Positions 1 to 64,000 of a stretch of 64,000 nucleotides of DNA are shown here, piece by piece. The number at the start of each line of letters is the position of its first letter. Position 1 is the first letter of the stretch. The position numbers were made by a program, and so were the translations under genes. The notes under the pieces are model-generated. The model was not told the origin of the DNA. It did no database searches and saw only the letters and a list, made by a program, of their open reading frames with translations. The stretch spans positions 1 through 64,000 of the forward strand of contig JANQLY010000004.1 of the NCBI GenBank assembly GCA_028280345.1. The letters run 5' to 3'. The stretch comes from Pseudomonadales bacterium (GTDB lineage Bacteria; Pseudomonadota; Gammaproteobacteria; Pseudomonadales; UBA7239).

Positions 1-857
1 TTATGCTGGCGAAAAATATGCCCGTTTGCTTCTGTAATCTTGCTGTGAGCACCGGCACCAATACCGAGGTAGTCACCGAATTGCCAGTAGTTGAGATTAT
101 GGCGGCTGTGGTGCTCATGGTTTGCGTAGGCTGATATTTCATAGCGCTGATAGCCGCTATTGTTGAGCCGCTGTTGCCCCGCTTCCATCATGGTGTATTG
201 CGTATCTTCATTCGGTTGTAGGGGTGGTTGATTATAAAAGACGGTGTTGGGTTCAACCGTTAGTTGATACCAGGACAGGTGGGTAGGTTGTAGGGCCAGG
301 GCTTGTTCAATATCGGCCAGTGCTTCCCCAATAGTCTGTTCTGGCAATGCGTACATCAGGTCGAGATTAAAGTTATCAAATCCTGCCTGGCGAGCGGCAT
401 CTATTGCCGACAGAGCGAGCTGACTGTCGTGAATGCGTCCAAGTGTTTTTAAGTGCCTGTCGTTAAAACTCTGAATACCAAGAGAAAGCCGGTTAACACC
501 GGCTTGGCGAAAGCCGCGAAACTTCTGTTCTGTACTGGCTCCGGGATTGGCTTCGAGAGTAATTTCAATATCGTCTGCAAAACCGATCGTTTGTTCTGCC
601 TCATTGAGTATCTGTTCAATCGCGGTAGCAGAAAACAGGCTCGGTGTTCCGCCGCCCATAAAAATGGATTGCAGTTTTCTGCCGTGGGCATAATGTGCAT
701 CGTGCTGTAAGTCCCGCTGCAGAGCTTTGACATAGTCTGCCTCGGGAATTGTTGCTGCGGCTTCGTGAGAATTAAAATCACAATAAGGGCATTTTTTGAC
801 GCACCAGGGGAAGTGAATATATAGCGATAATGGGGGCAGGAGGCTTGGTGCGGACAT
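1..857 (-). CDS. hemW: HemW, radical SAM heme chaperone (3' end cut by window edge)
   Basis: The reading frame runs off the left edge of the window, so about 285 N-terminal residues of a usual ~380 are present. HemW is the coproporphyrinogen-III-oxidase-like radical SAM protein that handles heme for respiratory enzymes. The N-terminus reads LYIHFPWCVKKCPYCDFNSH, carrying the CxxxCxxC motif for the SAM-binding 4Fe-4S cluster. It is followed by FMGGGTPS and LGIQSF, both typical of the HemN/HemW family. CVKKCPYC with no longer N-terminal extension favours HemW over HemN. The ATG at 855-857 is the first in frame before the motif. It follows rsmE on the same strand after a 54-bp gap and may be co-transcribed. 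Confidence 0.9.
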   Translation of the reverse strand, partial: MSAPSLLPPLSLYIHFPWCVKKCPYCDFNSHEAAATIPEADYVKALQRDLQHDAHYAHGRKLQSIFMGGGTPSLFSATAIEQILNEAEQTIGFADDIEITLEANPGASTEQKFRGFRQAGVNRLSLGIQSFNDRHLKTLGRIHDSQLALSAIDAARQAGFDNFNLDLMYALPEQTIGEALADIEQALALQPTHLSWYQLTVEPNTVFYNQPPLQPNEDTQYTMMEAGQQRLNNSGYQRYEISAYANHEHHSRHNLNYWQFGDYLGIGAGAHSKITEANGHIFRQH

Positions 858-911
858 GAACTTATTGTAACGCCGTTTGGTTAAACGGCAATTAATTGAC
901 ACAGGTTTGTT

Positions 912-1637
912 TTAAAAATCACCCCATTGATATTGCAAAATACTCAGAGCTACCAGTGGCGCAGTTTCGGTTCTAAGCACACGCTGTCCAAGAGCCAGGG
1001 TTTTGCAGTCATGTTGTTGTGCCAGAGTAATTTCGCCTTCACTAAATCCACCTTCGGGTCCGACTAACAGGCAAACGGATTCCGGTGCAGGGGTATGGTT
1101 GAGAGGCTGCTGACTGTGGTGATGTAAAATAAACTTTTCTATGCTGTTTTCATCGCGAACAAAGTCTGTAAAGGTCGCTGCTGTATTTAATTCAGGCAAA
1201 CGGTTACGTTGACACTGTTCACAGGCACTGATCAGAGTTTTTTTCCAGTGCTGTTGTTTTTTTGCCAGGCGTTCCTCATTGAGTTTTACATCGGTTCTCT
1301 CTGTAAACAGTGGTGTGATTGCACTCACACCAAGCTCAGTGGCTTTTTGCAAGGCCCAGTCAAAACGTTCGCCTTTTGAAATAGCCAGTGCAAGGTGTGT
1401 GTATAGCGGCGATTCCCTGTCTTCGTTGTTGAAGCTGCCGATATCAAGTGTTGCAGATTTTTTACCGATGGAGGCAATACGTGCTTCGTATTGTCCACCT
1501 TTGCCATTAAAAACAATAACAGGCGCGTCCACCTTGAGGCGTAGCACATGTGTTGCGTAGTGAGTTGTATCTGTATCGAGTTCGACCGTGCTGTTTTCAG
1601 CTAGGGGCAGTGGCAGATAAAAACGCGGAATACGCAT
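912..1637 (-). CDS. rsmE: 16S rRNA (uracil-1498-N3)-methyltransferase
   Basis: A 241-residue SPOUT-class methyltransferase that methylates N3 of U1498 in 16S rRNA with SAM. The N-terminal part (about 1-70) is the PUA-like RNA-binding domain. The C-terminal knot carries LLVGPEGGFSEGEI and LGQRVLRTETAPLVAL, the family's SAM-binding signatures. Length matches the family (about 240). A strong intrinsic terminator lies between this gene and ahcY upstream, so rsmE should have its own promoter in the short gap 1638-1660 or rely on readthrough. Confidence 0.93.
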   Translation of the reverse strand: MRIPRFYLPLPLAENSTVELDTDTTHYATHVLRLKVDAPVIVFNGKGGQYEARIASIGKKSATLDIGSFNNEDRESPLYTHLALAISKGERFDWALQKATELGVSAITPLFTERTDVKLNEERLAKKQQHWKKTLISACEQCQRNRLPELNTAATFTDFVRDENSIEKFILHHHSQQPLNHTPAPESVCLLVGPEGGFSEGEITLAQQHDCKTLALGQRVLRTETAPLVALSILQYQWGDF

Positions 1638-1660
1638 GGTGATAAAAGTAACAGGGAGTT

Positions 1661-1691
1661 CAAAAAAGAACGGGGCTGTTAAGCCCCGTTC
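1661..1691 (-). terminator. Intrinsic terminator after ahcY
   Basis: A 10-bp perfect stem (1668-1677 with 1682-1691) closes a 4-nt loop and, read on the minus strand, is followed directly by six T (1662-1667). It sits 15 bp after the ahcY stop and closes the sahR-metK-ahcY unit. Confidence 0.85.
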
Positions 1692-1705
1692 CTGTGCACA
1701 AGTGT

Positions 1706-3100
1706 TTAGTACTTGTAGGAGTCAGGCTTGTATGGGCCGTCAACAGAGACGCCAATATAATCCGCCTGCTCTTTGGTCAGTTTGGTAATAACACCGCCAA
1801 AACCGCCAACCATATGTGCGGCGACTTCCTCGTCGAGGTTTTTCGGCAAGACTTCTACAGTAATAGCAGCCTGCTTCATATTGTCTTCGAGATCTGCGAA
1901 TTTGCGCTCGTACAGATAAATTTGTGCGAGTACCTGGTTGGAGAATGAGCCATCCATAATGCGAGACGGGTGACCGGTTGCATTACCAAGGTTTACGAGG
2001 CGGCCCTCAGACAGCAGCAACAGATAGTCAGTTTGATCATCGCTACGATAGATCTTGTGAACCTGATCTTTAACAGTTTCCCACTTCCAGTTATCGCGGG
2101 TGTACTGAGTGTCGATTTCGTTGTCGAAGTGGCCGATATTACAAACTACCGCACCGTGTTTCAGCGCTGCCATCATATGCTTGTCACATACGTTAACATT
2201 ACCAGTAGTCGTTACGACAAGATCCGTATTGCCGAGTAGGTCCTTGTTGACGTCTTTGGCCTTGCCCGTATTAATACCGTCGTTGTACGGTGACACCACT
2301 TCAAAGCCGTCCATGCAAGCTTGCATGGCACAGATCGGATCAATCTCAGCAATGCGCACGATCATGCCTTCCTGGCGCAGGGACTGGGCAGAGCCTTTGC
2401 CCACATCGCCGTAGCCGATCACCAGTGCTTTTTTACCAGCGAGCAGGTGGTCTGTGCCGCGTTTGATCGCATCGTTCAGGCTGTGACGACAACCGTACTT
2501 GTTATCGTTTTTGGATTTGGTGACAGCGTCGTTTACATTAATCGCCGGAACCTTGAGCTCGCCATCGCGTTGCATTTCCTGCAAGCGGTGAACACCGGTA
2601 GTGGTTTCTTCGGTGATACCGTGTACGTTGTCGAGTACTTGTGGGTACTTGTCGTGCAGCATGGCGGTAAGGTCACCACCGTCGTCGAGCACCATGTTCG
2701 CATCCCAGGGCTGACCGTCCTTGAGAATTTGTTGCTCAAGGCACCAGTCGTATTCTTCTTCAGTTTCACCTTTCCATGCGTATACAGGAATGCCGGCAGC
2801 GGCAATTGCAGCGGCAGCGTGATCCTGAGTAGAGAAAATGTTACAAGAAGTCCAGCGAACTTCTGCACCGAGATCCACAAGCGTCTCAATCAATACAGCG
2901 GTCTGAATCGTCATGTGGATACAACCGAGGATTTTGGCGTCCTTGAGCGGTTGGGTTGCGCGGTACTTTTCGCGAATAGCCATGAGTGCCGGCATTTCGG
3001 TTTCAGCAATCTGGATTTCCTTGCGGCCAAAGTCGGCCAGTGAAATATCAGCGACTTTGTAGTCACTGAAACCTTCATCAATTTTAGTTGCGGTAGACAT
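1706..3100 (-). CDS. ahcY: Adenosylhomocysteinase (SAH hydrolase)
   Basis: A 464-residue cytosolic NAD-dependent enzyme that splits S-adenosylhomocysteine, the product of every SAM methyl transfer, into adenosine and homocysteine. The Rossmann fingerprint [16 protein letters not shown] lies near residues 225-240, and the C-terminus ends in the family's YKPDSYKY-type tail. Length fits bacterial SahH. It is the last gene of a minus-strand unit behind metK and a SahR-type regulator, so the operon makes SAM and removes SAH. The start ATG at 3098-3100 is preceded by an AAGG-type ribosome site. Confidence 0.97.
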
Positions 3101-3132
3101 AGTTTTTTACCTTTAAATAAGAATTCAAAAAT

Positions 3133-4293
3133 TTAGATAGAAGCCTTTAACTCTTTTGCTTTGTCAGTACGCTCCCAGGTAAACGCCGTTTTGCTACCCT
3201 TGCGGCCAAAGTGGCCGTAGGCGGCTGTTTTGCGGTACATGGGCTTGCGCAGGTTAAGCATTTCGATAATGCCGCCTGGGCGCAGGTCGAAGTGTTCGCG
3301 CACGAGTTTGACAATCTTGTCGTCGGAAATTTTGCCAGTACCAAAGGTGTTTACACTGATGGAGGTTGGCTCGGCAACACCAATCGCATAGGACACCTGG
3401 ATTTCACAGCGCTCGGCGAGTTTGGCTGCCACAATATTTTTCGCTACATAGCGGCCGGCATAAGCGGCAGAGCGGTCAACCTTGGAAGGGTCTTTACCGG
3501 AGAAAGCACCACCGCCGTGGCGCGCCATACCGCCGTAGGTATCTACGATGATTTTACGGCCAGTTAGGCCGCAATCGCCCATTGGGCCACCGATTACAAA
3601 GTTACCAGTCGGGTTGATATGGTACTTGGTGCGGCGGTGTAACCACTCTTCTGGCAGTACCGGTTTAATGATTTCTTCCATCACCGCTTCACGTAGCTTG
3701 CGCAGGGAAATGTCCGGACTGTGTTGTGTGGACAGCACCACTGCGTCAATAGCTACCGGCTGGCCATCTTCATAGCGCAGGGTAACCTGGGATTTTGCGT
3801 CCGGGCGCAACCAGGGCAGCGTGCCGTCTTTACTCAGTTGAGCCTGGCGTTCAACGAGACGGTGAGAGTAATAGATTGGCGCAGGCATCAGCGTGCTGGT
3901 TTCATTGGTGGCGTAGCCGAACATCAGGCCCTGGTCACCGGCGCCGAGTTCTTTTTTCTTGCCTTCGTCTACGCCCATGGCGATGTCCTGACTCTGTGCA
4001 CCAATTGCGTTGAGTACTGCGCAGGTGTTGCCATCAAACCCTTTGGTGGCATCGTCGTAGCCAATATCGTTGACCACTTCGCGGATCAATTCCTCGAACG
4101 GAACGACCGCACCGGTGCGCACCTCACCAGCCACAACCACCATACCGGTTTTCACCATGGTTTCCACGGCGATACGGGAGTGGGGGTCCTGTGCCAGCAT
4201 CGCATCAACGATGGCATCAGAAATCTGGTCAGCCATTTTATCGGGATGGCCTTCGGAGACTGATTCAGAGGTAAAAATGGAATACTCAGACAT
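3133..4293 (-). CDS. metK: S-adenosylmethionine synthetase
   Basis: A 386-residue methionine adenosyltransferase that makes SAM from methionine and ATP. Diagnostic motifs are [13 protein letters not shown] at the N-terminus, [12 protein letters not shown] near residue 117, and [20 protein letters not shown], the phosphate-binding glycine-rich loop. Length is as in E. coli MetK (384). It lies 32 bp before ahcY and 17 bp after the regulator gene on the same strand, so all three are probably one transcript. Confidence 0.97.
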
Positions 4294-4310
4294 ATTACTT
4301 TCCTATAGTT

Positions 4311-5363
4311 TTAAACAGTTTGGTTAAGATGAAAGGGGTTTTTACAAAAGCTGTGCATTTGAATCTGGAAGCCGTTGCGCAGGGCGTGATACACACTCTG
4401 GTGCTGATTAAAGCCGGCATTGCTAGCCCACTCGATTAAATCTTCGGGTTCAAAACCGAACCAGAGGTCACCACAGGCATCCTTGACCCAATCCTGGTCG
4501 TGACGACATAACTCGGCGATCAGCAGAACACCGTCGTCATTGGCCAGTTGGTACAGATCGTGAAAAATATCCGCAGGAGAAGGTGTGTGATGCAACACCA
4601 TGTTCATCACAATGCAATCCGCCTGAATGTGTTGCGAAATTGCTGCGGCAGTATCACTGTGAATAAATTCAATATTATTGAGTTGATGCTGTGTTGCAGA
4701 TTGTGCGGCGTATTCGAGCATCTCGCTGGAATTATCCAGTGCTATAACCTGCTTGAACAGACTGGACAACTCGGCGAGAAACTCACCGCGCCCCGGGCCC
4801 ACTTCAAGCGCGCAGGTGAAGTGTTGCAAGGGCGAACTGGATAGCAGGTCTTTTACACCGTCGCCATACAGTGAGTGCGTAGCGATCAATTCCTGTTGCT
4901 GTTCAAAGTCTTTGGCGTTCTGTTGGAAAAAACTTGCCGAGCTGGCTGCTCTTTCATGCTGTACCTGTTGCAGGCGGTTTGCAATCTCGGTAGACAGAGG
5001 GGCTTCATCAATACAGGCAAACAGAGTTTGCTGTTGTGACTGTAATACGGGCTCAGACTGGCTCTGGCGGCGGTAAAAGATTGAGTTGCCTTCGCGTCGT
5101 GTGGCGACAAGACCGGCCTGAGCGAGAATTTTCAGGTGATGGCTGAGCGCTGACTGTTTGACATCGAGGATATGGCACAACTCGAGCACACCAAAGGAGT
5201 TGTTGCGCAGCACGCGTATAACCTCAAGGCGCAAGCTGTCCGCGGCGGCTTTGTTGAGGGCCGCGAGGCTGTCGAGGATGTTGTCCTGTGCTGTAGGGGC
5301 CTGCTTGCCTGTTCCGCTATTTTGCAGATCGGGATGGGCATTGAGGGCCTGTTCACCTGCCAT
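4311..5363 (-). CDS. sahR: SahR-type ArsR/SAM-methyltransferase-domain regulator
   Basis: A 350-residue fusion of an ArsR-type winged helix and a class I SAM-methyltransferase-like domain. Residues about 30-100 hold the DNA-binding part (LDVKQSALSHHLKILAQAGLV is its helix-turn-helix). The second half has the SAM/SAH-binding loop EVGPGRGEF near residue 190. This architecture beside metK and ahcY is that of SahR, the proteobacterial repressor of the SAM cycle that responds to SAH. It heads the operon. A perfect 24-bp palindrome 52 bp upstream is the obvious operator, implying autoregulation. Function is inferred from architecture and neighbours; the methyltransferase-like domain may sense ligand and need not be catalytic. 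Confidence 0.85.
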   Translation of the reverse strand: MAGEQALNAHPDLQNSGTGKQAPTAQDNILDSLAALNKAAADSLRLEVIRVLRNNSFGVLELCHILDVKQSALSHHLKILAQAGLVATRREGNSIFYRRQSQSEPVLQSQQQTLFACIDEAPLSTEIANRLQQVQHERAASSASFFQQNAKDFEQQQELIATHSLYGDGVKDLLSSSPLQHFTCALEVGPGRGEFLAELSSLFKQVIALDNSSEMLEYAAQSATQHQLNNIEFIHSDTAAAISQHIQADCIVMNMVLHHTPSPADIFHDLYQLANDDGVLLIAELCRHDQDWVKDACGDLWFGFEPEDLIEWASNAGFNQHQSVYHALRNGFQIQMHSFCKNPFHLNQTV

Positions 5364-5414
5364 AATAGATTGACGATTGGCTTAAGGGACAGGGATTCTA
5401 TCAGTACACCCACC

Positions 5415-5438
5415 CTATATCAAAATATTTTGATATAG
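5415..5438. promoter_or_regulatory. Perfect 24-bp palindrome, probable SahR operator
   Basis: The sequence is ctatatcaaaat followed by its exact reverse complement, with no mismatch over 24 bp. It lies in the divergent gap between the sahR-metK-ahcY unit and rph. I did not find a second copy in this window. The SahR assignment comes from position alone. Confidence 0.7.
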
Positions 5439-5559
5439 TTTTGCGGTGTGGTGACCTGCGGTGATAGTTTGCGCTTTCTGCTGCCACCATGCTGCTTTTA
5501 CACCTGGGACAGTTATAATGCGTGGCCTGCGATATTGCGCTGTACCAGAGGATTGAGAA

Positions 5560-6291
5560 ATGGAAAGACCCAGTGGCCGCCGGCCCAATCAATTGCGAGA
5601 AGTAAAAATGACCCGCGGCTTTACCTGCCATGCCGAAGGCTCTGTTCTCGTTGAATTTGGCAGTACCCGTGTTATATGTACGGCTTCTGTCGAAGAGGGG
5701 GTGCCGCGCTTTCTCAAGGGGCAGGGGCAAGGCTGGATTACTGCCGAATATGGCATGCTGCCGCGTTCCACCGGTAGCCGCATGGACCGGGAAGCCGCGC
5801 GCGGCAAGCAGTCCGGTCGCACCCAGGAAATTCAGCGTCTGATTGGCCGTTCACTGCGCGCTGCGGTGGATATGGAAAAACTCGGTGAAAATACCATTAA
5901 ACTGGATTGTGATGTGATTCAGGCTGATGGTGGTACCCGTACTGCCTCGATTACCGGTGCCTGTGTTGCATTGGCTGATGCCTGTGCCTACCTTCTGGAG
6001 AAAAAGCTGGTCAAGGAAAATCCGCTGCAACATATGATTGCCTCGGTCTCTGTAGGCATCTATGAGGGAGAGGCAGTACTTGACCTCGACTACCCGGAAG
6101 ATTCCAGTGCCGAGACCGACATGAATGTTGTAATGACAGAGCAGGGTGGTTTTATTGAGGTGCAAGGTACTGCCGAGGGCGCGCCGTTTGAGCAGGATGA
6201 ATTTGATGCGATGCTCACACTGGCGAAACAGGGTATTTCGAGCCTTGTGAATATTCAGAAAATGGCCCTTTCACAAAAAGTGGCCAGTTAG
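5560..6291 (+). CDS. rph: Ribonuclease PH
   Basis: A 243-residue phosphorolytic 3'-5' exoribonuclease that trims tRNA 3' ends and forms a hexameric ring. The N-terminus [13 protein letters not shown] matches the family, as do [12 protein letters not shown] and [15 protein letters not shown] in the phosphate/RNA site. C-terminal motifs include [16 protein letters not shown] and the ETDMNVVMT block. Full family length, so it is not the truncated K-12-type allele. It is followed 15 bp later by pyrE, a common gammaproteobacterial pairing. Confidence 0.96.
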
Positions 6292-6306
6292 TGCCGGTAG
6301 CTTGAT

Positions 6307-6981
6307 ATGCAGAGTTTTGAAGAGAAATTTATCGAACTGGCGATTGCCCACGATGTGCTGTGTTTTGGTGAGTTTACGTTGAAATCCGGGCGTAAAAGCC
6401 CGTTCTTTTTTAATGCGGGGCGCTTTAGTAGCGGCAGTGCGCTGGCGAAAATGGGTCGGTATTACGCTGATGCAATTGTGGCGAGTGGTGTTGAATATGA
6501 TGTGATCTTTGGCCCGGCCTACAAGGGGATTCCCCTTGCAACCACGGTCGCTGTAGCGCTTGCCGAACATCACAATGTGGATGTGCCCTACTGCTTTAAC
6601 CGCAAGGAGAAAAAAGATCACGGAGAGGGGGGGCAGCTCGTGGGCGCCGATATTGCCGGAAAACGAGTACTTATTGTGGATGATGTGATGACAGCGGGAA
6701 CTGCCATCCGGGAGGCGATGTCTATAATTGGCACGGCAGGTGGCATTGCAGCGGGTGTGGTGATCGGGCTTGATCGCCAGGAGCGAGGCCAGAGTGACAA
6801 GTCCGCTGTACAGGAAGTGAGTGATAACTACCAAATTCCGGTATTAAGTGTTGTCACATTGGCAAAAATTGTTGAATATATGAGCCTCATCAGGGAAGAC
6901 ACAGGGATTGTCGAGAAGATAAGGGCCTACCAGGCGAGCTATGGTATCAATGTCAGTGATACGGCAAGCATGGATGGATAG
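6307..6981 (+). CDS. pyrE: Orotate phosphoribosyltransferase
   Basis: A 224-residue enzyme of pyrimidine synthesis that joins orotate to PRPP to give OMP. The PRPP-binding signature is [17 protein letters not shown] (around residues 120-136), and [12 protein letters not shown] and [15 protein letters not shown] are the substrate and flexible-loop regions. Length is slightly above E. coli PyrE (213). It directly follows rph. Confidence 0.96.
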
Positions 6982-7042
6982 GCGGGTAAGTTAAACAGAG
7001 ATCATCAAATATCTGATCGGGAGAATTTGGCGGAACATACCG

Positions 7043-7660
7043 ATGGAAGTTGTACAGAAAAAAATAAAATCGCTGCTGGTACTGATTGCAGCGTCAAGTC
7101 TGTGTTTTACCCACGTTGCGAATAGTGAACCGCGTTTGTTCCGCTATACCAATGATGAAGGCGTGCTTGTCACTACCTACGTATTGCCGCCAGAGTTTGT
7201 GGATAACGGGTACGAAATTATTACGCCACTCGGAGATGTGCTCGAAGTAGTACCACCGGCTCCGAGTCTTGAGGAACGTATTGCTCTACACGAGCAGGCA
7301 CTATCGGCAGAAGAGCAACGCAAGCTGGATAAGCAGTTGTTGTTGCGCTATGGCAGCTTGAGAGAGCTGGAGTCCGCCGAAGCGCGCAAACTTGGTGAGC
7401 TGCAGGGCAAGATTACTGTGCTCGAAGGTAATATCAGTAATATCCAGAGCCAGATCGAACAGGAACAATATAATGCGGCGGGCTTTGAGCGTCAGGGTAA
7501 GGATGTTCCCAATTATATTCTTACCAATCTCGAAACACTCTACGGTTCAATGGAGCGCACTGAGGAGCTGATGCGCAAGCGCCAGCAGGAACTTGACGAT
7601 GAAACGTTGCGTTTTCAGGTGGATATCAAGCGCTATAAAGAGTTGAAAGGTATTCAGTAA
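7043..7660 (+). CDS. Secreted DUF4124-like coiled-coil protein
   Basis: A 205-residue protein of unknown function. Residues 1-28 form a signal peptide (SLLVLIAASSLCFTHVANS). The following RLFRYTNDEGVLV resembles the DUF4124 beta motif common in gammaproteobacterial envelope proteins. Residues about 75-200 are charged and leucine-spaced, consistent with a long coiled coil. It probably acts in the periplasm. It follows pyrE after 61 bp. Confidence 0.7.
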   Translation: MEVVQKKIKSLLVLIAASSLCFTHVANSEPRLFRYTNDEGVLVTTYVLPPEFVDNGYEIITPLGDVLEVVPPAPSLEERIALHEQALSAEEQRKLDKQLLLRYGSLRELESAEARKLGELQGKITVLEGNISNIQSQIEQEQYNAAGFERQGKDVPNYILTNLETLYGSMERTEELMRKRQQELDDETLRFQVDIKRYKELKGIQ

Positions 7661-7683
7661 CTTTTAGCTTGTGTGAGAAAATT

Positions 7684-8556
7684 TTAAAGCTTCGCAATAA
7701 TACTGTTGGCAAAATTTTCTATTGCCGCAAGTTTGTTTTCCAATGGTTCGTTATCCTGCTCCAGTGAGTAGGTATTGTGAAAACCCACCACGGCATCGGT
7801 TATACCCATATCTTCCATACGCTTTACACCATCAACAGAAAATGCATCGGCTGAAATGGCGTGAATTGCAAAGTTATCATTTTCGCGACCGAATTCTTTT
7901 AAGTAGCCTTTTAACTGTGCAAGTAGTGGCTCCAGTTCATCGACCTCGCCTCCGCCGTGTAACCAGCCATCGCCATATTTTGCTGCGCGCTTCAGGGCTG
8001 CATTGGAGTGACCACCGATAAGAATCGGCAGTGGCTTACTCGGTACCGGACAGAGTTTCATGCTCGGTACGTTATAGAATTCCCCCTCAAAGCTATAAAA
8101 ATCTCCACCAGATAAACCGCGAATGATTTCCAGCATTTCGTTCATACGCTTGCCGCGTTTTTCCCAGGGCTCGTTAGTGGCGGTGTAGTCTTCCGGCCAT
8201 GGACTTAAACCGACACCAAAGCTGAAACGGTTGTTGCTGATGGCTGCGAGGGAAGTGGCCTGCTTCGCAGCGAGCACGGGCTGACGAACAGGTAATTTGT
8301 AAACGAACGGGTAGAAATGCAGTTTTTCTGTCACCGCAGCCATGCTCGCCATCAGAATAAATGGGTCAATAATTGGCTTGTTTTCGAGAAATTCGCGCTT
8401 GCCATCTGCGGTATAGGGATACTGTGTATCTGAGTGCTCGGGATAGATAATACTGTCGGGAATCGCAAACGAGCTAAAGCCGGTCTCCTCACACTTACGC
8501 GCAAGGGGTACATAAAACGACGGGTCGATCATGGCTTCGACAAAGGTAAATCGCAT
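7684..8556 (-). CDS. LLM-class (luciferase-like) flavin oxidoreductase
   Basis: About 290 residues of luciferase-like TIM barrel. Members use FMN or F420; NCBI-style names often say F420-dependent but the cofactor cannot be read from sequence. Family features are GVGLSPWPEDY, LPILIGGHSNAALKRAAKYGDGW and the final helical segment. I chose the ATG at 8554-8556 (MRFTFVEAM) because GGAG sits 6 nt before it; an in-frame ATG five codons earlier lacks this. It converges with the plus-strand gene before it. Substrate unknown. Confidence 0.8.
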   Translation of the reverse strand: MRFTFVEAMIDPSFYVPLARKCEETGFSSFAIPDSIIYPEHSDTQYPYTADGKREFLENKPIIDPFILMASMAAVTEKLHFYPFVYKLPVRQPVLAAKQATSLAAISNNRFSFGVGLSPWPEDYTATNEPWEKRGKRMNEMLEIIRGLSGGDFYSFEGEFYNVPSMKLCPVPSKPLPILIGGHSNAALKRAAKYGDGWLHGGGEVDELEPLLAQLKGYLKEFGRENDNFAIHAISADAFSVDGVKRMEDMGITDAVVGFHNTYSLEQDNEPLENKLAAIENFANSIIAKL

Positions 8557-8673
8557 GGTATCTCCGGCCAAAAGCTGTGTGTTTCAAAAGGGGCGCAATG
8601 ATAGCCAGAATAGACGGGGAGTGCCAGTCCCGGTGACGAGGTTAACGGCGAAACGAAATGGTGGAGAACCCAT

Positions 8674-8704
8674 AAAAAAGGGCCGGCAAAGCCGACCCTT
8701 TTTA
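8674..8704 (-). terminator. Intrinsic terminator after amtB
   Basis: On the minus strand the RNA reads a GGGUCGGC / GCCGGCCC stem (one G-U pair) with a UUU loop, flanked by A and T runs. The G-U pair forms only in minus-strand RNA, so it belongs to amtB. It lies 19 bp after the amtB stop. Confidence 0.85.
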
Positions 8705-8722
8705 ACTGCAGAAGGTTAAACC

Positions 8723-10039
8723 TTACAGGTTATAACCGCGCTCCTCATGCAGCACAATGTCAAGGCCTTCAGTTTCCTGTTCGTCAGTAACACGCAGGCC
8801 AACCAGGGCTTCAACAACTTGCAGGATCACAAAAGTTGCGGCTGCTGTGTACAGCAGGGTAACTAATACACCTTGCAACTGAACACCGAACTGGGAGCCG
8901 ATGGTCATACCTTCATTGAGATAACCCTGGCCGCTGAAAATGCCGATGTCGGGGTTGGCAAATACCGCCAGCATGAGACAACCGAGAATACCGCCGACAC
9001 CGTGCACCGGGAATACGTCGAGGGAATCGTCAATTTTCAAGACACGCTTGATGTACTGGGTAGCCGCGAAGCAGACAACGCCTGCGGTAAGACCGATCAC
9101 CAAAGCGCCGGCCGGGCCGACAAATCCGGAAGCCGGGGTGATGGTACCGAGGCCTGCTACCATGCCAGTGACAATGCCGAGTACCGAGGGCTTGCCGAAT
9201 TTGATCCATTCCATCGCCATCCAGGCCAGTGAACCGGCAGCGGCGGACAGATGGGTAACCAGCATGGCCATACCTGCATCGCCATTAGCTGCAAGAGCGC
9301 TACCGCCGTTAAAACCGAACCAGCCAACCCAGAGCATACCTGCGCCAGTTACTGTCATGGTCATATTGTGTGGTGGCATTGCAGTTTGTGGAAAACCGTT
9401 GCGATTACCGAGTACGAGCGCACACACGATGGCGGCGACACCTGCAGTAATGTGAACAACCATGCCGCCAGCAAAATCCATCGCACCTTTTTCACCGAGC
9501 CAGCCTCCGCCCCAGACCCAATGCGTAATCGGTGCGTAGACAAGAATCAACCAGATGCTGGAAAACAGTAGTACCGCGCTGAATTTCATGCGTTCGGCAA
9601 AACCACCGACAATCAGTGCCGGCGTAATGATGGCAAAGGTCATCTGAAACAGACAGAACACAGATTCAGGGATTGTGCCAGACATGGTGTCTTCGCTGAT
9701 ATTGCCGAGGAACAGGTTGCCAAGGCCACCGATATAACCATTCAACGCATCGGTGCCTTCGCTAAACGCAAAGCTGTAGCCGATGACGAACCACAAAATA
9801 GACATCAAACAGGTCAGTGCAAAACATTGCATAAGCACTGACAGTACGTTCTTGGAGCGCACCAGGCCCGCGTAGAACAGGGACAACCCCGGGATGGTCA
9901 TAAACAGCACCAGTGCAGTGGATGTCATAATCCAGGCGGTATCAGCACCGCTAAGTTCGTCAGCAAAGCCCATGGCCGGTAACAACAGAGCTGAAAACAG
10001 CACCGCAAGGCGACCGGGTAAAGTAGTAAAGGTTTTCAT
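8723..10039 (-). CDS. amtB: Ammonium transporter AmtB
   Basis: A ~438-residue inner-membrane ammonium channel with a cleavable signal peptide (LFSALLLPAMGFA) and about 11 membrane segments. Family blocks include GLSLFYAGLVRSKNVLS, THWVWGGGWL, GAGMLWVGWFGFNGGSALAA and FPVHGVGGILGCLM; these carry the conserved pore residues. I chose the ATG at 10037-10039 because a strong GGGGGGAG ribosome site precedes it; an ATG 11 codons upstream is less likely. It is paired with glnK, whose product plugs AmtB when nitrogen is plentiful. Confidence 0.95.
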   Translation of the reverse strand: MKTFTTLPGRLAVLFSALLLPAMGFADELSGADTAWIMTSTALVLFMTIPGLSLFYAGLVRSKNVLSVLMQCFALTCLMSILWFVIGYSFAFSEGTDALNGYIGGLGNLFLGNISEDTMSGTIPESVFCLFQMTFAIITPALIVGGFAERMKFSAVLLFSSIWLILVYAPITHWVWGGGWLGEKGAMDFAGGMVVHITAGVAAIVCALVLGNRNGFPQTAMPPHNMTMTVTGAGMLWVGWFGFNGGSALAANGDAGMAMLVTHLSAAAGSLAWMAMEWIKFGKPSVLGIVTGMVAGLGTITPASGFVGPAGALVIGLTAGVVCFAATQYIKRVLKIDDSLDVFPVHGVGGILGCLMLAVFANPDIGIFSGQGYLNEGMTIGSQFGVQLQGVLVTLLYTAAATFVILQVVEALVGLRVTDEQETEGLDIVLHEERGYNL

Positions 10040-10088
10040 ATTCTCCCCCCCAAAAGGATAACTATGAGTCAATTAAGCAAGGAATTAA

Positions 10089-10451
<363 letters not shown>

Positions 10452-10567
10452 TTAGTTTTCCATAAGTGGGCGCCACGCCCAGAAGGCGCCTCACAGCAGG
10501 CACTCAGGCTATGGGAATAGACAGAGAAAATCAATATAAAACGGTAGTCGTTGTGTTAAGTGTTCAG

Positions 10568-11614
10568 CTACTCGGCGAACAGCGACTTTTTATAACCAAC
10601 CAGTTTGTAGCGCCCGGGGTATTTGATATCGAGGAAAAATGTATACAGCTCGCCTGCATCGGATTTCGGAATATTGCGTCTGATCGGGTCGATGAGCCCT
10701 TCAACCCAGAATTCCTGCTCGCCTGCGAGCACACGGGTTTCGAGTTGATACTGGCCGTTGCCAAGGTAGGAAAAAGTTAATGCTTGTAACTGTGATACCT
10801 CACAGGGTTTAAGTTTGTTACCCATCAGTACTGGCAGTTCAGGTAGTGGTGCATCATCGGCCGGTGCTTGTTCAACCAGGCGATTAATGCGGCGCAGTTC
10901 GCCTTTGGCAAAGGCCATGAGTTGCTGGTCAAGTGCGGTTGGGCCTGAGGAAGGAGTTGCCGGCTCCGTTGGCAGGGCAATACAATTTTCGTCAATACCA
11001 AATTGTTGTTGCAATGCTTCCTGTTCCTTGCGGGCGGTTTCTTCCGCAGCAAGTCGCGCCGCTTCCTCTTCTGCCTGACGGCGCGCTTCTTCTGCTGCAG
11101 CTTGCTCGGCGGCGGCTTTCGCTTGTGCTTCTTCGGATCCCAGCTCCGCGATTTTAGCTTCCTGGTCGGTAATCGCTGCCTCGTGATCGGCAATCTGTTG
11201 CTGCAGAGCATCAATTTCCTTGTTGGTGTCCTCAACCTTACGTTGGGCGCGGTCATAGGATTTCTGTGCAGAACTGAGTCTGCGTTCCCTGAGCATTAAC
11301 TGGTATTCGGCATCGTCGAGATCGAGTTCCTGATTGGCGGAAGGAGCTGCCTTGATGGACTCCACTGCGGCCTGTGCCTCATCAAAAGCTGCCTGGGCTT
11401 CGTCGAGATCAGCTTTTTTGCTGTCCGCTTTTTCCTGAAGGGGTGCTTGCTCATTTTGTAAGGCTTGCAATGCAGCCTGTGCCTGGGCGAGATTCGCCTG
11501 GTGCTCTTCAAGTAATGCCTGCTCAGCTTCGAGTGATGCGAATACCAGGTTGGTGTACAGCAAGCATAGTGCTGTGAAAATCAATCGGGTGAGTGAAAAT
11601 TGCTGCAAACCCAT
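10568..11614 (-). CDS. Secreted coiled-coil protein of unknown function
   Basis: About 348 residues. An N-terminal signal peptide (LIFTALCLLYTNLVFA) is followed by roughly 190 residues of Ala/Glu/Gln/Lys-rich sequence that should form a long periplasmic coiled coil, similar in composition to TolA-like linkers. The last ~110 residues form a separate, presumably beta-rich domain (LPVLMGNKLKPCEVSQLQAL onward). I prefer the ATG at 11612-11614, 13 codons inside the longest frame, because a GGGGAAAGG ribosome site precedes it. I recognise no catalytic motif. Confidence 0.65.
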   Translation of the reverse strand: MGLQQFSLTRLIFTALCLLYTNLVFASLEAEQALLEEHQANLAQAQAALQALQNEQAPLQEKADSKKADLDEAQAAFDEAQAAVESIKAAPSANQELDLDDAEYQLMLRERRLSSAQKSYDRAQRKVEDTNKEIDALQQQIADHEAAITDQEAKIAELGSEEAQAKAAAEQAAAEEARRQAEEEAARLAAEETARKEQEALQQQFGIDENCIALPTEPATPSSGPTALDQQLMAFAKGELRRINRLVEQAPADDAPLPELPVLMGNKLKPCEVSQLQALTFSYLGNGQYQLETRVLAGEQEFWVEGLIDPIRRNIPKSDAGELYTFFLDIKYPGRYKLVGYKKSLFAE

Positions 11615-11734
11615 CCTTTCCCCTTCAAAATCTTTCTTTATATTAAATGCCAAACGCCAAAGCTCACCACAAAACAGGGCTTTTAAGACGAAATCATCAT
11701 CTTACTGGTTGACCGACAGAAAATAAACCCGGTT

Positions 11735-12202
11735 TTAGCGTGGTTCAAGTACGTAGAGATTGATATGTCTGACACCCTGGGTACGGGTGCGATATTCTTC
11801 AAAATCTGCATAAATCTCAATAAGTTGCGGCCAATAGAGGTCTTCTTCATCACTGCTTGCAACATGGGCATTCATCAGGTGATTGTTTGGGCCAATTTGA
11901 ATCTCACACTGCGGGTTGGCGTCCAGGTTGTACTTCCATAGAGGGGGTTTTGACATGCCACCCTTGGAAGCAGCCAGTACGACTTTTTCACCATCTTCAA
12001 GATAGAGCAACGGGGTGCGTCGTAGCTGGCCGCTTTTGCGACCGACATGGGTAAGGATTGCAACCGGAGCACCGAGGAATTTATTCATCAGACGTCCGCC
12101 GCTAAGGCGATAGACTTTAACCTGCAAGCTGCCGAAAAACTTGATCAAAGCCGTGCCGAACTTCTCCTGTTTTTCAGTATAGGGAACGATCTCTTTAGCC
12201 AT
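11735..12202 (-). CDS. Deazaflavin-dependent nitroreductase (DDN) family protein
   Basis: About 155 residues of split-beta-barrel fold. The block ILTHVGRKSGQLRRTPLLYLEDGEKVVLAASKGG and the following WKYNLDANPQCEIQIG are the DDN/Rv3547 family core, whose characterised members bind coenzyme F420. The ATG at 12200-12202 overlaps the mpl stop by 8 bp, suggesting translational coupling. Whether this organism makes F420 cannot be judged here; the fold also binds other cofactors. Confidence 0.8.
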   Translation of the reverse strand: MAKEIVPYTEKQEKFGTALIKFFGSLQVKVYRLSGGRLMNKFLGAPVAILTHVGRKSGQLRRTPLLYLEDGEKVVLAASKGGMSKPPLWKYNLDANPQCEIQIGPNNHLMNAHVASSDEEDLYWPQLIEIYADFEEYRTRTQGVRHINLYVLEPR

Positions 12203-13571
12203 GCTGTAATGCCTCAACCAGTTTGCGATGAATGTTGTCAAAGCCGCCATTGCTCATAATCACAATGTGCAGGGCGGCGCCCGATGTAGCGGCAATATTG
12301 CTACAAAGGTTCTCAACAATAACATCGGTAGAGGATGACAGCGTAGCCGTATTTTTACTGGCACTCACCACATGATCCAGATTCCAGTCCACATCGGCGG
12401 GCTCGTACCAGACCACTTCATCTGCATCTTCGGTGGACCGGGCGAGGTTATCCGCATGTACCCCCATGCGCATGGTGTTGGAACGAGGCTCTATCACGGC
12501 GATGATACGTTCGTTACCAACACGCCGACGCAAACCTTGCAAAGTGGTTTTGATCGCAGTGGGGTGATGGGCAAAATCATCATAGACATCAATATTATTG
12601 TGGCTAAGCAATTTTTCCATACGTCGTTTCACACCGGCAAAGCTGTTGAGCGCTTCGATGCCGTGTTCCGGTCTGACTCCGACATGGTGTGCAGCGGCGA
12701 GCGTCGCCAGAGCATTGGCCATATTGTGCTCGCCACTGTGTTGCCAGTTCACGACTCCCTGCAGCTGTTGTTTGTGCCACACTTCAAATTCGCTGCCATC
12801 GCTGTTCAGTGCTTTAACATACCAACTGGCATTGTTATCCGTTAGTGACAGCTCTACACATTCTGACCAACAACCCTGCTTGATTACCTGCTGCAGATAT
12901 TTATCTTCGGCGGACAGGACAATACGCCCCTGCTCAGGCACTGTACGCACAAGGTGATGAAACTGTCGTTGAATATCGCTGATGTCGTTAAAAATGTCGG
13001 CGTGATCAAACTCGAGGTTGTTGAGAATAACCGTGCGTGGCCGGTAGTGAACAAACTTGGAACGCTTGTCGAAAAACGCGCTGTCGTATTCGTCGGCTTC
13101 AATGACAAAGAAAGGGCGTTCGCCAAGCCGTGCGGAGGCGGAAAAATCCATGGGTACACCGCCAATCAGATAACCCGGTTGCATGCCGGCTTGTTCCAGC
13201 ACCCACGTCAGCATCGACGTAGTCGTAGTTTTGCCGTGAGTGCCGGCAACGGCGAGCACCCAGCGGTTGTTCAGCACTTCGTCACATAACCACTGTGGGC
13301 CGGATGTATAGTTGAGTTGCTGGTTGAGCACATATTCCACGCAGGGATTGCCGCGACTCATGGCGTTGCCGATAACCACAAGATCCGGTGCGGGCTGAAG
13401 GTGGGCAGGATCGTAGCCTTCGAGCAGTTCGATACCCTGTTGCTCGAGCTGGGTACTCATCGGCGGGTAAACATTCGCATCGCAACCGCTGACCTCGTGA
13501 CCGAGTTGCTTCGCCAGCACCGCAAGGCTGCCCATAAATGTGCCGCAAATGCCGAGAATATGTATGTGCAT
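12195..13571 (-). CDS. mpl: UDP-MurNAc:L-Ala-gamma-D-Glu-meso-DAP ligase
   Basis: A 458-residue Mur-ligase that attaches the recycled murein tripeptide to UDP-MurNAc. The N-terminus MHIHILGICGTFMGSLAVLA is the Mpl form of the nucleotide-binding domain. AVAGTHGKTTTTSMLTWVLE is the ATP P-loop of the central domain, and DDFAHHPTAIKTTLQGLR lies at the start of the C-terminal domain. Length fits Mpl (about 450). Confidence 0.95.
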   Translation of the reverse strand: MHIHILGICGTFMGSLAVLAKQLGHEVSGCDANVYPPMSTQLEQQGIELLEGYDPAHLQPAPDLVVIGNAMSRGNPCVEYVLNQQLNYTSGPQWLCDEVLNNRWVLAVAGTHGKTTTTSMLTWVLEQAGMQPGYLIGGVPMDFSASARLGERPFFVIEADEYDSAFFDKRSKFVHYRPRTVILNNLEFDHADIFNDISDIQRQFHHLVRTVPEQGRIVLSAEDKYLQQVIKQGCWSECVELSLTDNNASWYVKALNSDGSEFEVWHKQQLQGVVNWQHSGEHNMANALATLAAAHHVGVRPEHGIEALNSFAGVKRRMEKLLSHNNIDVYDDFAHHPTAIKTTLQGLRRRVGNERIIAVIEPRSNTMRMGVHADNLARSTEDADEVVWYEPADVDWNLDHVVSASKNTATLSSSTDVIVENLCSNIAATSGAALHIVIMSNGGFDNIHRKLVEALQHG

Positions 13572-13712
13572 AAAATCTCCCTGTAGAGGCGCACATCATA
13601 TAACAATCTGCTTGCCGGGCGCATATTGCTACATCGAATCGGTTAAAGCTGTTTAAACACCTCGGGTTTCCGAGTATCATTTTTGCTCGTTTAACGGGGG
13701 TGCAAAATTATT

Positions 13713-15035
13713 ATGCCGCGAGCAGTCAGTAATAAAGCCAGGTCAGAAAAGCCGGGAAAAACATTGCAAAAAGTAGCAAAGAAAAATGCGTTTTATGCGC
13801 AGTCCGGTGGCGTGACAGCAGTTATTAACGCGACGGCCTGCGGTGTGATTGAAACTGCACGCCAACATCGGGATAAAATCGGTAAAGTCTATGCCGGACA
13901 CAATGGCATTATTGGCGCGTTGACTGAAGAACTCATTGACACGAGCAAGGAGTCAACAAAAACGATCGCTGCTTTACGTCATACACCGTCCGGTGCGTTT
14001 GGCTCCTGTCGTTACAAATTGAAAAGTCTTGAAGAGAATCGTGCCGAGTATGAGCGTTTGATTGAAGTCTTTAAGGCGCACAATATCGGTTACTTCTTTT
14101 ATAACGGTGGCGGTGATTCCGCTGATACCTGCCTCAAGGTTTCACAATTATCACAAACTATGGGTTATCCGATATCCGCGATCCACGTCCCAAAGACCGT
14201 AGACAATGATTTGCCGTTTACCGATAATTGTCCGGGTTTTGGCTCTGTGGCAAAGTACGTGGCGGTATCTACCAAAGAAGCGGCAATGGATGTGGCTTCG
14301 ATGTGTGAAACCTCTACGAAGGTTTTTATTCTTGAGGTGATGGGACGCCATGCAGGCTGGATTGCAGCGGCGAGTGCACTGGCTCAGGAACAGGTGGGTG
14401 ATGCGCCGCATATTATCCTGTTCCCCGAAATCGCATTTGATAAACAAAAATTTCTCAAACGGGTAAAACAGACTGTCAACAAGTACGGTTACTGCGTTGT
14501 GGTGGCATCAGAAGGTGCGCAATATAAAGATGGTACTTTCATTGCTGATGCAGGTAGCAAGGATGCATTTGGTCATACCCAACTCGGTGGTGTTGCGCCG
14601 ACACTGGCGACGATGGTGAAACAGGAGCTCGGCTATAAATACCACTGGGCAGTTGCGGATTACCTGCAACGTGCCGGACGGCATATTGCTTCGGCAACCG
14701 ATGTGGAACAGGCTTATGCAGTGGGCCAAAAAGCGGTTGAGTATGCATTGCAAGGCAAGAACGCAGTGATGCCGGCAATTGTGCGCAAGCCAGGCAAACG
14801 TTATCGCTGGACGATAGAAGAGGCGCCGCTCGATAAAATTGCCAACGTGGAAAAAATGATGCCGCGTAACTATATTTCCCGTGATGGTTTTCATATCACC
14901 GATGCAGGGCGCGAGTATTTACAGCCGCTGATTCAGGGAGAAGACTACCCGCCCTATAAAAACGGTGTGCCGCAGTATGCAAAGCTGAAAAAAGTTATGG
15001 TGGACAAAAAACTGAAAAAAAGCTTCAAGGTATAA
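13713..15035 (+). CDS. pfp: Pyrophosphate-type 6-phosphofructokinase
   Basis: A 440-residue phosphofructokinase of the PPi-dependent group. The donor-site motif reads YNGGGDSADT: ATP enzymes have GGDGS here and PPi enzymes GGDDS, so the diagnostic second Asp is present while the first position is Gly. PKTVDNDLP has the Lys typical of PPi enzymes where ATP enzymes have Gly. VMGRHAGWIAA is the fructose-6-phosphate site. The N-terminal 25 residues are basic and probably disordered. A reversible PPi enzyme would serve both glycolysis and gluconeogenesis. Donor specificity is inferred. Confidence 0.88.
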   Translation: MPRAVSNKARSEKPGKTLQKVAKKNAFYAQSGGVTAVINATACGVIETARQHRDKIGKVYAGHNGIIGALTEELIDTSKESTKTIAALRHTPSGAFGSCRYKLKSLEENRAEYERLIEVFKAHNIGYFFYNGGGDSADTCLKVSQLSQTMGYPISAIHVPKTVDNDLPFTDNCPGFGSVAKYVAVSTKEAAMDVASMCETSTKVFILEVMGRHAGWIAAASALAQEQVGDAPHIILFPEIAFDKQKFLKRVKQTVNKYGYCVVVASEGAQYKDGTFIADAGSKDAFGHTQLGGVAPTLATMVKQELGYKYHWAVADYLQRAGRHIASATDVEQAYAVGQKAVEYALQGKNAVMPAIVRKPGKRYRWTIEEAPLDKIANVEKMMPRNYISRDGFHITDAGREYLQPLIQGEDYPPYKNGVPQYAKLKKVMVDKKLKKSFKV

Positions 15036-15079
15036 ATGTAAAGGTATAAGTTTAATGATAAGAGCAAAGGCAAAGAGAG

Positions 15080-15706
15080 ATGAATAACGAAACGCAACAA
15101 CCACTGATTACACTGGCAATGACCGGAGGTTCCGGTGCCCAGTATGCGTTTCGTTTGCTCGAGTGTTTGCTTGCAGCACAGTGCAAAGTGGACTTTCTAA
15201 TGTCTGATGCTGCGCGCGAAGTCGTTCGCATTGAAATGGGCGAGGTATTGCCTGATACCTCTACCGAGCTGCAAAAATACCTTGAGCAGCGTTATCAACC
15301 GACACCTGGTTGCCTGACGGTGTACGATAAAATGGACTGGCTCGCACCGGTAGCATCTGGTACGGCACGGCAGCGGCAGATGATCATTTGTCCAGCCAGC
15401 GGCGGCTGTCTTTCAGCCATTGCACACGGGGCGAGTAACAATCTGATTGAACGTGCGGCCGATGTAGCGATCAAGGAAAAGTATCCGCTGATTGTGGTGC
15501 CGCGGGAAACGCCGCTGTCAGCGCTGCATCTGGAAAATATGCTCAAGCTCGCACAGCTTGGGGTCACAGTAATGCCCGCTTGCCCGGGGTTTTACTATAA
15601 CCCCAAGTCAGTTGAGGACTTGATTGACTTCATGGTAGGCCGCATGTTGCACCATCTCGGTATTGATCAGGATTTGTTGCCTGGCTGGGGTGAATCGAAC
15701 AATTAA
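15080..15706 (+). CDS. ubiX: Flavin prenyltransferase UbiX
   Basis: A 208-residue enzyme that makes prenylated FMN for the decarboxylase UbiD in ubiquinone synthesis. MTGGSGAQYAFRLLE is the N-terminal FMN site. PASGGCLSAIAHGASNNLI and VVPRETPLSALHLENM are the UbiX signatures, followed by PACPGFYYNPKSVEDLIDFM. It follows pfp by 44 bp. The ubiE-J-B genes lie a few kb further on. Confidence 0.95.
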   Translation: MNNETQQPLITLAMTGGSGAQYAFRLLECLLAAQCKVDFLMSDAAREVVRIEMGEVLPDTSTELQKYLEQRYQPTPGCLTVYDKMDWLAPVASGTARQRQMIICPASGGCLSAIAHGASNNLIERAADVAIKEKYPLIVVPRETPLSALHLENMLKLAQLGVTVMPACPGFYYNPKSVEDLIDFMVGRMLHHLGIDQDLLPGWGESNN

Positions 15707-15744
15707 CATTTTAAAAACTTCTGTAATGTCAAGGCTTTAAACCA

Positions 15745-15772
15745 TTGAATCCAGTTTGTTTTTCCTTATACT
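15745..15772 (+). promoter_or_regulatory. Candidate sigma-70 promoter for the EAL gene
   Basis: TTGAAT (15745-15750) and TATACT (15767-15772) are separated by 16 bp. About 120 nt of leader follow before the EAL frame. The leader contains small inverted repeats (caggt/acctg, gggta/taccc) but no c-di-GMP riboswitch consensus that I can see. Confidence 0.45.
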
Positions 15773-15895
15773 CGGCGTCGCAACAGGACTGTTTCATTCC
15801 CTGGACGATTATTATATCGATAGTTCAGGGCTCTTTATTGGGTAGGTAGTAGTTAAAGGCAAGGAGTCAGGTCTGCAACCTGTTTACCCGCAGTA

Positions 15896-17284
15896 TTGTT
15901 TGAGGTTCTAACATTGATACCCGACATACAAAATTCTGATTACATTGAAAAATCAGGTAAGCACTATGTGGCGATGATTGATGAATTTCAATTGCGCAGT
16001 GCTTTTCAGCCGGTTATCAGTTTGATTCACAACCGTCCTGTAGGCTATGAAGGCCTCGTGCGGCCGTTTTACAACGGCAAAGGAACTACTCCTGATAAAT
16101 TATTCAGTGCGCTGGGTGGTAATGCTTTTGCTTCCGAGCTTGATCGTACCTGTCGCACCCTGCACATAATGAACGCTGGTTTAACGGTGGGTGCCGAGTC
16201 CAATAGCTGGCTGTTTCTCAATGTGGATGCGAATACGATTATGGAAGATTTTTATTCGCCGGAAGAAGTTAAAAAAGCATTTGAACCGATGGGGTTTCGA
16301 CCCGAACACGTGGTGCTGGAAATCCTTGAGAAAAATATTGAAGATCGCCAGCAGCTTACCGAGTTTGTGCGACATTACAAAGAGGTGGGTTTCAAAATTG
16401 CTCTTGATGATTTTGGCGCAGGTGAATCCAACCTCGAGCGCATTCATACCATTCACCCGAGTATTGTGAAACTTGATCGCAGTATTATCCAGGATTTGGC
16501 TGGTGGCCATAACGGCGTAAATGTGCTCAAGCGCGTGGTATCCCTGTTGCGTGAAATGGGTAGCATGGTGCTTATCGAAGGGGTTGAAACTGAAGAGCAA
16601 GCGTTGCTGGTTATGGAAACCGAAGCCGACCTTGTGCAAGGTTTTTATTTTTCCAAGCCTGTGCTCGGCAGCCCTCCGGAAGATCAGGGAGAAGCCAAAC
16701 GCCAGATTAAAAAGATCTCACTGCTGCAAAAAAGTGTTGCACGCAAGCGCATGGAATTTGAAGAACGTCTCGAGGCCCAGTTAAAAGACGTATTCGAAAA
16801 TGCAGTAGCCTGTGGTAATCAGGGCTTACAGGCGATCAGTGATGCCATGTTTGAGTCGAAACATGTGTTGCGTTTTTATGTGCTTGACCACCAGGGCTTC
16901 CAGATTGGTGAGACGGTTTCGAATCCAAACAAAAAACATGCCGATACTCAGTATCATCCGCTGCAAAAAATGGAAGGTGCGTGTTGGGCGCGACGGGATT
17001 TCTTTGTCCAGGCGTTGCGTCACCCTACAGAAACTTATTTTTCTGCACCCTACCTATCGCTACCTGAAGAAACCTTGTCAGTGACGCTGTCGGCGACTTT
17101 TAAAGATGAGAAAAAACGTTTGCGTGTACTGTGTGCGGATGTCGATGCGATGGCGCTAAACAGAATCACGAGCAAGGCTGTGAAAAAAGCTTCGCGAACA
17201 ATTACTTCACGACAAAAAGCTGTTAAAGCGCCCAAGGCGGTTGCCAAAACGGCACAAAAAGCACCGAAAAAAATACAAAAATAG
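15896..17284 (+). CDS. EAL-domain c-di-GMP phosphodiesterase with C-terminal sensor-like domain
   Basis: 462 residues. An EAL domain occupies about 25-260 with the metal and catalytic set present: YEGLVR (EGL in place of EAL), LFLNVD, VVLEILEKN, IALDDFGAGESN, VKLDRS, LIEGVETEEQA and LVQGFYFSKP, so c-di-GMP hydrolysis is expected. Residues about 285-420 (RFYVLDHQGFQIG, WARRDFF, SAPYLSLP) resemble a Cache-type ligand-binding fold. The last 40 residues are Lys/Ala-rich, like histone H1 tails. The TTG start at 15896 is uncertain; an ATG lies 26 codons later. No membrane segment seen. It converges with the ligase gene. Confidence 0.85.
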   Translation: MFEVLTLIPDIQNSDYIEKSGKHYVAMIDEFQLRSAFQPVISLIHNRPVGYEGLVRPFYNGKGTTPDKLFSALGGNAFASELDRTCRTLHIMNAGLTVGAESNSWLFLNVDANTIMEDFYSPEEVKKAFEPMGFRPEHVVLEILEKNIEDRQQLTEFVRHYKEVGFKIALDDFGAGESNLERIHTIHPSIVKLDRSIIQDLAGGHNGVNVLKRVVSLLREMGSMVLIEGVETEEQALLVMETEADLVQGFYFSKPVLGSPPEDQGEAKRQIKKISLLQKSVARKRMEFEERLEAQLKDVFENAVACGNQGLQAISDAMFESKHVLRFYVLDHQGFQIGETVSNPNKKHADTQYHPLQKMEGACWARRDFFVQALRHPTETYFSAPYLSLPEETLSVTLSATFKDEKKRLRVLCADVDAMALNRITSKAVKKASRTITSRQKAVKAPKAVAKTAQKAPKKIQK

Positions 17285-17288
17285 CCAG

Positions 17289-18800
17289 TTAACTTGCAGT
17301 AATAAACTGTTCTTTGATCTGTCTTACGATTAGCTTGCCGGCCGGGTTACGCGGCAGCTGATCCTGGAAGTAGATTTCTCGCGGAATCTTGTAATTGGCC
17401 AGCCGCTTGCGGCTAAAGCCCAGTAGTGTCTCTTTTAGCGTTTTTTGCGCACCCTCATCGAGAAGTGTTTCCGGTTCAATCACGGCAATAACTTTTTCTC
17501 CCCATTCGTCATCGCCAATGCCAAATACAGCAATATCGCTGACATCGGGATGTGATTTGAATACCTGTTCAATTTCCGCAGGGTAAATATTGACACCGCC
17601 GGAAATAATCATATTGTGCAAGCGATCCGTTAAAAATACATATCCGTCATTATTTACATAGCCCATATCGCCAAGGGTAAAAATGTAGGGCTCAGGATGT
17701 GCGGCAAGGGTTTTTTCGGCATCGTTGTGGTATTCAAATACCTGGGCTTTACTGTTGTGCCGTGCATACAGCACACCGTTCTCACCAGCAGGTAAACGCT
17801 CTCGCTGCTCATTGCAGCTGTAAACTTCAAATTGTGGCAATGCCTTGCCAACAGTGCCTGGAAAAGACAGCCACTGTTTTGAATCACAAAACGTTGTAAT
17901 ACCACCTTCTGTGGCCCCCCAGTATTCGTACAATACTGGTCCCCACCAGTCGATCATGCGCTGCTTGGTCTCCCTGCTAATCGGGGCGGCGCCGTGGTGC
18001 ACAACGGAAAGGTTTTTGCTATCAAGGCTCTGCTTTTGTTGTTCGGGTAATTTAAGCAGGCGTTCAAACATAGTTGGTACCAGATGGGTGTGGTTGATGC
18101 TGAATTCATTGACGAGTCGAATAAATGTTTTTTCATCCCACTGCGGCATAATTGTCAGCGTTGCGCCGTTAAACAGATCGTACAGAGCCAGTAACATCGG
18201 TGCGGCGTGATAGAGTGGCCCAGTCACGAGATGGTGCCCTTCACCATTGAGGCCTACCTGTGTGCCAAACTGCCAGGCTGTATTGAGGTAGTCACGCAGG
18301 GTAGCGGGCCTGCTGCGTTTCACCCCTTTGGGTAAACCGGTGGTGCCACTCGTATACATCATGGTGCCGCCCGGAGGTGCATTGAGATCGGCTTTGCTAT
18401 TGACTTGCGGTAACTCAGTTTCAAGTTGTGTAAGTGATATACACGGTATGTCGCATGCTTCACGTAGATTGTCAGCGGAGTGATCGCACAATAGATATTT
18501 TGCACCACAGTCGTGAACAATATATTGCACTTCCTGTTGTTTGAGGTGGCGGTTAACCGGTGTGACCCATACGCCAGACAGCAGTGCAGCGATAATAATC
18601 TCGATAAACTCGACGCGATTGCTCATCAGCAGAGCAATATTTTCATCTGCGTTGAGATTGAGGTTGTCATGAAAATAACGTTGCAGCTGCAAGCAGCGCT
18701 GTTCGAGCTGGTGCCAGCTGCGTTCGGTAGTGAGATCACTCAGGGCTGTTGCGTCGTCTTGACGGGAAAGAAACAGGGTATTGCGCACAGGGGTTATCAT
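17289..18800 (-). CDS. AMP-forming acyl-CoA synthetase/ligase family protein
   Basis: 503 residues of the ANL adenylating superfamily. The phosphate-binding loop is MYTSGTTGLPKGVKRS near residue 150; YEYWGATEGG, FLTDRLHNMIISGGVNIYP and NPAGKLIVRQ (catalytic Lys region) follow in the correct order. It should activate a carboxylic acid with ATP and pass it to CoA. The chain-length or aromatic preference is not readable. Its start codon overlaps the stop of the PLA2-like gene, indicating a two-gene unit. Confidence 0.88.
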   Translation of the reverse strand: MITPVRNTLFLSRQDDATALSDLTTERSWHQLEQRCLQLQRYFHDNLNLNADENIALLMSNRVEFIEIIIAALLSGVWVTPVNRHLKQQEVQYIVHDCGAKYLLCDHSADNLREACDIPCISLTQLETELPQVNSKADLNAPPGGTMMYTSGTTGLPKGVKRSRPATLRDYLNTAWQFGTQVGLNGEGHHLVTGPLYHAAPMLLALYDLFNGATLTIMPQWDEKTFIRLVNEFSINHTHLVPTMFERLLKLPEQQKQSLDSKNLSVVHHGAAPISRETKQRMIDWWGPVLYEYWGATEGGITTFCDSKQWLSFPGTVGKALPQFEVYSCNEQRERLPAGENGVLYARHNSKAQVFEYHNDAEKTLAAHPEPYIFTLGDMGYVNNDGYVFLTDRLHNMIISGGVNIYPAEIEQVFKSHPDVSDIAVFGIGDDEWGEKVIAVIEPETLLDEGAQKTLKETLLGFSRKRLANYKIPREIYFQDQLPRNPAGKLIVRQIKEQFITAS

Positions 18801-19255
18801 CAGGGGGTAACGGGTGGGAGCTGACTGTGGGGCGTTGCTTGCTGGCGTTGCAACTGCTCCTCTACCGTGCGTCGCTCTTCGAGCGTGAGGGCTTTGTAAC
18901 CCCTGGGCTGCCAGCCATTCCAGTAGGGCCAGCCATAGCCCCAGCGATAGGTAGTGATCCAGTATGGGGAGCCGCCGACCCGCACTCCGGCGAGCATCAG
19001 TTCGGCAATTTCTTCTTCACCGGCTTGGGCCACACATAACTGCAGGGCTTCGTCTGCATTAAGGCGCTGTTCATAGGTGCCGCCTTGCCAGTAGGCGAGA
19101 TCGTGAGCAGTGCAGCATTCGAGCCACAACTGTTGCTGATCCAGTGTGCCCTCCGGGAACAGGCTACAGCCATCGGTGGTAAAGGGGGCCAGTTCAGTGG
19201 CACGGCAGGGTAGTGCCAGCAGAAGCAGAAATACTGTAAAAACCGACATGCGCAT
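18800..19255 (-). CDS. Secreted phospholipase A2-like protein
   Basis: 151 residues with a signal peptide (VFTVFLLLLALPCRA). The core TTDGCSLFPEG followed by LECCTAHDLAYWQGG contains a CCxxHDxxY arrangement that mirrors the catalytic His-Asp helix of secreted phospholipase A2. The canonical glycine-rich calcium loop is not evident and the protein has fewer cysteines than animal PLA2. A tryptophan/tyrosine-rich segment and a Gln-rich tail follow. The coupled downstream acyl-CoA ligase would suit use of the released fatty acid, but that is inference. Confidence 0.6.
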   Translation of the reverse strand: MRMSVFTVFLLLLALPCRATELAPFTTDGCSLFPEGTLDQQQLWLECCTAHDLAYWQGGTYEQRLNADEALQLCVAQAGEEEIAELMLAGVRVGGSPYWITTYRWGYGWPYWNGWQPRGYKALTLEERRTVEEQLQRQQATPHSQLPPVTP

Positions 19256-19306
19256 GGGTTAGAATAAGCGCCCGTTTAATGATTCATTTCAGGTTGCTGC
19301 CATTAT

Positions 19307-20101
19307 ATGCCAGATTCACCGTCCACAAAGTCCCCTGGTGCGAACCCGAACACAACGCATTTCGGCTATGAGACAGTTTCGGTAGAAGCCAAACAGGGCA
19401 GGGTTGCCGGTGTGTTTCACTCGGTAGCTGCAAAGTACGACCTGATGAACGATGTGATGTCCGGAGGCATTCACCGCATCTGGAAGCGCTTTACGATAGA
19501 AATGTCCGGTGTGCGGCGTGGTGACAAGGTGCTCGATATTGCAGGTGGCACGGGTGACCTTGCCGCGAAGTTTTCCCGTATCGTTGATCGTGAAGGTCTC
19601 GTGGTGCTGGCTGATATCAATAGTTCGATGTTGTCGGTGGGTCGCGACCGACTTACTGACAGAGGGGTGGCGGCGAACGTAGTCTATACCCAGGCGAATG
19701 CAGAGTGCTTGCCGTTTCCCGACAATCACTTTGACTGCATTACGATTGCATTTGGTTTGCGTAATGTGACTGATAAGGACAAGGCGCTTGGGTCGATGTT
19801 ACGTGTATTAAAACCTGGTGGCCGCTTGCTGGTGCTGGAGTTTTCCAAACCGACTAACAGCCTGTTGGAAAAGGTCTATGACCGTTATTCATTTTCAGTA
19901 TTGCCAAAAATGGGGCAACTGCTTGCCAACGATGCTGACAGTTACCAGTATCTTGCGGAATCGATTCGCATGCACCCGGATCAGCAGACACTCAAGGGGA
20001 TGATGGAACAGACGGGTTTTCGCAATTGTTCCTTTCACAATATGACAGGCGGTATTGTCGCTTTGCACCGCGGGGAAAAACCTCGCGTCACTATGGAATA
20101 G
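19307..20101 (+). CDS. ubiE: Ubiquinone/menaquinone C-methyltransferase
   Basis: A 264-residue class I SAM methyltransferase that adds the C2 methyl in ubiquinone synthesis. [20 protein letters not shown] and [21 protein letters not shown] are the N-terminal UbiE signatures. [15 protein letters not shown] binds SAM, and [13 protein letters not shown] plus the C-terminal [10 protein letters not shown] complete the family pattern. It starts a run with ubiJ and ubiB. Confidence 0.97.
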
Positions 20102-20115
20102 GTGAGGATAGGCTA

Positions 20116-20790
20116 ATGGCATTGCCCGATATAGTGCAGCAGGGAGTTCTGGCGGCTGCTCAGCAAATGGTACGTGCTGCTTTGCAGCTCGATCCTGGAA
20201 GCCGTTTTCGCTTGCAGCAACTTGCCGGTCAAATTATTGCGTTTCAGATTCGCGAGACCGGCGATACCGTTTTTATCTGTCCGTTAGATGACTCAGTTGA
20301 ATTGATGTCGGATTGCCGGGTTGCCGTTGATGTATTGGTTTCCGGTAATGCGCTCGATCTTGTCAGTTTGCTGCGTGGCCTGTTTGATCTAGAGGCTGAT
20401 GGGCACACGCTTGTGGTTGAAGGGGACAGGGAGTTACTTAAAAATCTGGTTGCGATTAGCAGTGACTTACAGATCGACTGGGAAGGTGCGATAGCGCCCC
20501 TGACCGGTGATGTGCTTGCCCACCAGATTGGCAAGAATACCCGTGCTACTGAAAAGTGGGTGTTGCAGTCGTTACAGGAAGTTCGGCGCCTTGCCGAAGA
20601 ATATATGGAAGAGGAGTTGCCGGTAGTAAAAGAATCTGCAGCGATGAAACCGGTATTTGAAGGTTTGGACAAACTCAAGGTTGTTGGACAGTCGCTGCGC
20701 GAGGAAGTGGCTGACAAAGTCTCTGATTCTCCGCTCGCCGACTTTGCGGAAACTGTCTCTGCCTTGCGCAACCAGGATAAACAGACCTGA
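20116..20790 (+). CDS. ubiJ: Ubiquinone biosynthesis accessory factor UbiJ
   Basis: 224 residues with an N-terminal SCP2-like lipid-binding domain (about 15-120) and a helical C-terminus. In E. coli UbiJ forms with UbiK the lipid-handling part of the soluble ubiquinone complex. I chose the ATG at 20116-20118 ([10 protein letters not shown]), after the ubiE stop and behind a GAGGAT ribosome site. The longer open frame would overlap ubiE. Identity rests on the SCP2-like pattern and the ubiE-ubiJ-ubiB order. Confidence 0.9.
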
Positions 20791-20792
20791 CA

Positions 20793-22436
20793 ATGATTCC
20801 GCTGTTACGCCTGTTAAAAATTCTTGCGGTTTTTGCCCGCTATCGCCTTGAGGAGTTTGTACCGCGTCAGCATCTGCCATTACTGATGCGTTGGTTATTT
20901 GCTGTGTTGCCACTGTGGTTGTTGCCACGTTGCGATGCTTCGCTAAGTCGCGGTGAGCGTTTGCGTCTTGCCCTTGAAGCACTTGGCCCGGTGTTTATCA
21001 AGTTTGGTCAGTTGCTGTCGACTCGTCCCGATGTGGTGCCGCTTGATATCGCCAAAGAACTGAGCAACCTGCAAGATGATGTGCCGCCGTTTGATAATGA
21101 TGAGTTTATTGCCATTATCGAGGCCTCTTTCGGACAAAAAGTCTCCGAAGTTTTTGGTGATTTTGAACGTGAGCCTCTCGCTTCCGCATCAGTTGCTCAG
21201 GTGCATGCAGCAAAACTTCAGGATGGGCGCGAAGTGGTGGTCAAGGTTATCCGCCCTGGCATTGGCAAGGTTATTGAGCAGGATGTAGCGCTGATGTTGT
21301 TACTTGCGCGTTTAGTGCAAACACTACTGGAAGATGGTTGGCGTATGCACCCGGTGGAGGTGGTTGAGGATTACCGCCTGACAATTCTTGATGAACTGGA
21401 TTTACAGCGCGAAGCCGCAAACGCGAGCCAGTTACGACGTAACTTTGAAGGTTCTGACAAACTTTATGTGCCGGAAATCTACTGGGATTATTGTCGCCCC
21501 GATGTATTGGTGATGGAGCGTATCTACGGTATTCCGGTAACCGATATAGAGGCGTTAAAAGCCCAGAATACCAATATCAAGTTGCTTGCTGAACGCGGTG
21601 TGGAAATCTTTTTCACCCAGGTCTTTGAGCACAACTTCTTCCATGCGGATATGCACCCGGGCAATATTTTTGTCAGTCGTATTAATCCGGCCCAGCCACA
21701 GTATATCGGTGTGGACTGTGCCATAGTCGGCTCACTGTCGCGGGAAGACCAGTATTATCTTGCACGCAATCTGCTTGCGATTTTCCGGCGTGACTACCGC
21801 CAGGTGGCGGAGCTACATGTGGAGTGTGGCTGGGTACCTTCTACAACGCGTATCGCAGATTTTGAAGCAGCTATCCGTACCGTGTGCGAGCCGGTATTTG
21901 AAAAGCCGCTTGGTGAGATTTCCTATGGGCAGATTCTGGTGAGTCTGTTTAAAACCGCACAGCGCTTTGATATGGAAGTACAACCCTCGCTGGTATTGTT
22001 ACAAAAAACCCTGCTCAATATTGAAGGGCTTGGTCGTCAGCTCTATCCGGAACTGGATTTATGGACGACGGCGAAACCGTTTATGGAACAGTGGATGCGT
22101 AACCGCTTTCATCCGAAAACCCTGTTGCATGAGTTGCAGCGCTATGGCCCCGAGTGGCTGGAGAAATTCCCCCAGGTGCCCGATTTACTGTTTGAGGCGG
22201 CGGATCAGATTCGCCATCTTGAGCAGGTGATTCCGGAAGTACAGCGGGCGGCGAAGCAGATTGCTGAAGAAGGGCAGCAGCAACAGCACAAGCGCTATGA
22301 CCGCTGGCTCGGTGTGGCGGCGTTGGGTGCCGCGGTGGTGCTTGCGGCACCGCAGTATATGAGTTCTTTTGCCTCCTTGCCGCTCACCAGTGTGATAGCC
22401 GGTGGGCTCGGGCTTTACTGGCTACTCAGGCGCTAG
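20793..22436 (+). CDS. ubiB: UbiB, atypical kinase/ATPase for ubiquinone synthesis
   Basis: 547 residues of the ABC1/ADCK kinase-like family. [16 protein letters not shown] is the KxGQ nucleotide-loop signature. ASVAQVHAA replaces the usual P-loop with the Ala-rich loop, and [11 protein letters not shown] and GVDCAIVG supply the metal-binding Asn/Asp (DFG position is VDC). Two C-terminal transmembrane helices ([15 protein letters not shown] and [15 protein letters not shown]) match UbiB. It starts 2 bp after ubiJ. Confidence 0.96.
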
Positions 22437-22477
22437 CCTGCAAAGCTTTCCGTGGCATTGCGGTGTACAATGCGCCC

Positions 22478-22867
22478 ATGAGTGGCGATTATCTTGAACA
22501 GATCAAATGGACTACAGATGGCCTGGTACCTGTGATTGCGCAGGATCATGTCAGTGGTCGAGTATTGATGATGGCGTGGATGAACCGGGAGTCGTTGCAG
22601 TTAACGGTGTCCGAGCAGCGAGCGGTATACTGGTCGCGTTCGCGCCAGTCCTTGTGGCGCAAGGGTGAATCGTCGGGTCATGTGCAAAAAATTCACGAGA
22701 TTCGCCTCGACTGCGACAACGATGTAGTGATTTTGCAGGTGGAACAGGTTGGCGGTATTGCCTGCCATACCGGGCGTGAGTCCTGTTTTTATCGGGTGTT
22801 TGAAGATGGTGAATGGGTGGCTGCGGATCCGGTACTTAAAAACCCTGATGAGATTTATCAGCAATAG
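22478..22867 (+). CDS. hisI: Phosphoribosyl-AMP cyclohydrolase
   Basis: About 129 residues; step three of histidine synthesis. [16 protein letters not shown] and [18 protein letters not shown] are family motifs. [28 protein letters not shown] carries the DxDxD-like metal residues and zinc cysteines. hisI and hisE are separate genes here. The ATG at 22478 is preferred over a GTG five codons earlier; neither has a clear ribosome site. Confidence 0.94.
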
Positions 22868-22906
22868 AGCCGGTATACGGTATCGTCTAACAGTGGCAGA
22901 AAGAGT

Positions 22907-23236
22907 ATGAGTGAGATATTAACGCAATTGACCGAGGTGCTTGAGGCGCGTAAGCAAGGCTCTGCCGATGAGTCTTATGTTGCAAGCCTGCATCAGAAGG
23001 GGCTCAACAAAATTCTGGAGAAGGTGGGTGAAGAGTGTACGGAAACAATCATTGCTGCCAAGGATGCTGAGCGCAATGATGATAACCGGCAGGTTATTTA
23101 TGAGACAGCGGATTTATGGTTTCATAGTCTTGTTATGTTATCTCACCTTGGCGAAACAGCTGACGCTGTGCTGGATGAGTTGCAACGTCGTTTTGGATTG
23201 TCGGGGCTAGATGAAAAAGCTTCACGTAATAAATAG
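22907..23236 (+). CDS. hisE: Phosphoribosyl-ATP pyrophosphatase
   Basis: 109 residues of the MazG-like all-alpha fold; step two of histidine synthesis. Core is [21 protein letters not shown] followed by [10 protein letters not shown] and [14 protein letters not shown], with the acidic metal-binding helices ([13 protein letters not shown]). It sits between hisI and tatA. Confidence 0.95.
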
Positions 23237-23252
23237 ATAATAGGGAGTCGAT

Positions 23253-23477
23253 ATGAGTTTTGGCATTAAAGAGTTATTAGTTATCGCGGTGATTGTACTG
23301 CTGCTGTTTGGTACAAAAAAGCTACGCAACATGGGATCGGATCTTGGCGCTTCTGTAAAAGGCTTTAAAAAAGCCATGAATGAAGAAGAAAACAAAGATG
23401 CTGCACTTGATGATGCAAGCACCGCTGAAAAAGTCAACGATACAGAAACGACAGAAGAAAAAACCACCAATAGCTAA
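23253..23477 (+). CDS. tatA: Twin-arginine translocase subunit TatA
   Basis: 74 residues: an N-terminal membrane helix ([18 protein letters not shown]) with the FGTKKLR hinge, an amphipathic helix ([17 protein letters not shown]) and an acidic tail. TatA assembles the pore for folded proteins. First gene of tatABC. Confidence 0.95.
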
Positions 23478-23479
23478 CA

Positions 23480-23779
23480 ATGTTTGATATTGGTTTTTTT
23501 GAACTACTCGTCATACTTGTTGTTGCCCTGCTGGTTATAGGCCCCGATAAACTACCTGCTACCGCTCGCACCGTTGGATTGTGGGTCGGTCGTATCAAAT
23601 ACCAGTTCCAATCTGCAAAGCGTGACTTCGAGCGCGAGCTCGGCGCAGATGATATTCGCCGCCAGTTGCACAACGAGCAAGTGATGCGTGAACTTGGTGA
23701 AACCGAGGAGGCAATCAAAAAAGTGATGCAGGAAGCTGATGAAGTTGTGCAGTCAGCAAAAACGGACGCAGAAAAATAA
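23480..23779 (+). CDS. tatB: Twin-arginine translocase subunit TatB
   Basis: 99 residues starting MFDIGFFELLVILVVALLVIGPDKLP, with the TatB-type GPDKLP hinge, then a long charged amphipathic region. TatB with TatC forms the signal-peptide receptor. It starts 2 bp after tatA. Confidence 0.95.
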   Translation: MFDIGFFELLVILVVALLVIGPDKLPATARTVGLWVGRIKYQFQSAKRDFERELGADDIRRQLHNEQVMRELGETEEAIKKVMQEADEVVQSAKTDAEK

Positions 23780-23804
23780 TGCTGCCGGATGGGCTGATAA
23801 GTCG

Positions 23805-24590
23805 ATGAATAAATCTATAGAAAAAACTGCTCATACTACCCGTTCTGAAATGGTAAACGATTCTGAGCAGCCGCTCGTGGAACATTTGCTGGAATTGCGC
23901 ACCCGGCTACTGCGCTGTGTACTGGTAGTATTAGTGTTGTTCTGCGGCATGTTTTCCTTTGCCGGTGAAATCTACAGCTACTTTATTACGCCGATGATTG
24001 CGGTATTGCCTGAAAGCAGTACCTTACTGGCGACAGGCACTATTGCCCCGTTTTTAACGCCGTTTAAATTGACGTTCTATGTGGCACTGTACCTCTCGGT
24101 GCCGGTGCTGCTGCATCAGCTATGGGGGTTTATCGCGCCGGGGCTGTATCAGTCAGAAAGGCGTTTTGCACTCCCGCTGTTGGTGAGCAGTGTGGTTTTA
24201 TTTTATTGCGGCATGGCGTTTGCGTATTTTCTTGTTGTGCCGATCCTGTTCCAGTTTATGGCCGGTATTGAGATTCCGGGGGTGAGCTATATGCCGGATA
24301 TCAGCGAGAACCTCAACCTTATGCTGAAACTGTTTTTTGCGTTTGGTGTAGCCTTCGAAGTGCCGATTGCCACATTTCTGGCGATTATGGCGGGTTTGAC
24401 GACTCCGCAAAGCCTTGCGGAGAAACGCCCCTATATCGTGGTGGGTTGCTTTGTGCTCGGTATGCTGCTGACTCCGCCGGATATTATTTCCCAGGTGCTG
24501 CTCGCGCTACCGATGTGGCTGTTATTTGAAGTGGGGCTGATTCTGGGCAAAATGGTGGCAAAAGAAGAAGAGCCCCAGACACAGGAATAG
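23805..24590 (+). CDS. tatC: Twin-arginine translocase subunit TatC
   Basis: About 261 residues with six membrane segments. EQPLVEHLLELRTRLLRC is the conserved cytoplasmic N-terminus, and FIAPGLYQSERRFALPLL and the PPDIISQ turn are TatC landmarks. I chose the ATG at 23805 (MNKSIEKT) because the longest frame would overlap tatB; a later ATG (MVNDSEQ) is possible. Confidence 0.95.
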   Translation: MNKSIEKTAHTTRSEMVNDSEQPLVEHLLELRTRLLRCVLVVLVLFCGMFSFAGEIYSYFITPMIAVLPESSTLLATGTIAPFLTPFKLTFYVALYLSVPVLLHQLWGFIAPGLYQSERRFALPLLVSSVVLFYCGMAFAYFLVVPILFQFMAGIEIPGVSYMPDISENLNLMLKLFFAFGVAFEVPIATFLAIMAGLTTPQSLAEKRPYIVVGCFVLGMLLTPPDIISQVLLALPMWLLFEVGLILGKMVAKEEEPQTQE

Positions 24591-24635
24591 GCAGAAGCAG
24601 ACGATACGGGAAGAGTAGGCCTTATTTTGGGGCTG

Positions 24636-24965
24636 TTATTTAGGGGGTAAGGAGCTCGCAAAGCGCAGCGCGAGCTCAAGCCATGTCTCAAGCTCTGCAT
24701 CAGATTCAAACCCCTCTGCATCCACAGTAACAAAGCCGCGCATGGGCTTGCCGGTGAAGTCCATTTTCCGGGCGTGGGGAAGGGCAAGCGTGGCCTCGTA
24801 GGCCTCAGGACCAACCCTAAGCATGAGTTCGTCACCGGAAATCCCACAGCACATATTGCCGTTTACCATAAAGCACAGGCCGCCAAACATGCGTTTTTCG
24901 TCGTGTATTGTCAGGCGTTGCAGAATGGCTCGGGCACGCTCGGCCAGCTGTTCATCAAAGGCCAT
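24636..24965 (-). CDS. TfoX/Sxy N-terminal-domain protein
   Basis: 109 residues covering only the TfoX N-terminal domain: KRMFGGLCFMVNGNMCCGI and DELMLRVGPEAYE, then the MRGFVTVDAEG block. Stand-alone N-domains are common and are not proven competence regulators. It converges with tatC. Confidence 0.85.
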   Translation of the reverse strand: MAFDEQLAERARAILQRLTIHDEKRMFGGLCFMVNGNMCCGISGDELMLRVGPEAYEATLALPHARKMDFTGKPMRGFVTVDAEGFESDAELETWLELALRFASSLPPK

Positions 24966-25210
24966 ACTTGCTCCTGGATTGTGCTGGAAATTTGGTGTTT
25001 GCCATTATAGAGGCGGATCGGGGAACAAGATATTTTCTCCCCAGGCAAAACAGAGGATAGTTTTTCCCGCAAGTAGAGGTATAATTAGCGCCTTTTCGAG
25101 ACCCCACCCTGCCTGCGCGGGGGATTTCAGGTTTTGTAATGCCCGGGCGGGTGGCATCCAAGACCAGGGACTTGCTGATCTACAAAAGGCGACCGGAGAC
25201 AGAATTACAG

Positions 25211-25774
25211 GTGTCTGAACAGAGCCCCATAGTGTGGAAGATTATTGCCAATGGCAGCTGGCTTTCCGGCCAGGAGTTTGTCGTGTCTGGCACGCGTACT
25301 GTACTGGGGCGCGGTAAGGATTGCGATATTACGATTCCGGGTACGCACCTGTCGCGCAACCATGCCGAGATTGTCGTTCAGGGAGACAAGTTACTCGTGC
25401 GCGATATGAACTCTGCCAATGGCACCTATGTTAATGACGAGAAGATCGATGAGGCATTGGTCGGGCCAGGGGATACAATTCGAATGGATGTATATAGCTT
25501 CCGTGTTGAGGGTGTCGGAGCCATTAATGGCGATGACCCAACAAAAACCAAACCCCGTGTTACGGTTGATACCTCAGCACAAAAGGCACTCGACAATATC
25601 CGCTCGATTAATACGAAAAAAGACTATTCTGAAACCCAGTGGGTTACCAAGCCGACGTCTGTCGGTAACCGTACGCACAACGTTAGCCATCATAAAGGCG
25701 ATGGCAATTTCTGGATTGCGCTCGCAATTGGCCTCGCAGTGATTGGTGGCCTGGTTTTTTACTTTTTTATTTAG
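25211..25774 (+). CDS. FHA-domain protein with C-terminal membrane anchor
   Basis: About 187 residues. The forkhead-associated domain (about 20-100) has VLGRGKDCDITIPGTHLSRNHAEI and MNSANGTYVNDEKI, the phosphothreonine-binding Arg, Ser and Asn positions. A linker and one C-terminal transmembrane helix (FWIALAIGLAVIGGLVFYFF) follow, so the FHA domain should face the cytoplasm. I chose the GTG at 25211 with GGAG 12 nt upstream. An ATG at 25139 gives a 24-residue extension without a ribosome site. Partner kinase not in the window. Confidence 0.8.
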   Translation: MSEQSPIVWKIIANGSWLSGQEFVVSGTRTVLGRGKDCDITIPGTHLSRNHAEIVVQGDKLLVRDMNSANGTYVNDEKIDEALVGPGDTIRMDVYSFRVEGVGAINGDDPTKTKPRVTVDTSAQKALDNIRSINTKKDYSETQWVTKPTSVGNRTHNVSHHKGDGNFWIALAIGLAVIGGLVFYFFI

Positions 25775-25785
25775 GGAATCTGCCA

Positions 25786-26094
25786 GTGATTACGGTTGCT
25801 AATCGTGTTTTTGTCAGCGAGGCGTTTGCTGAAGAATTTGAGCAGCGTTTCCGTCAACGTATGGAAAAAGGCAGTCTGCAACAGCAGGACGGGTTTATTC
25901 GCTTGCAAATTCAAAAGCCTCTGACGGATGCTTGTCCCTATGTTGTTCACACCTGCTGGGAAAGTCGCGAGGCGTTTAACGCCTGGGTAAAAAGCGATGA
26001 TTTTGCCGAAGCCCACCGCAATCCGCTGCCGGAAGAAGCTTTTACGCAAAAAGGTGGTATGGAAATTCACGAAGTTGTCGTAACAACAGAATAA
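25786..26094 (+). CDS. Antibiotic biosynthesis monooxygenase (ABM) domain protein
   Basis: 102 residues of ferredoxin-like dimeric alpha/beta barrel, with ITVANRVFVSEAFAEEFEQRF and HTCWESREAFNAWVKSDDFAEAH as family blocks. Relatives include heme-degrading and quinol monooxygenases; which applies is not clear. Starts with GTG behind AGGGAAT, 11 bp after the FHA gene. Confidence 0.8.
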   Translation: MITVANRVFVSEAFAEEFEQRFRQRMEKGSLQQQDGFIRLQIQKPLTDACPYVVHTCWESREAFNAWVKSDDFAEAHRNPLPEEAFTQKGGMEIHEVVVTTE

Positions 26095-26121
26095 AGGTAG
26101 CGCAAGTAACAGCCGTGCAAA

Positions 26122-26487
26122 CTAGCCGTGGCTGACCCACTCCCGGGCCACATCAAACTCCTCCCGATAAAAAACCTTGAGGTGCCTGGGTAAGCAGAGC
26201 GACCAGAACTTCAACGTATTTTGTATCCAGAATAAATCCGTCACGAGCGCGATGTGGTGCCACTCGCGGTAGTGCTTCCACCCGGTTAGCCCATCAAGCC
26301 AGATTGCTTGCCAGTCATAGCTTTCAAAGCTGTCGTCGAGATCGTAGAGCAAATTGATATGGGTGTAATAGTGGAGTTTTTCCTCGATCAGCGGCAATAC
26401 CACAGCTTGGTAGTCATCCCGGGTGACCTTGCCTTCGGCATGAAATCCGGCAACAAAATCGGGCAGGTCAGGGATCACTTCAATCAC
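26122..26487 (-). CDS. STAS/SpoIIAA-like domain protein
   Basis: 121 residues of the SpoIIAA-like (CRAL-TRIO/STAS fold) family often found in marine gammaproteobacteria: FHAEGKVTRDDYQAVVLPLIEE, then INLLYDLDDSFESYDW and the final FYREEFDVAREWV. Likely cytosolic; role unknown. Confidence 0.75.
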   Translation of the reverse strand: MIEVIPDLPDFVAGFHAEGKVTRDDYQAVVLPLIEEKLHYYTHINLLYDLDDSFESYDWQAIWLDGLTGWKHYREWHHIALVTDLFWIQNTLKFWSLCLPRHLKVFYREEFDVAREWVSHG

Positions 26488-26626
26488 GATTCACGGATTC
26501 CTCGCTAATGGCAATGGTGTACAGGTTTATACTTAGTCCATTACCTAAATAGTCCACAACTGGTATTTTTACAAGCCGCTCAGTAGAATACGCGGTCTTT
26601 TTTCAGCCAGATTTGACCTAGTTCAA

Positions 26627-27907
26627 GTGAATTCCCCGCAACAGACCAATCCCGCTCCTGAACAGGCCGAACGCCCGCTGCGTATCTGTTTGCTCGGCTA
26701 TCGCAGCCATCCTTACGGCGGTGGTCAGGGCATCTACATTAAATACCTGAGCCGGGCGTTGGTTAATGCCGGGCACAGTGTCGATGTGATTTCCGGGGAA
26801 CCTTACCCCCATCTTGATCCGCGGGTTAATCTGATCAAAATGCCCGGGCTGAATTTGTTTGAATACTCGGGGCATCACGCGTTTGCACTGCGTCCGCGCC
26901 ATCTGCTGAGTTGGACCGACTTCTTTGAATGGTGGTCAATGCTGACAGGTGGTTTTTCCGAACCCTACTGTTTTGGCCGCCGTGTCGCTCATTACCTTAA
27001 GGATAAACGCACGGATTACGATATCGTGCACGATAACCAGAGTCTGTGTTACGGGCTGCTCACACTGCAAAATCAAGGCTGGCCTGTGGTGACCACACTG
27101 CACCACCCAATTACCTACGATCGGCGTATTGCGCTTGAGGCAGCACCTGGCTGGCGCGATCGGCTGTTGATTCGCCGCTGGCATGCTTTTCTCGGTATGC
27201 AGAAAAAAGTGGTGCAAAAGCTCAAGCATATCGTCACGGTTTCTGAATGTTCGCGGCGCGATATCGTTGCCGACTTTGAGGTGGACAAGCAGCATATCGA
27301 TCTGATTTATAACGGCATCGATACGCGGGAGTTCAAAGCGCAGCCCGGAGTGGAGCGCAAACCGTTTCAGATTATGTGCACGGCTTCTGCCGATCAGCCG
27401 CTCAAGGGGCTTAAATACCTGATCGAGGCGCTGTATATCGTTCAGCAGGACTATCCGCTGCTAGAGCTTGTGGTGGTTGGTAAGCCCAAAGAGGGGGGTT
27501 ATACCGAGCGGCTGATAAAAAAACTGCATCTGGAAAGTCGTATCCGTTTTGTCTCGGGTATCGCTACAGAAGAATTGATTCGTCTGTATTCTGAAGCGAC
27601 GCTGGTCGTATGTCCGTCACTTTATGAAGGCTTTGGTTTGCCGGCGGGTGAGGCCATGGCCTGTGAAGCCCCTGTTATTTCCTCCGATGGTGGTGCATTG
27701 CCGGAGGTGGTGGGAGATGCGGGGATCATTGTGCCAGCGGGTGACCGCAAAGCGCTTGCGCAGGCGATCGCCGACTTGCTCGATAGCCCCGAGAAACGTC
27801 GTGAACTTGGCCTGGCCGGGCGCGCGCGCATTGATGAAACGTTTTGCTGGGACCGCGCCGCACAATTATTTACTGACTATTACTACCGCATGCTCGATGC
27901 TGTATAG
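26627..27907 (+). CDS. Glycosyltransferase family 4
   Basis: 426 residues, GT-B fold, starting at GTG 26627. RICLLGYRSHPYGGGQGIYI is the N-terminal glycine-rich acceptor loop. IVTVSECSRRDIVADF and IYNGIDTREF mark the domain border. CPSLYEGFGLPAGEAMACEAPVIS is the retaining E-x7-E donor-phosphate motif. First gene of a three-gene plus-strand set with a methyltransferase and an alpha/alpha-toroid protein. Donor and acceptor unknown. Confidence 0.88.
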   Translation: MNSPQQTNPAPEQAERPLRICLLGYRSHPYGGGQGIYIKYLSRALVNAGHSVDVISGEPYPHLDPRVNLIKMPGLNLFEYSGHHAFALRPRHLLSWTDFFEWWSMLTGGFSEPYCFGRRVAHYLKDKRTDYDIVHDNQSLCYGLLTLQNQGWPVVTTLHHPITYDRRIALEAAPGWRDRLLIRRWHAFLGMQKKVVQKLKHIVTVSECSRRDIVADFEVDKQHIDLIYNGIDTREFKAQPGVERKPFQIMCTASADQPLKGLKYLIEALYIVQQDYPLLELVVVGKPKEGGYTERLIKKLHLESRIRFVSGIATEELIRLYSEATLVVCPSLYEGFGLPAGEAMACEAPVISSDGGALPEVVGDAGIIVPAGDRKALAQAIADLLDSPEKRRELGLAGRARIDETFCWDRAAQLFTDYYYRMLDAV

Positions 27908-27932
27908 GTATAGCTGAGGTACCTGAGTTTTT

Positions 27933-28643
27933 ATGGAAACCATTGACTACCGTATTTTTAATCTCGCTGCGGGTGACACGGTGCTGGATCTCGGCTGTGG
28001 TGAGGGGCGCCATGTCATCTCGACCTACATCCGTGGTGATGTTCATTCCGTAGGTGTGGATCTGGCCCACAGTGATCTTGTGACCACAGCAGAGAAATAC
28101 CAGCCATTTGCCGAGGAAAATCCACGCAAGCATTTTGGTCTGTCGGCGGGTAATGCGCTGTCGTTGCCGTTTGCCGATAATACCTTTGACAAGATTGTCT
28201 GCTCGGAGGTACTTGAGCATATTCCGGACTACCGTGGCGCGCTGAAGGAGATCCACAGGATTCTCAAGCCTGGTGGTCTGTTGGCGCTTAGTGTGCCACG
28301 CTACCTGCCGGAAAAGATTTGCTGGATGCTGTCTGATGAATACCATGCCAATGAAGGCGGGCATCTACGTATATTCAACGCGAAGACACTTAGGCAGGAT
28401 GTCGAGTCCCTCGGGGTGCACTTTATTCGCCGCCATTGGGCTCATGCCTTGCATTCGCCCTTCTGGTGGCTCAAATGTATGTTCTGGAAATCCCAGGATA
28501 CTAATATGTTAGTAAGGGCTTACCATCGCCTGCTTGTATGGGATATGATGGATCAACCTTGGCTAACGCGCTTTCTGGAGAAACTGTTTAATCCGGTTTT
28601 TGGCAAAAGTGTGGTGATGTATTTCTACAAAGGGACGCAATAA
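27933..28643 (+). CDS. Class I SAM-dependent methyltransferase
   Basis: 236 residues. VLDLGCGEGRHVIST is motif I; NALSLPFADNTFDKIVCSEVLEHIP and LKPGGLLALSVPRYLPE are the post-I and motif III regions of the UbiE/Coq5-like fold. It starts 25 bp after the GT4 gene. The target is probably the product of that glycosyltransferase, by context only. Confidence 0.85.
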   Translation: METIDYRIFNLAAGDTVLDLGCGEGRHVISTYIRGDVHSVGVDLAHSDLVTTAEKYQPFAEENPRKHFGLSAGNALSLPFADNTFDKIVCSEVLEHIPDYRGALKEIHRILKPGGLLALSVPRYLPEKICWMLSDEYHANEGGHLRIFNAKTLRQDVESLGVHFIRRHWAHALHSPFWWLKCMFWKSQDTNMLVRAYHRLLVWDMMDQPWLTRFLEKLFNPVFGKSVVMYFYKGTQ

Positions 28644-28709
28644 GCGGGGTTGGTTGTACTGCTGGATAGCAGGCGATATTGATTTTAATTAGGCAAACAG
28701 GGTTGATTT

Positions 28710-29798
28710 TTGAGCGGTCCATATCTTTCCAAGGGGTTCTACCCCGCAGAACTGTTACAACCGGCAGTTGAGTATATTCTGGAGGTGCAACGTGAGGATG
28801 GTTGCATCCACTGGTTTGACGGCGGTTATGCAGACCCTTGGGATCACACCGAAGCGGCAATGGGCCTGTCGATTGCTGGAGAATATACCGCAGCGGAAAA
28901 AGCTTATCGCTGGCTTAAAAACAACCAGCTCGATGATGGCAGCTGGTGGATGCACTACAAGGATGGTGAAATCCACGATGACGAACGCCGCGAAAGTAAC
29001 TTCGTTGCCTATGTTGCTACCGGTGTCTGGCATCACTATCTGATTACCGAGAATTATTCTTTCCTGTGCGAGATGGCGCCTGTCGTGGAAAAAGCGATGC
29101 GCTTTGTGGTGGGCTTGCAAAGTGAGCACGGTGAAATCGACTGGGCGGTGGATACCGATGGCAAGGCCAGGCACGATGCGCTCGTGACAGGTTGTAGTTC
29201 GATCTACAAAAGCCTGGAGTGTGCGATCAATATCTTTGCCACCCTCGGTGAGCCCAAACCCTACTGGCAGGAAGCGCGCGAGCGCCTTGGCGAAGCGCTA
29301 CGTAACAAGCCAGAGCGTTTTGATCGTAGTTGGGAATCCAAAGCTCGCTATTCAATGGACTGGTTTTATCCGATTCTCACCGGCGTGCTGGATCGCAAGC
29401 AAGGCCTTGCGCGAATCAATGCGCGTTGGGATGAATTTGTAGAGCACGGTATGGGTTGTCGCTGTGTCTCTGATGAGCCCTGGGTCACAGTGGCGGAGTC
29501 CTGTGAACTGACGCTCGCGCTGCTGGCCGTGGGTGATCACGCTCGCGCCGTGGAACTGTATAGCTGGTTGCACCAATGGCGTGATGATGAAGGTGTGTAC
29601 TGGACTGGCTATCAGTTTGCGGAGAAGCTGCTGTGGCCGGATGAAAAACCCACCTGGACAGCGGGAGCGATTCTGCTTGCCGCTGATGCACTGACCGAAC
29701 ACACGCCGGCCTGTCGTCTGTTTACAGATGTGGAACTGATTGAAAGTAGCGATGAGCAAGCTGACGAGGCCCGCGCCCGCCGGCGACGCAATAAATAA
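28710..29798 (+). CDS. Prenyltransferase/squalene-cyclase-like alpha/alpha-toroid protein
   Basis: 362 residues, probably from the TTG at 28710. It has repeated alpha-hairpin and QW-like blocks: VQREDGCIHWFDGGYADPWDHTEAAMGL, LKNNQLDDGSWWMHYKDG, DEPWVTVAESCELTLALLA and DEGVYWTGYQFAEKLLWPDE. I recall very similar actinobacterial proteins annotated as prenyltransferase, also beside a GT4 and a methyltransferase. No DxDD cyclase motif is visible, so catalysis is unproven and a glycosidase-like (six-hairpin) activity is possible. The C-terminus is Arg-rich. Confidence 0.7.
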   Translation: MSGPYLSKGFYPAELLQPAVEYILEVQREDGCIHWFDGGYADPWDHTEAAMGLSIAGEYTAAEKAYRWLKNNQLDDGSWWMHYKDGEIHDDERRESNFVAYVATGVWHHYLITENYSFLCEMAPVVEKAMRFVVGLQSEHGEIDWAVDTDGKARHDALVTGCSSIYKSLECAINIFATLGEPKPYWQEARERLGEALRNKPERFDRSWESKARYSMDWFYPILTGVLDRKQGLARINARWDEFVEHGMGCRCVSDEPWVTVAESCELTLALLAVGDHARAVELYSWLHQWRDDEGVYWTGYQFAEKLLWPDEKPTWTAGAILLAADALTEHTPACRLFTDVELIESSDEQADEARARRRRNK

Positions 29799-29809
29799 CA
29801 AACTCCGGT

Positions 29810-30154
29810 TTAAATAAGCCCGAGTACGTTTTCCGGTGGTCTGCCGATCACGGCCTTTTTTCCATCACTGACAATCGGGCGCTCAAGCAGTTTCGGGTTC
29901 TTGCTAATAATCGTTAACCACTCATCGCGATCACGCTCGTCTTTGGCGCTGATGCCGAGTTCTTTGGCCAACTCTTCTTTAAAACGGATAATAGCGGTTG
30001 GTTCCATACCGAGCTGATCACACAATTGGCCAAGCTCCTGCTGGTTTGGCGCAGTTTCGAGATATAACACGATTTCCGCATTGATATTGTTTTCTTCGAG
30101 CAGTGCGAGGGTTTGTCGGCTTTTGCTGCAACGGGGGTTGTGGTAAATCTTCAT
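29810..30154 (-). CDS. arsC: ArsC/YfgD-type arsenate reductase family protein
   Basis: 114 residues of thioredoxin-like fold. YHNPRCSKSRQTLALL holds the catalytic Cys with its NPxCSKSR context. RFKEELAKELG and RPIVSDGKKAVIGRPPE carry the second and third conserved arginines. Isolated from other ars genes, so it may be a general YfgD-like reductase. Confidence 0.85.
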   Translation of the reverse strand: MKIYHNPRCSKSRQTLALLEENNINAEIVLYLETAPNQQELGQLCDQLGMEPTAIIRFKEELAKELGISAKDERDRDEWLTIISKNPKLLERPIVSDGKKAVIGRPPENVLGLI

Positions 30155-30201
30155 CGCGTAATACCTGTGTCTGAACTGTTTAAGCAGAGCGTATTCTAGC
30201 G

Positions 30202-31044
30202 TCAGTTAACACCTGCTGCATCAATCGCATCGAGGAAAGTCTGTGGTTCGGGTCTGACACGGTAGTTGTCTGTTTCGTGTAACCAGATAATATTTTTATC
30301 TGCATCCGTGATAATGACAGTGGGCAGTACGGTATCAGCGGAATAGCCCATTTTTTCCATACCGATTGGCAGCCCTCTCGGGTGAAAAATACCGAGTTGC
30401 CTGGCTACCGCACCATCGCGATCTTCACAAAAAATCAATGGTACATTAAAACGCCGGGCAATCTTTTGGGTTTCTTTTTGTGGTTGTGGGCTGATTAATA
30501 ACGCGGCATAACCACGTTGTTGCAATGCCTGATAGTGCTGGGCGACCTCTTCTACCTGTGCGGTGCACAATGGGCACCAGTTGCCGCGGTAAAAAACCAG
30601 TAATAGCGGCTGATTCAGATCTGCAGTATCCACGGGCTCATTATGCTGATTATAAAAGCGCAACGGAGGCAGCGTTTGACCGGTTGTGAGCATTCCAGCA
30701 GTACGCGCAAGTTTTGAATACCAGAATACGTAGAGCCAGGCACCAATAGTCGCGAGTCCCAGGGTATAAAACAGCGCTAAACCGCGGGAGCCGGATAGCA
30801 GCGCAATCAGGCTGCACAGACTGGTCGTTGCCAGTAATAGCGGCAATCGAGCAGAAGTGCGAGCCCGTTTTCCCGTGCCGATATAGAGCAGGAAAACAAA
30901 ACTTACTGCGCCGGTTGCCACGCAGGCCAGTAGCCATGCCAGGTGTTGTGACATAGCCAGAGCATAGGCGCTGTGGCCGAAGGCAATGACATTGCCCGCA
31001 AGCAGTGCCATGATAAAAATAGCTTTAAGCTGGTGAACTGCCAT
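30202..31044 (-). CDS. Membrane-anchored peroxiredoxin-like (AhpC/TSA) protein
   Basis: About 280 residues. Four hydrophobic helices in residues 1-110 precede a thioredoxin-fold domain with FYRGNWCPLCTAQVEEVAQHY, whose CPLC sits at the redox-active position. The redoxin domain should be extracytoplasmic or at the membrane face. I prefer the ATG at 31042-31044 (MAVHQLKA). Reducing partner unknown. Confidence 0.75.
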   Translation of the reverse strand: MAVHQLKAIFIMALLAGNVIAFGHSAYALAMSQHLAWLLACVATGAVSFVFLLYIGTGKRARTSARLPLLLATTSLCSLIALLSGSRGLALFYTLGLATIGAWLYVFWYSKLARTAGMLTTGQTLPPLRFYNQHNEPVDTADLNQPLLLVFYRGNWCPLCTAQVEEVAQHYQALQQRGYAALLISPQPQKETQKIARRFNVPLIFCEDRDGAVARQLGIFHPRGLPIGMEKMGYSADTVLPTVIITDADKNIIWLHETDNYRVRPEPQTFLDAIDAAGVN

Positions 31045-31113
31045 GCAGGAATCCCCCAATCAGTGCAAACGGTGTTTATAATACACGCTTTGTAAAGAGT
31101 CACTGCGATAATA

Positions 31114-32709
31114 ATGATAAATCTCCCTGGCGAAAATCACCGCCTGTTCTGGCCACTTTTTCTTATGGTGCTGGCATTGGGGCTCGCACTGCGCGGCTGG
31201 ATTGCCGTAACTGATATGAATATTTTGCTCGATCACGGCCTCGTTCAGGATGATGCTTATTATTATTATGTTATTGCACGCAATATTCTTGATGGTGGTA
31301 TGGCCAGCTTTGACGGTATTAATCCCACCAATGGCTTTCACCCCCTGTGGCAAGTGATTTGTCTGCCGGTATTTGCAGTGTTTGACGGTGATACGGCAGT
31401 CCGTGTGATGTTATTGATTGCTGTGCTGTGTGATCTCGCAGCGTTATTACTACTTTATCTGGTTATCAGCAAGCTGGTGGCCAACAAGTGGTTTGCATTG
31501 CTTGGTATGGGCTTGCTCGCAACCCATGGTGCGGTTATTCGCACCACATTTAACGGTCTCGAAACATCGTTGAGTCTGTGTCTGCTATTATTGTTTTTAT
31601 GGCAGTTTCTCAGGATATACAGTCGCAAGTCTGAAACATTGGGGCAACTGCCTGGCAGTTTGCGCGATCACCTGCTGCTTGGTGTTATTGCAGCATTTGC
31701 TTTTCTTGCGCGCACCGACAATGCCGTTATTGTCGTAGTCTGTTTTGTATTTTTATATGTACCTGCGGCATTGCGTGGGCAGTTGCGCAGCGGTGTGCTC
31801 GTTTCGCTGTTGATTGTGTTGTTGGTTTCACCGTGGTTGCTGTGGAACCTTCATCACTTCGGCAATATTGTACAAATTAGTGGTCAGATCCACGGTGATA
31901 CGTACTTAACCTATAAAGCAAAAGTGGATCATCCGTTTCATGTTGATCTGGTGCGTGGCACCTTGCGCAGTATTAACCCGGTGGGGAATATTTTTAAAAA
32001 GTTGTTTATTCCCACCGGTGCCAAACCGATATTAGGTTATCTGTTTTTATTGCCGATACTAATAGCGTTATTTGTATTGCGGCGCAAGGATGCCTATCTA
32101 AAACAGCACTGGCATTATTTTCTGCCGTTTGTGGCTGGTGTAATTGTGTTATTTCTGTACCACGCAGGTGTGCGTCAGTTTTTGCGTGGCTGGTATAATG
32201 CACCGGCGATGGTTACTACGATCATTGTGCTGTGCCTGTTGTGCGAGTCGTTTGTGCGCACGCGTATGGAACAAGCGCAGCAGCAGTGGCATGGTGTGAG
32301 TCTGATATTCGTATTGCCGTTACTAATAGCTGTTATTGTTTTTCATTCCCCGTATCGCTATCTTAAACCGCCCAAAGTAGCGCATATTGATCCACGGGTA
32401 GGCGCATCGTTGTGGTTGAATGAAAACTCATCACCAGACACTATTGTTGGTGCGGCTAATGCAGGTATCGTTGGTTATTACACGCAGCGTCCAGTTATTA
32501 ACCTGGATGGTGTTGTCAACGAAAATGCGCACAAGGCGCGGCTAAAAAGTGAGTTGCATCGCTATATTCATGAATCGTCGATTGATTATATTGCAGACCA
32601 CAAAGGCTCGATTGCCCATCTTTGCGCCGAGAATAGTTATTACACGTGTAAAGAAATGGATAACTGGCAGAAATCCACTTATGTCATGCGTGTGATAAGG
32701 AAGCCTTGA
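31114..32709 (+). CDS. GT-C-type membrane glycosyltransferase-like protein
   Basis: 531 residues with about ten membrane helices. The first periplasmic loop contains LVQDDAYYYYVIARNILDGG, the acidic DDxYY motif of GT-C enzymes such as ArnT or PMT, and NPTNGFHPLWQ. The C-terminal ~130 residues (VGAANAGIVGYYTQRPVINLDG) form a soluble domain. It probably moves a sugar from a polyprenyl-phosphate donor on the periplasmic side. Acceptor unknown. Confidence 0.75.
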   Translation: MINLPGENHRLFWPLFLMVLALGLALRGWIAVTDMNILLDHGLVQDDAYYYYVIARNILDGGMASFDGINPTNGFHPLWQVICLPVFAVFDGDTAVRVMLLIAVLCDLAALLLLYLVISKLVANKWFALLGMGLLATHGAVIRTTFNGLETSLSLCLLLLFLWQFLRIYSRKSETLGQLPGSLRDHLLLGVIAAFAFLARTDNAVIVVVCFVFLYVPAALRGQLRSGVLVSLLIVLLVSPWLLWNLHHFGNIVQISGQIHGDTYLTYKAKVDHPFHVDLVRGTLRSINPVGNIFKKLFIPTGAKPILGYLFLLPILIALFVLRRKDAYLKQHWHYFLPFVAGVIVLFLYHAGVRQFLRGWYNAPAMVTTIIVLCLLCESFVRTRMEQAQQQWHGVSLIFVLPLLIAVIVFHSPYRYLKPPKVAHIDPRVGASLWLNENSSPDTIVGAANAGIVGYYTQRPVINLDGVVNENAHKARLKSELHRYIHESSIDYIADHKGSIAHLCAENSYYTCKEMDNWQKSTYVMRVIRKP

Positions 32710-32722
32710 AATCGATTTTGAA

Positions 32723-33415
32723 CTATTCGTTTTCTGCGGCTTGACGATTTTTTAAGTAGCCGATCAACCGTTTGGCTAACAAGGGAAAAATACCAAGCAA
32801 ACAAAAAGACAGAATCAGTGTTGGTGACAAAATACCTTCGAGGCTGACGACCTGGCCCAGTTGTGTGCCTGCATTCACGTAAACGGCGGTGCCCGCAAGC
32901 ATGCCCACCTGACTAACCCAGAAGAAACTCCAGGTGCGAATTGGCGTAATGCCCATCAACAGGTTGATCATAAAAAAAGGGAAGGCCGGTACCAGGCGCA
33001 GGGTAAACAAATAGAAATTGCCTTCTTCTTCAAAGCCGCGATTAATGGGTTCCAGTTGCTGTGTAAATTTTTCCTGTACCCAGTCCCGCAACAAAAAACG
33101 TGAAGCGAGAAAAGCCAGCGTGGCGCCAATGGTGCTGGCAAATGACACGATTAGCATGCCGAGTGCCAGGCCAAAAATTGCGCCGGCGGCAAGAGTCATA
33201 ATTGCGGCACCTGGTAGTGACAGGGCAGTGACAGCGACATATATGAGAAAAAATACAATGCTTGTGATGATCAGATGTTGCTCTTTATAAGCAATAATTG
33301 CTTCGCGCTGTGTAGAAAAATATTCCACCGACAGGTAGCGCGCGCCATCAAAGTAAAAGAAACTACCAATCAGGGCGACAAACAAAAATAACAGGGCCAG
33401 CTTGGGTTTAGACAT
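32723..33415 (-). CDS. TVP38/TMEM64 family inner-membrane protein
   Basis: 230 residues with about five hydrophobic segments. SLPGAAIMTLAAGAIFG and RLVPAFPFFMINLLMGITPI are the two SNARE-associated (DedA-superfamily) signature blocks. These proteins are linked to lipid scrambling. It converges with the GT-C gene. Confidence 0.88.
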   Translation of the reverse strand: MSKPKLALLFLFVALIGSFFYFDGARYLSVEYFSTQREAIIAYKEQHLIITSIVFFLIYVAVTALSLPGAAIMTLAAGAIFGLALGMLIVSFASTIGATLAFLASRFLLRDWVQEKFTQQLEPINRGFEEEGNFYLFTLRLVPAFPFFMINLLMGITPIRTWSFFWVSQVGMLAGTAVYVNAGTQLGQVVSLEGILSPTLILSFCLLGIFPLLAKRLIGYLKNRQAAENE

Positions 33416-33508
33416 GGTTGGAAGCCAGGATTATTTCACGGTTCAGATGTCTGGAGTGCTTTTGTGGCGGAAAGTTCAATATCTTGTCTGTGGGGGGTAG
33501 TTAAAGAA

Positions 33509-33841
33509 TCACTCTTGTGCAGGTGGAGCCGCGGGTCGGGCCTCAATATGCCATTGGCCGTTTTCATCCTGCCATTTAACAATTTCCATATCGTTTGCAT
33601 TATCGTTACTGCTATTGGAGGTTACAGAGTCTCTGGCAGCGGAAATCTTGCGGGAAGTCTTTCGCCACCAGTGGCGTAACTTGATGCGGACGGAATAATA
33701 ATGCCGCTTGAAATTGCTGTTGAGCTTGTCCAGATCCCGGGTTTCAACAATCTGGCCTTTGGTCTGGTATTCGATAAAGGCGATAGTGCCTATACCAGTG
33801 AAGACCATCATAACGGTAAAATAGATTAGTCCGCGGCCCAT
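33509..33841 (-). CDS. Membrane-anchored protein with DUF4124-like C-terminus
   Basis: 110 residues: one N-terminal helix (FTVMMVFTGIGTIAFIEY), a basic central region (RHYYSVRIKLRHWWRKTSRK) and a C-terminal VKWQDENGQWHIEARP resembling the DUF4124 strand-turn motif also seen in the gene at 7043. Function unknown. Confidence 0.6.
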   Translation of the reverse strand: MGRGLIYFTVMMVFTGIGTIAFIEYQTKGQIVETRDLDKLNSNFKRHYYSVRIKLRHWWRKTSRKISAARDSVTSNSSNDNANDMEIVKWQDENGQWHIEARPAAPPAQE

Positions 33842-33856
33842 AATATCGTCTGCCTG

Positions 33857-34066
33857 TCAGGCATCAAGATCCGGGATGCGCTTACTTTCGAGCTTGACGA
33901 TAGCATCCTTGAGCCAGAGTTTGCGCTTTTTCAGGCGCTGAATCAGTAGCTGGTCGACATACGGGGTTTCAGCCATGAGCTGACTGATCTCATCGTCGAG
34001 GTTGCGATGCTCAATACGCAACGCTTTAAGTCTGACGATTAGTTCGTCATTCAGAATACCGTCCAT
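33857..34066 (-). CDS. YdcH/DUF465 family small protein
   Basis: 69 residues, an all-helical hairpin: RIEHRNLDDEISQL then LIQRLKKRKLWLKDAIVKLE and the C-terminal RIPDLDA. This matches the YdcH family. 15 bp before the next minus-strand gene. Function unknown. Confidence 0.85.
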   Translation of the reverse strand: MDGILNDELIVRLKALRIEHRNLDDEISQLMAETPYVDQLLIQRLKKRKLWLKDAIVKLESKRIPDLDA

Positions 34067-34128
34067 GGCCAGGGATTATACCTCTATACCATGAATTTCA
34101 GTAAGGAATTCTGAAAAATCGTTGTCTG

Positions 34129-34662
34129 TCAGAGCATTTTTCTCAGGGTATCGTGACGGTCGATAAAATGGTGCTTGAGCGCCGCTGAGCCGTGCAGCAA
34201 AGCGAGTGCGCCAGTCATCCAGGCGAGTATCAGATGTACCTGCTCGGCCAGCCTTGCACCATCCGGTTGTAGAGTCATAACCGCGGGTATGGAAATATCA
34301 CCGAACAGTGGAATTGCATCACCCGCCGAGGTAGAGATCAGGTAACCGCTGATGGGTATGGCAAGCATCATAAATAGCAGGGTGTAGTGCATGACATATG
34401 CGGCAATTTTTTCCCAGGGTTTGACCTCATCCAGCGAGGGCCGGCGTTGCAGCAGGTGAAGCAGACAAAACAGCACTGCCAGCAACAAAGCTAGCATGCC
34501 AATCGCGCGGTGGTAGTGCAGAGCACTCTGGGCATTTGGGTCATAGTAGCCAAGTGTGGTGAGGTAGTAACCTAGCCCGATTGAGAAAAAAATCAGCAAC
34601 GCGATTGCCCAGTGCAGACACCGCGCTGCAAGTGAATAACGTACCGGGCTAGCGTTTGACAT
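34129..34662 (-). CDS. Cytochrome b561 family protein
   Basis: About 177 residues with four membrane helices and histidines for two b hemes: CLHWAIALLIFF, ALHYHRAIGML, VMHYTLLFMMLAIPISGYL and ALLHGSAALKHHFIDRHDTL. It likely passes electrons from quinol to a periplasmic acceptor. It overlaps the end of the yceI gene by 14 bp; the b561-YceI pairing is common. Start MSNASPVRYS chosen to limit overlap. Confidence 0.9.
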   Translation of the reverse strand: MSNASPVRYSLAARCLHWAIALLIFFSIGLGYYLTTLGYYDPNAQSALHYHRAIGMLALLLAVLFCLLHLLQRRPSLDEVKPWEKIAAYVMHYTLLFMMLAIPISGYLISTSAGDAIPLFGDISIPAVMTLQPDGARLAEQVHLILAWMTGALALLHGSAALKHHFIDRHDTLRKML

Positions 34663-35266
34663 GTTTGTTCTTGCGAATGCCTTCGATGCCAAGCTCCAGT
34701 TCGATTTTCTCACTGGATGGCCCTAGCTCATAGGTATAACCGAAGTCTTTTTTATCCAGTGTGTAGTAACCGATAAAGCCAACCCGGTAACCACCCCAGG
34801 GGTCGCTGCCCTCGCCAACCCGTTCTACCTTGAATGTAATCTCCTGGCTGACGCCATTAAGCGTTAACATACCGCTAAGCGTACCGCCGTTGCTATCACC
34901 TTCATAGGCTGTGCTCTTGAAGGTTGCCACCGGGTTTGCATCAATATTCAGGTATTTTTTGCTGCGCAAATGTTTATCGCGCTCAGCGTGATTGGAATCC
35001 AGACTGAGCATATCGATTTCAATATCAATCTTGCTGTTCTGAGGATTCTTCTCATCCCAGTAAAAATTGCCCTTGATAGTATTAAAACGCCCGTATAACC
35101 AGCTATAACCCAGATGTTGTACACGCCACTCGACAAAGGTATGAGTTGAATCGATTGTGTACTGGTCAGCACTGGCATGGCTTGTCGCCGTGAGCATACA
35201 GACCAGGCAAATAGCTTTTAAGAGTGTGGAGACAAAATGATGGTGTAACTGCTCAAATAATTTCAT
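34649..35266 (-). CDS. YceI family periplasmic lipid-binding protein
   Basis: About 205 residues with a signal peptide (LLKAICLVCMLTATSHASA) and a single lipocalin-like domain: YTIDSTHTFVEWRVQHLGYSW, then ERDKHLRSKKYLNIDANP and the FKSTAYEGDSNGGTLSGMLTL block. Family members bind polyisoprenoids. The MKLFEQLHHH start gives a normal signal peptide; the longer frame does not. Confidence 0.9.
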   Translation of the reverse strand: MKLFEQLHHHFVSTLLKAICLVCMLTATSHASADQYTIDSTHTFVEWRVQHLGYSWLYGRFNTIKGNFYWDEKNPQNSKIDIEIDMLSLDSNHAERDKHLRSKKYLNIDANPVATFKSTAYEGDSNGGTLSGMLTLNGVSQEITFKVERVGEGSDPWGGYRVGFIGYYTLDKKDFGYTYELGPSSEKIELELGIEGIRKNKHVKR

Positions 35267-35404
35267 GTTCAACCCTGCCTTGTTGTTGGAGGGATTATTT
35301 AAGCAGATACACGTAGCTAAAAACAACACGCAGCTTTGTCGGGGTAATGGCCCGACAAGCCGCGAGGTGGATGTAGACGTGTTAGCGAATACGGATGAAC
35401 TGAC

Positions 35405-35590
35405 TTAATGTACGATACGATTTAGCTGTTCTTCGCACCGATTGAGCACGTCGTCGTTAATAAGAATTAACAGCATTGCAAGAACAGCGGCGATCGCAGA
35501 TAAAAAGATCACTTCGCTTGTGGTCATAAATAGAGTAATCATTGAGATTGCAATGATAGTAAGACTGATAGCACTGAGGTTGATTTTCAT
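35405..35590 (-). CDS. Small two-helix membrane protein
   Basis: 61 residues with two hydrophobic segments (LSAISLTIIAISMITLFM and EVIFLSAIAAVLAMLLILI) and a polar tail. AAGGA lies 8 nt before the ATG. No family recognised. The 263 bp beyond its start up to 35853 show no gene or clear signal. Confidence 0.5.
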   Translation of the reverse strand: MKINLSAISLTIIAISMITLFMTTSEVIFLSAIAAVLAMLLILINDDVLNRCEEQLNRIVH

Positions 35591-35853
35591 AATGATTCCT
35601 TTTTTGCTTTAATTTTTACATTCATTATCAGAATTTATTACACCCTTGATACAACAAACTCACTTTCAGTATGATACTTTTCGCACTCTTTTCAAGTGTA
35701 ATAACGCGTGAACGGTTGTTTTTTAAGACTCAAGCGCAGGGTGTGAAGGCCTGTAGGGCAGGCGCAGCAAGCCATAGGCCGCTATAGACAAAAAGCCTAT
35801 TAAAACGCTAACAGTGATGCGATAAATTTCTAGCTGACAGCTATGGCAAATGG

Positions 35854-36129
35854 CTATTCAAGCGGTGCCATTTCTTCAACCGGGTTATCCTGGTTGTTAT
35901 AGTCCTGGTCGTAACCCTGGTCCTGATCCTGGCTTTGAGTGCTGCCCTGATTGTTGTATTCCTGTTGTACCTGTTGGCGATACAGGGTTTCGATCAGGCC
36001 GTTGACTTCAGCTTGGGAATCAAGTGACAAGTTTAGATATTTTTCCAGCATGGCTGGATCCATGCTGCGCTTACGGCGTTCCTTGGCAATACGACGGCCT
36101 GGGCCTCGTCTGATTTTATTTCCGTCCAT
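35854..36129 (-). CDS. Small protein with basic N-terminus and Gln/Asp-rich tail
   Basis: About 91 residues starting MDGNKIRRGPGRR (an ATG seven codons earlier is possible). A basic segment is followed by a helical part (MLEKYLNLSLDSQAEVNGLI) and a low-complexity Gln/Asp/Tyr/Asn tail ending NPVEEMAPLE. No family recognised; may bind nucleic acid through its basic end. Confidence 0.5.
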   Translation of the reverse strand: MDGNKIRRGPGRRIAKERRKRSMDPAMLEKYLNLSLDSQAEVNGLIETLYRQQVQQEYNNQGSTQSQDQDQGYDQDYNNQDNPVEEMAPLE

Positions 36130-36289
36130 TTTGTTTATACCCCTTAACATCTAACGGATTGGCTAAAATGCACCATAGGGTGCTATAAAAATTGGCTATT
36201 AATGAAGAATACTTGATTGTCCAGCATTATGAAGGTTTGTCAATTTGGACAAACCATGCTCAAACCATGATTAACTTAAGGGTTTAGCA

Positions 36290-37138
36290 TTAAAAAACCA
36301 CTGTACGGCGACCTTCCACAATGATGCGCTCGTCCAGATGGGCGCGCACTGCTTTGGCCAAGGTCACGCGTTCAACATCCCTGCCTTTGCGAATCAGATC
36401 ATCGACATCATCAGCGTGAGAGCAGTGTTCCACCCCCTGGGCAATAATTGGCCCTTCATCGAGATCGGTGGTGGCGTAGTGAGCAGTGGCGCCAACCAGT
36501 TTGACGCCGCGTTCGTGAGCCTGGTGATAAGGTTTGGCGCCTTTAAAAGCGGGTAGTGTGCTGTGATGAATATTGATAATTTGCTGTGGGAAAGTCTCAA
36601 TCATTTGATCCGATAAAATCTGCATATAACGGGCCATCACAATCAAATCGATATCATATTCTCGTAGCAGGGCAATCTCTTTGGCTTCCTGCTCGGCCTT
36701 GGTGTCCTTTGTAATTGGAAACACATGATAGGGAATACCAAAACCTTCGGAAAAAGCGCGCAAGTCCTCGTGGTTGGAAATCACCAATGGAATTTCACAG
36801 TCAAGTTCACCAATGCGATGACGTAACAATAAATCATAAATGCAGTGTTCGTATTTGGAGACAAAGATCGCAACACGCTGTTTGGTATCCTTGTAGGCAA
36901 CACGCCAGTCCATTTGCAGACGGCCACATTCAATATCAAGCAAGCTTTCGAGCTGTTCGCGGCTGATATCCATTTCAGTCATATCAAATAAAATGCGTTG
37001 AAAGAACAGGCCTTGCTCATCGCTGTGTTGCTGCAGGTCGATAATATTAATGCCGTGCTCGCTGAGTAGTTTACTGACAGCAGCAACAAGACCGCGACGG
37101 TCCTCGCATTTAATCAGTAGAGTGGCGTGTTGTTTCAT
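36290..37138 (-). CDS. purU: Formyltetrahydrofolate deformylase
   Basis: 282 residues. An N-terminal ACT domain (about 1-85, LIKCEDRRGLVAAVSKLLSEHG) precedes a formyltransferase-fold hydrolase with INIHHSTLPAFKGAKPYHQAHERGVKLVGATAHY and the DLDEGPIIAQ catalytic Asp region. It releases formate from 10-formyl-THF. Here it is the last gene of a unit with metV, metF and a MetH-activation-domain protein (41-bp gap), so it probably finishes oxidation of methyl groups to formate rather than serving only purine balance. The MetF2-PurU set of chloromethane-using Methylobacterium is the nearest known parallel. Confidence 0.94.
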   Translation of the reverse strand: MKQHATLLIKCEDRRGLVAAVSKLLSEHGINIIDLQQHSDEQGLFFQRILFDMTEMDISREQLESLLDIECGRLQMDWRVAYKDTKQRVAIFVSKYEHCIYDLLLRHRIGELDCEIPLVISNHEDLRAFSEGFGIPYHVFPITKDTKAEQEAKEIALLREYDIDLIVMARYMQILSDQMIETFPQQIINIHHSTLPAFKGAKPYHQAHERGVKLVGATAHYATTDLDEGPIIAQGVEHCSHADDVDDLIRKGRDVERVTLAKAVRAHLDERIIVEGRRTVVF

Positions 37139-37178
37139 AACAGGGTACCTGTTGCGTTAAATGAAATTATCTGTCGAC

Positions 37179-37940
37179 CTAATTTGAGGCAGAAGTAGCA
37201 TGACCATCCTGAAGATCGATAGTTTTACCCTCGCCATCAAAACCACGGAACGGTGCCTTGCGCATGTCGCAGCCCTTAAGGTCACAGATGCGACATGGTT
37301 CTATCTCCGGCGCTTCCTTGCCACCCGGGTTCAGGCCAACCATGCCAAGCAGGGATTTTTCCGGCTCCATCATAATGCCATTAGACAAAGTGATGGGCAG
37401 TTGTGTGGGCGAGTAAAATGAAAACAGCGTTTCCTGATCATCCAGGTGCCAGCCGGTATAGCCGGGGCCAACACGTAATGTTGTGCCATAGTCGCGCTGC
37501 TTTGCGTTTTCAAATACCTGGCGGGTTAACTCTTTCATTAAATCAACAACCATGGCAGACCCTACCGCACTTACAGCAAGTGCCTGGGTCATCTTGCCTG
37601 CGGCCATTAAGCGACGCGATTCGTCGGTAACTTTTTGTCCCGCGGTAACCAGTAAGATTGTTACCGCATCGGCCTTGCGCAAAATTTTTGGTAACTGTGT
37701 ACTTTGTAAGGTAACCTGCTCGGCGCCGCGTTTAAGAAAAATGGCTTCGCCATCTATGCCGCACAGCGGAACTTCAATAGCCTGCCCCCAGCTATCGGCG
37801 AGTTCATTGGCGCGAGGCATTTCTGCCTCGGCTATCTCGCGAATTTTCTTTCGGGCCTTGTCCGGATCACTATAGCCCATAAAATTGAGCACGGAATTAA
37901 TGTCCAGATCAAAGTGAAAGTCTTGCAGTTGATTATCCAT
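37179..37940 (-). CDS. Stand-alone methionine-synthase (MetH) activation-domain protein
   Basis: About 253 residues resembling the C-terminal reactivation domain of cobalamin-dependent methionine synthase, encoded alone. The SAM-binding signature is RVGPGYTGWHLDDQETLF (MetH: RxxPGY), followed by LPITLSNGIMMEPEKSLLGMVGL. Unlike E. coli MetH it ends with a cysteine motif, CRICDLKGCDMRK, which could hold a metal or Fe-S cluster. It lies 22 bp after metF in the same unit. Likely role: SAM-dependent reactivation of oxidised cobalamin, either of the corrinoid protein at 58.6 kb or of a short MetH elsewhere. ATG at 37938-37940 preferred over an upstream TTG. Confidence 0.75.
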   Translation of the reverse strand: MDNQLQDFHFDLDINSVLNFMGYSDPDKARKKIREIAEAEMPRANELADSWGQAIEVPLCGIDGEAIFLKRGAEQVTLQSTQLPKILRKADAVTILLVTAGQKVTDESRRLMAAGKMTQALAVSAVGSAMVVDLMKELTRQVFENAKQRDYGTTLRVGPGYTGWHLDDQETLFSFYSPTQLPITLSNGIMMEPEKSLLGMVGLNPGGKEAPEIEPCRICDLKGCDMRKAPFRGFDGEGKTIDLQDGHATSASN

Positions 37941-37961
37941 AGCGCAGAGTGACAATGGTAA

Positions 37962-38906
37962 TCAGGCAGCATTATCCGCTGCGGGGAATAGGTTGAGGTC
38001 TTTTAACATACGCGGCACGGTTTCCGTCCAGGCCAGTGGGTAAAGATGAAAGCCGGCGATCGGATACTTTTGCTTGATGGTTTGCATGATTTCCAGACAC
38101 ATCTGTATGCCTTCTTCTTTCTGGTCACTTGCATTTTCGATACGCGAGATTACTTTTGGTGGTACCCAGATGCCGGGTACATGCTCAACCATGAATGACA
38201 ATCCGCGCAGTGAACGCGGCGGCAAAATACCAGGAAGAATTTTTACCTTGTCATGTACACCCTGCTTGTCGAGAGCAGTCCACCACTGATCAAATGCCTC
38301 GAGATCAAAAATCGGCTGGGTCTGTAGAAAATCTACGCCGGCTTCTGCCTTGCGGTTAATAGTGCGGGCAAGGTGGTGGGGTTTATTGCCCGCCGGGTTT
38401 GCCGCGCCGCCAATGCACCACTGCATTTTAAACGGCTCTTCTTTGGCGCTGTCGGCAATCGGTGTGCCTGAATAGGCGCGGCCGGCACTGCGCAACTGAT
38501 TGACCATCATAATCAGATTGGTGGAATCCATATCAAACACCGGTTTTGACATCGGGTGATCGCCAAAGGTGACATAGTCGCCAGTCAGGCACAGCACATT
38601 GCGAATGCCGTGGGCATAAGCCGCGATGATGTCGGCCTGCTGGGCGAGTTTGCTGCGATCGCGGCAGGTCATTTGCAACACAGGTTCAAGACCTTGCTGT
38701 TTAACATAGATCGCGGTGCCGAGACTCGACATGCGCAAGGTAGCGGAGGGCATGTCAAGAATATTGACTGCATCCACGCCAACTTTGTAATTTTCAATAT
38801 GCTTGTCGAGGCGGCTCAGGTCCGGAGCTTTCGGCGGAGACAGCTCGGCAGTGATGGCAAATTCACCGGACTGAAGTTTTTTATACAGGGTGCTGGTATC
38901 GTTCAT
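37962..38906 (-). CDS. metF: 5,10-methylenetetrahydrofolate reductase, MetV-associated type
   Basis: 314 residues, TIM barrel. ITAELSPPKAPD holds the catalytic Glu. TCRDR, NVLCLTGDY, GGAANPAGNKPH, FLQTQPIFD and PGILPP follow in MetF order. The LTGD and GGAANP variants are those I associate with MetF proteins that pair with MetV, as in acetogens. FAD is expected; the electron partner need not be NAD(P)H. Its ATG overlaps the metV stop by 4 bp. In this context it probably runs toward oxidation of methyl-THF. Confidence 0.92.
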   Translation of the reverse strand: MNDTSTLYKKLQSGEFAITAELSPPKAPDLSRLDKHIENYKVGVDAVNILDMPSATLRMSSLGTAIYVKQQGLEPVLQMTCRDRSKLAQQADIIAAYAHGIRNVLCLTGDYVTFGDHPMSKPVFDMDSTNLIMMVNQLRSAGRAYSGTPIADSAKEEPFKMQWCIGGAANPAGNKPHHLARTINRKAEAGVDFLQTQPIFDLEAFDQWWTALDKQGVHDKVKILPGILPPRSLRGLSFMVEHVPGIWVPPKVISRIENASDQKEEGIQMCLEIMQTIKQKYPIAGFHLYPLAWTETVPRMLKDLNLFPAADNAA

Positions 38907-39373
38907 GAGGGGTCAAAGTGCTCTACGATGCGGTCGCTGGCAATCAGGTCATTGAGTACCTTTTTCGGCACCGGGTGTGGGGACTGAATGGCCCCGTTAG
39001 GATCAATTTTTTTGCTGAAAATATTGGCAACTGCAGAAGTGCCAACCAGTGACCAGTCTACGGCAGGCTGAATTTTGTTGAACAGCTTGTCCTTCATGCC
39101 CAGGGTACCGTCTACGGCAGGGTTATCAGCCCGCTCATTGATTTTAGTCCAGATACACTCCTTGTCCGGGAAAACCTCACACTTACCAAACATGGAGCCA
39201 CCGCAGGGGCCATTGCGCATCTGCTTTGGGCAGGTCTGGGGACATACCATTGAGGTGGAGCGCAGCACACACTGGCCGCAGCTATGGCAGCCAAAAACGC
39301 GTTTTTTTGACCATTCCTCGATGGCGAATAGCAGGCGGTAGAGCCTGCCCTTGGTCCATACACGGTTGTACAT
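38903..39373 (-). CDS. metV: MetV, cysteine-rich partner of MetF
   Basis: 156 residues of the methylenetetrahydrofolate-reductase C-terminal (MetV) family. Many cysteines are grouped as CHSCGQC, MVCPQTCPKQMRNGPCGGS, GKCEVF and KECIW, suited to Zn or Fe-S binding; the NGPCGG block is diagnostic. In acetogens MetV joins MetF and supports use of other electron carriers. First gene of metV-metF-MetHact-purU. A tandem palindrome with an embedded promoter lies 63-99 bp upstream. Confidence 0.88.
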   Translation of the reverse strand: MYNRVWTKGRLYRLLFAIEEWSKKRVFGCHSCGQCVLRSTSMVCPQTCPKQMRNGPCGGSMFGKCEVFPDKECIWTKINERADNPAVDGTLGMKDKLFNKIQPAVDWSLVGTSAVANIFSKKIDPNGAIQSPHPVPKKVLNDLIASDRIVEHFDPS

Positions 39374-39435
39374 CTATCCAGACCTTCTGTTAACCAGTCG
39401 TTCAAATCGGGAGCGAGATCGCCTTCGGGCGCATA

Positions 39436-39472
39436 ACTTACTCATAAGTAAGTAGCTTACTCATGAGTAAGT
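39436..39472. promoter_or_regulatory. Tandem 18-bp palindromes upstream of metV operon (TetR operator)
   Basis: Site 1 is acttactcataagtaagt (39436-39453), palindromic with one mismatch pair. Site 2 (39455-39472) contains the perfect 16-bp palindrome cttactcatgagtaag. Their starts are 19 bp apart. The same arrangement occurs at 62102-62138 before tetR. Site 2 lies within the -35/-10 spacer of the predicted promoter, as expected for a repressor. Confidence 0.85.
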
Positions 39473-39482
39473 TGCGTGTCAA
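39454..39482 (-). promoter_or_regulatory. Predicted sigma-70 promoter of the metV operon
   Basis: On the minus strand a consensus -35 TTGACA (39482-39477) is followed after 17 bp by TAAGCT (39459-39454). The -10 is weak. The spacer is almost entirely the perfect operator palindrome. Confidence 0.6.
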
Positions 39483-39600
39483 GACTCATGGCATGAGTCA
39501 CCGGGAGGATTTACCGAGAATTTCAGGTATTGGCTCTATGTGGTTGTCTGAAAAGGATTTTTTACAGTGAAAGTCCATAATTATGGTAAGCTCACCCGCT

Positions 39601-40569
39601 ATGTCCGAGATTGATTATTCACTGATTATTCCGGTTTATCGGAGCGAGGCCTGCTTGCCGGCATTGCTGGAGGCGCTACGGGGCATGCATGACCAGCTCT
39701 CCGGCGGTTTTGAAGTGATTTTCGTGATAGATGGTAGCCCGGACAACAGCTATGACTACCTCGATCGGCACCTGCCGGACTTGCCCTTTCCATCATTGCT
39801 GGTGCTGCACTCGCGTAATTTCGGTGCCTTTTCCGCAGCGCGAACCGGGCTGGCCCACGCCAGTGGCCGTTACAGTGCTGTGATGGCGGCAGATCAACAG
39901 GAGCCACCGGAGCTGATCTTGCAGATGTATGCCGAGCTCGACAAGCAGGAGGCGGAGGTAGTGGTGGCTGTACGTGATAGCCGGTCTGACCCTTGGCTCA
40001 GCAAATTATTCTCGGCGCTGTTCTGGTGGTTTTTTCGGCGCTTTGTGATGCCCGAAATGCCTGCTGGCGGTGTTGGCACTGTGGCGTGTAATCGTGAGTT
40101 TCGCGATGAGTTGCTTAAACTGGAAGAGCGGCAGTCATCTATGATCGGCCTGATTTTTTGGCTCGGTTTTCGCCGCAAAGAAATTCGTTATGAGCGCCGC
40201 GAACGTGCAAAGGGTAAGAGTAGCTGGAATTTTCGCGCCAAGCTCAACTATCTACTCGACAGCGTATTTTCATTTTCTGACTTGCCGATCAAGGTATTGA
40301 TTGCCGCAGGGTCAGTGGGTCTGTTTATGTCGATGCTGATGGGCTCGGTACTGTTTCTGTCGCGCTTGATTGGTCTGATTGATTCTGTGCCAGGTTATGC
40401 AGCAACGATGATTACTATTTTATTCTTTGGTTGCATTAACACCATTGGTCTTGGCATTATTGGTGCCTATGTATGGCGCGCATTTGGGAATACGCAGCGT
40501 CGCCCGTCCGCAGTGGTGATGAGAACAAAAAGAATTATGGCGAATGTAACCGGGAACAGTGATGGCTGA
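39601..40569 (+). CDS. Glycosyltransferase family 2, polyprenyl-phosphate type
   Basis: About 322 residues. A GT-A domain (YSLIIPVYRSEACLPALLEAL, FVIDGSPDNSYDY, MAADQQEPPELI) is followed by two C-terminal membrane helices, as in GtrB/DPM1-like enzymes that load a sugar onto polyprenyl phosphate. The donor-metal motif is AADQQEP. RAKGKSSWNFRAKLNYLLDSVFSFSD is the juxtamembrane segment. MSEIDYSL start preferred; an ATG six codons earlier exists. Divergent from metV. Confidence 0.88.
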   Translation: MSEIDYSLIIPVYRSEACLPALLEALRGMHDQLSGGFEVIFVIDGSPDNSYDYLDRHLPDLPFPSLLVLHSRNFGAFSAARTGLAHASGRYSAVMAADQQEPPELILQMYAELDKQEAEVVVAVRDSRSDPWLSKLFSALFWWFFRRFVMPEMPAGGVGTVACNREFRDELLKLEERQSSMIGLIFWLGFRRKEIRYERRERAKGKSSWNFRAKLNYLLDSVFSFSDLPIKVLIAAGSVGLFMSMLMGSVLFLSRLIGLIDSVPGYAATMITILFFGCINTIGLGIIGAYVWRAFGNTQRRPSAVVMRTKRIMANVTGNSDG

Positions 40570-41125
40570 AACACTGGCAGTTAAAAATCATGCAAAACAT
40601 ATTCGTATTCGCCTGGTTCAGGAAGAGGACGCGGCGTTTATCGTGCGCTTGAGAAACCTCGACAGCGTCAAGGAACATCTCAACCCTGTGGGAGAAGATG
40701 TACTGGCGCAGCAGCAGTGGATTCGGACCTATAAGGAACGTGAAGCTGAGGGTGTGGATTTTTACTTTATTATTCTTGATACCAACGACGATATGCTCGG
40801 TACGATTCGTATACATGATGTTGATGACGACAGTTATACCGTGGGTAGCTGGGCAATGCTCGACAGTGTGCCAGCCTATGCCGGTATTGAAACCGTAATT
40901 AATGTGTTTGAAACGGGTTTTTATGGCCTCAATAAAATGCTGGTGCGTTGTTCTGTTCTCAAAACTAACAAAAAAGTCGTACGTTTTCACTCGAGTTATG
41001 GTGGCGATATTCTCGGTGAAGACGAACGGGAAATTCACTTTCAGCTGGCACGACCAGTCTACGAAGAGATTTTCAAACAGAAATATAAAAAATATTACGG
41101 GCTTACGGAAAACGACCTGGAATGA
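40562..41125 (+). CDS. GNAT family N-acetyltransferase
   Basis: 187 residues of RimJ/RimL-like GNAT fold: RIRLVQEEDAAFIVRLRN, WIRTYKEREAEGVDFYFIILD, then ETVINVFETGFYGLNKMLVRCSVLKTNKK and FHSSYGGDI. It overlaps the GT2 stop and the next gene by a few bases, so the three genes are coupled. This type often acetylates aminosugar nucleotides in surface glycan synthesis; substrate here not proven. Confidence 0.82.
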   Translation: MAETLAVKNHAKHIRIRLVQEEDAAFIVRLRNLDSVKEHLNPVGEDVLAQQQWIRTYKEREAEGVDFYFIILDTNDDMLGTIRIHDVDDDSYTVGSWAMLDSVPAYAGIETVINVFETGFYGLNKMLVRCSVLKTNKKVVRFHSSYGGDILGEDEREIHFQLARPVYEEIFKQKYKKYYGLTENDLE

Positions 41126-43743
41126 ACCTCCGACATTGCCTGTTGCGGCTTGTTTTCTTCGGTCTGTGTTTGCTGCCGGAAATACTGCTTGCCAGTAGTG
41201 TTGGCACCCTGGGTAGCAACACAGACAACATAGATAAAAGCCTCACAGCAAAAAAAATCACCTTTCTTGATATGCATAGAACCCCGAGAGGGCATTCTAC
41301 CGTTGCAGGTGTCGGTGACTGGTTATTATCCAATGGTACCTTGTGTGCCCATATCACAGATATTGAACATGAAACCTTTCTATCCTGGCGCGGCGGTACG
41401 CTCGTTGATCTGGGATTTTGTCAGCGCGGCGACGATCAATGGAAAACCTATCACGAGCTATTTAATCTGAGTCAGAGTCAAATTATTCCGTCAAATAGCA
41501 TTCATGTGGAAACTGATGAAAACACAGCCACATTAATAGTTGAAGGCAGCATGGCGGGGGTGAATAACAAAACAACGTATAGTCTGAATCGGTATAACCC
41601 TGAGCAGCTATTTATTGAGACGGAGCTTACCCGCGTAACAGAAGGCGATAGGCTGTTCCTGTTCGGAGCATTGATACTGCATCCGAGTCGCAGCCTGACA
41701 CCTTTCAGTGTGGATTCCTCAAACGTTAAATTTAACAAGGGCTTTGAGCACCCGGAAGTTGATACCAGTGAGCGCGTGGGCATGCTGGATGTGATGTTTC
41801 CGCTGGATCTCCATGTGCTGGTAGGTGCGGATCACTTAACGCCGGAGATCAGCTATGGTGTACACGCTTTGGAGACCACGCTGATTAAAGAGAATGGGGA
41901 AGAAGAACGGATACGCCAGTTTGCTATCAACGCACCAAATTTCACGTTGATAGGCAATTTTACCAATCCGTTGTGGTTTGATACTGAAGGTCAGCCGGGA
42001 CTCATGCAGTTTGCTCAAACCCTGTTTATGGATCTCGAAGTGGGTGAAACACTACGTCTGCGCAAGACCATTTATGTTAGCCGCCAGGCGGATGTGGCAA
42101 GTATTACCAATCGTCTTTACACGGGGGATACATTAGTTGGTCAGCTGGAAAGTGCCAATCAGCGGGTGTTGGTGACAACAACTGATGGCAAGCCCTTGAC
42201 CTATGCAAAACCGAATGCGGATTTATCTTATACGGTAGCAGTTCCAGAAAGCGTCGAATATGAGATTGAAACCCGAGGCATGACCGAGCAGCAAATGGCG
42301 CGTCTCGACCTTCCGGTGGGTAAAACCGTTCACCTGGTTTTCAAGGGAGAAGCAGGCAGCGAAGATCCGGTGTTTAATCCTGATAGAACCGGTTTCAGAG
42401 CGGGGGAGAAATTTTACCCCACCGATATCACTTCGAATCGTGTTTCGCTGGCAGGTATCCCGTCAGATAAGAAATTTGTTTACTTACCTCCCGGGGATTA
42501 CCGGGTCTATGCAACTCGTGGTATTGAATATTCGATAACTGAAATACGCTTGCAGGTAGAGGCAGGAAAAACCTATCAGTTACAAATGGATATGCCGGTA
42601 AAAGTGGTGCAAACGCCGCAGTGGATTAGTGCGGATTTCCATATGCACTCGGTATGCAGTTTTGATTCGACGCTACCAAAAAATGACAGGGCAATTGACT
42701 TCTATGCCCAGGGTGGCGAGGTTATGGTGCCCTCAGAGCATAAGCACAATGTGGATTTTCAGCCGGTATTGATTGAGCTGGAACTGGTTGATCACCTGGT
42801 ACAGATTCCCGGCATTGAACTCACTGGCATGGCGCGCTCACCGATAGCGCCGCGCACAATCGGACACAGTAATGTTTTTCCGGTAACGATTGCAGAGAAT
42901 CAGTTTCTCGGTGGCAGCTTCCCCCATGAAAACCTCCGCCTCGGACAGATTATCGACAGCTATAAAGCTAATGATGCCGTCAATGTCTTCCAGTTAAATC
43001 ATGCGCGCAACGATGAAGGTGAAGATGATGACATGTGTTTTCTTGATCACTTATCAATAGATACACCTTATCGAGCCGATCAGCCGCTCACTGCACATGC
43101 CAATAAAAGTTTATTGGAAGAGCACGAGCATAGCCACTATCGGGATATTGATTTCGACGCGATGGAAGTGATGAATGGTAAGGAATACGATGTGTATGAA
43201 AAACTCAAAGTCGACTGGTTTTCGTTTTTATCCCAGGGCCACATAAAAACCGCCACTGCAAATAGCGATTCACATTCATCCGGTGCGTTGGTGGCTATTC
43301 CACGCAACTATGTGTTTATGCAGGACGACAGCATCAACGGCTTTGATCAAGCCACTTTTGTTCAAGCGGTGCTTGATGGCAAATTGTTTGGTACGACTGG
43401 CCCAATCCTTAATGTGAGTATTGGCAACGCAAATATTGGTGATACTTACCGCGGTGCAGAAGCCAGTGTCAAAGTGTGGGTGGATGCAGCACCCTGGGTG
43501 CCGGTTAGTCGCCTGGTGCTTTATGTAAATGGTGAGCAAGTTGCGCAACAATCCATCAGTGAAACCGGTTTGTACCAGTTTCCTTTGACAGTTGAAAAAG
43601 ATAGTTATGTTGTTGTCGAGGCGTCGGGTGAAGCATCGGGGCTTTACGAAATTGTTTTCCCGGATTATAAGCCTCTCGCGTTTAGCAATGCTGTCTATAT
43701 CGATGCTGATAACGACGGCCAGTGGCAATCGCCAGGTTTATAG
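41122..43743 (+). CDS. Large secreted CehA/McbA-type metallohydrolase (PHP domain)
   Basis: 873 residues with a signal peptide (LVFFGLCLLPEILLA). Residues 30-480 are beta-rich modules. The C-terminal part has the PHP metal motifs: DFHMHSVCSFDS, VMVPSEHKHNVDF, GIELTG, NVFQLNHARND, and late TANSDSHSSG. The fold is that of CehA/McbA-like phosphoesterases and carbamate hydrolases. The last ~100 residues form another beta domain. The ATG overlaps the GNAT gene by 4 bp. Natural substrate unknown. Confidence 0.75.
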   Translation: MNLRHCLLRLVFFGLCLLPEILLASSVGTLGSNTDNIDKSLTAKKITFLDMHRTPRGHSTVAGVGDWLLSNGTLCAHITDIEHETFLSWRGGTLVDLGFCQRGDDQWKTYHELFNLSQSQIIPSNSIHVETDENTATLIVEGSMAGVNNKTTYSLNRYNPEQLFIETELTRVTEGDRLFLFGALILHPSRSLTPFSVDSSNVKFNKGFEHPEVDTSERVGMLDVMFPLDLHVLVGADHLTPEISYGVHALETTLIKENGEEERIRQFAINAPNFTLIGNFTNPLWFDTEGQPGLMQFAQTLFMDLEVGETLRLRKTIYVSRQADVASITNRLYTGDTLVGQLESANQRVLVTTTDGKPLTYAKPNADLSYTVAVPESVEYEIETRGMTEQQMARLDLPVGKTVHLVFKGEAGSEDPVFNPDRTGFRAGEKFYPTDITSNRVSLAGIPSDKKFVYLPPGDYRVYATRGIEYSITEIRLQVEAGKTYQLQMDMPVKVVQTPQWISADFHMHSVCSFDSTLPKNDRAIDFYAQGGEVMVPSEHKHNVDFQPVLIELELVDHLVQIPGIELTGMARSPIAPRTIGHSNVFPVTIAENQFLGGSFPHENLRLGQIIDSYKANDAVNVFQLNHARNDEGEDDDMCFLDHLSIDTPYRADQPLTAHANKSLLEEHEHSHYRDIDFDAMEVMNGKEYDVYEKLKVDWFSFLSQGHIKTATANSDSHSSGALVAIPRNYVFMQDDSINGFDQATFVQAVLDGKLFGTTGPILNVSIGNANIGDTYRGAEASVKVWVDAAPWVPVSRLVLYVNGEQVAQQSISETGLYQFPLTVEKDSYVVVEASGEASGLYEIVFPDYKPLAFSNAVYIDADNDGQWQSPGL

Positions 43744-43786
43744 TCGTTAAAGCAAGACAGTTAAAGTAAAAAGATAGAGAAGGGTA

Positions 43787-43814
43787 GAGCAGCGAATATC
43801 CATATTCGCTGCTC
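43787..43814. terminator. Hairpin between convergent genes, possible two-way terminator
   Basis: gagcagcgaata and its exact complement form a 12-bp stem around a 4-nt loop, placed between the convergent metallohydrolase and sulfatase genes. T tracts are weak on both sides. Confidence 0.5.
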
Positions 43815-43838
43815 AATGTATGTATTGAGAATAGTGAT

Positions 43839-45509
43839 TTACTGCTGGGGTGTTTGCATTTTAAACAGGAAGGCATCCCGCGCTGCTTTACTCTCCGGAC
43901 GCAGATTGGTAATACCGTCATAGGGTATGCCGGTTGCCGGTGGCTCATCCGGGTATTTTTCCTTACGCTTTAAATGGCGTTGAATCACGCGCACAAACTC
44001 AGCGCCACCCCAGGCACCCACCTCGGTAGAAACCGGATATTCTTCACGCGTATCGCGCTGCAAATCATAGAACTTGGCACCTATCGGGTTTTCTCCGGGG
44101 CCGGGTACAAACAGTTTAAAGTGATCTTTAACAACGGCTTCCATCTTGTTGCCGGAGTAAATAAACACATGGTCGCGACGACCGTGGGTCTCACCTTCAA
44201 GCATCAGAGCGGTTTGATCAACGCCGTCAACTAAACGATCTGTCGGCAGTTTGTCATCGGCATCGCCGATACGTGCCAGGGTAGTAAACAGGTCAGAGAC
44301 ATGAATAATATCGTTAACAATCGTGTCACCTTCAATCATGCCTGGCCAGCGTGCAAACGCGTCAACACGCACGCCGCCTTCGGTGGTGTCAGCTTTGCCA
44401 CCACGAAAGACCAACGCGGAATAGCCACTGCCAGTTGAGTACTTGGTGAAATGGCCATTGTCGCCCATCAGAACAACAATGGTATTTTTATCGAGACCAA
44501 GCTCTTCCATTTCAGTAAAAATCTCACCGAACCAGCCATCGAGAATTTTCATTTTCTCGACATAGGTGCCACCGTTGCGCGTGGTGTATTGATCTGTGGT
44601 AGTGCGTGGGCCCGTCAATGGGTAGAGCGGCCAATACTGCAAGAAGAACGGTTTATCCTGTTTGGCAAGTTTGCGCAATTGCTCCATTGCCTGGCGTTGA
44701 TAACGTTCATTCATTTCCTCGTATTTGGCTTCGGTCCAGCGTTCGCCGGCTTTCATATCCACTTCCTTGACGTCTTCACCGCGTTTCCCTTCAACGCCGG
44801 TTACCATCGCTGAGGCATCGGGACGATGCCAATGATCCTTGATCAGAGGGTTTACAAAATTCTGATCATAAATACCAATACTGATTTCCTCATGAGCAGA
44901 GTCATCGTGGAAAATGGTTAGTTGCCCCTGCTGATGAATCGGAAATGCAGCATAGTCAAAGCCCTGATGATTCGGCCAAGCCTCTTTAATATCACCCATA
45001 TGCCATTTGCCGATATGTACTGTGTTATAGCCAGCTTCCGATAATACTTCTGCGAGTGTCACTTCCTTGGCAGCGAGACCAAAGCCGGAAATATCCACTG
45101 CAGTATCGCCCATGCCGTAACGATAGGGTTGTCGCCCGGTCATAAAAGCCGTACGGGTTGGTGTGCAGGAGGGTTCGGTATACATACGGGAAAAGCGCAT
45201 GCTCTCATCAGCCAGTTTATTAATATTCGGGGTTTCATAACCGCGCAGTGCATTAAGCTCGGGAATACCCAGATCTCCATAACCTATGTCATCAATCAAA
45301 AGATAAATAATATTTGGCGCCTTGCCGCCATTATTAATGCGGAATTCTGCAAGCTTCTTGTCGACCGCTTCATCATCTTTTTGCCATTGCTCTGCGTTTT
45401 GCTGTTTAAGAATGTAATATTCAGCGTCGTGAATCAGCTCCACTGCTGAAGCAGGCAGAGCAAGCAGACTGCTAATAAGTGCTGCACAAAAGAGATACAG
45501 TTTTTTCAT
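43839..45509 (-). CDS. Secreted arylsulfatase-type sulfatase
   Basis: About 556 residues with a signal peptide (LYLFCAALISSLLALPASA). The formylglycine motif CTPTR occurs in YTEPSCTPTRTAFMTGRQPY. NIIYLLIDDIGYGDLG gives the metal-binding Asp pair, and VHIGKWHMG and VLMGDNGHF complete the sulfatase active site. It should cleave sulfate esters in the periplasm. I chose the ATG at 45507-45509 behind GGAGAG; the longest frame adds 32 unlikely residues. A sulfatase-maturating enzyme is not in this window. Confidence 0.92.
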   Translation of the reverse strand: MKKLYLFCAALISSLLALPASAVELIHDAEYYILKQQNAEQWQKDDEAVDKKLAEFRINNGGKAPNIIYLLIDDIGYGDLGIPELNALRGYETPNINKLADESMRFSRMYTEPSCTPTRTAFMTGRQPYRYGMGDTAVDISGFGLAAKEVTLAEVLSEAGYNTVHIGKWHMGDIKEAWPNHQGFDYAAFPIHQQGQLTIFHDDSAHEEISIGIYDQNFVNPLIKDHWHRPDASAMVTGVEGKRGEDVKEVDMKAGERWTEAKYEEMNERYQRQAMEQLRKLAKQDKPFFLQYWPLYPLTGPRTTTDQYTTRNGGTYVEKMKILDGWFGEIFTEMEELGLDKNTIVVLMGDNGHFTKYSTGSGYSALVFRGGKADTTEGGVRVDAFARWPGMIEGDTIVNDIIHVSDLFTTLARIGDADDKLPTDRLVDGVDQTALMLEGETHGRRDHVFIYSGNKMEAVVKDHFKLFVPGPGENPIGAKFYDLQRDTREEYPVSTEVGAWGGAEFVRVIQRHLKRKEKYPDEPPATGIPYDGITNLRPESKAARDAFLFKMQTPQQ

Positions 45510-45695
45510 GATGACTCTCCGTATATCCGTAGATACTTCTGTAGGTGCCTGGCAAGGCAGGTGGTAACTAACTGTGGTCCCAAACTTCAGGGAGGAGATA
45601 ATCATATAGAAAACCTTTTCCTTGTTCTACAGGTATAAAGGAATCGCTGCTATTTTGAGGAGTCGTTTAGAGGAATATTTAAGCAATATCAATGT

Positions 45696-46112
45696 TCACA
45701 ACCCCACAAAGCGCTGATGGTTATCACTTGTAGGTGTCATGCATTGCTCCCTGCAGCCAAACCAGCGGTAGCGATGACGGGCGATAAAGCAGTATACACA
45801 GTCGCGTAGTGGGGCAGGTACGATCCTGAAGATATTAAACAGGCACCAGGCGCCACTAAGACCTTTGGTAATTTCCAGTGCAGCATTGGTGCGTACATGG
45901 CATTTGCCCTGTTTAATAAGCAGAAATGTCTCTTCCGTCATGCCGTCTACACCGTATTTGGCCATTAACTCCTGTGCCAGTGGGGTTTGCATTGGGGTAA
46001 AGCAAAATTTGCCATGTGGGTCGCGTTTGATAATAAAGTTAACAGCACCGCTACATAAACAGCAAACACCGTCAAAAATTACCAGATAGCGCTCGTCAGG
46101 GTCGGGTGGCAA
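45696..46112 (-). CDS. DCC family (DUF393) thiol-disulfide oxidoreductase-like protein
   Basis: 138 residues. VIFDGVCCLCSGAVNFIIKRD is the DCC signature with DGxCxxC; FTPMQTPLAQELMAKYG and RIVPAPLRDCVYCFIARHRYRWFG are the remaining conserved blocks. It overlaps the stop of the LysE-type gene by 17 bp. Function of the family is unknown. Confidence 0.88.
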   Translation of the reverse strand: MPPDPDERYLVIFDGVCCLCSGAVNFIIKRDPHGKFCFTPMQTPLAQELMAKYGVDGMTEETFLLIKQGKCHVRTNAALEITKGLSGAWCLFNIFRIVPAPLRDCVYCFIARHRYRWFGCREQCMTPTSDNHQRFVGL

Positions 46113-46710
46113 GATAGCCCCCGGTGCCGATCATCAAATACCCGGCGGCTGTTTTCGTGCGCTGTTGAAAGCGCCTGTTTATACGCGGCAGCATTTTGCT
46201 CGCAAGAACAGCATAAGCAATCTTTACTCCGCCGATGGCTACAACCATTACTATAGTTAGTAGTACAACATCGGCGGCACTAAGTGACGAAATTTTGATA
46301 AAGACCGGAAAAAAACTGGCATAAAAAAAGATGGCCTTGATATCGCCAAGGGTTAGCAGCAGTCCTGCAGTAAAACTAACGGGTAAATGCGGTTTGCGAG
46401 TTTCGCCAGCTTGATAGCCTGGGTGACGAGAATGGCGTAGTAAACTGATGCCATAAAAGATTAGATAACAGGCGGCCAGGTATTTAATGATGGTAAAAAA
46501 AGCACCGAGCCAATGAGACAGTGCTGCGAGGCCAAGCAGCGCCAATGCGGCAAAGATTAGATCGCCAACAACGACACCTATAGATACCGCAATACCGTGA
46601 TTTAATCCGCAGGTAGCAGAACGTGTCACGACCAGCGCCACACTGCTGCTCGGTATGGCTGCGAGTACAACCAGAATCAAAAATAATGTAAACAAGTCAA
46701 GCAAAGTCAT
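46096..46710 (-). CDS. LysE/RhtB family exporter
   Basis: About 204 residues with six membrane helices. IPSSSVALVVTRSATCGLNHGIAVSIGVVVGDL is the LysE-type N-terminal block (usually PGP, here PSS), and YLAACYLIFYGISLLRH follows. It exports small amino-acid-like molecules in characterised members. MTLLDLFT start chosen. Confidence 0.85.
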   Translation of the reverse strand: MTLLDLFTLFLILVVLAAIPSSSVALVVTRSATCGLNHGIAVSIGVVVGDLIFAALALLGLAALSHWLGAFFTIIKYLAACYLIFYGISLLRHSRHPGYQAGETRKPHLPVSFTAGLLLTLGDIKAIFFYASFFPVFIKISSLSAADVVLLTIVMVVAIGGVKIAYAVLASKMLPRINRRFQQRTKTAAGYLMIGTGGYLATRP

Positions 46711-46726
46711 TTGTTCTTTCCGCTCC

Positions 46727-47143
46727 TTAATCAACCCACAGTGAGAAAGATGCGTAATTATGAATAACGCCCATATCGATTGAACCCGGCTGTACTTCTT
46801 CTCCGAGAATCAAAAAAGCGCGGTCACCGGCTTGCAGCCCAGCAAATGTCGGAGAGCCTTCACTGGCTTTGAGGCTCTGTGCTGATAGTGTATACAGCAT
46901 GGTGTCAGCTGTAAGCGGTTGAAAGTAATAGTGCGACATCGGACTGCTTCTCACATGCAGTATCAACAGTTTCGTATCTGTAGGTACCGGGTAATCCGTC
47001 AGGTCAACACTGTATTGCTCGGCGGGTGTTATTTCCAGAAAGCCCGCGTCGACTCCCTCGGAGAAAACAATAGTTGCCGGCGAGTCAGCTCGGGCCACTA
47101 AAGCCGTGCTCAATAGGATGATAAATAGTAAAAGTCTCTTCAT
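46727..47143 (-). CDS. Secreted protein of unknown function
   Basis: About 138 residues with a signal peptide (LLLFIILLSTALVARA) and a beta-rich mature part (LLILHVRSSPMSHYYFQPLT, AFLILGEEVQPG). No family recognised. Confidence 0.6.
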   Translation of the reverse strand: MKRLLLFIILLSTALVARADSPATIVFSEGVDAGFLEITPAEQYSVDLTDYPVPTDTKLLILHVRSSPMSHYYFQPLTADTMLYTLSAQSLKASEGSPTFAGLQAGDRAFLILGEEVQPGSIDMGVIHNYASFSLWVD

Positions 47144-47222
47144 GGTCAATTCCGGATGATTACTGCCCAAGCATAACACGCTACTACATATCACAGAAAA
47201 AAGGGCTATTAAAAGTGCCAGG

Positions 47223-48488
47223 TCAGATGGTGTTTAAAGGTAGTGGAAACGTTACATGTTCCACTTGATCACTTTCTTCGTAGATCATCCTGATTTCCAG
47301 ATGCCAGATAATGTGGAAGTCACGTTTTATCAGGTAATCTTCCGGAGCAGGAGGTAATGTGGTTTCTATGGAAAAAGTAATGCGCTTGCCGATAAATTCC
47401 GCCGCGACTTTACCTTCATTCAGCTCTTTTTCGGTAAGCACTTCTACCCGGTTTATCTCGTCAACAGACCTTGCGGCTTGTGCGCGGTAACAGATAATCT
47501 TTGCTGTCACATTTTTGCGTTTGGCTTTTTCATCATAACGAGGAATATAACCTGTTGCATAAAGCTTGCGTTTTTTCAGGTCATCTGTCTGAATCTCTAC
47601 TAGCGGTGGGCCGTGTTTGACAGCTTTGAACAGCAGAACCAGCGAAGCCCACAGAATCATCAAGCCGATCAGAAATACTGGAAAAGCCAGCAGCCAGACA
47701 AAGGCCTCAACCCACCAGGGTTCATCTATCTGGAAAGTAATGACCAGAAATGCCAGACCAAAAGCACTGCACAGCAGACCAACGAGGAAAAAACCAATCC
47801 ACTGTCGCTGGATGGAATGGCTTTCAACCAATGCCTTGATTTTCCCTTTGTGATAACGGATTTTACTGCCAGGCATTTTGGGTGATGGACTGCGTGTTAA
47901 CATTCCGTAGGCCCAGCGGGCAAAACGCGGAAACGACTGCCGCCATTCCCACCAGGCCATCACACCAAAATAAAACAGACCAAAGTACAGAACCTTGTCA
48001 CCTGTCCATCGATCCACGTAGGTTGGCATGTCCAGAATCGCGCTAACAATCATAAACATGAGCAGATAGGTGAGGGTTCGAACCCCGGTCTCTCCGGCGA
48101 GTATTGCCCGATTGACCGACTCACCTGCAAACAAAAACACGCGACTGTAATTGGCAAATAGCAACCAGCTAAAGCTCAGGTAACCATAGAGCCCATAGGA
48201 TTCTCCGTAGTAATTGGTCATTGGGATGGCGATGACAATGGCAAAAATAAAGCAGGTGCGTCCGGCCCATTTCAATGGTACCAGGGCGAGCGGAATCAGT
48301 AGAAAGCCCATATATAGAAAGCCCAGCACCAGGACTCCAAACTCGAACGATAGAATCATGTCGAGATTGTCCTGACTCAGGATATATAAGCTTTTATTTA
48401 ATAGCGGCAGGCCAAAGAATAGTGCTAGCAGTAACAGCTGTAAGCTGCCGACATGGGCTTGCAAAAAATGATAGATTTTTCTTGCCAT
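47223..48488 (-). CDS. Multi-pass membrane protein of unknown function
   Basis: About 421 residues. Roughly six membrane helices in the first 200 residues, two more near 245-300 (QWIGFFLVGLLCSAFGLAFL, FVWLLAFPVFLIGLMILW), then a ~120-residue soluble beta-rich domain (KNVTAKIICYRAQ, RITFSIETTLPPAPEDYL). The soluble end resembles a ligand- or partner-binding domain but I recognise no family. MARKIYHF start chosen. Confidence 0.6.
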   Translation of the reverse strand: MARKIYHFLQAHVGSLQLLLLALFFGLPLLNKSLYILSQDNLDMILSFEFGVLVLGFLYMGFLLIPLALVPLKWAGRTCFIFAIVIAIPMTNYYGESYGLYGYLSFSWLLFANYSRVFLFAGESVNRAILAGETGVRTLTYLLMFMIVSAILDMPTYVDRWTGDKVLYFGLFYFGVMAWWEWRQSFPRFARWAYGMLTRSPSPKMPGSKIRYHKGKIKALVESHSIQRQWIGFFLVGLLCSAFGLAFLVITFQIDEPWWVEAFVWLLAFPVFLIGLMILWASLVLLFKAVKHGPPLVEIQTDDLKKRKLYATGYIPRYDEKAKRKNVTAKIICYRAQAARSVDEINRVEVLTEKELNEGKVAAEFIGKRITFSIETTLPPAPEDYLIKRDFHIIWHLEIRMIYEESDQVEHVTFPLPLNTI

Positions 48489-48592
48489 AGAAAGCAAGCC
48501 TATGGGGCTATGCTTGTTGAGTCAAGTTGAGCAAAGAAGTTTATTGACTGTCCGATAAATTTTTTAACAGAGAATTAAGTATCGCAGTTTTA

Positions 48593-48937
48593 TCAGTTGA
48601 TCAATTGATATATTAGTATTACCCAGAAAGGGAATGTTAGCGTTGCGATGATGCCAATATCCTCTATATCTTTTCCCCAGCCGGGTTTGTCAAAACCTAT
48701 TCCAAAAAACGAAGTTATCATCAGCCATGCCATAGGGGCTAAGAGCAGGAAGGGAGAAATCGAGCATCCAATTGCAAGTGCTATTGTCCACCCGACATAA
48801 ACTATCATGGCTCTATTGCGATCCCTGCGGGTTGGCTTCCCGTGTTCTTTTTCGTACTGATTTCGCGAGTATCGATTTATAGCAAATATAGCGATACCGC
48901 CCAGTAAAATGGCGATACAGATTAGAATTTCTTTCAT
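48593..48937 (-). CDS. Small membrane protein of unknown function
   Basis: 114 residues with about four hydrophobic segments and a basic loop (KEHGKPTRRDRNRAM). No family recognised. Starts the run of small one-directional accessory genes, counted from the left. Confidence 0.5.
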   Translation of the reverse strand: MKEILICIAILLGGIAIFAINRYSRNQYEKEHGKPTRRDRNRAMIVYVGWTIALAIGCSISPFLLLAPMAWLMITSFFGIGFDKPGWGKDIEDIGIIATLTFPFWVILIYQLIN

Positions 48938-49013
48938 GTTGCCGAAATTAGGGTAATGCTTTAGCCTAATTTACCTTAAATGATTTTCAAGTCTCAACTA
49001 AACTGACTCAATC

Positions 49014-49175
49014 TTATCTGGTAATCAACCATATCGCATGAATAACAGCAGGGAAATAGAAGAAAAAGCACAGTATGATATTGATAACCAGATCCTTGCC
49101 AGCGCCTTTCTTTAAAAATACTGCAACCGGCGCAAGCAGAATAGCAATAATGATCAAAACGATTTTGTTGTCCAT
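49014..49175 (-). CDS. YqaE/Pmp3 family small membrane protein
   Basis: 53 residues, below the usual length cut-offs: MDNKIVLIIIAILLAPVAVF, then KKGAGKDLVINIILC and the end FFFYFPAVIHAIWLITR. Two membrane helices, the LAPVAVFLKKGxGKDLxINIxLC core and the PAxIHAxW end are the YqaE/Pmp3 signature; family members are stress-linked. GGAG lies 7 nt before the ATG. Confidence 0.88.
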   Translation of the reverse strand: MDNKIVLIIIAILLAPVAVFLKKGAGKDLVINIILCFFFYFPAVIHAIWLITR

Positions 49176-49300
49176 AATAATCTCCTGTTAGAAACTCATA
49201 AATCATTCAAAGTGGCTTGTTAGTTACCTTAAAATCCAGAGCCTACCGGCCAGAGTAGCACAGTTTTATTAAGGTGGTGAAAATTCTGTTGATGGTAGGA

Positions 49301-49996
49301 TTATGCATTCAGCCAATCGAATGATTTTTGAAAGAATGCTCTTGCATTATCGTTAATACAAATACCATGACTCACAATGATTCTTTGAAAATCCCACTCC
49401 AGTATTCTTTCGAATGATGCGATTGCGAGTTTTCTGTCCCTTATGGTTAACCTTAGATCTTTAGGCACTCCTCCATGGGGAGCCAGAACGCCATTAAAGC
49501 GCTTAACGATTTTCCAGAACCAGTTGTTCTTTGCTGGGTCATGATTCTGAATAAAATCAGTCACAATAAGTGTTCTTGATTGTCTATGGAAAAAAATCAT
49601 TTCGGGCAGAATATTACTTCCTTGAAAATATACCTGGTCGATATCATCTTTCCAGGAGGTTTCGGGTGTTTCTCCAAGCACTCCGTAAAATGTTAACTTG
49701 GGTAACTTTCCAGGTAAGTCAGGTGCTACCCATACTTTTGCATCAGGAAAGTGCTCAAACCAGTCATTCACAAATAAATGGTGTAGATTGTTTGGCGCAA
49801 TGATGTGGGACACTGCGCCAAGTTCCTTGATAGCATTGATGCGGCTTTCATTGATGGCGACAGGAGAATGTAACCAAAGGTTGTTATCATTTTGACGAAT
49901 AATGGTCATTCTGGTCTGAAAAGGGATTGTATACATAGAGACTGAATCTCCATCCATACACCAGATATTTTCATCAATCGGTAAGAGGAGGCTCAT
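49301..49996 (-). CDS. DUF4336 family protein, metallo-beta-lactamase-like
   Basis: 231 residues. LWLHSPVAINESRINAIKELG, VSHIIAPNNLHHLFVNDWFEHFPDA and LIVTDFIQNHD match DUF4336, a metallo-hydrolase-like fold. Some metal ligands of true beta-lactamase-fold enzymes (HxHxDH) are not present. Its ATG overlaps the P-loop gene by 4 bp. Confidence 0.75.
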   Translation of the reverse strand: MSLLLPIDENIWCMDGDSVSMYTIPFQTRMTIIRQNDNNLWLHSPVAINESRINAIKELGAVSHIIAPNNLHHLFVNDWFEHFPDAKVWVAPDLPGKLPKLTFYGVLGETPETSWKDDIDQVYFQGSNILPEMIFFHRQSRTLIVTDFIQNHDPAKNNWFWKIVKRFNGVLAPHGGVPKDLRLTIRDRKLAIASFERILEWDFQRIIVSHGICINDNARAFFQKSFDWLNA

Positions 49997-50508
49997 TGAT
50001 TCTCCCGAGCATTATGGTGTCTGCTTGCCTGATCGTTGCTAGTGTACATGGTTTTCTTCCCGGCATATTGATCATATAACCGGGTGTGCGAGGATTTGGA
50101 AAAAGTATCGGTTCTTTTCGGATATTGCGCGATCCATTCTATTAGCATGCCCAGATTGCTGTCTTGCTCCTCTTTGTTTTTATACTTATGCGGCTCCCAG
50201 GGTCGATGCTGCGCATTTTCGATGCATGCCTCAATGGGTAAATTCAGGAATATAATTTCAGTAGAAAATGGTTCAGCAATTTCCAGAAGATCAGAGTAAC
50301 ACCCTTCAATAACCCAGCTGTCACTTACATCAATGAAGTTTAATATCTCCTGCCTGGATTCGCTGATTGGCTTTCTTTCTGGCGGAGATACAGGTTTCCA
50401 CGCAAGGGTATCCAGATCCAGATGGGGTAGTTGTTCGGCAGAACAGAGGTGCTGAGCCAGTGTTGATTTTCCCGAGCCTGAATTTCCAAAAATTAAAACT
50501 CTTTTCAA
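49993..50508 (-). CDS. P-loop nucleoside/adenylate-kinase-like protein
   Basis: 171 residues. RVLIFGNSGSGKSTLAQHL is a Walker A; HLDLDTLAWKP and WVIEGCYSDLLEI are typical of the small kinase-like group annotated as AAA or shikimate-kinase-like ATPases. Paired by overlap with the DUF4336 gene. Substrate unknown. Confidence 0.75.
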   Translation of the reverse strand: MKRVLIFGNSGSGKSTLAQHLCSAEQLPHLDLDTLAWKPVSPPERKPISESRQEILNFIDVSDSWVIEGCYSDLLEIAEPFSTEIIFLNLPIEACIENAQHRPWEPHKYKNKEEQDSNLGMLIEWIAQYPKRTDTFSKSSHTRLYDQYAGKKTMYTSNDQASRHHNARENQ

Positions 50509-50524
50509 TTTTTATACCTATAGA

Positions 50525-50551
50525 AACAAAAAAGACCAGCAATTGCTGGCC
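50525..50551 (-). terminator. Intrinsic terminator after the 50.6-51.0 kb gene
   Basis: On the minus strand ggccagc-aatt-gctggtc forms a stem followed by a T6 run. It separates the membrane-protein gene from the P-loop/DUF4336 pair. Confidence 0.75.
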
Positions 50552-50575
50552 TTCCGGTTCTTTATTCCTGACTTA

Positions 50576-51001
50576 TCAGGCTGTTTGTTGATACCAGGCT
50601 TTTACTTCGTCAGACGTCATAAAGTAGGCAGCCGCAAAGACAAAGGCGACATCAGACAGATCCAGCAAAATAGCAATGCAACTGGCTTCTGAGTAGCTAC
50701 AAAAAGCGCTGATCGCAATATCCAGCGACAGGATGACCAGCAATAAGATCACCGCTTTAATGACAATGGTCTTTTTCGTCATCAGCCCATAACCGATCCA
50801 GATTACCAGGCAAATCGCTGCTGCCAGCATAAAAGATGCGCCGGCATATTGGCCAAAGGAAATCCCTTCAGCTGTCAGGATGTAGCGGTCTGCGGGAATA
50901 TGGAAACCAAAAATCATCGGCAGTAAAACAATCACTAATGGTAGCACCAGGCACCAGATGGCTGCTTTCGCTTCAAAGGGGGCTTCGTTTTCTGTGTTCA
51001 T
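50576..51001 (-). CDS. Four-helix membrane protein of unknown function
   Basis: 141 residues with four hydrophobic helices (AAIWCLVLPLVIVLLPMIFG, ASFMLAAAICLVIWIGYGL, IKAVILLLVILSLDIAIS, LLDLSDVAFVFAAAYFM). No family recognised. The 232 bp upstream (51002-51233) hold no gene that I can see. Confidence 0.5.
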   Translation of the reverse strand: MNTENEAPFEAKAAIWCLVLPLVIVLLPMIFGFHIPADRYILTAEGISFGQYAGASFMLAAAICLVIWIGYGLMTKKTIVIKAVILLLVILSLDIAISAFCSYSEASCIAILLDLSDVAFVFAAAYFMTSDEVKAWYQQTA

Positions 51002-51233
51002 AGCTAATACTCTAATGGTGGTAATTTAAATTCGTTCAGGCCACCCTGAATCTATATCTCGGGTAGCAATGGCCAGCGGCCTGCCGGGTTAAGGCCCGCT
51101 GCGCGCGCAATTGTAGTATGTTTTTTTCCGGGATTCGAGCCTAAATCTATCTCCGGGCGGTCAAATTGATCAGAAAATAGTGCTGTTGCTGGCTCATAGC
51201 CCGCAGGATTAGCCGCTATTCCTCATCTGGCAG

Positions 51234-52550
51234 TTACTGTTTTTTCAATAGATACTCAGCTACAGCTTGATACGCTGGCAATGAAGTGGGATCGATATAA
51301 CTATTTTTTGCCTGAGGGAAAGAGGCAAAGCGAACAATAACCATCTGTGCTGTTGGATCTATATAAACCGTTTGCCCGTGAACTCCGCGGGCTGCGTATG
51401 CATTGTGGTCATTATGTAAAACCCACCACATACTGCGATAACTGCCTCCTTCGAGAGTGGCATAACCCGCGTTGCTAAACGCGTCCTTATCTCCTCCGCC
51501 CTGAATACTTTTTGTAACACTGTTTGGAAAAAGCTGTACACCGTTTAGTGTTCCGCCATTTAGCATAAGCTGTCCAATTCGGCCTAAATCACGTAAACCT
51601 GCGCTTAGGCCGCCTCCGGCAAACGGGGTGCCTTTGCCATCAACAGTCATATAGGCATCTTGCTCGGCACCGACTTTTTTCCAGATTTTTTCTGAAAGTA
51701 AATCAGTGAGACTCTGCTCTGTGACACGCGAGATTATCCAGCCTAAAGCATCAGTATTGATGGTTTTATATGCAAAATTTTCACCGTGGTTGCCATTCTT
51801 TTGTACAGTCTGTAGATACTCAAAATAGCCATCAGGCCCGGTGTAGTCTTTGTCTTTGGGCAAAGGGCTTGCAGAAGCTGAGTATATCCAGATATCTGCC
51901 TTGGGGTCGGAATAGTCCTCGCTGTACTCCAGAGCGGTTGTCATATCCATCACCTGGCGTACGGTTGCACTTCCAAAAGCACTATGTTCAAGTTCTGGAA
52001 TGATCGTTGAAACTTTTGCGGTTTCGTTGAGCCGGCCCTCGGCAATCAGTATCTCTGCTAAAAGCCCCACAAGTGACTTTGTCATCGACATTGCAGCATG
52101 TTTACCTGTTTCATCAAGGCAGCCGGGGTAAGCTTCGTAAACTATTTTTCCTTTGTGAAGAATCAGAATCGCATCGGTGTAATTTGATGATAAGGACTCT
52201 TGCCATGTCATTGCCTGATTATTATCCAGGGTTTTAAAAGTGACCGAGTCAATATTTTTGTCGAGTGCATAGTGAAAAGGAATTGGCGCGCCAATCCCCC
52301 GATTCACCTGTTTGGTAGGCAATAATTCGCGAATATGGCACACCGTCCAACGAAGCTTTGGAAAACTGAAATAGTCTGACTGTGGTTGTTTGATGAGCTT
52401 TTCAGCTGGGGGCGGGCTTCCAATCATCCACTGTAGTGCATGTGGATTGGATTCCTCCGCAGAGAGATAAGTGTTTTTGCTGGCCCAGGTAACACTAAAC
52501 GCTCCCGGGAAAAAGGCCAAAAATAAAATCGAATATTTTACTTTTTTCAT
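51234..52550 (-). CDS. Serine hydrolase, class C beta-lactamase/NylB-like
   Basis: About 438 residues with a signal peptide (ILFLAFFPGAFSVTWA). The nucleophile motif SxxK is SMTKSLVG. YKTINTDALGWIISRVT and the late GVHGQTVYIDPTAQMVIVRFAS match the NylB-like branch (6-aminohexanoate-dimer hydrolase fold) better than true AmpC. Substrate unknown; esterase or amidase activity is likelier than drug resistance. MKKVKYSI start chosen. Confidence 0.82.
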   Translation of the reverse strand: MKKVKYSILFLAFFPGAFSVTWASKNTYLSAEESNPHALQWMIGSPPPAEKLIKQPQSDYFSFPKLRWTVCHIRELLPTKQVNRGIGAPIPFHYALDKNIDSVTFKTLDNNQAMTWQESLSSNYTDAILILHKGKIVYEAYPGCLDETGKHAAMSMTKSLVGLLAEILIAEGRLNETAKVSTIIPELEHSAFGSATVRQVMDMTTALEYSEDYSDPKADIWIYSASASPLPKDKDYTGPDGYFEYLQTVQKNGNHGENFAYKTINTDALGWIISRVTEQSLTDLLSEKIWKKVGAEQDAYMTVDGKGTPFAGGGLSAGLRDLGRIGQLMLNGGTLNGVQLFPNSVTKSIQGGGDKDAFSNAGYATLEGGSYRSMWWVLHNDHNAYAARGVHGQTVYIDPTAQMVIVRFASFPQAKNSYIDPTSLPAYQAVAEYLLKKQ

Positions 52551-52642
52551 TTCAAATAACTGCATTCAGTTTATTCGATTATTGATTTAAAGCTTGGGCT
52601 AACTCCCACACCTGGTATATCCGACTTTCTGTCGGGGGAGAT

Positions 52643-53095
52643 TTAATCAGTGGGCGGCATCCAGGTTATGGAAGAGTGATGAAGTGAAATGAGTACCTTG
52701 CCGTTGAGCTTATGGTACGCAAAGGTATAGTCGGCACGGGTTGCATCACCATTCTCATTGACAAAGGTATAGTGCCCCATGTCTTTATACCCGAGGCCGC
52801 CTGCCTTCAGGATGGGGCCTGCAGCACTTTGAAACTCTATATGCTTCCAATTGTGGTTAAGAAAGCCGTTGTCATGGGGGTAGTCTTCATTGCCTCCCAC
52901 AAAGTAAGAGCGCGCTCCCGCTTCATCCAGACGAATGACATCTGCCAGAGTCGGTTTGAAAAGTAATGGTTCGTCGGGAGTGCCAAAGTCATATAGCGCA
53001 AGAAGTGCTTCCACATCCTGAGCGATGATCGCCTTGGACCACGCCCGTTGCGCGTTGATGACTTCGGCCTTTGTCATTTTTTCATATGTTCTCAT
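52643..53095 (-). CDS. NTF2/SnoaL-like fold protein
   Basis: 150 residues of cone-shaped alpha+beta fold: WSKAIIAQDVEALLALYDFGTPDEPLLFKPTLAD, then GHYTFVNENGDATRADYTFAYHK and ISLHHSSITW. Resembles the CaMKII-association-like subgroup. Function unknown. Confidence 0.7.
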   Translation of the reverse strand: MRTYEKMTKAEVINAQRAWSKAIIAQDVEALLALYDFGTPDEPLLFKPTLADVIRLDEAGARSYFVGGNEDYPHDNGFLNHNWKHIEFQSAAGPILKAGGLGYKDMGHYTFVNENGDATRADYTFAYHKLNGKVLISLHHSSITWMPPTD

Positions 53096-53209
53096 GGCAA
53101 ACCTACCTTTGTTTAACCTGGGTACTGGCTTCTCGATACAGGCTTATTGCCTGCTATCTTCAGTTTTTGAATAACGCCCGTTAAAAGCTATCAGCTGGTC
53201 ATTCCTTGA

Positions 53210-53974
53210 TCAAAACTTTCCATTATCATTCTTCCACTCACTTTGGGGAGCAACTTTTTCTATAGTATCCCAATGTTCGACGATCTTCGACCCTTCGATT
53301 CGGAAAAGGTCATAAAACGAAGTATGCTCACCATGACGCTGTCCCTCACAAACGGACAACACAAAATTCCCATCTGCCAGTACCCGATGCAGCTTCTCAT
53401 ATTGAATCATTGGTCTGGCGGTATCGTCACTTTCCATAAACGCCAGGTGAAGCGAGGGCAGGCCGTCCGATAGGGTGGGGTTATGCTCTATATACGGTTC
53501 AGAGATATAGTTCTGCAGCTCGTGAAACTGTCTGTCAATTAAAACGGCTGTAACAAAGCTCGTAACTAACTCGCGGTTATGCTCAGTGTTTTCCTGTTCG
53601 CAGACATCTGTAGCCCCATCTACCATAGAGTGCCCTGATAAGTTAGGGCCCAGTCTGAGCTGGATATTGTCCCAGTGCTCAACAGCGTATTCCCCTTCGA
53701 AACGAAACACCTCAAAGCCAACTCTGGATACACTGAAGTCATACTCGGTGTGACCAAAGACAAAATCGCCATCAGAGAAAATTCGTACGATATTTACCTT
53801 GGGTGATGTTTTGGACAGACGTTTGAATAAATTAGCTAACCCTTCGCCACCTTCATGGGTTTGCGGGTTGTGTTGAATATATTTGGCCGGATTAATCACA
53901 GCAATGGGTTCAGGGTCTCCAGTCTCTATGCTCTTTAGCAAGGCCTGGATTTTTTGTTTTCGTTCTGCGCTCAT
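53210..53974 (-). CDS. Double NTF2/SnoaL-like domain protein
   Basis: About 254 residues built of two similar halves, each with a YIQHNPQ or YIEHNPTLSDG motif and an EHWDNIQ or EHWDTIEK ending, i.e. two SnoaL-like domains in tandem. Related proteins are annotated as SnoaL-like aldol-condensation or nuclear-transport-factor family. Function unknown. Confidence 0.75.
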   Translation of the reverse strand: MSAERKQKIQALLKSIETGDPEPIAVINPAKYIQHNPQTHEGGEGLANLFKRLSKTSPKVNIVRIFSDGDFVFGHTEYDFSVSRVGFEVFRFEGEYAVEHWDNIQLRLGPNLSGHSMVDGATDVCEQENTEHNRELVTSFVTAVLIDRQFHELQNYISEPYIEHNPTLSDGLPSLHLAFMESDDTARPMIQYEKLHRVLADGNFVLSVCEGQRHGEHTSFYDLFRIEGSKIVEHWDTIEKVAPQSEWKNDNGKF

Positions 53975-54028
53975 TGGCACTTTGGTGGGTTAGCTACGGT
54001 AGGTAGTCTGAAGTTCAGTAGGGTTATT

Positions 54029-54223
54029 TTAGTGTTCACACTTGCTTCTATCATGATTATATTGCCCACCGGATTCAATGCAGTCTTTTTTTTCAAAGTA
54101 CTCGATCACTGACGGAGAATAAATCGCAAATAATACTCCGGTTATCACTGGAATAAAAAAAACGAAAACTGAAATTATCGCCAGTTTTTTGAAATCCCAA
54201 TGTACTTTGCTGGTTTGTCGCAT
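54029..54223 (-). CDS. Small membrane protein with two-cysteine tail
   Basis: 64 residues: one hydrophobic helix (LAIISVFVFFIPVITGVLF) and a C-terminal CIESGGQYNHDRSKCEH, where CxxxGGxYxxxxxxC is a pattern I have seen in several small secreted or membrane proteins. A longer frame overlaps in another phase; this one looks real. Confidence 0.5.
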   Translation of the reverse strand: MRQTSKVHWDFKKLAIISVFVFFIPVITGVLFAIYSPSVIEYFEKKDCIESGGQYNHDRSKCEH

Positions 54224-54349
54224 AGGAGAACGGAGCTGATTGATCGGAAAGTATCATAATTAAACGCTTTGCAAACGGCAAGCGGAAACACATGTAGGAA
54301 TCCACGCAAGGCGTAATGCGTATGACTTAATACGGATCTGAGAGGTTTA

Positions 54350-54835
54350 TCAGGCATCAGCCCGATCAAGTCTATACACGATACAGTCATCCATGCCGAA
54401 TTTTCGTTTTTCAACGAACTTAAACCCAAGCTTTTCGTAAAACTTGCATGCTTTTTCATTCTTTTCGAGAGGGTCAACTAAAATTGCCCGTACATCTTTT
54501 TCTGAAAAGCAACGCTTGATAACTATCTCCATAATGATTGATCCATAGCCTTTGTCCAGATCACTTGCTTCACCTAGCCATATATCAATCGCGCGAAAGC
54601 CTGCTTCAATCTCGCCCCAATAGTGGCTATCTTCAGCTTTGGGATCAATAATCTGAACAAATCCTATCGGGCGGCCATCTGACTCTGCAATTAATTGCTC
54701 TCGCCATGAAGGTTTATGTTTCAGTTCAGATTCCCACTCCCAATTGTCATTGGGGTCAGCCGCCAGTACATGTGGTTGCTCATCCCAATAACGAAGAAGC
54801 GACAGATCATCAATGTTTGCATCTCTAAGTTTCAT
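54350..54835 (-). CDS. GNAT acetyltransferase, AAC(6')-Ib-like subgroup
   Basis: 161 residues. RDANIDDLSLLRYWDEQPHV, IGFVQIIDPKAEDSHYWGE, RAIDIWLGEASDLDKGYGSIIME (acetyl-CoA loop) and ACKFYEKLGFKFVEKR are in the order of the aminoglycoside 6'-acetyltransferase-like family. Similarity does not prove drug modification. Confidence 0.78.
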   Translation of the reverse strand: MKLRDANIDDLSLLRYWDEQPHVLAADPNDNWEWESELKHKPSWREQLIAESDGRPIGFVQIIDPKAEDSHYWGEIEAGFRAIDIWLGEASDLDKGYGSIIMEIVIKRCFSEKDVRAILVDPLEKNEKACKFYEKLGFKFVEKRKFGMDDCIVYRLDRADA

Positions 54836-54909
54836 TTACTCTCCGCAGAATATATGTTTAGCTAGTGGCAAGCTTGCGGTGTCGCAGATTAATCTGCCAA
54901 TCAGGTGAA

Positions 54910-55164
54910 TTAACCACCGTCACCACTACCTTCGCCATCGCTATAATCTCCAGCTCCAACATCATAAGAGCCACTGTCATAACCAGGACGAATCATTTGT
55001 ATAAGACTCATGGTTAATCCACCCAGGAAAGGAATGCACCAAATTATTAACAGCTGGTATATCTTTTGTGCATCAGTGTGTTCTGTAATCTTGATCGTTT
55101 TAATAGTTGCATAGAGATTTATTGCCAAGTAAGCAGCAATAATTAAAATGTAGATATTATTCAT
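54910..55164 (-). CDS. Small membrane protein with Gly/Asp-rich tail
   Basis: About 84 residues from MNNIYILI: two membrane helices (IYILIIAAYLAINLYATI, YQLLIIWCIPFLGGLTMSL) and a low-complexity tail (GAGDYSDGEGSGDGG). The WCIPFLGG block resembles phospholipase-D-nuclease N-terminal-like small proteins. Function unknown. Confidence 0.55.
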   Translation of the reverse strand: MNNIYILIIAAYLAINLYATIKTIKITEHTDAQKIYQLLIIWCIPFLGGLTMSLIQMIRPGYDSGSYDVGAGDYSDGEGSGDGG

Positions 55165-55217
55165 GTTTGTGCGCTTAAAGCCGTGTTTGCACAGCAATCT
55201 CAGGTGATGGTAACAGG

Positions 55218-55460
55218 TCAAAGATCATTTTTGTCTACTCTCTTTTGTTTAAAGTAGAAGCGACAAAGAATATACATAAATACTGGTATTAACCCAACAA
55301 AAATTATAGTCCCACCCTGCATTGATCCGAGGTGATCTGGATTACAATCCTGAACTTGGCTGCATAGAATTCCATGTAACATACCTCCCGCGATAAGTGC
55401 CCCTATTGAACTTGCAATAAAAAAACCAAACAAAACACAAATAATTCGAAATAGTTTCAT
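55218..55460 (-). CDS. Small two-helix membrane protein
   Basis: 80 residues with two hydrophobic segments (IICVLFGFFIASSIGALIAGG, TIIFVGLIPVFMYILCRFYF) joined by a short loop with two cysteines, and a basic C-terminus. No family recognised. Confidence 0.5.
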   Translation of the reverse strand: MKLFRIICVLFGFFIASSIGALIAGGMLHGILCSQVQDCNPDHLGSMQGGTIIFVGLIPVFMYILCRFYFKQKRVDKNDL

Positions 55461-55563
55461 GATCTTTTACGTCTTGCCAGGAGGTAGTGAAGTCGTCCTG
55501 CAGCGGACGTAGCCTGCCTTGAGCAACTGGTTAGGTAAACGAACTTTATACATGCGACACTTT

Positions 55564-55916
55564 TTATTTATGGATATAAAGCATAACATTGATAGATAGC
55601 CAGAAAAATGCACAGAGTTCAGGGATTAGTAAGATTGATAGTAATTTATTTCTATGTTCTCTTACAGATAAAAAAACCAGAATAAACCATACAATAAATA
55701 GTAATGTAATAATTGATAAGGAACCAGGCTGCGTACAGCAGTGACTATAACAACACCATAGAAGATAATAAAAAGGATAAGTAGCCAGTGGCTTAAGTGT
55801 AATAGTCTTTTTTGTGGCGAATTTTTTAGAGTTGTAATCGTAAATACTATACCAATTACAGCGAGACTGATTGGCAAACTACTCGTTTGGATTAGATAAG
55901 ATAATCCTTGATCCAT
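55564..55916 (-). pseudogene. Probable four-helix membrane protein interrupted by a frameshift
   Basis: From the ATG at 55916 the frame gives two membrane helices (LPISLAVIGIVFTITTL and LLILFIIFYGVVIVTAV) and then stops at 55662. From about 55735 another minus frame reads on through SLSIITLLFIVWFILVFL, a basic loop SVREHRNK and LLSILLIPELCAFFWL to a stop at 55564. Joined, they make a coherent ~115-residue four-helix protein. This suggests a single-base indel near 55715-55740, or a sequencing error. AT-rich DNA can mimic hydrophobic helices, so this is tentative. Confidence 0.45.
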
Positions 55917-56032
55917 TTAATTCGCCTGACTGTTGACTTATGTATCATGGCCTATAAGTTCGAGGCCCATAAACTTTATAGTAAAAATTTTAATTTCAAA
56001 AAAATAACATCTTACACTAAAAATCTTGAAAC

Positions 56033-56059
56033 AAAAAAGCCGGCATTTGCCGGCTTTTT
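56033..56059 (-). terminator. Intrinsic terminator of the corrinoid methyltransferase operon
   Basis: A gccggc/gccggc stem with A/T-run flanks; read on the minus strand it ends in six T. It lies 25 bp after the last gene of the tetR-RACo-corrinoid cluster and closes that unit. Confidence 0.85.
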
Positions 56060-56083
56060 ATCATTGGAAAAGGGAAGAAGTGT

Positions 56084-57016
56084 TTACTCACCCGCCTCCG
56101 CTTTCTTCGCAGCACGGCGTGCTTCACGCTCAGCTTTCTTACGTGCGCGTTCCTCTTCCTTGGCAGCTTTTTCGTCGAGCTTTTTCTTCATGTCGTCACT
56201 CATTGGCGTTAACAGAATTCCGTCGCGGTGTGCCTGGATATATTTGCCGCACTGTGGGTCTTCACCCATCAGGGAGCGAATCGCATACATCATCGCGCGC
56301 ATTTCCTTGCCACGTGGATTGATCATAAAGCCTTCCATGCCATTGGCGGCGAGCATCGCCACATAGGTGCGGTTGAGCAGTGCACGGTGAGGCATACCAA
56401 AGCTGACGTTGGACAGACCACAGTAGGTGCGGATTTTCGGGAATTCTGCTTTCATCATTTGCAGCAGGTCAAAGCTGATGGTGCCGACATTGTCGTCGGT
56501 GCCGATTGGCAGAATCAGTGGATCGATCCAGAGGTTTTCGTCCGGTACACCAGCGTCGCGGGATTTTTTCACCAGCTCCTGGCAGATTTTAAAACGGCCT
56601 TCAGCGGTGTGATTAATACCGTCGTCGTCCATGAGCAGAGCAACAATACCGGTATTGTACTTGGCCGCTACCGGCAGCAGAGTTTCCGGGCTGTCACCTT
56701 CGTTGGTAATCGAGGAAATAATCGGTACCTGACCTTTCCAGTCAAAGCTTTCCAATGTATGAATAATCGCCGGCGGGTTGGAGCTGTCGAGTACGAGCGG
56801 AATGTCAGTGACTTCGCGTACGGTCTCAACCATCCAGGGCAGGTCGATCATTTCATCGCAGCCGGTCACCTGGGCGTTGAGGTCTAGGTAGTCTGCATCA
56901 GCATCCACCTGTTCTTTGGCTACTTTTTGAATCCACTCTTTATCGTGGTTCTTTACTGCTTCACAGATTGCAGGGATTGTCGCGTTGAGTGACTCTCCGA
57001 TAATAACAACTGCCAT
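56084..57016 (-). CDS. Methyltetrahydrofolate:corrinoid methyltransferase (AcsE/MtgA-like)
   Basis: 310 residues of pterin-binding TIM barrel. VVIIGESLNATIPAI opens the barrel, then DADYLDLNAQVTG, IPLVLDSSNPPAI, PIISSITNEGD, LLMDDDGINHTAEGR, IDPLILPIG and TYCGLSNVSFGMPHR follow the AcsE (MeTr)/MtgA pattern of pterin and corrinoid contacts. It should move the methyl group between the corrinoid protein and THF, here most likely toward THF. The last ~35 residues are an Arg/Lys/Glu/Ala-rich tail (KKLDEKAAKEEERARKKAER), unusual for the family. Last gene of the cluster. Confidence 0.88.
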   Translation of the reverse strand: MAVVIIGESLNATIPAICEAVKNHDKEWIQKVAKEQVDADADYLDLNAQVTGCDEMIDLPWMVETVREVTDIPLVLDSSNPPAIIHTLESFDWKGQVPIISSITNEGDSPETLLPVAAKYNTGIVALLMDDDGINHTAEGRFKICQELVKKSRDAGVPDENLWIDPLILPIGTDDNVGTISFDLLQMMKAEFPKIRTYCGLSNVSFGMPHRALLNRTYVAMLAANGMEGFMINPRGKEMRAMMYAIRSLMGEDPQCGKYIQAHRDGILLTPMSDDMKKKLDEKAAKEEERARKKAEREARRAAKKAEAGE

Positions 57017-57184
57017 CTTTTTTCTCCGGGGGTAAATTTAAAATTAAAACTAATACCAATACCAAGGGTTAGCTAATGGGCACCAGTGCGAGGCGCGGAG
57101 AATCGAGAAAGCGGAACGTATAAACAATACTTGAGCATTTCGAGATTCTCCGCAACAAAGCAATGGTGTTCAGTAGCAAGCCTT

Positions 57185-58561
57185 TTAAAGGGGAAGGCCC
57201 ATTTCTGCGAGCTCACCTTTAACTTGTTCATAGTCATCAATAAGTTCCTGCTTCGGCACACACTGCTCACAATCATAGGCATCAACAAACTCACGCGGGC
57301 CGGCGCCAGAGGCGGTGTGTTTCTCGGTTTCTTCGTTGCGTTTCGCGAATACCTTGTTCATCAGTGCATCAGCTTCTGCCGGATCCTTGATTTTAAGGCA
57401 GGCTTCAGCAACTTCCGATGTAAGACGGCTTTCCAGACCAGAGTGACCGCCAATCCAGAAGTAGGCGCAACCGTTAAAGGTATTGGAGATAGTCATTGCC
57501 TGGGCTTGCCACATGCCGGCGTAGGTACGCCAGTACGGCTCGATACCTGCACATACAGAAGCGATCGGAGTTTTAACGTTGCGTTCGAATGCGCGAGTCG
57601 CTGCACCGGTAGCCCACTGGGTTTCCTGATCAGACCAGGTACCGTCGAGGTGGTTGGCAAACATTTGAACCATGCCGCCGTGACCATAGGAGAGCTGAGC
57701 GATTGCGTTACAAACGATACCGACGGCAGTGTCACCACCATGGCGGCACAACGCGCCGGTCAGTGATACACAGGAGGTCCACGGCTCAATGCCGCGATCC
57801 TGACAGAACTTCGCCATCATGAAAGCATTCCAGTCGATTTTCATTTCCGGAATGATGTGAATACCAATCTGGGTGTTCCAGGTGGAACGACGGTTTTCAT
57901 CGTGGTCATCAATACAGGCGAAAGAAGCAGCTGCAGAAGATGCTGTACACAGCAGGCCCTGGTGCATACCCGGACGACCCTCTTCACGACAGATACGCTG
58001 GATTTGTTCACATTCCCACTGCGCGGCGTACATTTCAGACAAGGTGCCTGCTTTTGCAGAGTGGCCGTGAATCACCTCAATACCACCGGTAATACCCATG
58101 GCGAGGTTGCGTGGCTCTTTAACAAAAGAGCGAATGTAAGGATCGTGCCAGTCTTCACCAATAACACCACAGGGGCCACCGGCCATGATCGGCATAGTGT
58201 CATCAAACGCTTTGCGGTAGCCGTATTCAATACGGTCATCGCCCTGACCGAATTTTGAAATATGCGGGTTGGAGTTGTAGTGGTCAGCGGTGGCGCGGAT
58301 TTCTTCTTCAGTCAGTGCGATTACGCGGAAAGTGTCGTTGTGGTAGATACCGCAGGTGGCAAGCAGTTCAACCGCAGCATTAAAAACTGCATCTGCTTGC
58401 TCGTCGCTGATGACGGTGCTATCCGGGGTGTACTCAACGCCATATTTCTTAACAACATTGCGCATGGTTTTTGAAAATTTGATATCAAACTTGCTGGATT
58501 TTTCAATTACCTCACCGGTTTCGGCACGGCCCTGGAATTCCATAATGTCTAATAAAGCCAT
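57185..58561 (-). CDS. MtmB-family corrinoid methyltransferase lacking pyrrolysine
   Basis: 458 residues, exactly the length of Methanosarcina monomethylamine methyltransferase MtmB. Shared blocks compared from memory: LLATCGIYHNDTFRVIALTEEEI (MtmB LLECGIY..DT.RI..TEDEI), GRPGM, MKIDWNA (LKIDLDA), HLDG and the end ELAEMGLPL (KLEDLGLVF). MtmB has pyrrolysine (UAG) at 202 shortly after GRPGM; here H200-Q201-G202 stands there and the frame has no stop. So it is a non-pyrrolysine relative, as MtgB is to MttB. It should demethylate an amine or similar donor onto the corrinoid protein; the substrate is unknown and need not be monomethylamine. Not an MttB-type sequence in my reading. Confidence 0.8.
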   Translation of the reverse strand: MALLDIMEFQGRAETGEVIEKSSKFDIKFSKTMRNVVKKYGVEYTPDSTVISDEQADAVFNAAVELLATCGIYHNDTFRVIALTEEEIRATADHYNSNPHISKFGQGDDRIEYGYRKAFDDTMPIMAGGPCGVIGEDWHDPYIRSFVKEPRNLAMGITGGIEVIHGHSAKAGTLSEMYAAQWECEQIQRICREEGRPGMHQGLLCTASSAAASFACIDDHDENRRSTWNTQIGIHIIPEMKIDWNAFMMAKFCQDRGIEPWTSCVSLTGALCRHGGDTAVGIVCNAIAQLSYGHGGMVQMFANHLDGTWSDQETQWATGAATRAFERNVKTPIASVCAGIEPYWRTYAGMWQAQAMTISNTFNGCAYFWIGGHSGLESRLTSEVAEACLKIKDPAEADALMNKVFAKRNEETEKHTASGAGPREFVDAYDCEQCVPKQELIDDYEQVKGELAEMGLPL

Positions 58562-58631
58562 TGGTTTCTCCTGTCCTGTTAAATTAAATCAGTAAAAATA
58601 GTTAGGTTACGTGTTGGCAAGTGCCTGGCCG

Positions 58632-59282
58632 CTAGCTAAAGTGCGCTTCCATAATGTTTTTGCAGAGCGTTACTGCTTCCATCGCATTCGGTGCCCAGCC
58701 ATCGGCGCCCATCATGTCGGATTTCTCCTGGTTAGTTTCTGCGCCACCCATGATGACCTTGAACTGATCCTGGAGACCCATATCTTTTACGTAGTTCACC
58801 ACGTCGCGACAGTTCGGAATAGTGGTTACAAGGAACGCTGACAAGCCGATGATGTTAGCGCCTTTTTCTTGCGCTGCTTTAATAAAGTCCATTGCATCAA
58901 TGTTTACACCAAGGGAGTGAACTTCAAAACCGGCGAGTTCGAGTTGTTTGGCAACGAGGCCGTAACCGATATCGTGCAAGTCACCGCTTACTGCGCCGAT
59001 CACCACGCAACCTTGACGTTCACCGTCAGAGGATTCCGGCAGGTGCGGATCGATAATCTTGATGCAGTTTTCGGCAAGTTCACCACCAACCATGAGTTCG
59101 GCGAGGAAGTATTCTTTCTGCTCAAACAAAATACCAATTTTTTCGAGGCCCTTAACAACACCGCCTTTGAGAACCTCTACCGGGTCCAGGCCGGCGTCGA
59201 TACATTCCTGTACCAGTTCTTCGGCTTCATCATCGAGATCAGCGATCAATTCTGCAATTTCTTCAATATCACTTTGATCCAT
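58632..59282 (-). CDS. Corrinoid (cobalamin-binding) methyl-carrier protein
   Basis: 216 residues, MtmC/MttC/MtgC type. An N-terminal helical cap domain (about 1-88; DPVEVLKGGVVKGLEKIG, FLAELMVGGELAENC) precedes a Rossmann B12 domain with GDLHDIGYGLV, giving the base-off ligand His103 in DxHxxG. GLSAFLVTT and VIMGGAETN are the remaining B12 contacts. It carries the methyl group as methyl-Co(III) between the MtmB-like enzyme and the THF methyltransferase. It lies between these partners, 70-80 bp from its neighbours. Confidence 0.94.
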   Translation of the reverse strand: MDQSDIEEIAELIADLDDEAEELVQECIDAGLDPVEVLKGGVVKGLEKIGILFEQKEYFLAELMVGGELAENCIKIIDPHLPESSDGERQGCVVIGAVSGDLHDIGYGLVAKQLELAGFEVHSLGVNIDAMDFIKAAQEKGANIIGLSAFLVTTIPNCRDVVNYVKDMGLQDQFKVIMGGAETNQEKSDMMGADGWAPNAMEAVTLCKNIMEAHFS

Positions 59283-59362
59283 GGTTTTCTCCTCATTACA
59301 TAATCAGGGTTAACTTGAAAGGGTTACTATATTGCGTCCAAATCTGTCTATAAGCGACTTGC

Positions 59363-61444
59363 CTACGCGACTTTCGCTCTTGCCTTGCGGCGCTCTTCGC
59401 GGCGACGCTTACGCTCTTCCTTCTCAGTGTCCGCCGGCGGATTGGGGTCGATACCATACCGTGCCAGCGTGGGAAATGCATGCTTTTTGTGAGGTAGCAA
59501 AGTGGCGTCGACAAAGTGGGGTACAAAACTCGCTTCGTTAGTCAGTTCAACGTAATGTATATCTCGCGCGATGCGTTCGGCTTCGGCACGTTTTGCCTTA
59601 TTTATCAAAGCCATACGTGCACCGTCACCGGCAGCATTGCCTACTGACTGCAAGTGGCTCAGGCCGGTATCATGGAACAGGCCGACCATGAGTGAGCGAC
59701 GCAAATCAATGTGGGAGCCAAATGCGCCGGCGAGAATCACGCGATCCGGGCGTTCCTTACCGAGCTTGTCGAGCAACACCTGAATACCGGAATACACTGC
59801 CGCTTTAGCCAGTTGCACATTGCGCACATCATCGATGGTCATCGTAATGTCTTCGCTGAGGCTGGTTTCATCGGCCCAGGCAATCACAAACTCAGGTTCG
59901 CCGTTGTCATCGCGGCGCAGGCGCGGGGTTTCAACTTCCATATTGTATTTGCCATTAGGTGCGAGAATGCCAACTTTATAAAGCTCACCAACGGCATCGA
60001 TAATCGCTGAGCCACACAGACCATTGGCGCCGATGTCAGCAGGTTCAAGCCGGGTGTTCCACGCTTCCTTGCCGATCACCTTGAAACGCACATCGTAGGT
60101 TTTGGCATCGATACGAATTTTTTCAATCGCGCCGCGGGATGCACGCACACCGTATTTGATTGAAGCACCTTCGAGGGCCGGGCCAGTGGGGCAGGAGGTG
60201 GAGTAGATTTTGTCCTTGTTGCCAACAAGAATTTCGCCGTTGGTGCCGATATCCACAATCGCAACGAGTTCGTCGGAGTTATACGGTTCGAGTGCGATTG
60301 CTACAGCAGTGTTATCCGCACCGACAAAGCCCGCCTGGTTTGGCAACAGGTGAATATTGATTGAGGGCAGTACATCGACATTGATGTCGCGGGCTTTGAC
60401 ATTCACGCCCACTTGCACGCGCGGATTAAACGGTGACTTGCCGAGAGATTCGGGGTCGAGGCCGAGAAAGATGTGGTGCATGCAGGTATTGGCGACCAGC
60501 ACGATCTCGGAAATATCTTCCTTACTGTAACCGGAAGATTTGGTAACTTCATCCGCGAGTGTGCTGAGTGCTTCGGTGACAGCTTTCTGCATGCGCTTGA
60601 GATTGTCTTCCCCTTCACTCGCCGCGATGCGGTTCATCACATCTTCGCCGCCCATTTTGATTTGCGGATTCATAATGGATTCAGTAGCAATGGTTTCACC
60701 CGTGTGCATATCACACAGATAGCTCGCCATTGTAGTGGTACCGAGATCCACCGCCAGACCGAGCAGGGTTGCAGAAGTATCGCCATTTTCGATGCGTACA
60801 ATTTCACGGTCATCGAATACGGTGGCGGTTAGTTGCATGGCTTTGGTGCGCTGTGGTTTGGCGACATCGGTAAGTTGTTCCAGTGCGCAGAAGTCAATTG
60901 AGACATCAAGGTTATGAGTGTCTTTAAGAGCATCGCGCAAACGCTCCCAGTCACCGCGCGGATCGTGCAAGGTGGGAGCAGGGACATCGACAAAAAACTT
61001 GCGTGTGACCGGATCCTGAATCTCAATTGGTTTACCTGCGGCCTTGCGCACCACAGCTTCGCGTACGCGGCTTTCTTCAGGAATAAAAACAACCACATCG
61101 TCGAGTACTTTGGTTTGGCAGCCAACGCGATCAGAACTTTTGAAACCGTGCTTTTGCATCAGGTTGCTTTCGTGCTCACTAACCGGCGTGACATGAGTTT
61201 GACCGGAGTGCAGACCGTGGCTACCAGCCGGCACCATGGTACCCATGGAAAGCTCCCGGCCTTCGTCATCGAAGGTGCCGTTTAAAACCTGACATTTACA
61301 TTTGGAGCAGGAGCCGGTGCCGCCGCAAATCGATTCGATACCGACACCAAGTTCCCGGGCAGCGTCGAGTAAATTGGTGCCCACTTCGAATTCCCCCTGG
61401 CGGGCACTCGGTAAAAACATTACGGTTTTGGTTGTAGCGCTCAT
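59363..61444 (-). CDS. RACo-type reductive activator of corrinoid protein (2Fe-2S + ASKHA ATPase)
   Basis: 693 residues. An N-terminal plant-type 2Fe-2S ferredoxin domain has C40, C46, C49 (SICGGTGSCSKCKC) and C109. The C-terminal two thirds are the ASKHA/DUF4445 ATPase: AVDLGTTTMASYLCD, AIVDIGTNGEILVGN, TGPALEGASIKYG and VILAGAFGSHIDLRRS. In Carboxydothermus RACo uses ATP to reduce inactive Co(II) to Co(I). Here it would keep the neighbouring corrinoid protein active, important in an oxic cell. This is RACo-like, not the 4Fe-4S RamA of methanogens. The C-terminus is an Arg/Lys/Glu tail. It starts 11 bp after tetR. Confidence 0.92.
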   Translation of the reverse strand: MSATTKTVMFLPSARQGEFEVGTNLLDAARELGVGIESICGGTGSCSKCKCQVLNGTFDDEGRELSMGTMVPAGSHGLHSGQTHVTPVSEHESNLMQKHGFKSSDRVGCQTKVLDDVVVFIPEESRVREAVVRKAAGKPIEIQDPVTRKFFVDVPAPTLHDPRGDWERLRDALKDTHNLDVSIDFCALEQLTDVAKPQRTKAMQLTATVFDDREIVRIENGDTSATLLGLAVDLGTTTMASYLCDMHTGETIATESIMNPQIKMGGEDVMNRIAASEGEDNLKRMQKAVTEALSTLADEVTKSSGYSKEDISEIVLVANTCMHHIFLGLDPESLGKSPFNPRVQVGVNVKARDINVDVLPSINIHLLPNQAGFVGADNTAVAIALEPYNSDELVAIVDIGTNGEILVGNKDKIYSTSCPTGPALEGASIKYGVRASRGAIEKIRIDAKTYDVRFKVIGKEAWNTRLEPADIGANGLCGSAIIDAVGELYKVGILAPNGKYNMEVETPRLRRDDNGEPEFVIAWADETSLSEDITMTIDDVRNVQLAKAAVYSGIQVLLDKLGKERPDRVILAGAFGSHIDLRRSLMVGLFHDTGLSHLQSVGNAAGDGARMALINKAKRAEAERIARDIHYVELTNEASFVPHFVDATLLPHKKHAFPTLARYGIDPNPPADTEKEERKRRREERRKARAKVA

Positions 61445-61455
61445 AATCGTCCTGT

Positions 61456-62085
61456 CTATGTGTTATCGAGGAGGCCGTGGATCACGCGAATCAATTCGCG
61501 GTTGTAGGCATCAACACTGGCCTGGTATGCGGCATTACTACCGGCAAACTTTTCACCGGCGAGGAGCGGCGCATCCATAATGAAGAACATTGTTGCTCCG
61601 GCAAGGATGGACCAGAACTGAACGGAATCTACACCTCGGCACAGGCCAGCTTGCTTGCCTTCTTCAAGGGTTGTAATCAGGCGGCTAAACATCGGGTCGA
61701 CAAATTCGCTGACTTCAGGGCGCAGTCCATCCTGGGAGCCGGCGACCTCGCGCATAAACAGTCGCATCAGGGTCGGGCGGTGGCCAGCATACTGCACCCA
61801 GGCGGTGACGGCACCTTCGACCTTCTCGAAGAAGGGTACTTCGGCAGTGAGTGCCTCGGCGATAACACCATCGAGCTCGGCAAACAGTTTGGCGAGGATG
61901 GCGTTATATAAGGTTTCCTTGTCTTTGAAGTGGTAAATCACTGCAGTACGGGTAATGCCCACATCGGCCGCAATATCCTCAAGGCGAGTAGGGAAAAAGC
62001 CATTAGCGGCAAAGTGAACCTCGGCGGCCTGCAAAATGGCCTCCTGGGTTTCTTCGGTGCGTTGGGCAGCACGGTTCTTGGTCAC
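61456..62085 (-). CDS. TetR family repressor of the C1 regulon
   Basis: 209 residues. The N-terminal HTH is TRLEDIAADVGITRTAVIYHFKDKETLYNAIL; the C-terminal ligand domain (about 80-205) resembles TetR_C regulators of acid/CoA-type ligands. It is the first gene of tetR-RACo-corrinoid protein-MtmB-MtgA. A pair of 18-bp palindromes lies 17 bp before its ATG and the same pair lies before metV, so it probably controls itself and both operons. The inducing ligand is unknown. Confidence 0.88.
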   Translation of the reverse strand: MTKNRAAQRTEETQEAILQAAEVHFAANGFFPTRLEDIAADVGITRTAVIYHFKDKETLYNAILAKLFAELDGVIAEALTAEVPFFEKVEGAVTAWVQYAGHRPTLMRLFMREVAGSQDGLRPEVSEFVDPMFSRLITTLEEGKQAGLCRGVDSVQFWSILAGATMFFIMDAPLLAGEKFAGSNAAYQASVDAYNRELIRVIHGLLDNT

Positions 62086-62101
62086 TTTTTCACCAATATC
62101 A

Positions 62102-62138
62102 ACTTACTGACATGCAAGTAGCTTACTCGTGAGTAAGT
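62102..62138. promoter_or_regulatory. Tandem 18-bp palindromes upstream of tetR (TetR operator)
   Basis: Site 1 acttactgacatgcaagt (62102-62119) is an imperfect palindrome; site 2 gcttactcgtgagtaagt (62121-62138) nearly perfect. The 19-bp register and the sequence around site 2 equal those at 39436-39472. Confidence 0.85.
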
Positions 62139-62148
62139 TTAAAAGCAA
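62120..62148 (-). promoter_or_regulatory. Predicted sigma-70 promoter of the tetR-corrinoid operon
   Basis: Minus-strand TTGCTT (62148-62143) and TAAGCT (62125-62120) are 17 bp apart, at the same offset from the operator as the metV promoter elements. The weaker -35 may mean lower basal expression. Confidence 0.5.
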
Positions 62149-62220
62149 GCAGAAAATCTGACAGCCCTGATAGAGGCCACAGTGCTAGACTTTTCCCATT
62201 CGTTTGCCGGGGAGAGCGTT

Positions 62221-63885
62221 ATGCGATTGGCCAAATTAATAGGGCTGTGGTGCCTGTGCGCTGGATCATTGACCAGTGCTTTTGCAGAAACACCGAAGCT
62301 GGTATTACAGATCACTGTCGATGGTCTTCGTGGTGATCTGATAAATCGCTATAAGCAAAACTTCTCGGATGGCGGGTTTCGCTATCTGCTTGATAAGGGG
62401 GTGTATTACAGCAATGCCCACTACGGTCATGCTAATACCGAAACCGTTGTCGGGCACAGTACGCTCGCAACCGGAGCGCATCCAGCTGTTCACGGTATGA
62501 CAGGCAATGTCTGGTTTGATCACGAAAGTGGCGAGCTTGCTTACAATATTGAAGACCCGGCCGCCCCGTTATTAGCGAGCCGTGAAACAGCGGAAGAAGG
62601 TGAACAGATTGATCCGACACAACGACTGGCGCGCACGGACGGACGCTCGCCGCGTGCGTTATTGGTGCCGACGTTTAGCGATATGTTGTCGGTTTACACG
62701 GCAGGTGAGGCTAAAGTGTTTGGCGTTTCGGGCAAGGATCGCAGTGCGGTTGTGATGGCGGGGCACACGGGCAAGGCTTTCTGGATGTCGGTCGATAACG
62801 GCGACTTTGTTACCAGCTCGTATTACTACGAGCAATATCCGCAGTGGGTAGTGGAGTGGAATGGCATGCGCAAGGCGGCGCAATATAGTGGCAAGCAGTG
62901 GCAGTTGTTGCTCGAGCCCTCACAATATTTATTGCATGCTCAGGATGATCGGCCTTACGAAGCGGACCTGCAAGGTTTTGGCCGGGTGTTTCCGCATCGC
63001 TATGCGCCCGCCAATAACAAACTGTTTTATACCCAGGTGTTGGTGAGCCCGGCAAGTGATCAACTGTTGGCGGATTTCGCTAAAACCCTGATAGTCAATG
63101 AACAAATTGGCCAGGATGATGTGCCTGATTATCTGTCGGTGAGTTTTTCAGGTGTTGATGCGGTGAATCATTTCTTTGGCCCTTCAAGTCTTGAAAACGA
63201 GGATGTTGTGCTACAGCTTGATCGTACCCTTGCAGATTTTCTGGATTATGTCGATGAAACTGTTGGCTTAAAAAACACCTTGATTGTTTTAAGTGCCGAT
63301 CATGGTATGGCAGAAATGCCGGAGTATATGACCGAGCTTGGTTATGAAGTGGGCCGCATTAAACCGGAAGAAATCATGTCGATAGCCAACAAAGTTGGTA
63401 GAGAACAATTTGATATAGATAAAGTTGCCAAAGTATTTTTTCGTCCTTATCTCTATATCAATGAAGAGAATATTATTGCAGAGGGGCATTCTATAGCAGA
63501 AGTAGAAGCGGCTATTGCGCAAGGTTTAAAGGCACATGCAGGCATTGCCGAGGCAGTGCCGCGTAACGAGTTGGAAGCTACAGAGCAAACTGATGTTATA
63601 GAAAGAATTCGCAATAACAATCATCCGCAGCGTTCCGGGCATATTTACGTTGTACAGAAACCCTATTGGTTTATGTTTGAGTCGGGGCCGATTGCAACGA
63701 TGCACGGATCACCCTGGACCTACGATACCCATGTACCGGTGATTTTTGTAGGTAAGGGTATAGACGATGAGAATGTGAGTCGCAATGTTGGGATTGTTGA
63801 TGTCGCACCGACACTGTCTGCTTTACTTGGGATATCACCACCGGCAGGAGCACAGGGTGAAGTTTTGACCGAAGTTGTTGATTAG
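62221..63885 (+). CDS. Secreted PafA-like alkaline phosphatase/phosphodiesterase superfamily protein
   Basis: About 554 residues with a signal peptide (IGLWCLCAGSLTSAFA). VLQITVDGLRGDLINRY gives the first metal Asp; ANTETVVGHSTLATGAHP contains the catalytic Thr as in PafA; SVSFSGVDAVNHFFGP, LIVLSADHGMAEM and MHGSPWTYDTHVPVIF supply the remaining Zn ligands. It likely hydrolyses phosphate monoesters in the periplasm. The ATG at 62221 has GGGGAGAG upstream. Its upstream gap holds the tetR operators, but I see no sign that it belongs to the regulon. Confidence 0.88.
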   Translation: MRLAKLIGLWCLCAGSLTSAFAETPKLVLQITVDGLRGDLINRYKQNFSDGGFRYLLDKGVYYSNAHYGHANTETVVGHSTLATGAHPAVHGMTGNVWFDHESGELAYNIEDPAAPLLASRETAEEGEQIDPTQRLARTDGRSPRALLVPTFSDMLSVYTAGEAKVFGVSGKDRSAVVMAGHTGKAFWMSVDNGDFVTSSYYYEQYPQWVVEWNGMRKAAQYSGKQWQLLLEPSQYLLHAQDDRPYEADLQGFGRVFPHRYAPANNKLFYTQVLVSPASDQLLADFAKTLIVNEQIGQDDVPDYLSVSFSGVDAVNHFFGPSSLENEDVVLQLDRTLADFLDYVDETVGLKNTLIVLSADHGMAEMPEYMTELGYEVGRIKPEEIMSIANKVGREQFDIDKVAKVFFRPYLYINEENIIAEGHSIAEVEAAIAQGLKAHAGIAEAVPRNELEATEQTDVIERIRNNNHPQRSGHIYVVQKPYWFMFESGPIATMHGSPWTYDTHVPVIFVGKGIDDENVSRNVGIVDVAPTLSALLGISPPAGAQGEVLTEVVD

Positions 63886-63891
63886 TGTTTT

Positions 63892-64000
63892 CTATTCCTG
63901 CCTTTCAATAATCGCAACACCGACAGGTACCAGTTCTGAATTGACAACAAAGGGTGTGGTGTTGATGAGGCTGATAACTTCTGCCGGATTGGTATCTGCA
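63892..64000 (-). CDS. C-terminal end of an unknown gene cut by the window edge
   Basis: The last 35 codons of a minus-strand frame ending in TAG at 63892-63894 (…VVNSELVPVGVAIIERQE). It is convergent with the phosphatase gene. Too short to name. Confidence 0.45.
   Translation of the reverse strand, partial: ADTNPAEVISLINTTPFVVNSELVPVGVAIIERQE

Follow-up and report, generated by a model that had tools for sequence, protein, structure and literature searches.

A candidate two-operon TetR regulon in a Pseudomonadales bacterium for cobalamin-dependent demethylation, most probably of a steroid

The locus lies in the ~4 Mb genome of a Pseudomonadales bacterium (GCA_028280345.1, contig JANQLY010000004.1), and the window analyzed here is the stretch of 64,000 nucleotides at positions 1-64,000. 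A minus-strand operon at 62085-56084 encodes a TetR-family regulator, a RACo-type activator, a corrinoid protein, an MtmB homologue, and a methyl-THF:corrinoid methyltransferase. The first gene, tetR (61456..62085, minus strand), matched PF00440 (TetR_N) at E 7e-10, and its orthologues in genomes G002 and G003 are ~60% identical. The next gene (59363..61444, minus strand) encodes a 693-aa activator of RACo type, expected to reduce the corrinoid protein at the expense of ATP; it carries PF14574/PF17651/PF17650 (RACo_C_ter/middle/linker) and Fer2, and its nearest solved structure is RACo 3zyy (E 9e-103). The corrinoid protein (58632..59282, minus strand; 216 aa) combines PF02310 (B12-binding) with PF02607 (B12-binding_2), has the DxHxxG motif as DLHDIG at residue 101, and is nearest in structure to cobalamin-binding proteins including 1y80, MttC, and MtmC. 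It is followed by the MtmB-family methyltransferase without pyrrolysine (57185..58561, minus strand; 458 aa). The last gene (56084..57016, minus strand) encodes a methyl-THF:corrinoid protein methyltransferase of MeTr/MtgA type (310 aa; Pterin_bind), which scored 270.7 against NCBIfam PRK07535 (NF005719; cut-off 259) and whose nearest structures are the O-demethylase methyltransferases 4o0q and 4o1e (4o0q, E 5e-47). An intrinsic terminator hairpin at the operon end (56032..56058, minus strand) was read in the sequence as aaaaaGCCGGCaaatGCCGGCtttttt and was not listed by the automatic scan. The first-pass annotation had described five genes on one strand with a terminator at the end, and the coordinates, the Pfam matches, and the hairpin at 56058-56032 bear this out.

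A donor methyltransferase, a DxHxxG carrier, an acceptor methyltransferase, and a reductive activator are present in one operon, which is the three-component corrinoid layout. By its gene content, the operon is a predicted corrinoid methyl-transfer system ending on tetrahydrofolate (THF). The complete operon is kept in one further genome of the window's family and partially in two others, where the contigs end inside the operon. No cobalamin riboswitch or other Rfam RNA was found within the 64-kb window. A SnoaL-like protein gene lies downstream of the operon at 53210-53980, and a formate-tetrahydrofolate ligase gene lies just past the window, near hflX/hflK (L010:5299-6999; contig 65299-66999). 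The latter is 3.2 kb from tetR, on the opposite strand and without a shared operator.

The MtmB homologue matched PF05369 at E 1.4e-39 (136.7 bits, cut-off 25) over profile positions 1-450 of 450, while the MttB profile (PF06253, COG5598) gave no match at E 0.001 in the Pfam search. Its AlphaFold model (pLDDT 94.6) aligned with MtmB 1L2Q at TM 0.88 and with MttB/MtgB structures at ~0.42-0.52. MttB membership was ruled out by the absent profile match and the low TM to MttB/MtgB. In the alignment, the pyrrolysine position is Gly202; it is UAG in one Pyl-type relative and Leu in the Lachnospiraceae/Eubacterium non-Pyl homologues. The mtmB reading frame has no internal stop, and a PylS profile search of the window's genome returned only a match below the cut-off. 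The open frame without UAG and the lack of PylS above the cut-off ruled out pyrrolysine readthrough or a misassembly across a UAG; together with Gly202, they also showed that the protein is not a Pyl-type monomethylamine methyltransferase in the strict sense. The earlier assignment to the MtmB family, outside MttB and without pyrrolysine, therefore held, with a full-length PF05369 match and a fold that agrees. Its companion statement, that no non-Pyl MtmB had been characterized, is refuted by EmtA, AbeA, and MtqB. The estrogen methyltransferase EmtA (2020) was described as an MtmB relative lacking pyrrolysine (PMC7448270), AbeABC (C19 demethylation, 2025) is given as 57% identical to EmtAB in the account in PMC12507874, and MtqB, a non-Pyl MtmB whose substrates are tetramethylammonium and choline, was assayed in 2026 (PMC13044021). 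Of the characterized non-Pyl MtmB lines in the cited literature, two (EmtA and the AbeABC system) are steroid enzymes and the third is MtqB.

A second minus-strand operon lies within the window at 39373-36290 and encodes MetV, MetF, a MetH-activase-like protein, and PurU. The MetV-like protein, a methylene-THF reductase partner (38903..39373, minus strand), matched PF12225 (DUF5981) at E 3e-25. The methylene-THF reductase MetF (37962..38906, minus strand; PF02219, E 1.5e-34; nearest NCBIfam NF006396) presumably oxidizes methyl-THF. The third protein (37179..37955, minus strand; 258 aa) gave weak matches to the MetH activation domain (PF02965, E 0.006; metH TIGR02082, E 0.002; 1j6r, E 0.022), and its structure model was unusable (pLDDT 35); these weak profile matches suggest a MetH activase, and it is possibly a second corrinoid reactivator. 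A 37% homologue adjoins the operon of a related locus, L018, in clade A of the MtmB tree described below. PurU (36290..37138, minus strand), the formyl-THF deformylase that converts formyl-THF to formate, scored 358 bits against TIGR00655 (cut-off 286).

Promoter comparison revealed a 37-bp double operator upstream of both operons. The copy upstream of tetR (62102..62138, minus strand) is a conserved palindrome with the core CTTACTCACGAGTAAG at 62122-62137, and the copy upstream of the second operon (39436..39472, minus strand) has two perfect cores at 39437-39452 and 39456-39471. These two boxes are identical at 32 of 37 positions, and 29 of 37 columns are identical across five promoters in three genomes. 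Genome-wide, CTTACTNNNNAGTAAG occurred at three sites only, namely 62122 before tetR and the tandem 39437 and 39456 before the second operon, against a chance expectation of ~0.24 sites (12 fixed bases, 4 Mb); the reversed control pattern had 0 sites. In G002 (Cellvibrionales UBA2034), the element precedes tetR and also a MetV-MetF-acyltransferase-activase-PurU operon, in which the inserted acyltransferase-3 gene is at L092:8405-9451. Since the double operator stands before both operons, its core occurs nowhere else, and the same placements recur in G002, one TetR regulon would span both operons, probably linking methyl transfer with the oxidation of methyl-THF. We infer that the TetR protein binds the 37-bp box.

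Methyl transfer and methyl-THF oxidation under one regulon would point to demethylation, and we regard this direction as considerably the likelier one because the pairing of MetF and PurU in a regulon that also holds a corrinoid:THF methyltransferase is a signature of methyl oxidation to formate. At sequence level, dedicated MetF and PurU share an operator with the corrinoid:THF methyltransferase, and their predicted co-regulation would give a cmu-type layout. In the aerobic chloromethane (cmu) pathway, metF and purU are required for growth (PMC3621897). The first-pass annotation had proposed a B12-dependent demethylation feeding methyl-THF, and the MetV-MetF-PurU operon with the shared operator makes this the likelier direction. 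It had also noted that such modules are best described in methanogens and anaerobic bacteria; the cmu pathway is a known case of corrinoid/THF demethylation in an aerobe (PMC3621897).

The opposite direction was also weighed. In an Emt-like reaction, methyl-THF made by MetF would pass its methyl through the corrinoid to estrogen C10, and the androgen product would be degraded via KstD and KshA. Such a reaction would be in line with EmtA, a characterized estrogen methyltransferase and non-Pyl MtmB relative, the genome's own KstD and KshA homologues could use the product, and the formate-THF ligase 3.2 kb away could serve this direction, which we counted against demethylation. However, PurU in the co-regulated operon drains formyl-THF. 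Estrogen-methylating Denitratisoma induces SHMT, MetF, MetH, and MetK, supplying SAM (PMC7448270), whereas SHMT, MetH, and MetK were seen in neither operon; moreover, methyl transfer from methylcobalamin to a phenol is endergonic and is driven by SAM in Denitratisoma (PMC7448270). We therefore consider the reverse direction distinctly unlikely.

In a maximum likelihood tree, the window's MtmB fell in clade A (15 rows) with support 100/100. Among the sampled rows, the nearest neighbor of clade A is clade B (6 rows), although the A+B union is less sure, as long branches meet there. Both clades stand apart from the archaeal, spirochaete, and Clostridial MtmB homologues, and all of their members have Gly at the pyrrolysine position in the alignment. 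Within clade A, the window's family sits on a long branch (0.71 changes per column) and is 35-50% identical to the other members, so specificity in this family may have shifted. The MtmB family is rare in the class, where the window's own genome was the only one of 369 genomes drawn to have it, and it is present in 4/4 searched genomes of the window's family and in one other of the same order. Most relatives compared are MAGs, and no close relatives were found on plasmids. A search for EmtA/AbeA-type proteins with a Sterolibacterium-type KstD query and in one proteobacterial family gave 0/301 genomes, and in the class of Thermincola it gave Pyl-type MtmB only.

Several loci in the tree had further features. 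Clade B (L024, L025, L027, L029, and L051) is a second MtmB clade associated with steroid degraders; a ~490-aa thymidylate-synthase-like/PterinBD-DUF4346 protein precedes MtmB in L025, L027, and L029, and in L027 and L029 a TetR gene comes ahead of that protein. None of the four corrinoid proteins examined from clade B has the DxHxxG motif. Clade B loci are possibly a different folate-linked methyl-transfer system. In L017, a homocysteine S-methyltransferase gene (PF02574; L017:1571-2449) follows the clade A MtmB homologue, which suggests that this lineage uses a different methyl acceptor or donor. Two tandem MtmB paralogues lie behind one corrinoid protein in L030 and L043, loci of a Desulfurococcales archaeon and of Moorella stamsii.

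The genes around clade A homologues pointed to steroids. Families other than that of the window contribute 11 loci to clade A, and 7 of these (L014, L015, L016, L019, L020, L021, and L022) have a 3-ketosteroid dehydrogenase (KstD) gene within ~2 kb of the mtmB homologue; the KstD structure match was checked for two. Thiolase and ChsH2-like genes are also present in L015, and both L014 and L022 carry 3-beta-HSD-like genes. At the genome level, KstD was found in 11/12 clade A, 4/4 clade B, and 0/12 other MtmB genomes, an association with clades A and B (Fisher p about 4e-7) that is partly confounded with phylum. In the window's family, KstD is not adjacent to the operon, and the steroid link is one of phylogeny and genome content: the window's own genome encodes a KstD (7p18, E 3e-154) and six KshA_C-type Rieske oxygenases. 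Because of the clade A KstD linkage, these KstD and KshA_C genes, and the known non-Pyl steroid enzymes EmtA and AbeABC, the MtmB substrate is most probably a steroid, and among steroids most probably a 3-ketosteroid. The group removed would most probably be the C19 angular methyl, since KstD makes a 1,4-dien-3-one, from which the C10 methyl can leave with ring aromatization. Such chemistry is reported for AbeABC/EMT, and its extension to the window's enzyme is by analogy. Counted against the steroid reading is that an aerobe with KshA and KstD is not obviously in need of C19 removal. What had earlier been left as an unidentified methylated compound is thereby narrowed to a probable steroid, and the fate of the methyl-THF is indicated by the MetV-MetF-PurU operon.

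The same neighborhoods bear on two other classes of methyl donor. For an MtqB-like quaternary-amine demethylase, the methyl donor would be an N-methyl compound such as choline or tetramethylammonium, with oxidation of the methyl to formate by the same regulon. MtqB is an assayed non-Pyl MtmB active on tetramethylammonium and choline (PMC13044021), and a branch from methyl-THF to formate fits any methyl donor. Neither operon nor the scanned window flanks, however, held an amine transporter or downstream amine gene; the clade A neighbors are instead KstD, thiolase/ChsH2, and HSD genes, and KstD was absent from all 12 tested genomes with MtmB outside clades A and B. An amine substrate thus appears unlikely. 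Alternatively, the system could demethylate another donor, such as a methoxyaromatic (as an O-demethylase) or a different methylated terpenoid, and the MeTr subunit is indeed nearest to the O-demethylase methyltransferases 4o0q/4o1e. MtmB-type enzymes can also accept varied donors, as MtqB illustrates (PMC13044021). To our knowledge, though, the donor-side methyltransferases of characterized O-demethylases come from other families. Such a donor would also leave the clade A KstD linkage unexplained, and we consider it very unlikely.

Taken together, we give slightly better than an even chance to a two-operon TetR regulon for cobalamin-dependent demethylation, acting most probably on a 3-ketosteroid and most probably at its C19 methyl. 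In this scheme, the DxHxxG carrier would accept, at its Co(I) corrinoid, a methyl that the MtmB-type enzyme takes from an organic substrate, and the MeTr enzyme would pass this methyl on to tetrahydrofolate. The MetV-MetF pair would then convert methyl-THF to methylene-THF, a housekeeping FolD would presumably yield formyl-THF, and PurU would release formate. Whenever the carrier lapses to Co(II), the RACo-type ATPase, perhaps along with the MetH-activase-like protein, would re-reduce it, a step that would be of importance in an aerobe. The regulon appears real, complete, and conserved, and is best read as MtmB-type, probably steroid, enzymes joined to a cmu-style aerobic methyl-oxidation branch.

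A more specific version, which we hold only tentatively and below even confidence, is that an aerobic, oxygenase-bearing gammaproteobacterium removes steroid C19 with a cobalamin enzyme under a dedicated TetR regulon, giving estrogen-type aromatic steroids without a P450 aromatase and formate from the methyl. If this is correct, an oxygenase-bearing bacterium would also remove or exchange the C19 methyl of steroids with cobalamin, a capacity described to date solely for anaerobic or denitrifying bacteria; chemistry of oxygen-free microbes would be present in an aerobe, with a bearing on the environmental fate of androgens and estrogens. Clade A is a defined enzyme set across several phyla whose substrate is directly testable, and the shared operator offers a simple handle: the ligand able to displace the TetR protein should indicate the substrate.

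Five known systems come closest. The window's protein shares PF05369 and the fold (1L2Q, TM 0.88) with the monomethylamine methyltransferase MtmBC of Methanosarcina, but the pyrrolysine of the latter is Gly202 here and identity is ~22%. MtqBC of Methanococcoides methylutens Q3c shares a non-Pyl MtmB, a dedicated corrinoid protein, and the demethylation direction proposed here, but belongs to an archaeon, acts on tetramethylammonium and choline, and delivers the methyl to coenzyme M (PMC13044021). The cmu pathway of Methylobacterium extorquens CM4 parallels the route proposed here, since in this aerobe a corrinoid methyl moves to THF and then through MetF2, FolD, and PurU to formate (PMC3621897). 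EmtABCD of the steroid degrader Denitratisoma likewise has a non-Pyl MtmB-related catalytic subunit, a corrinoid protein, and a RACE-like activator gene nearby; unlike the demethylation system proposed here, it methylates with SAM as donor and is induced with SHMT, MetF, MetH, and MetK, and the emt genes as listed do not include a THF methyltransferase (PMC7448270). AbeABC of anaerobic bacterial estrogenesis (Phosphitispora sp. TUW77; Wang 2025), as far as PMC12507874 describes it, is alike, on the reading favored here, in the cobalamin-dependent removal of the steroid C19 methyl and its subsequent oxidation through the folate (Wood-Ljungdahl) branch, but works in a strict anaerobe that takes the methyl to CO2, whereas here the genome encodes oxygenases, the operon includes RACo, and a TetR switch and MetV-MetF-PurU are present. 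The association with steroid catabolism seen for AbeABC and EmtAB is found here as well, through KstD adjacency in clade A (7/11 loci) and the genome's own KstD and KshA.
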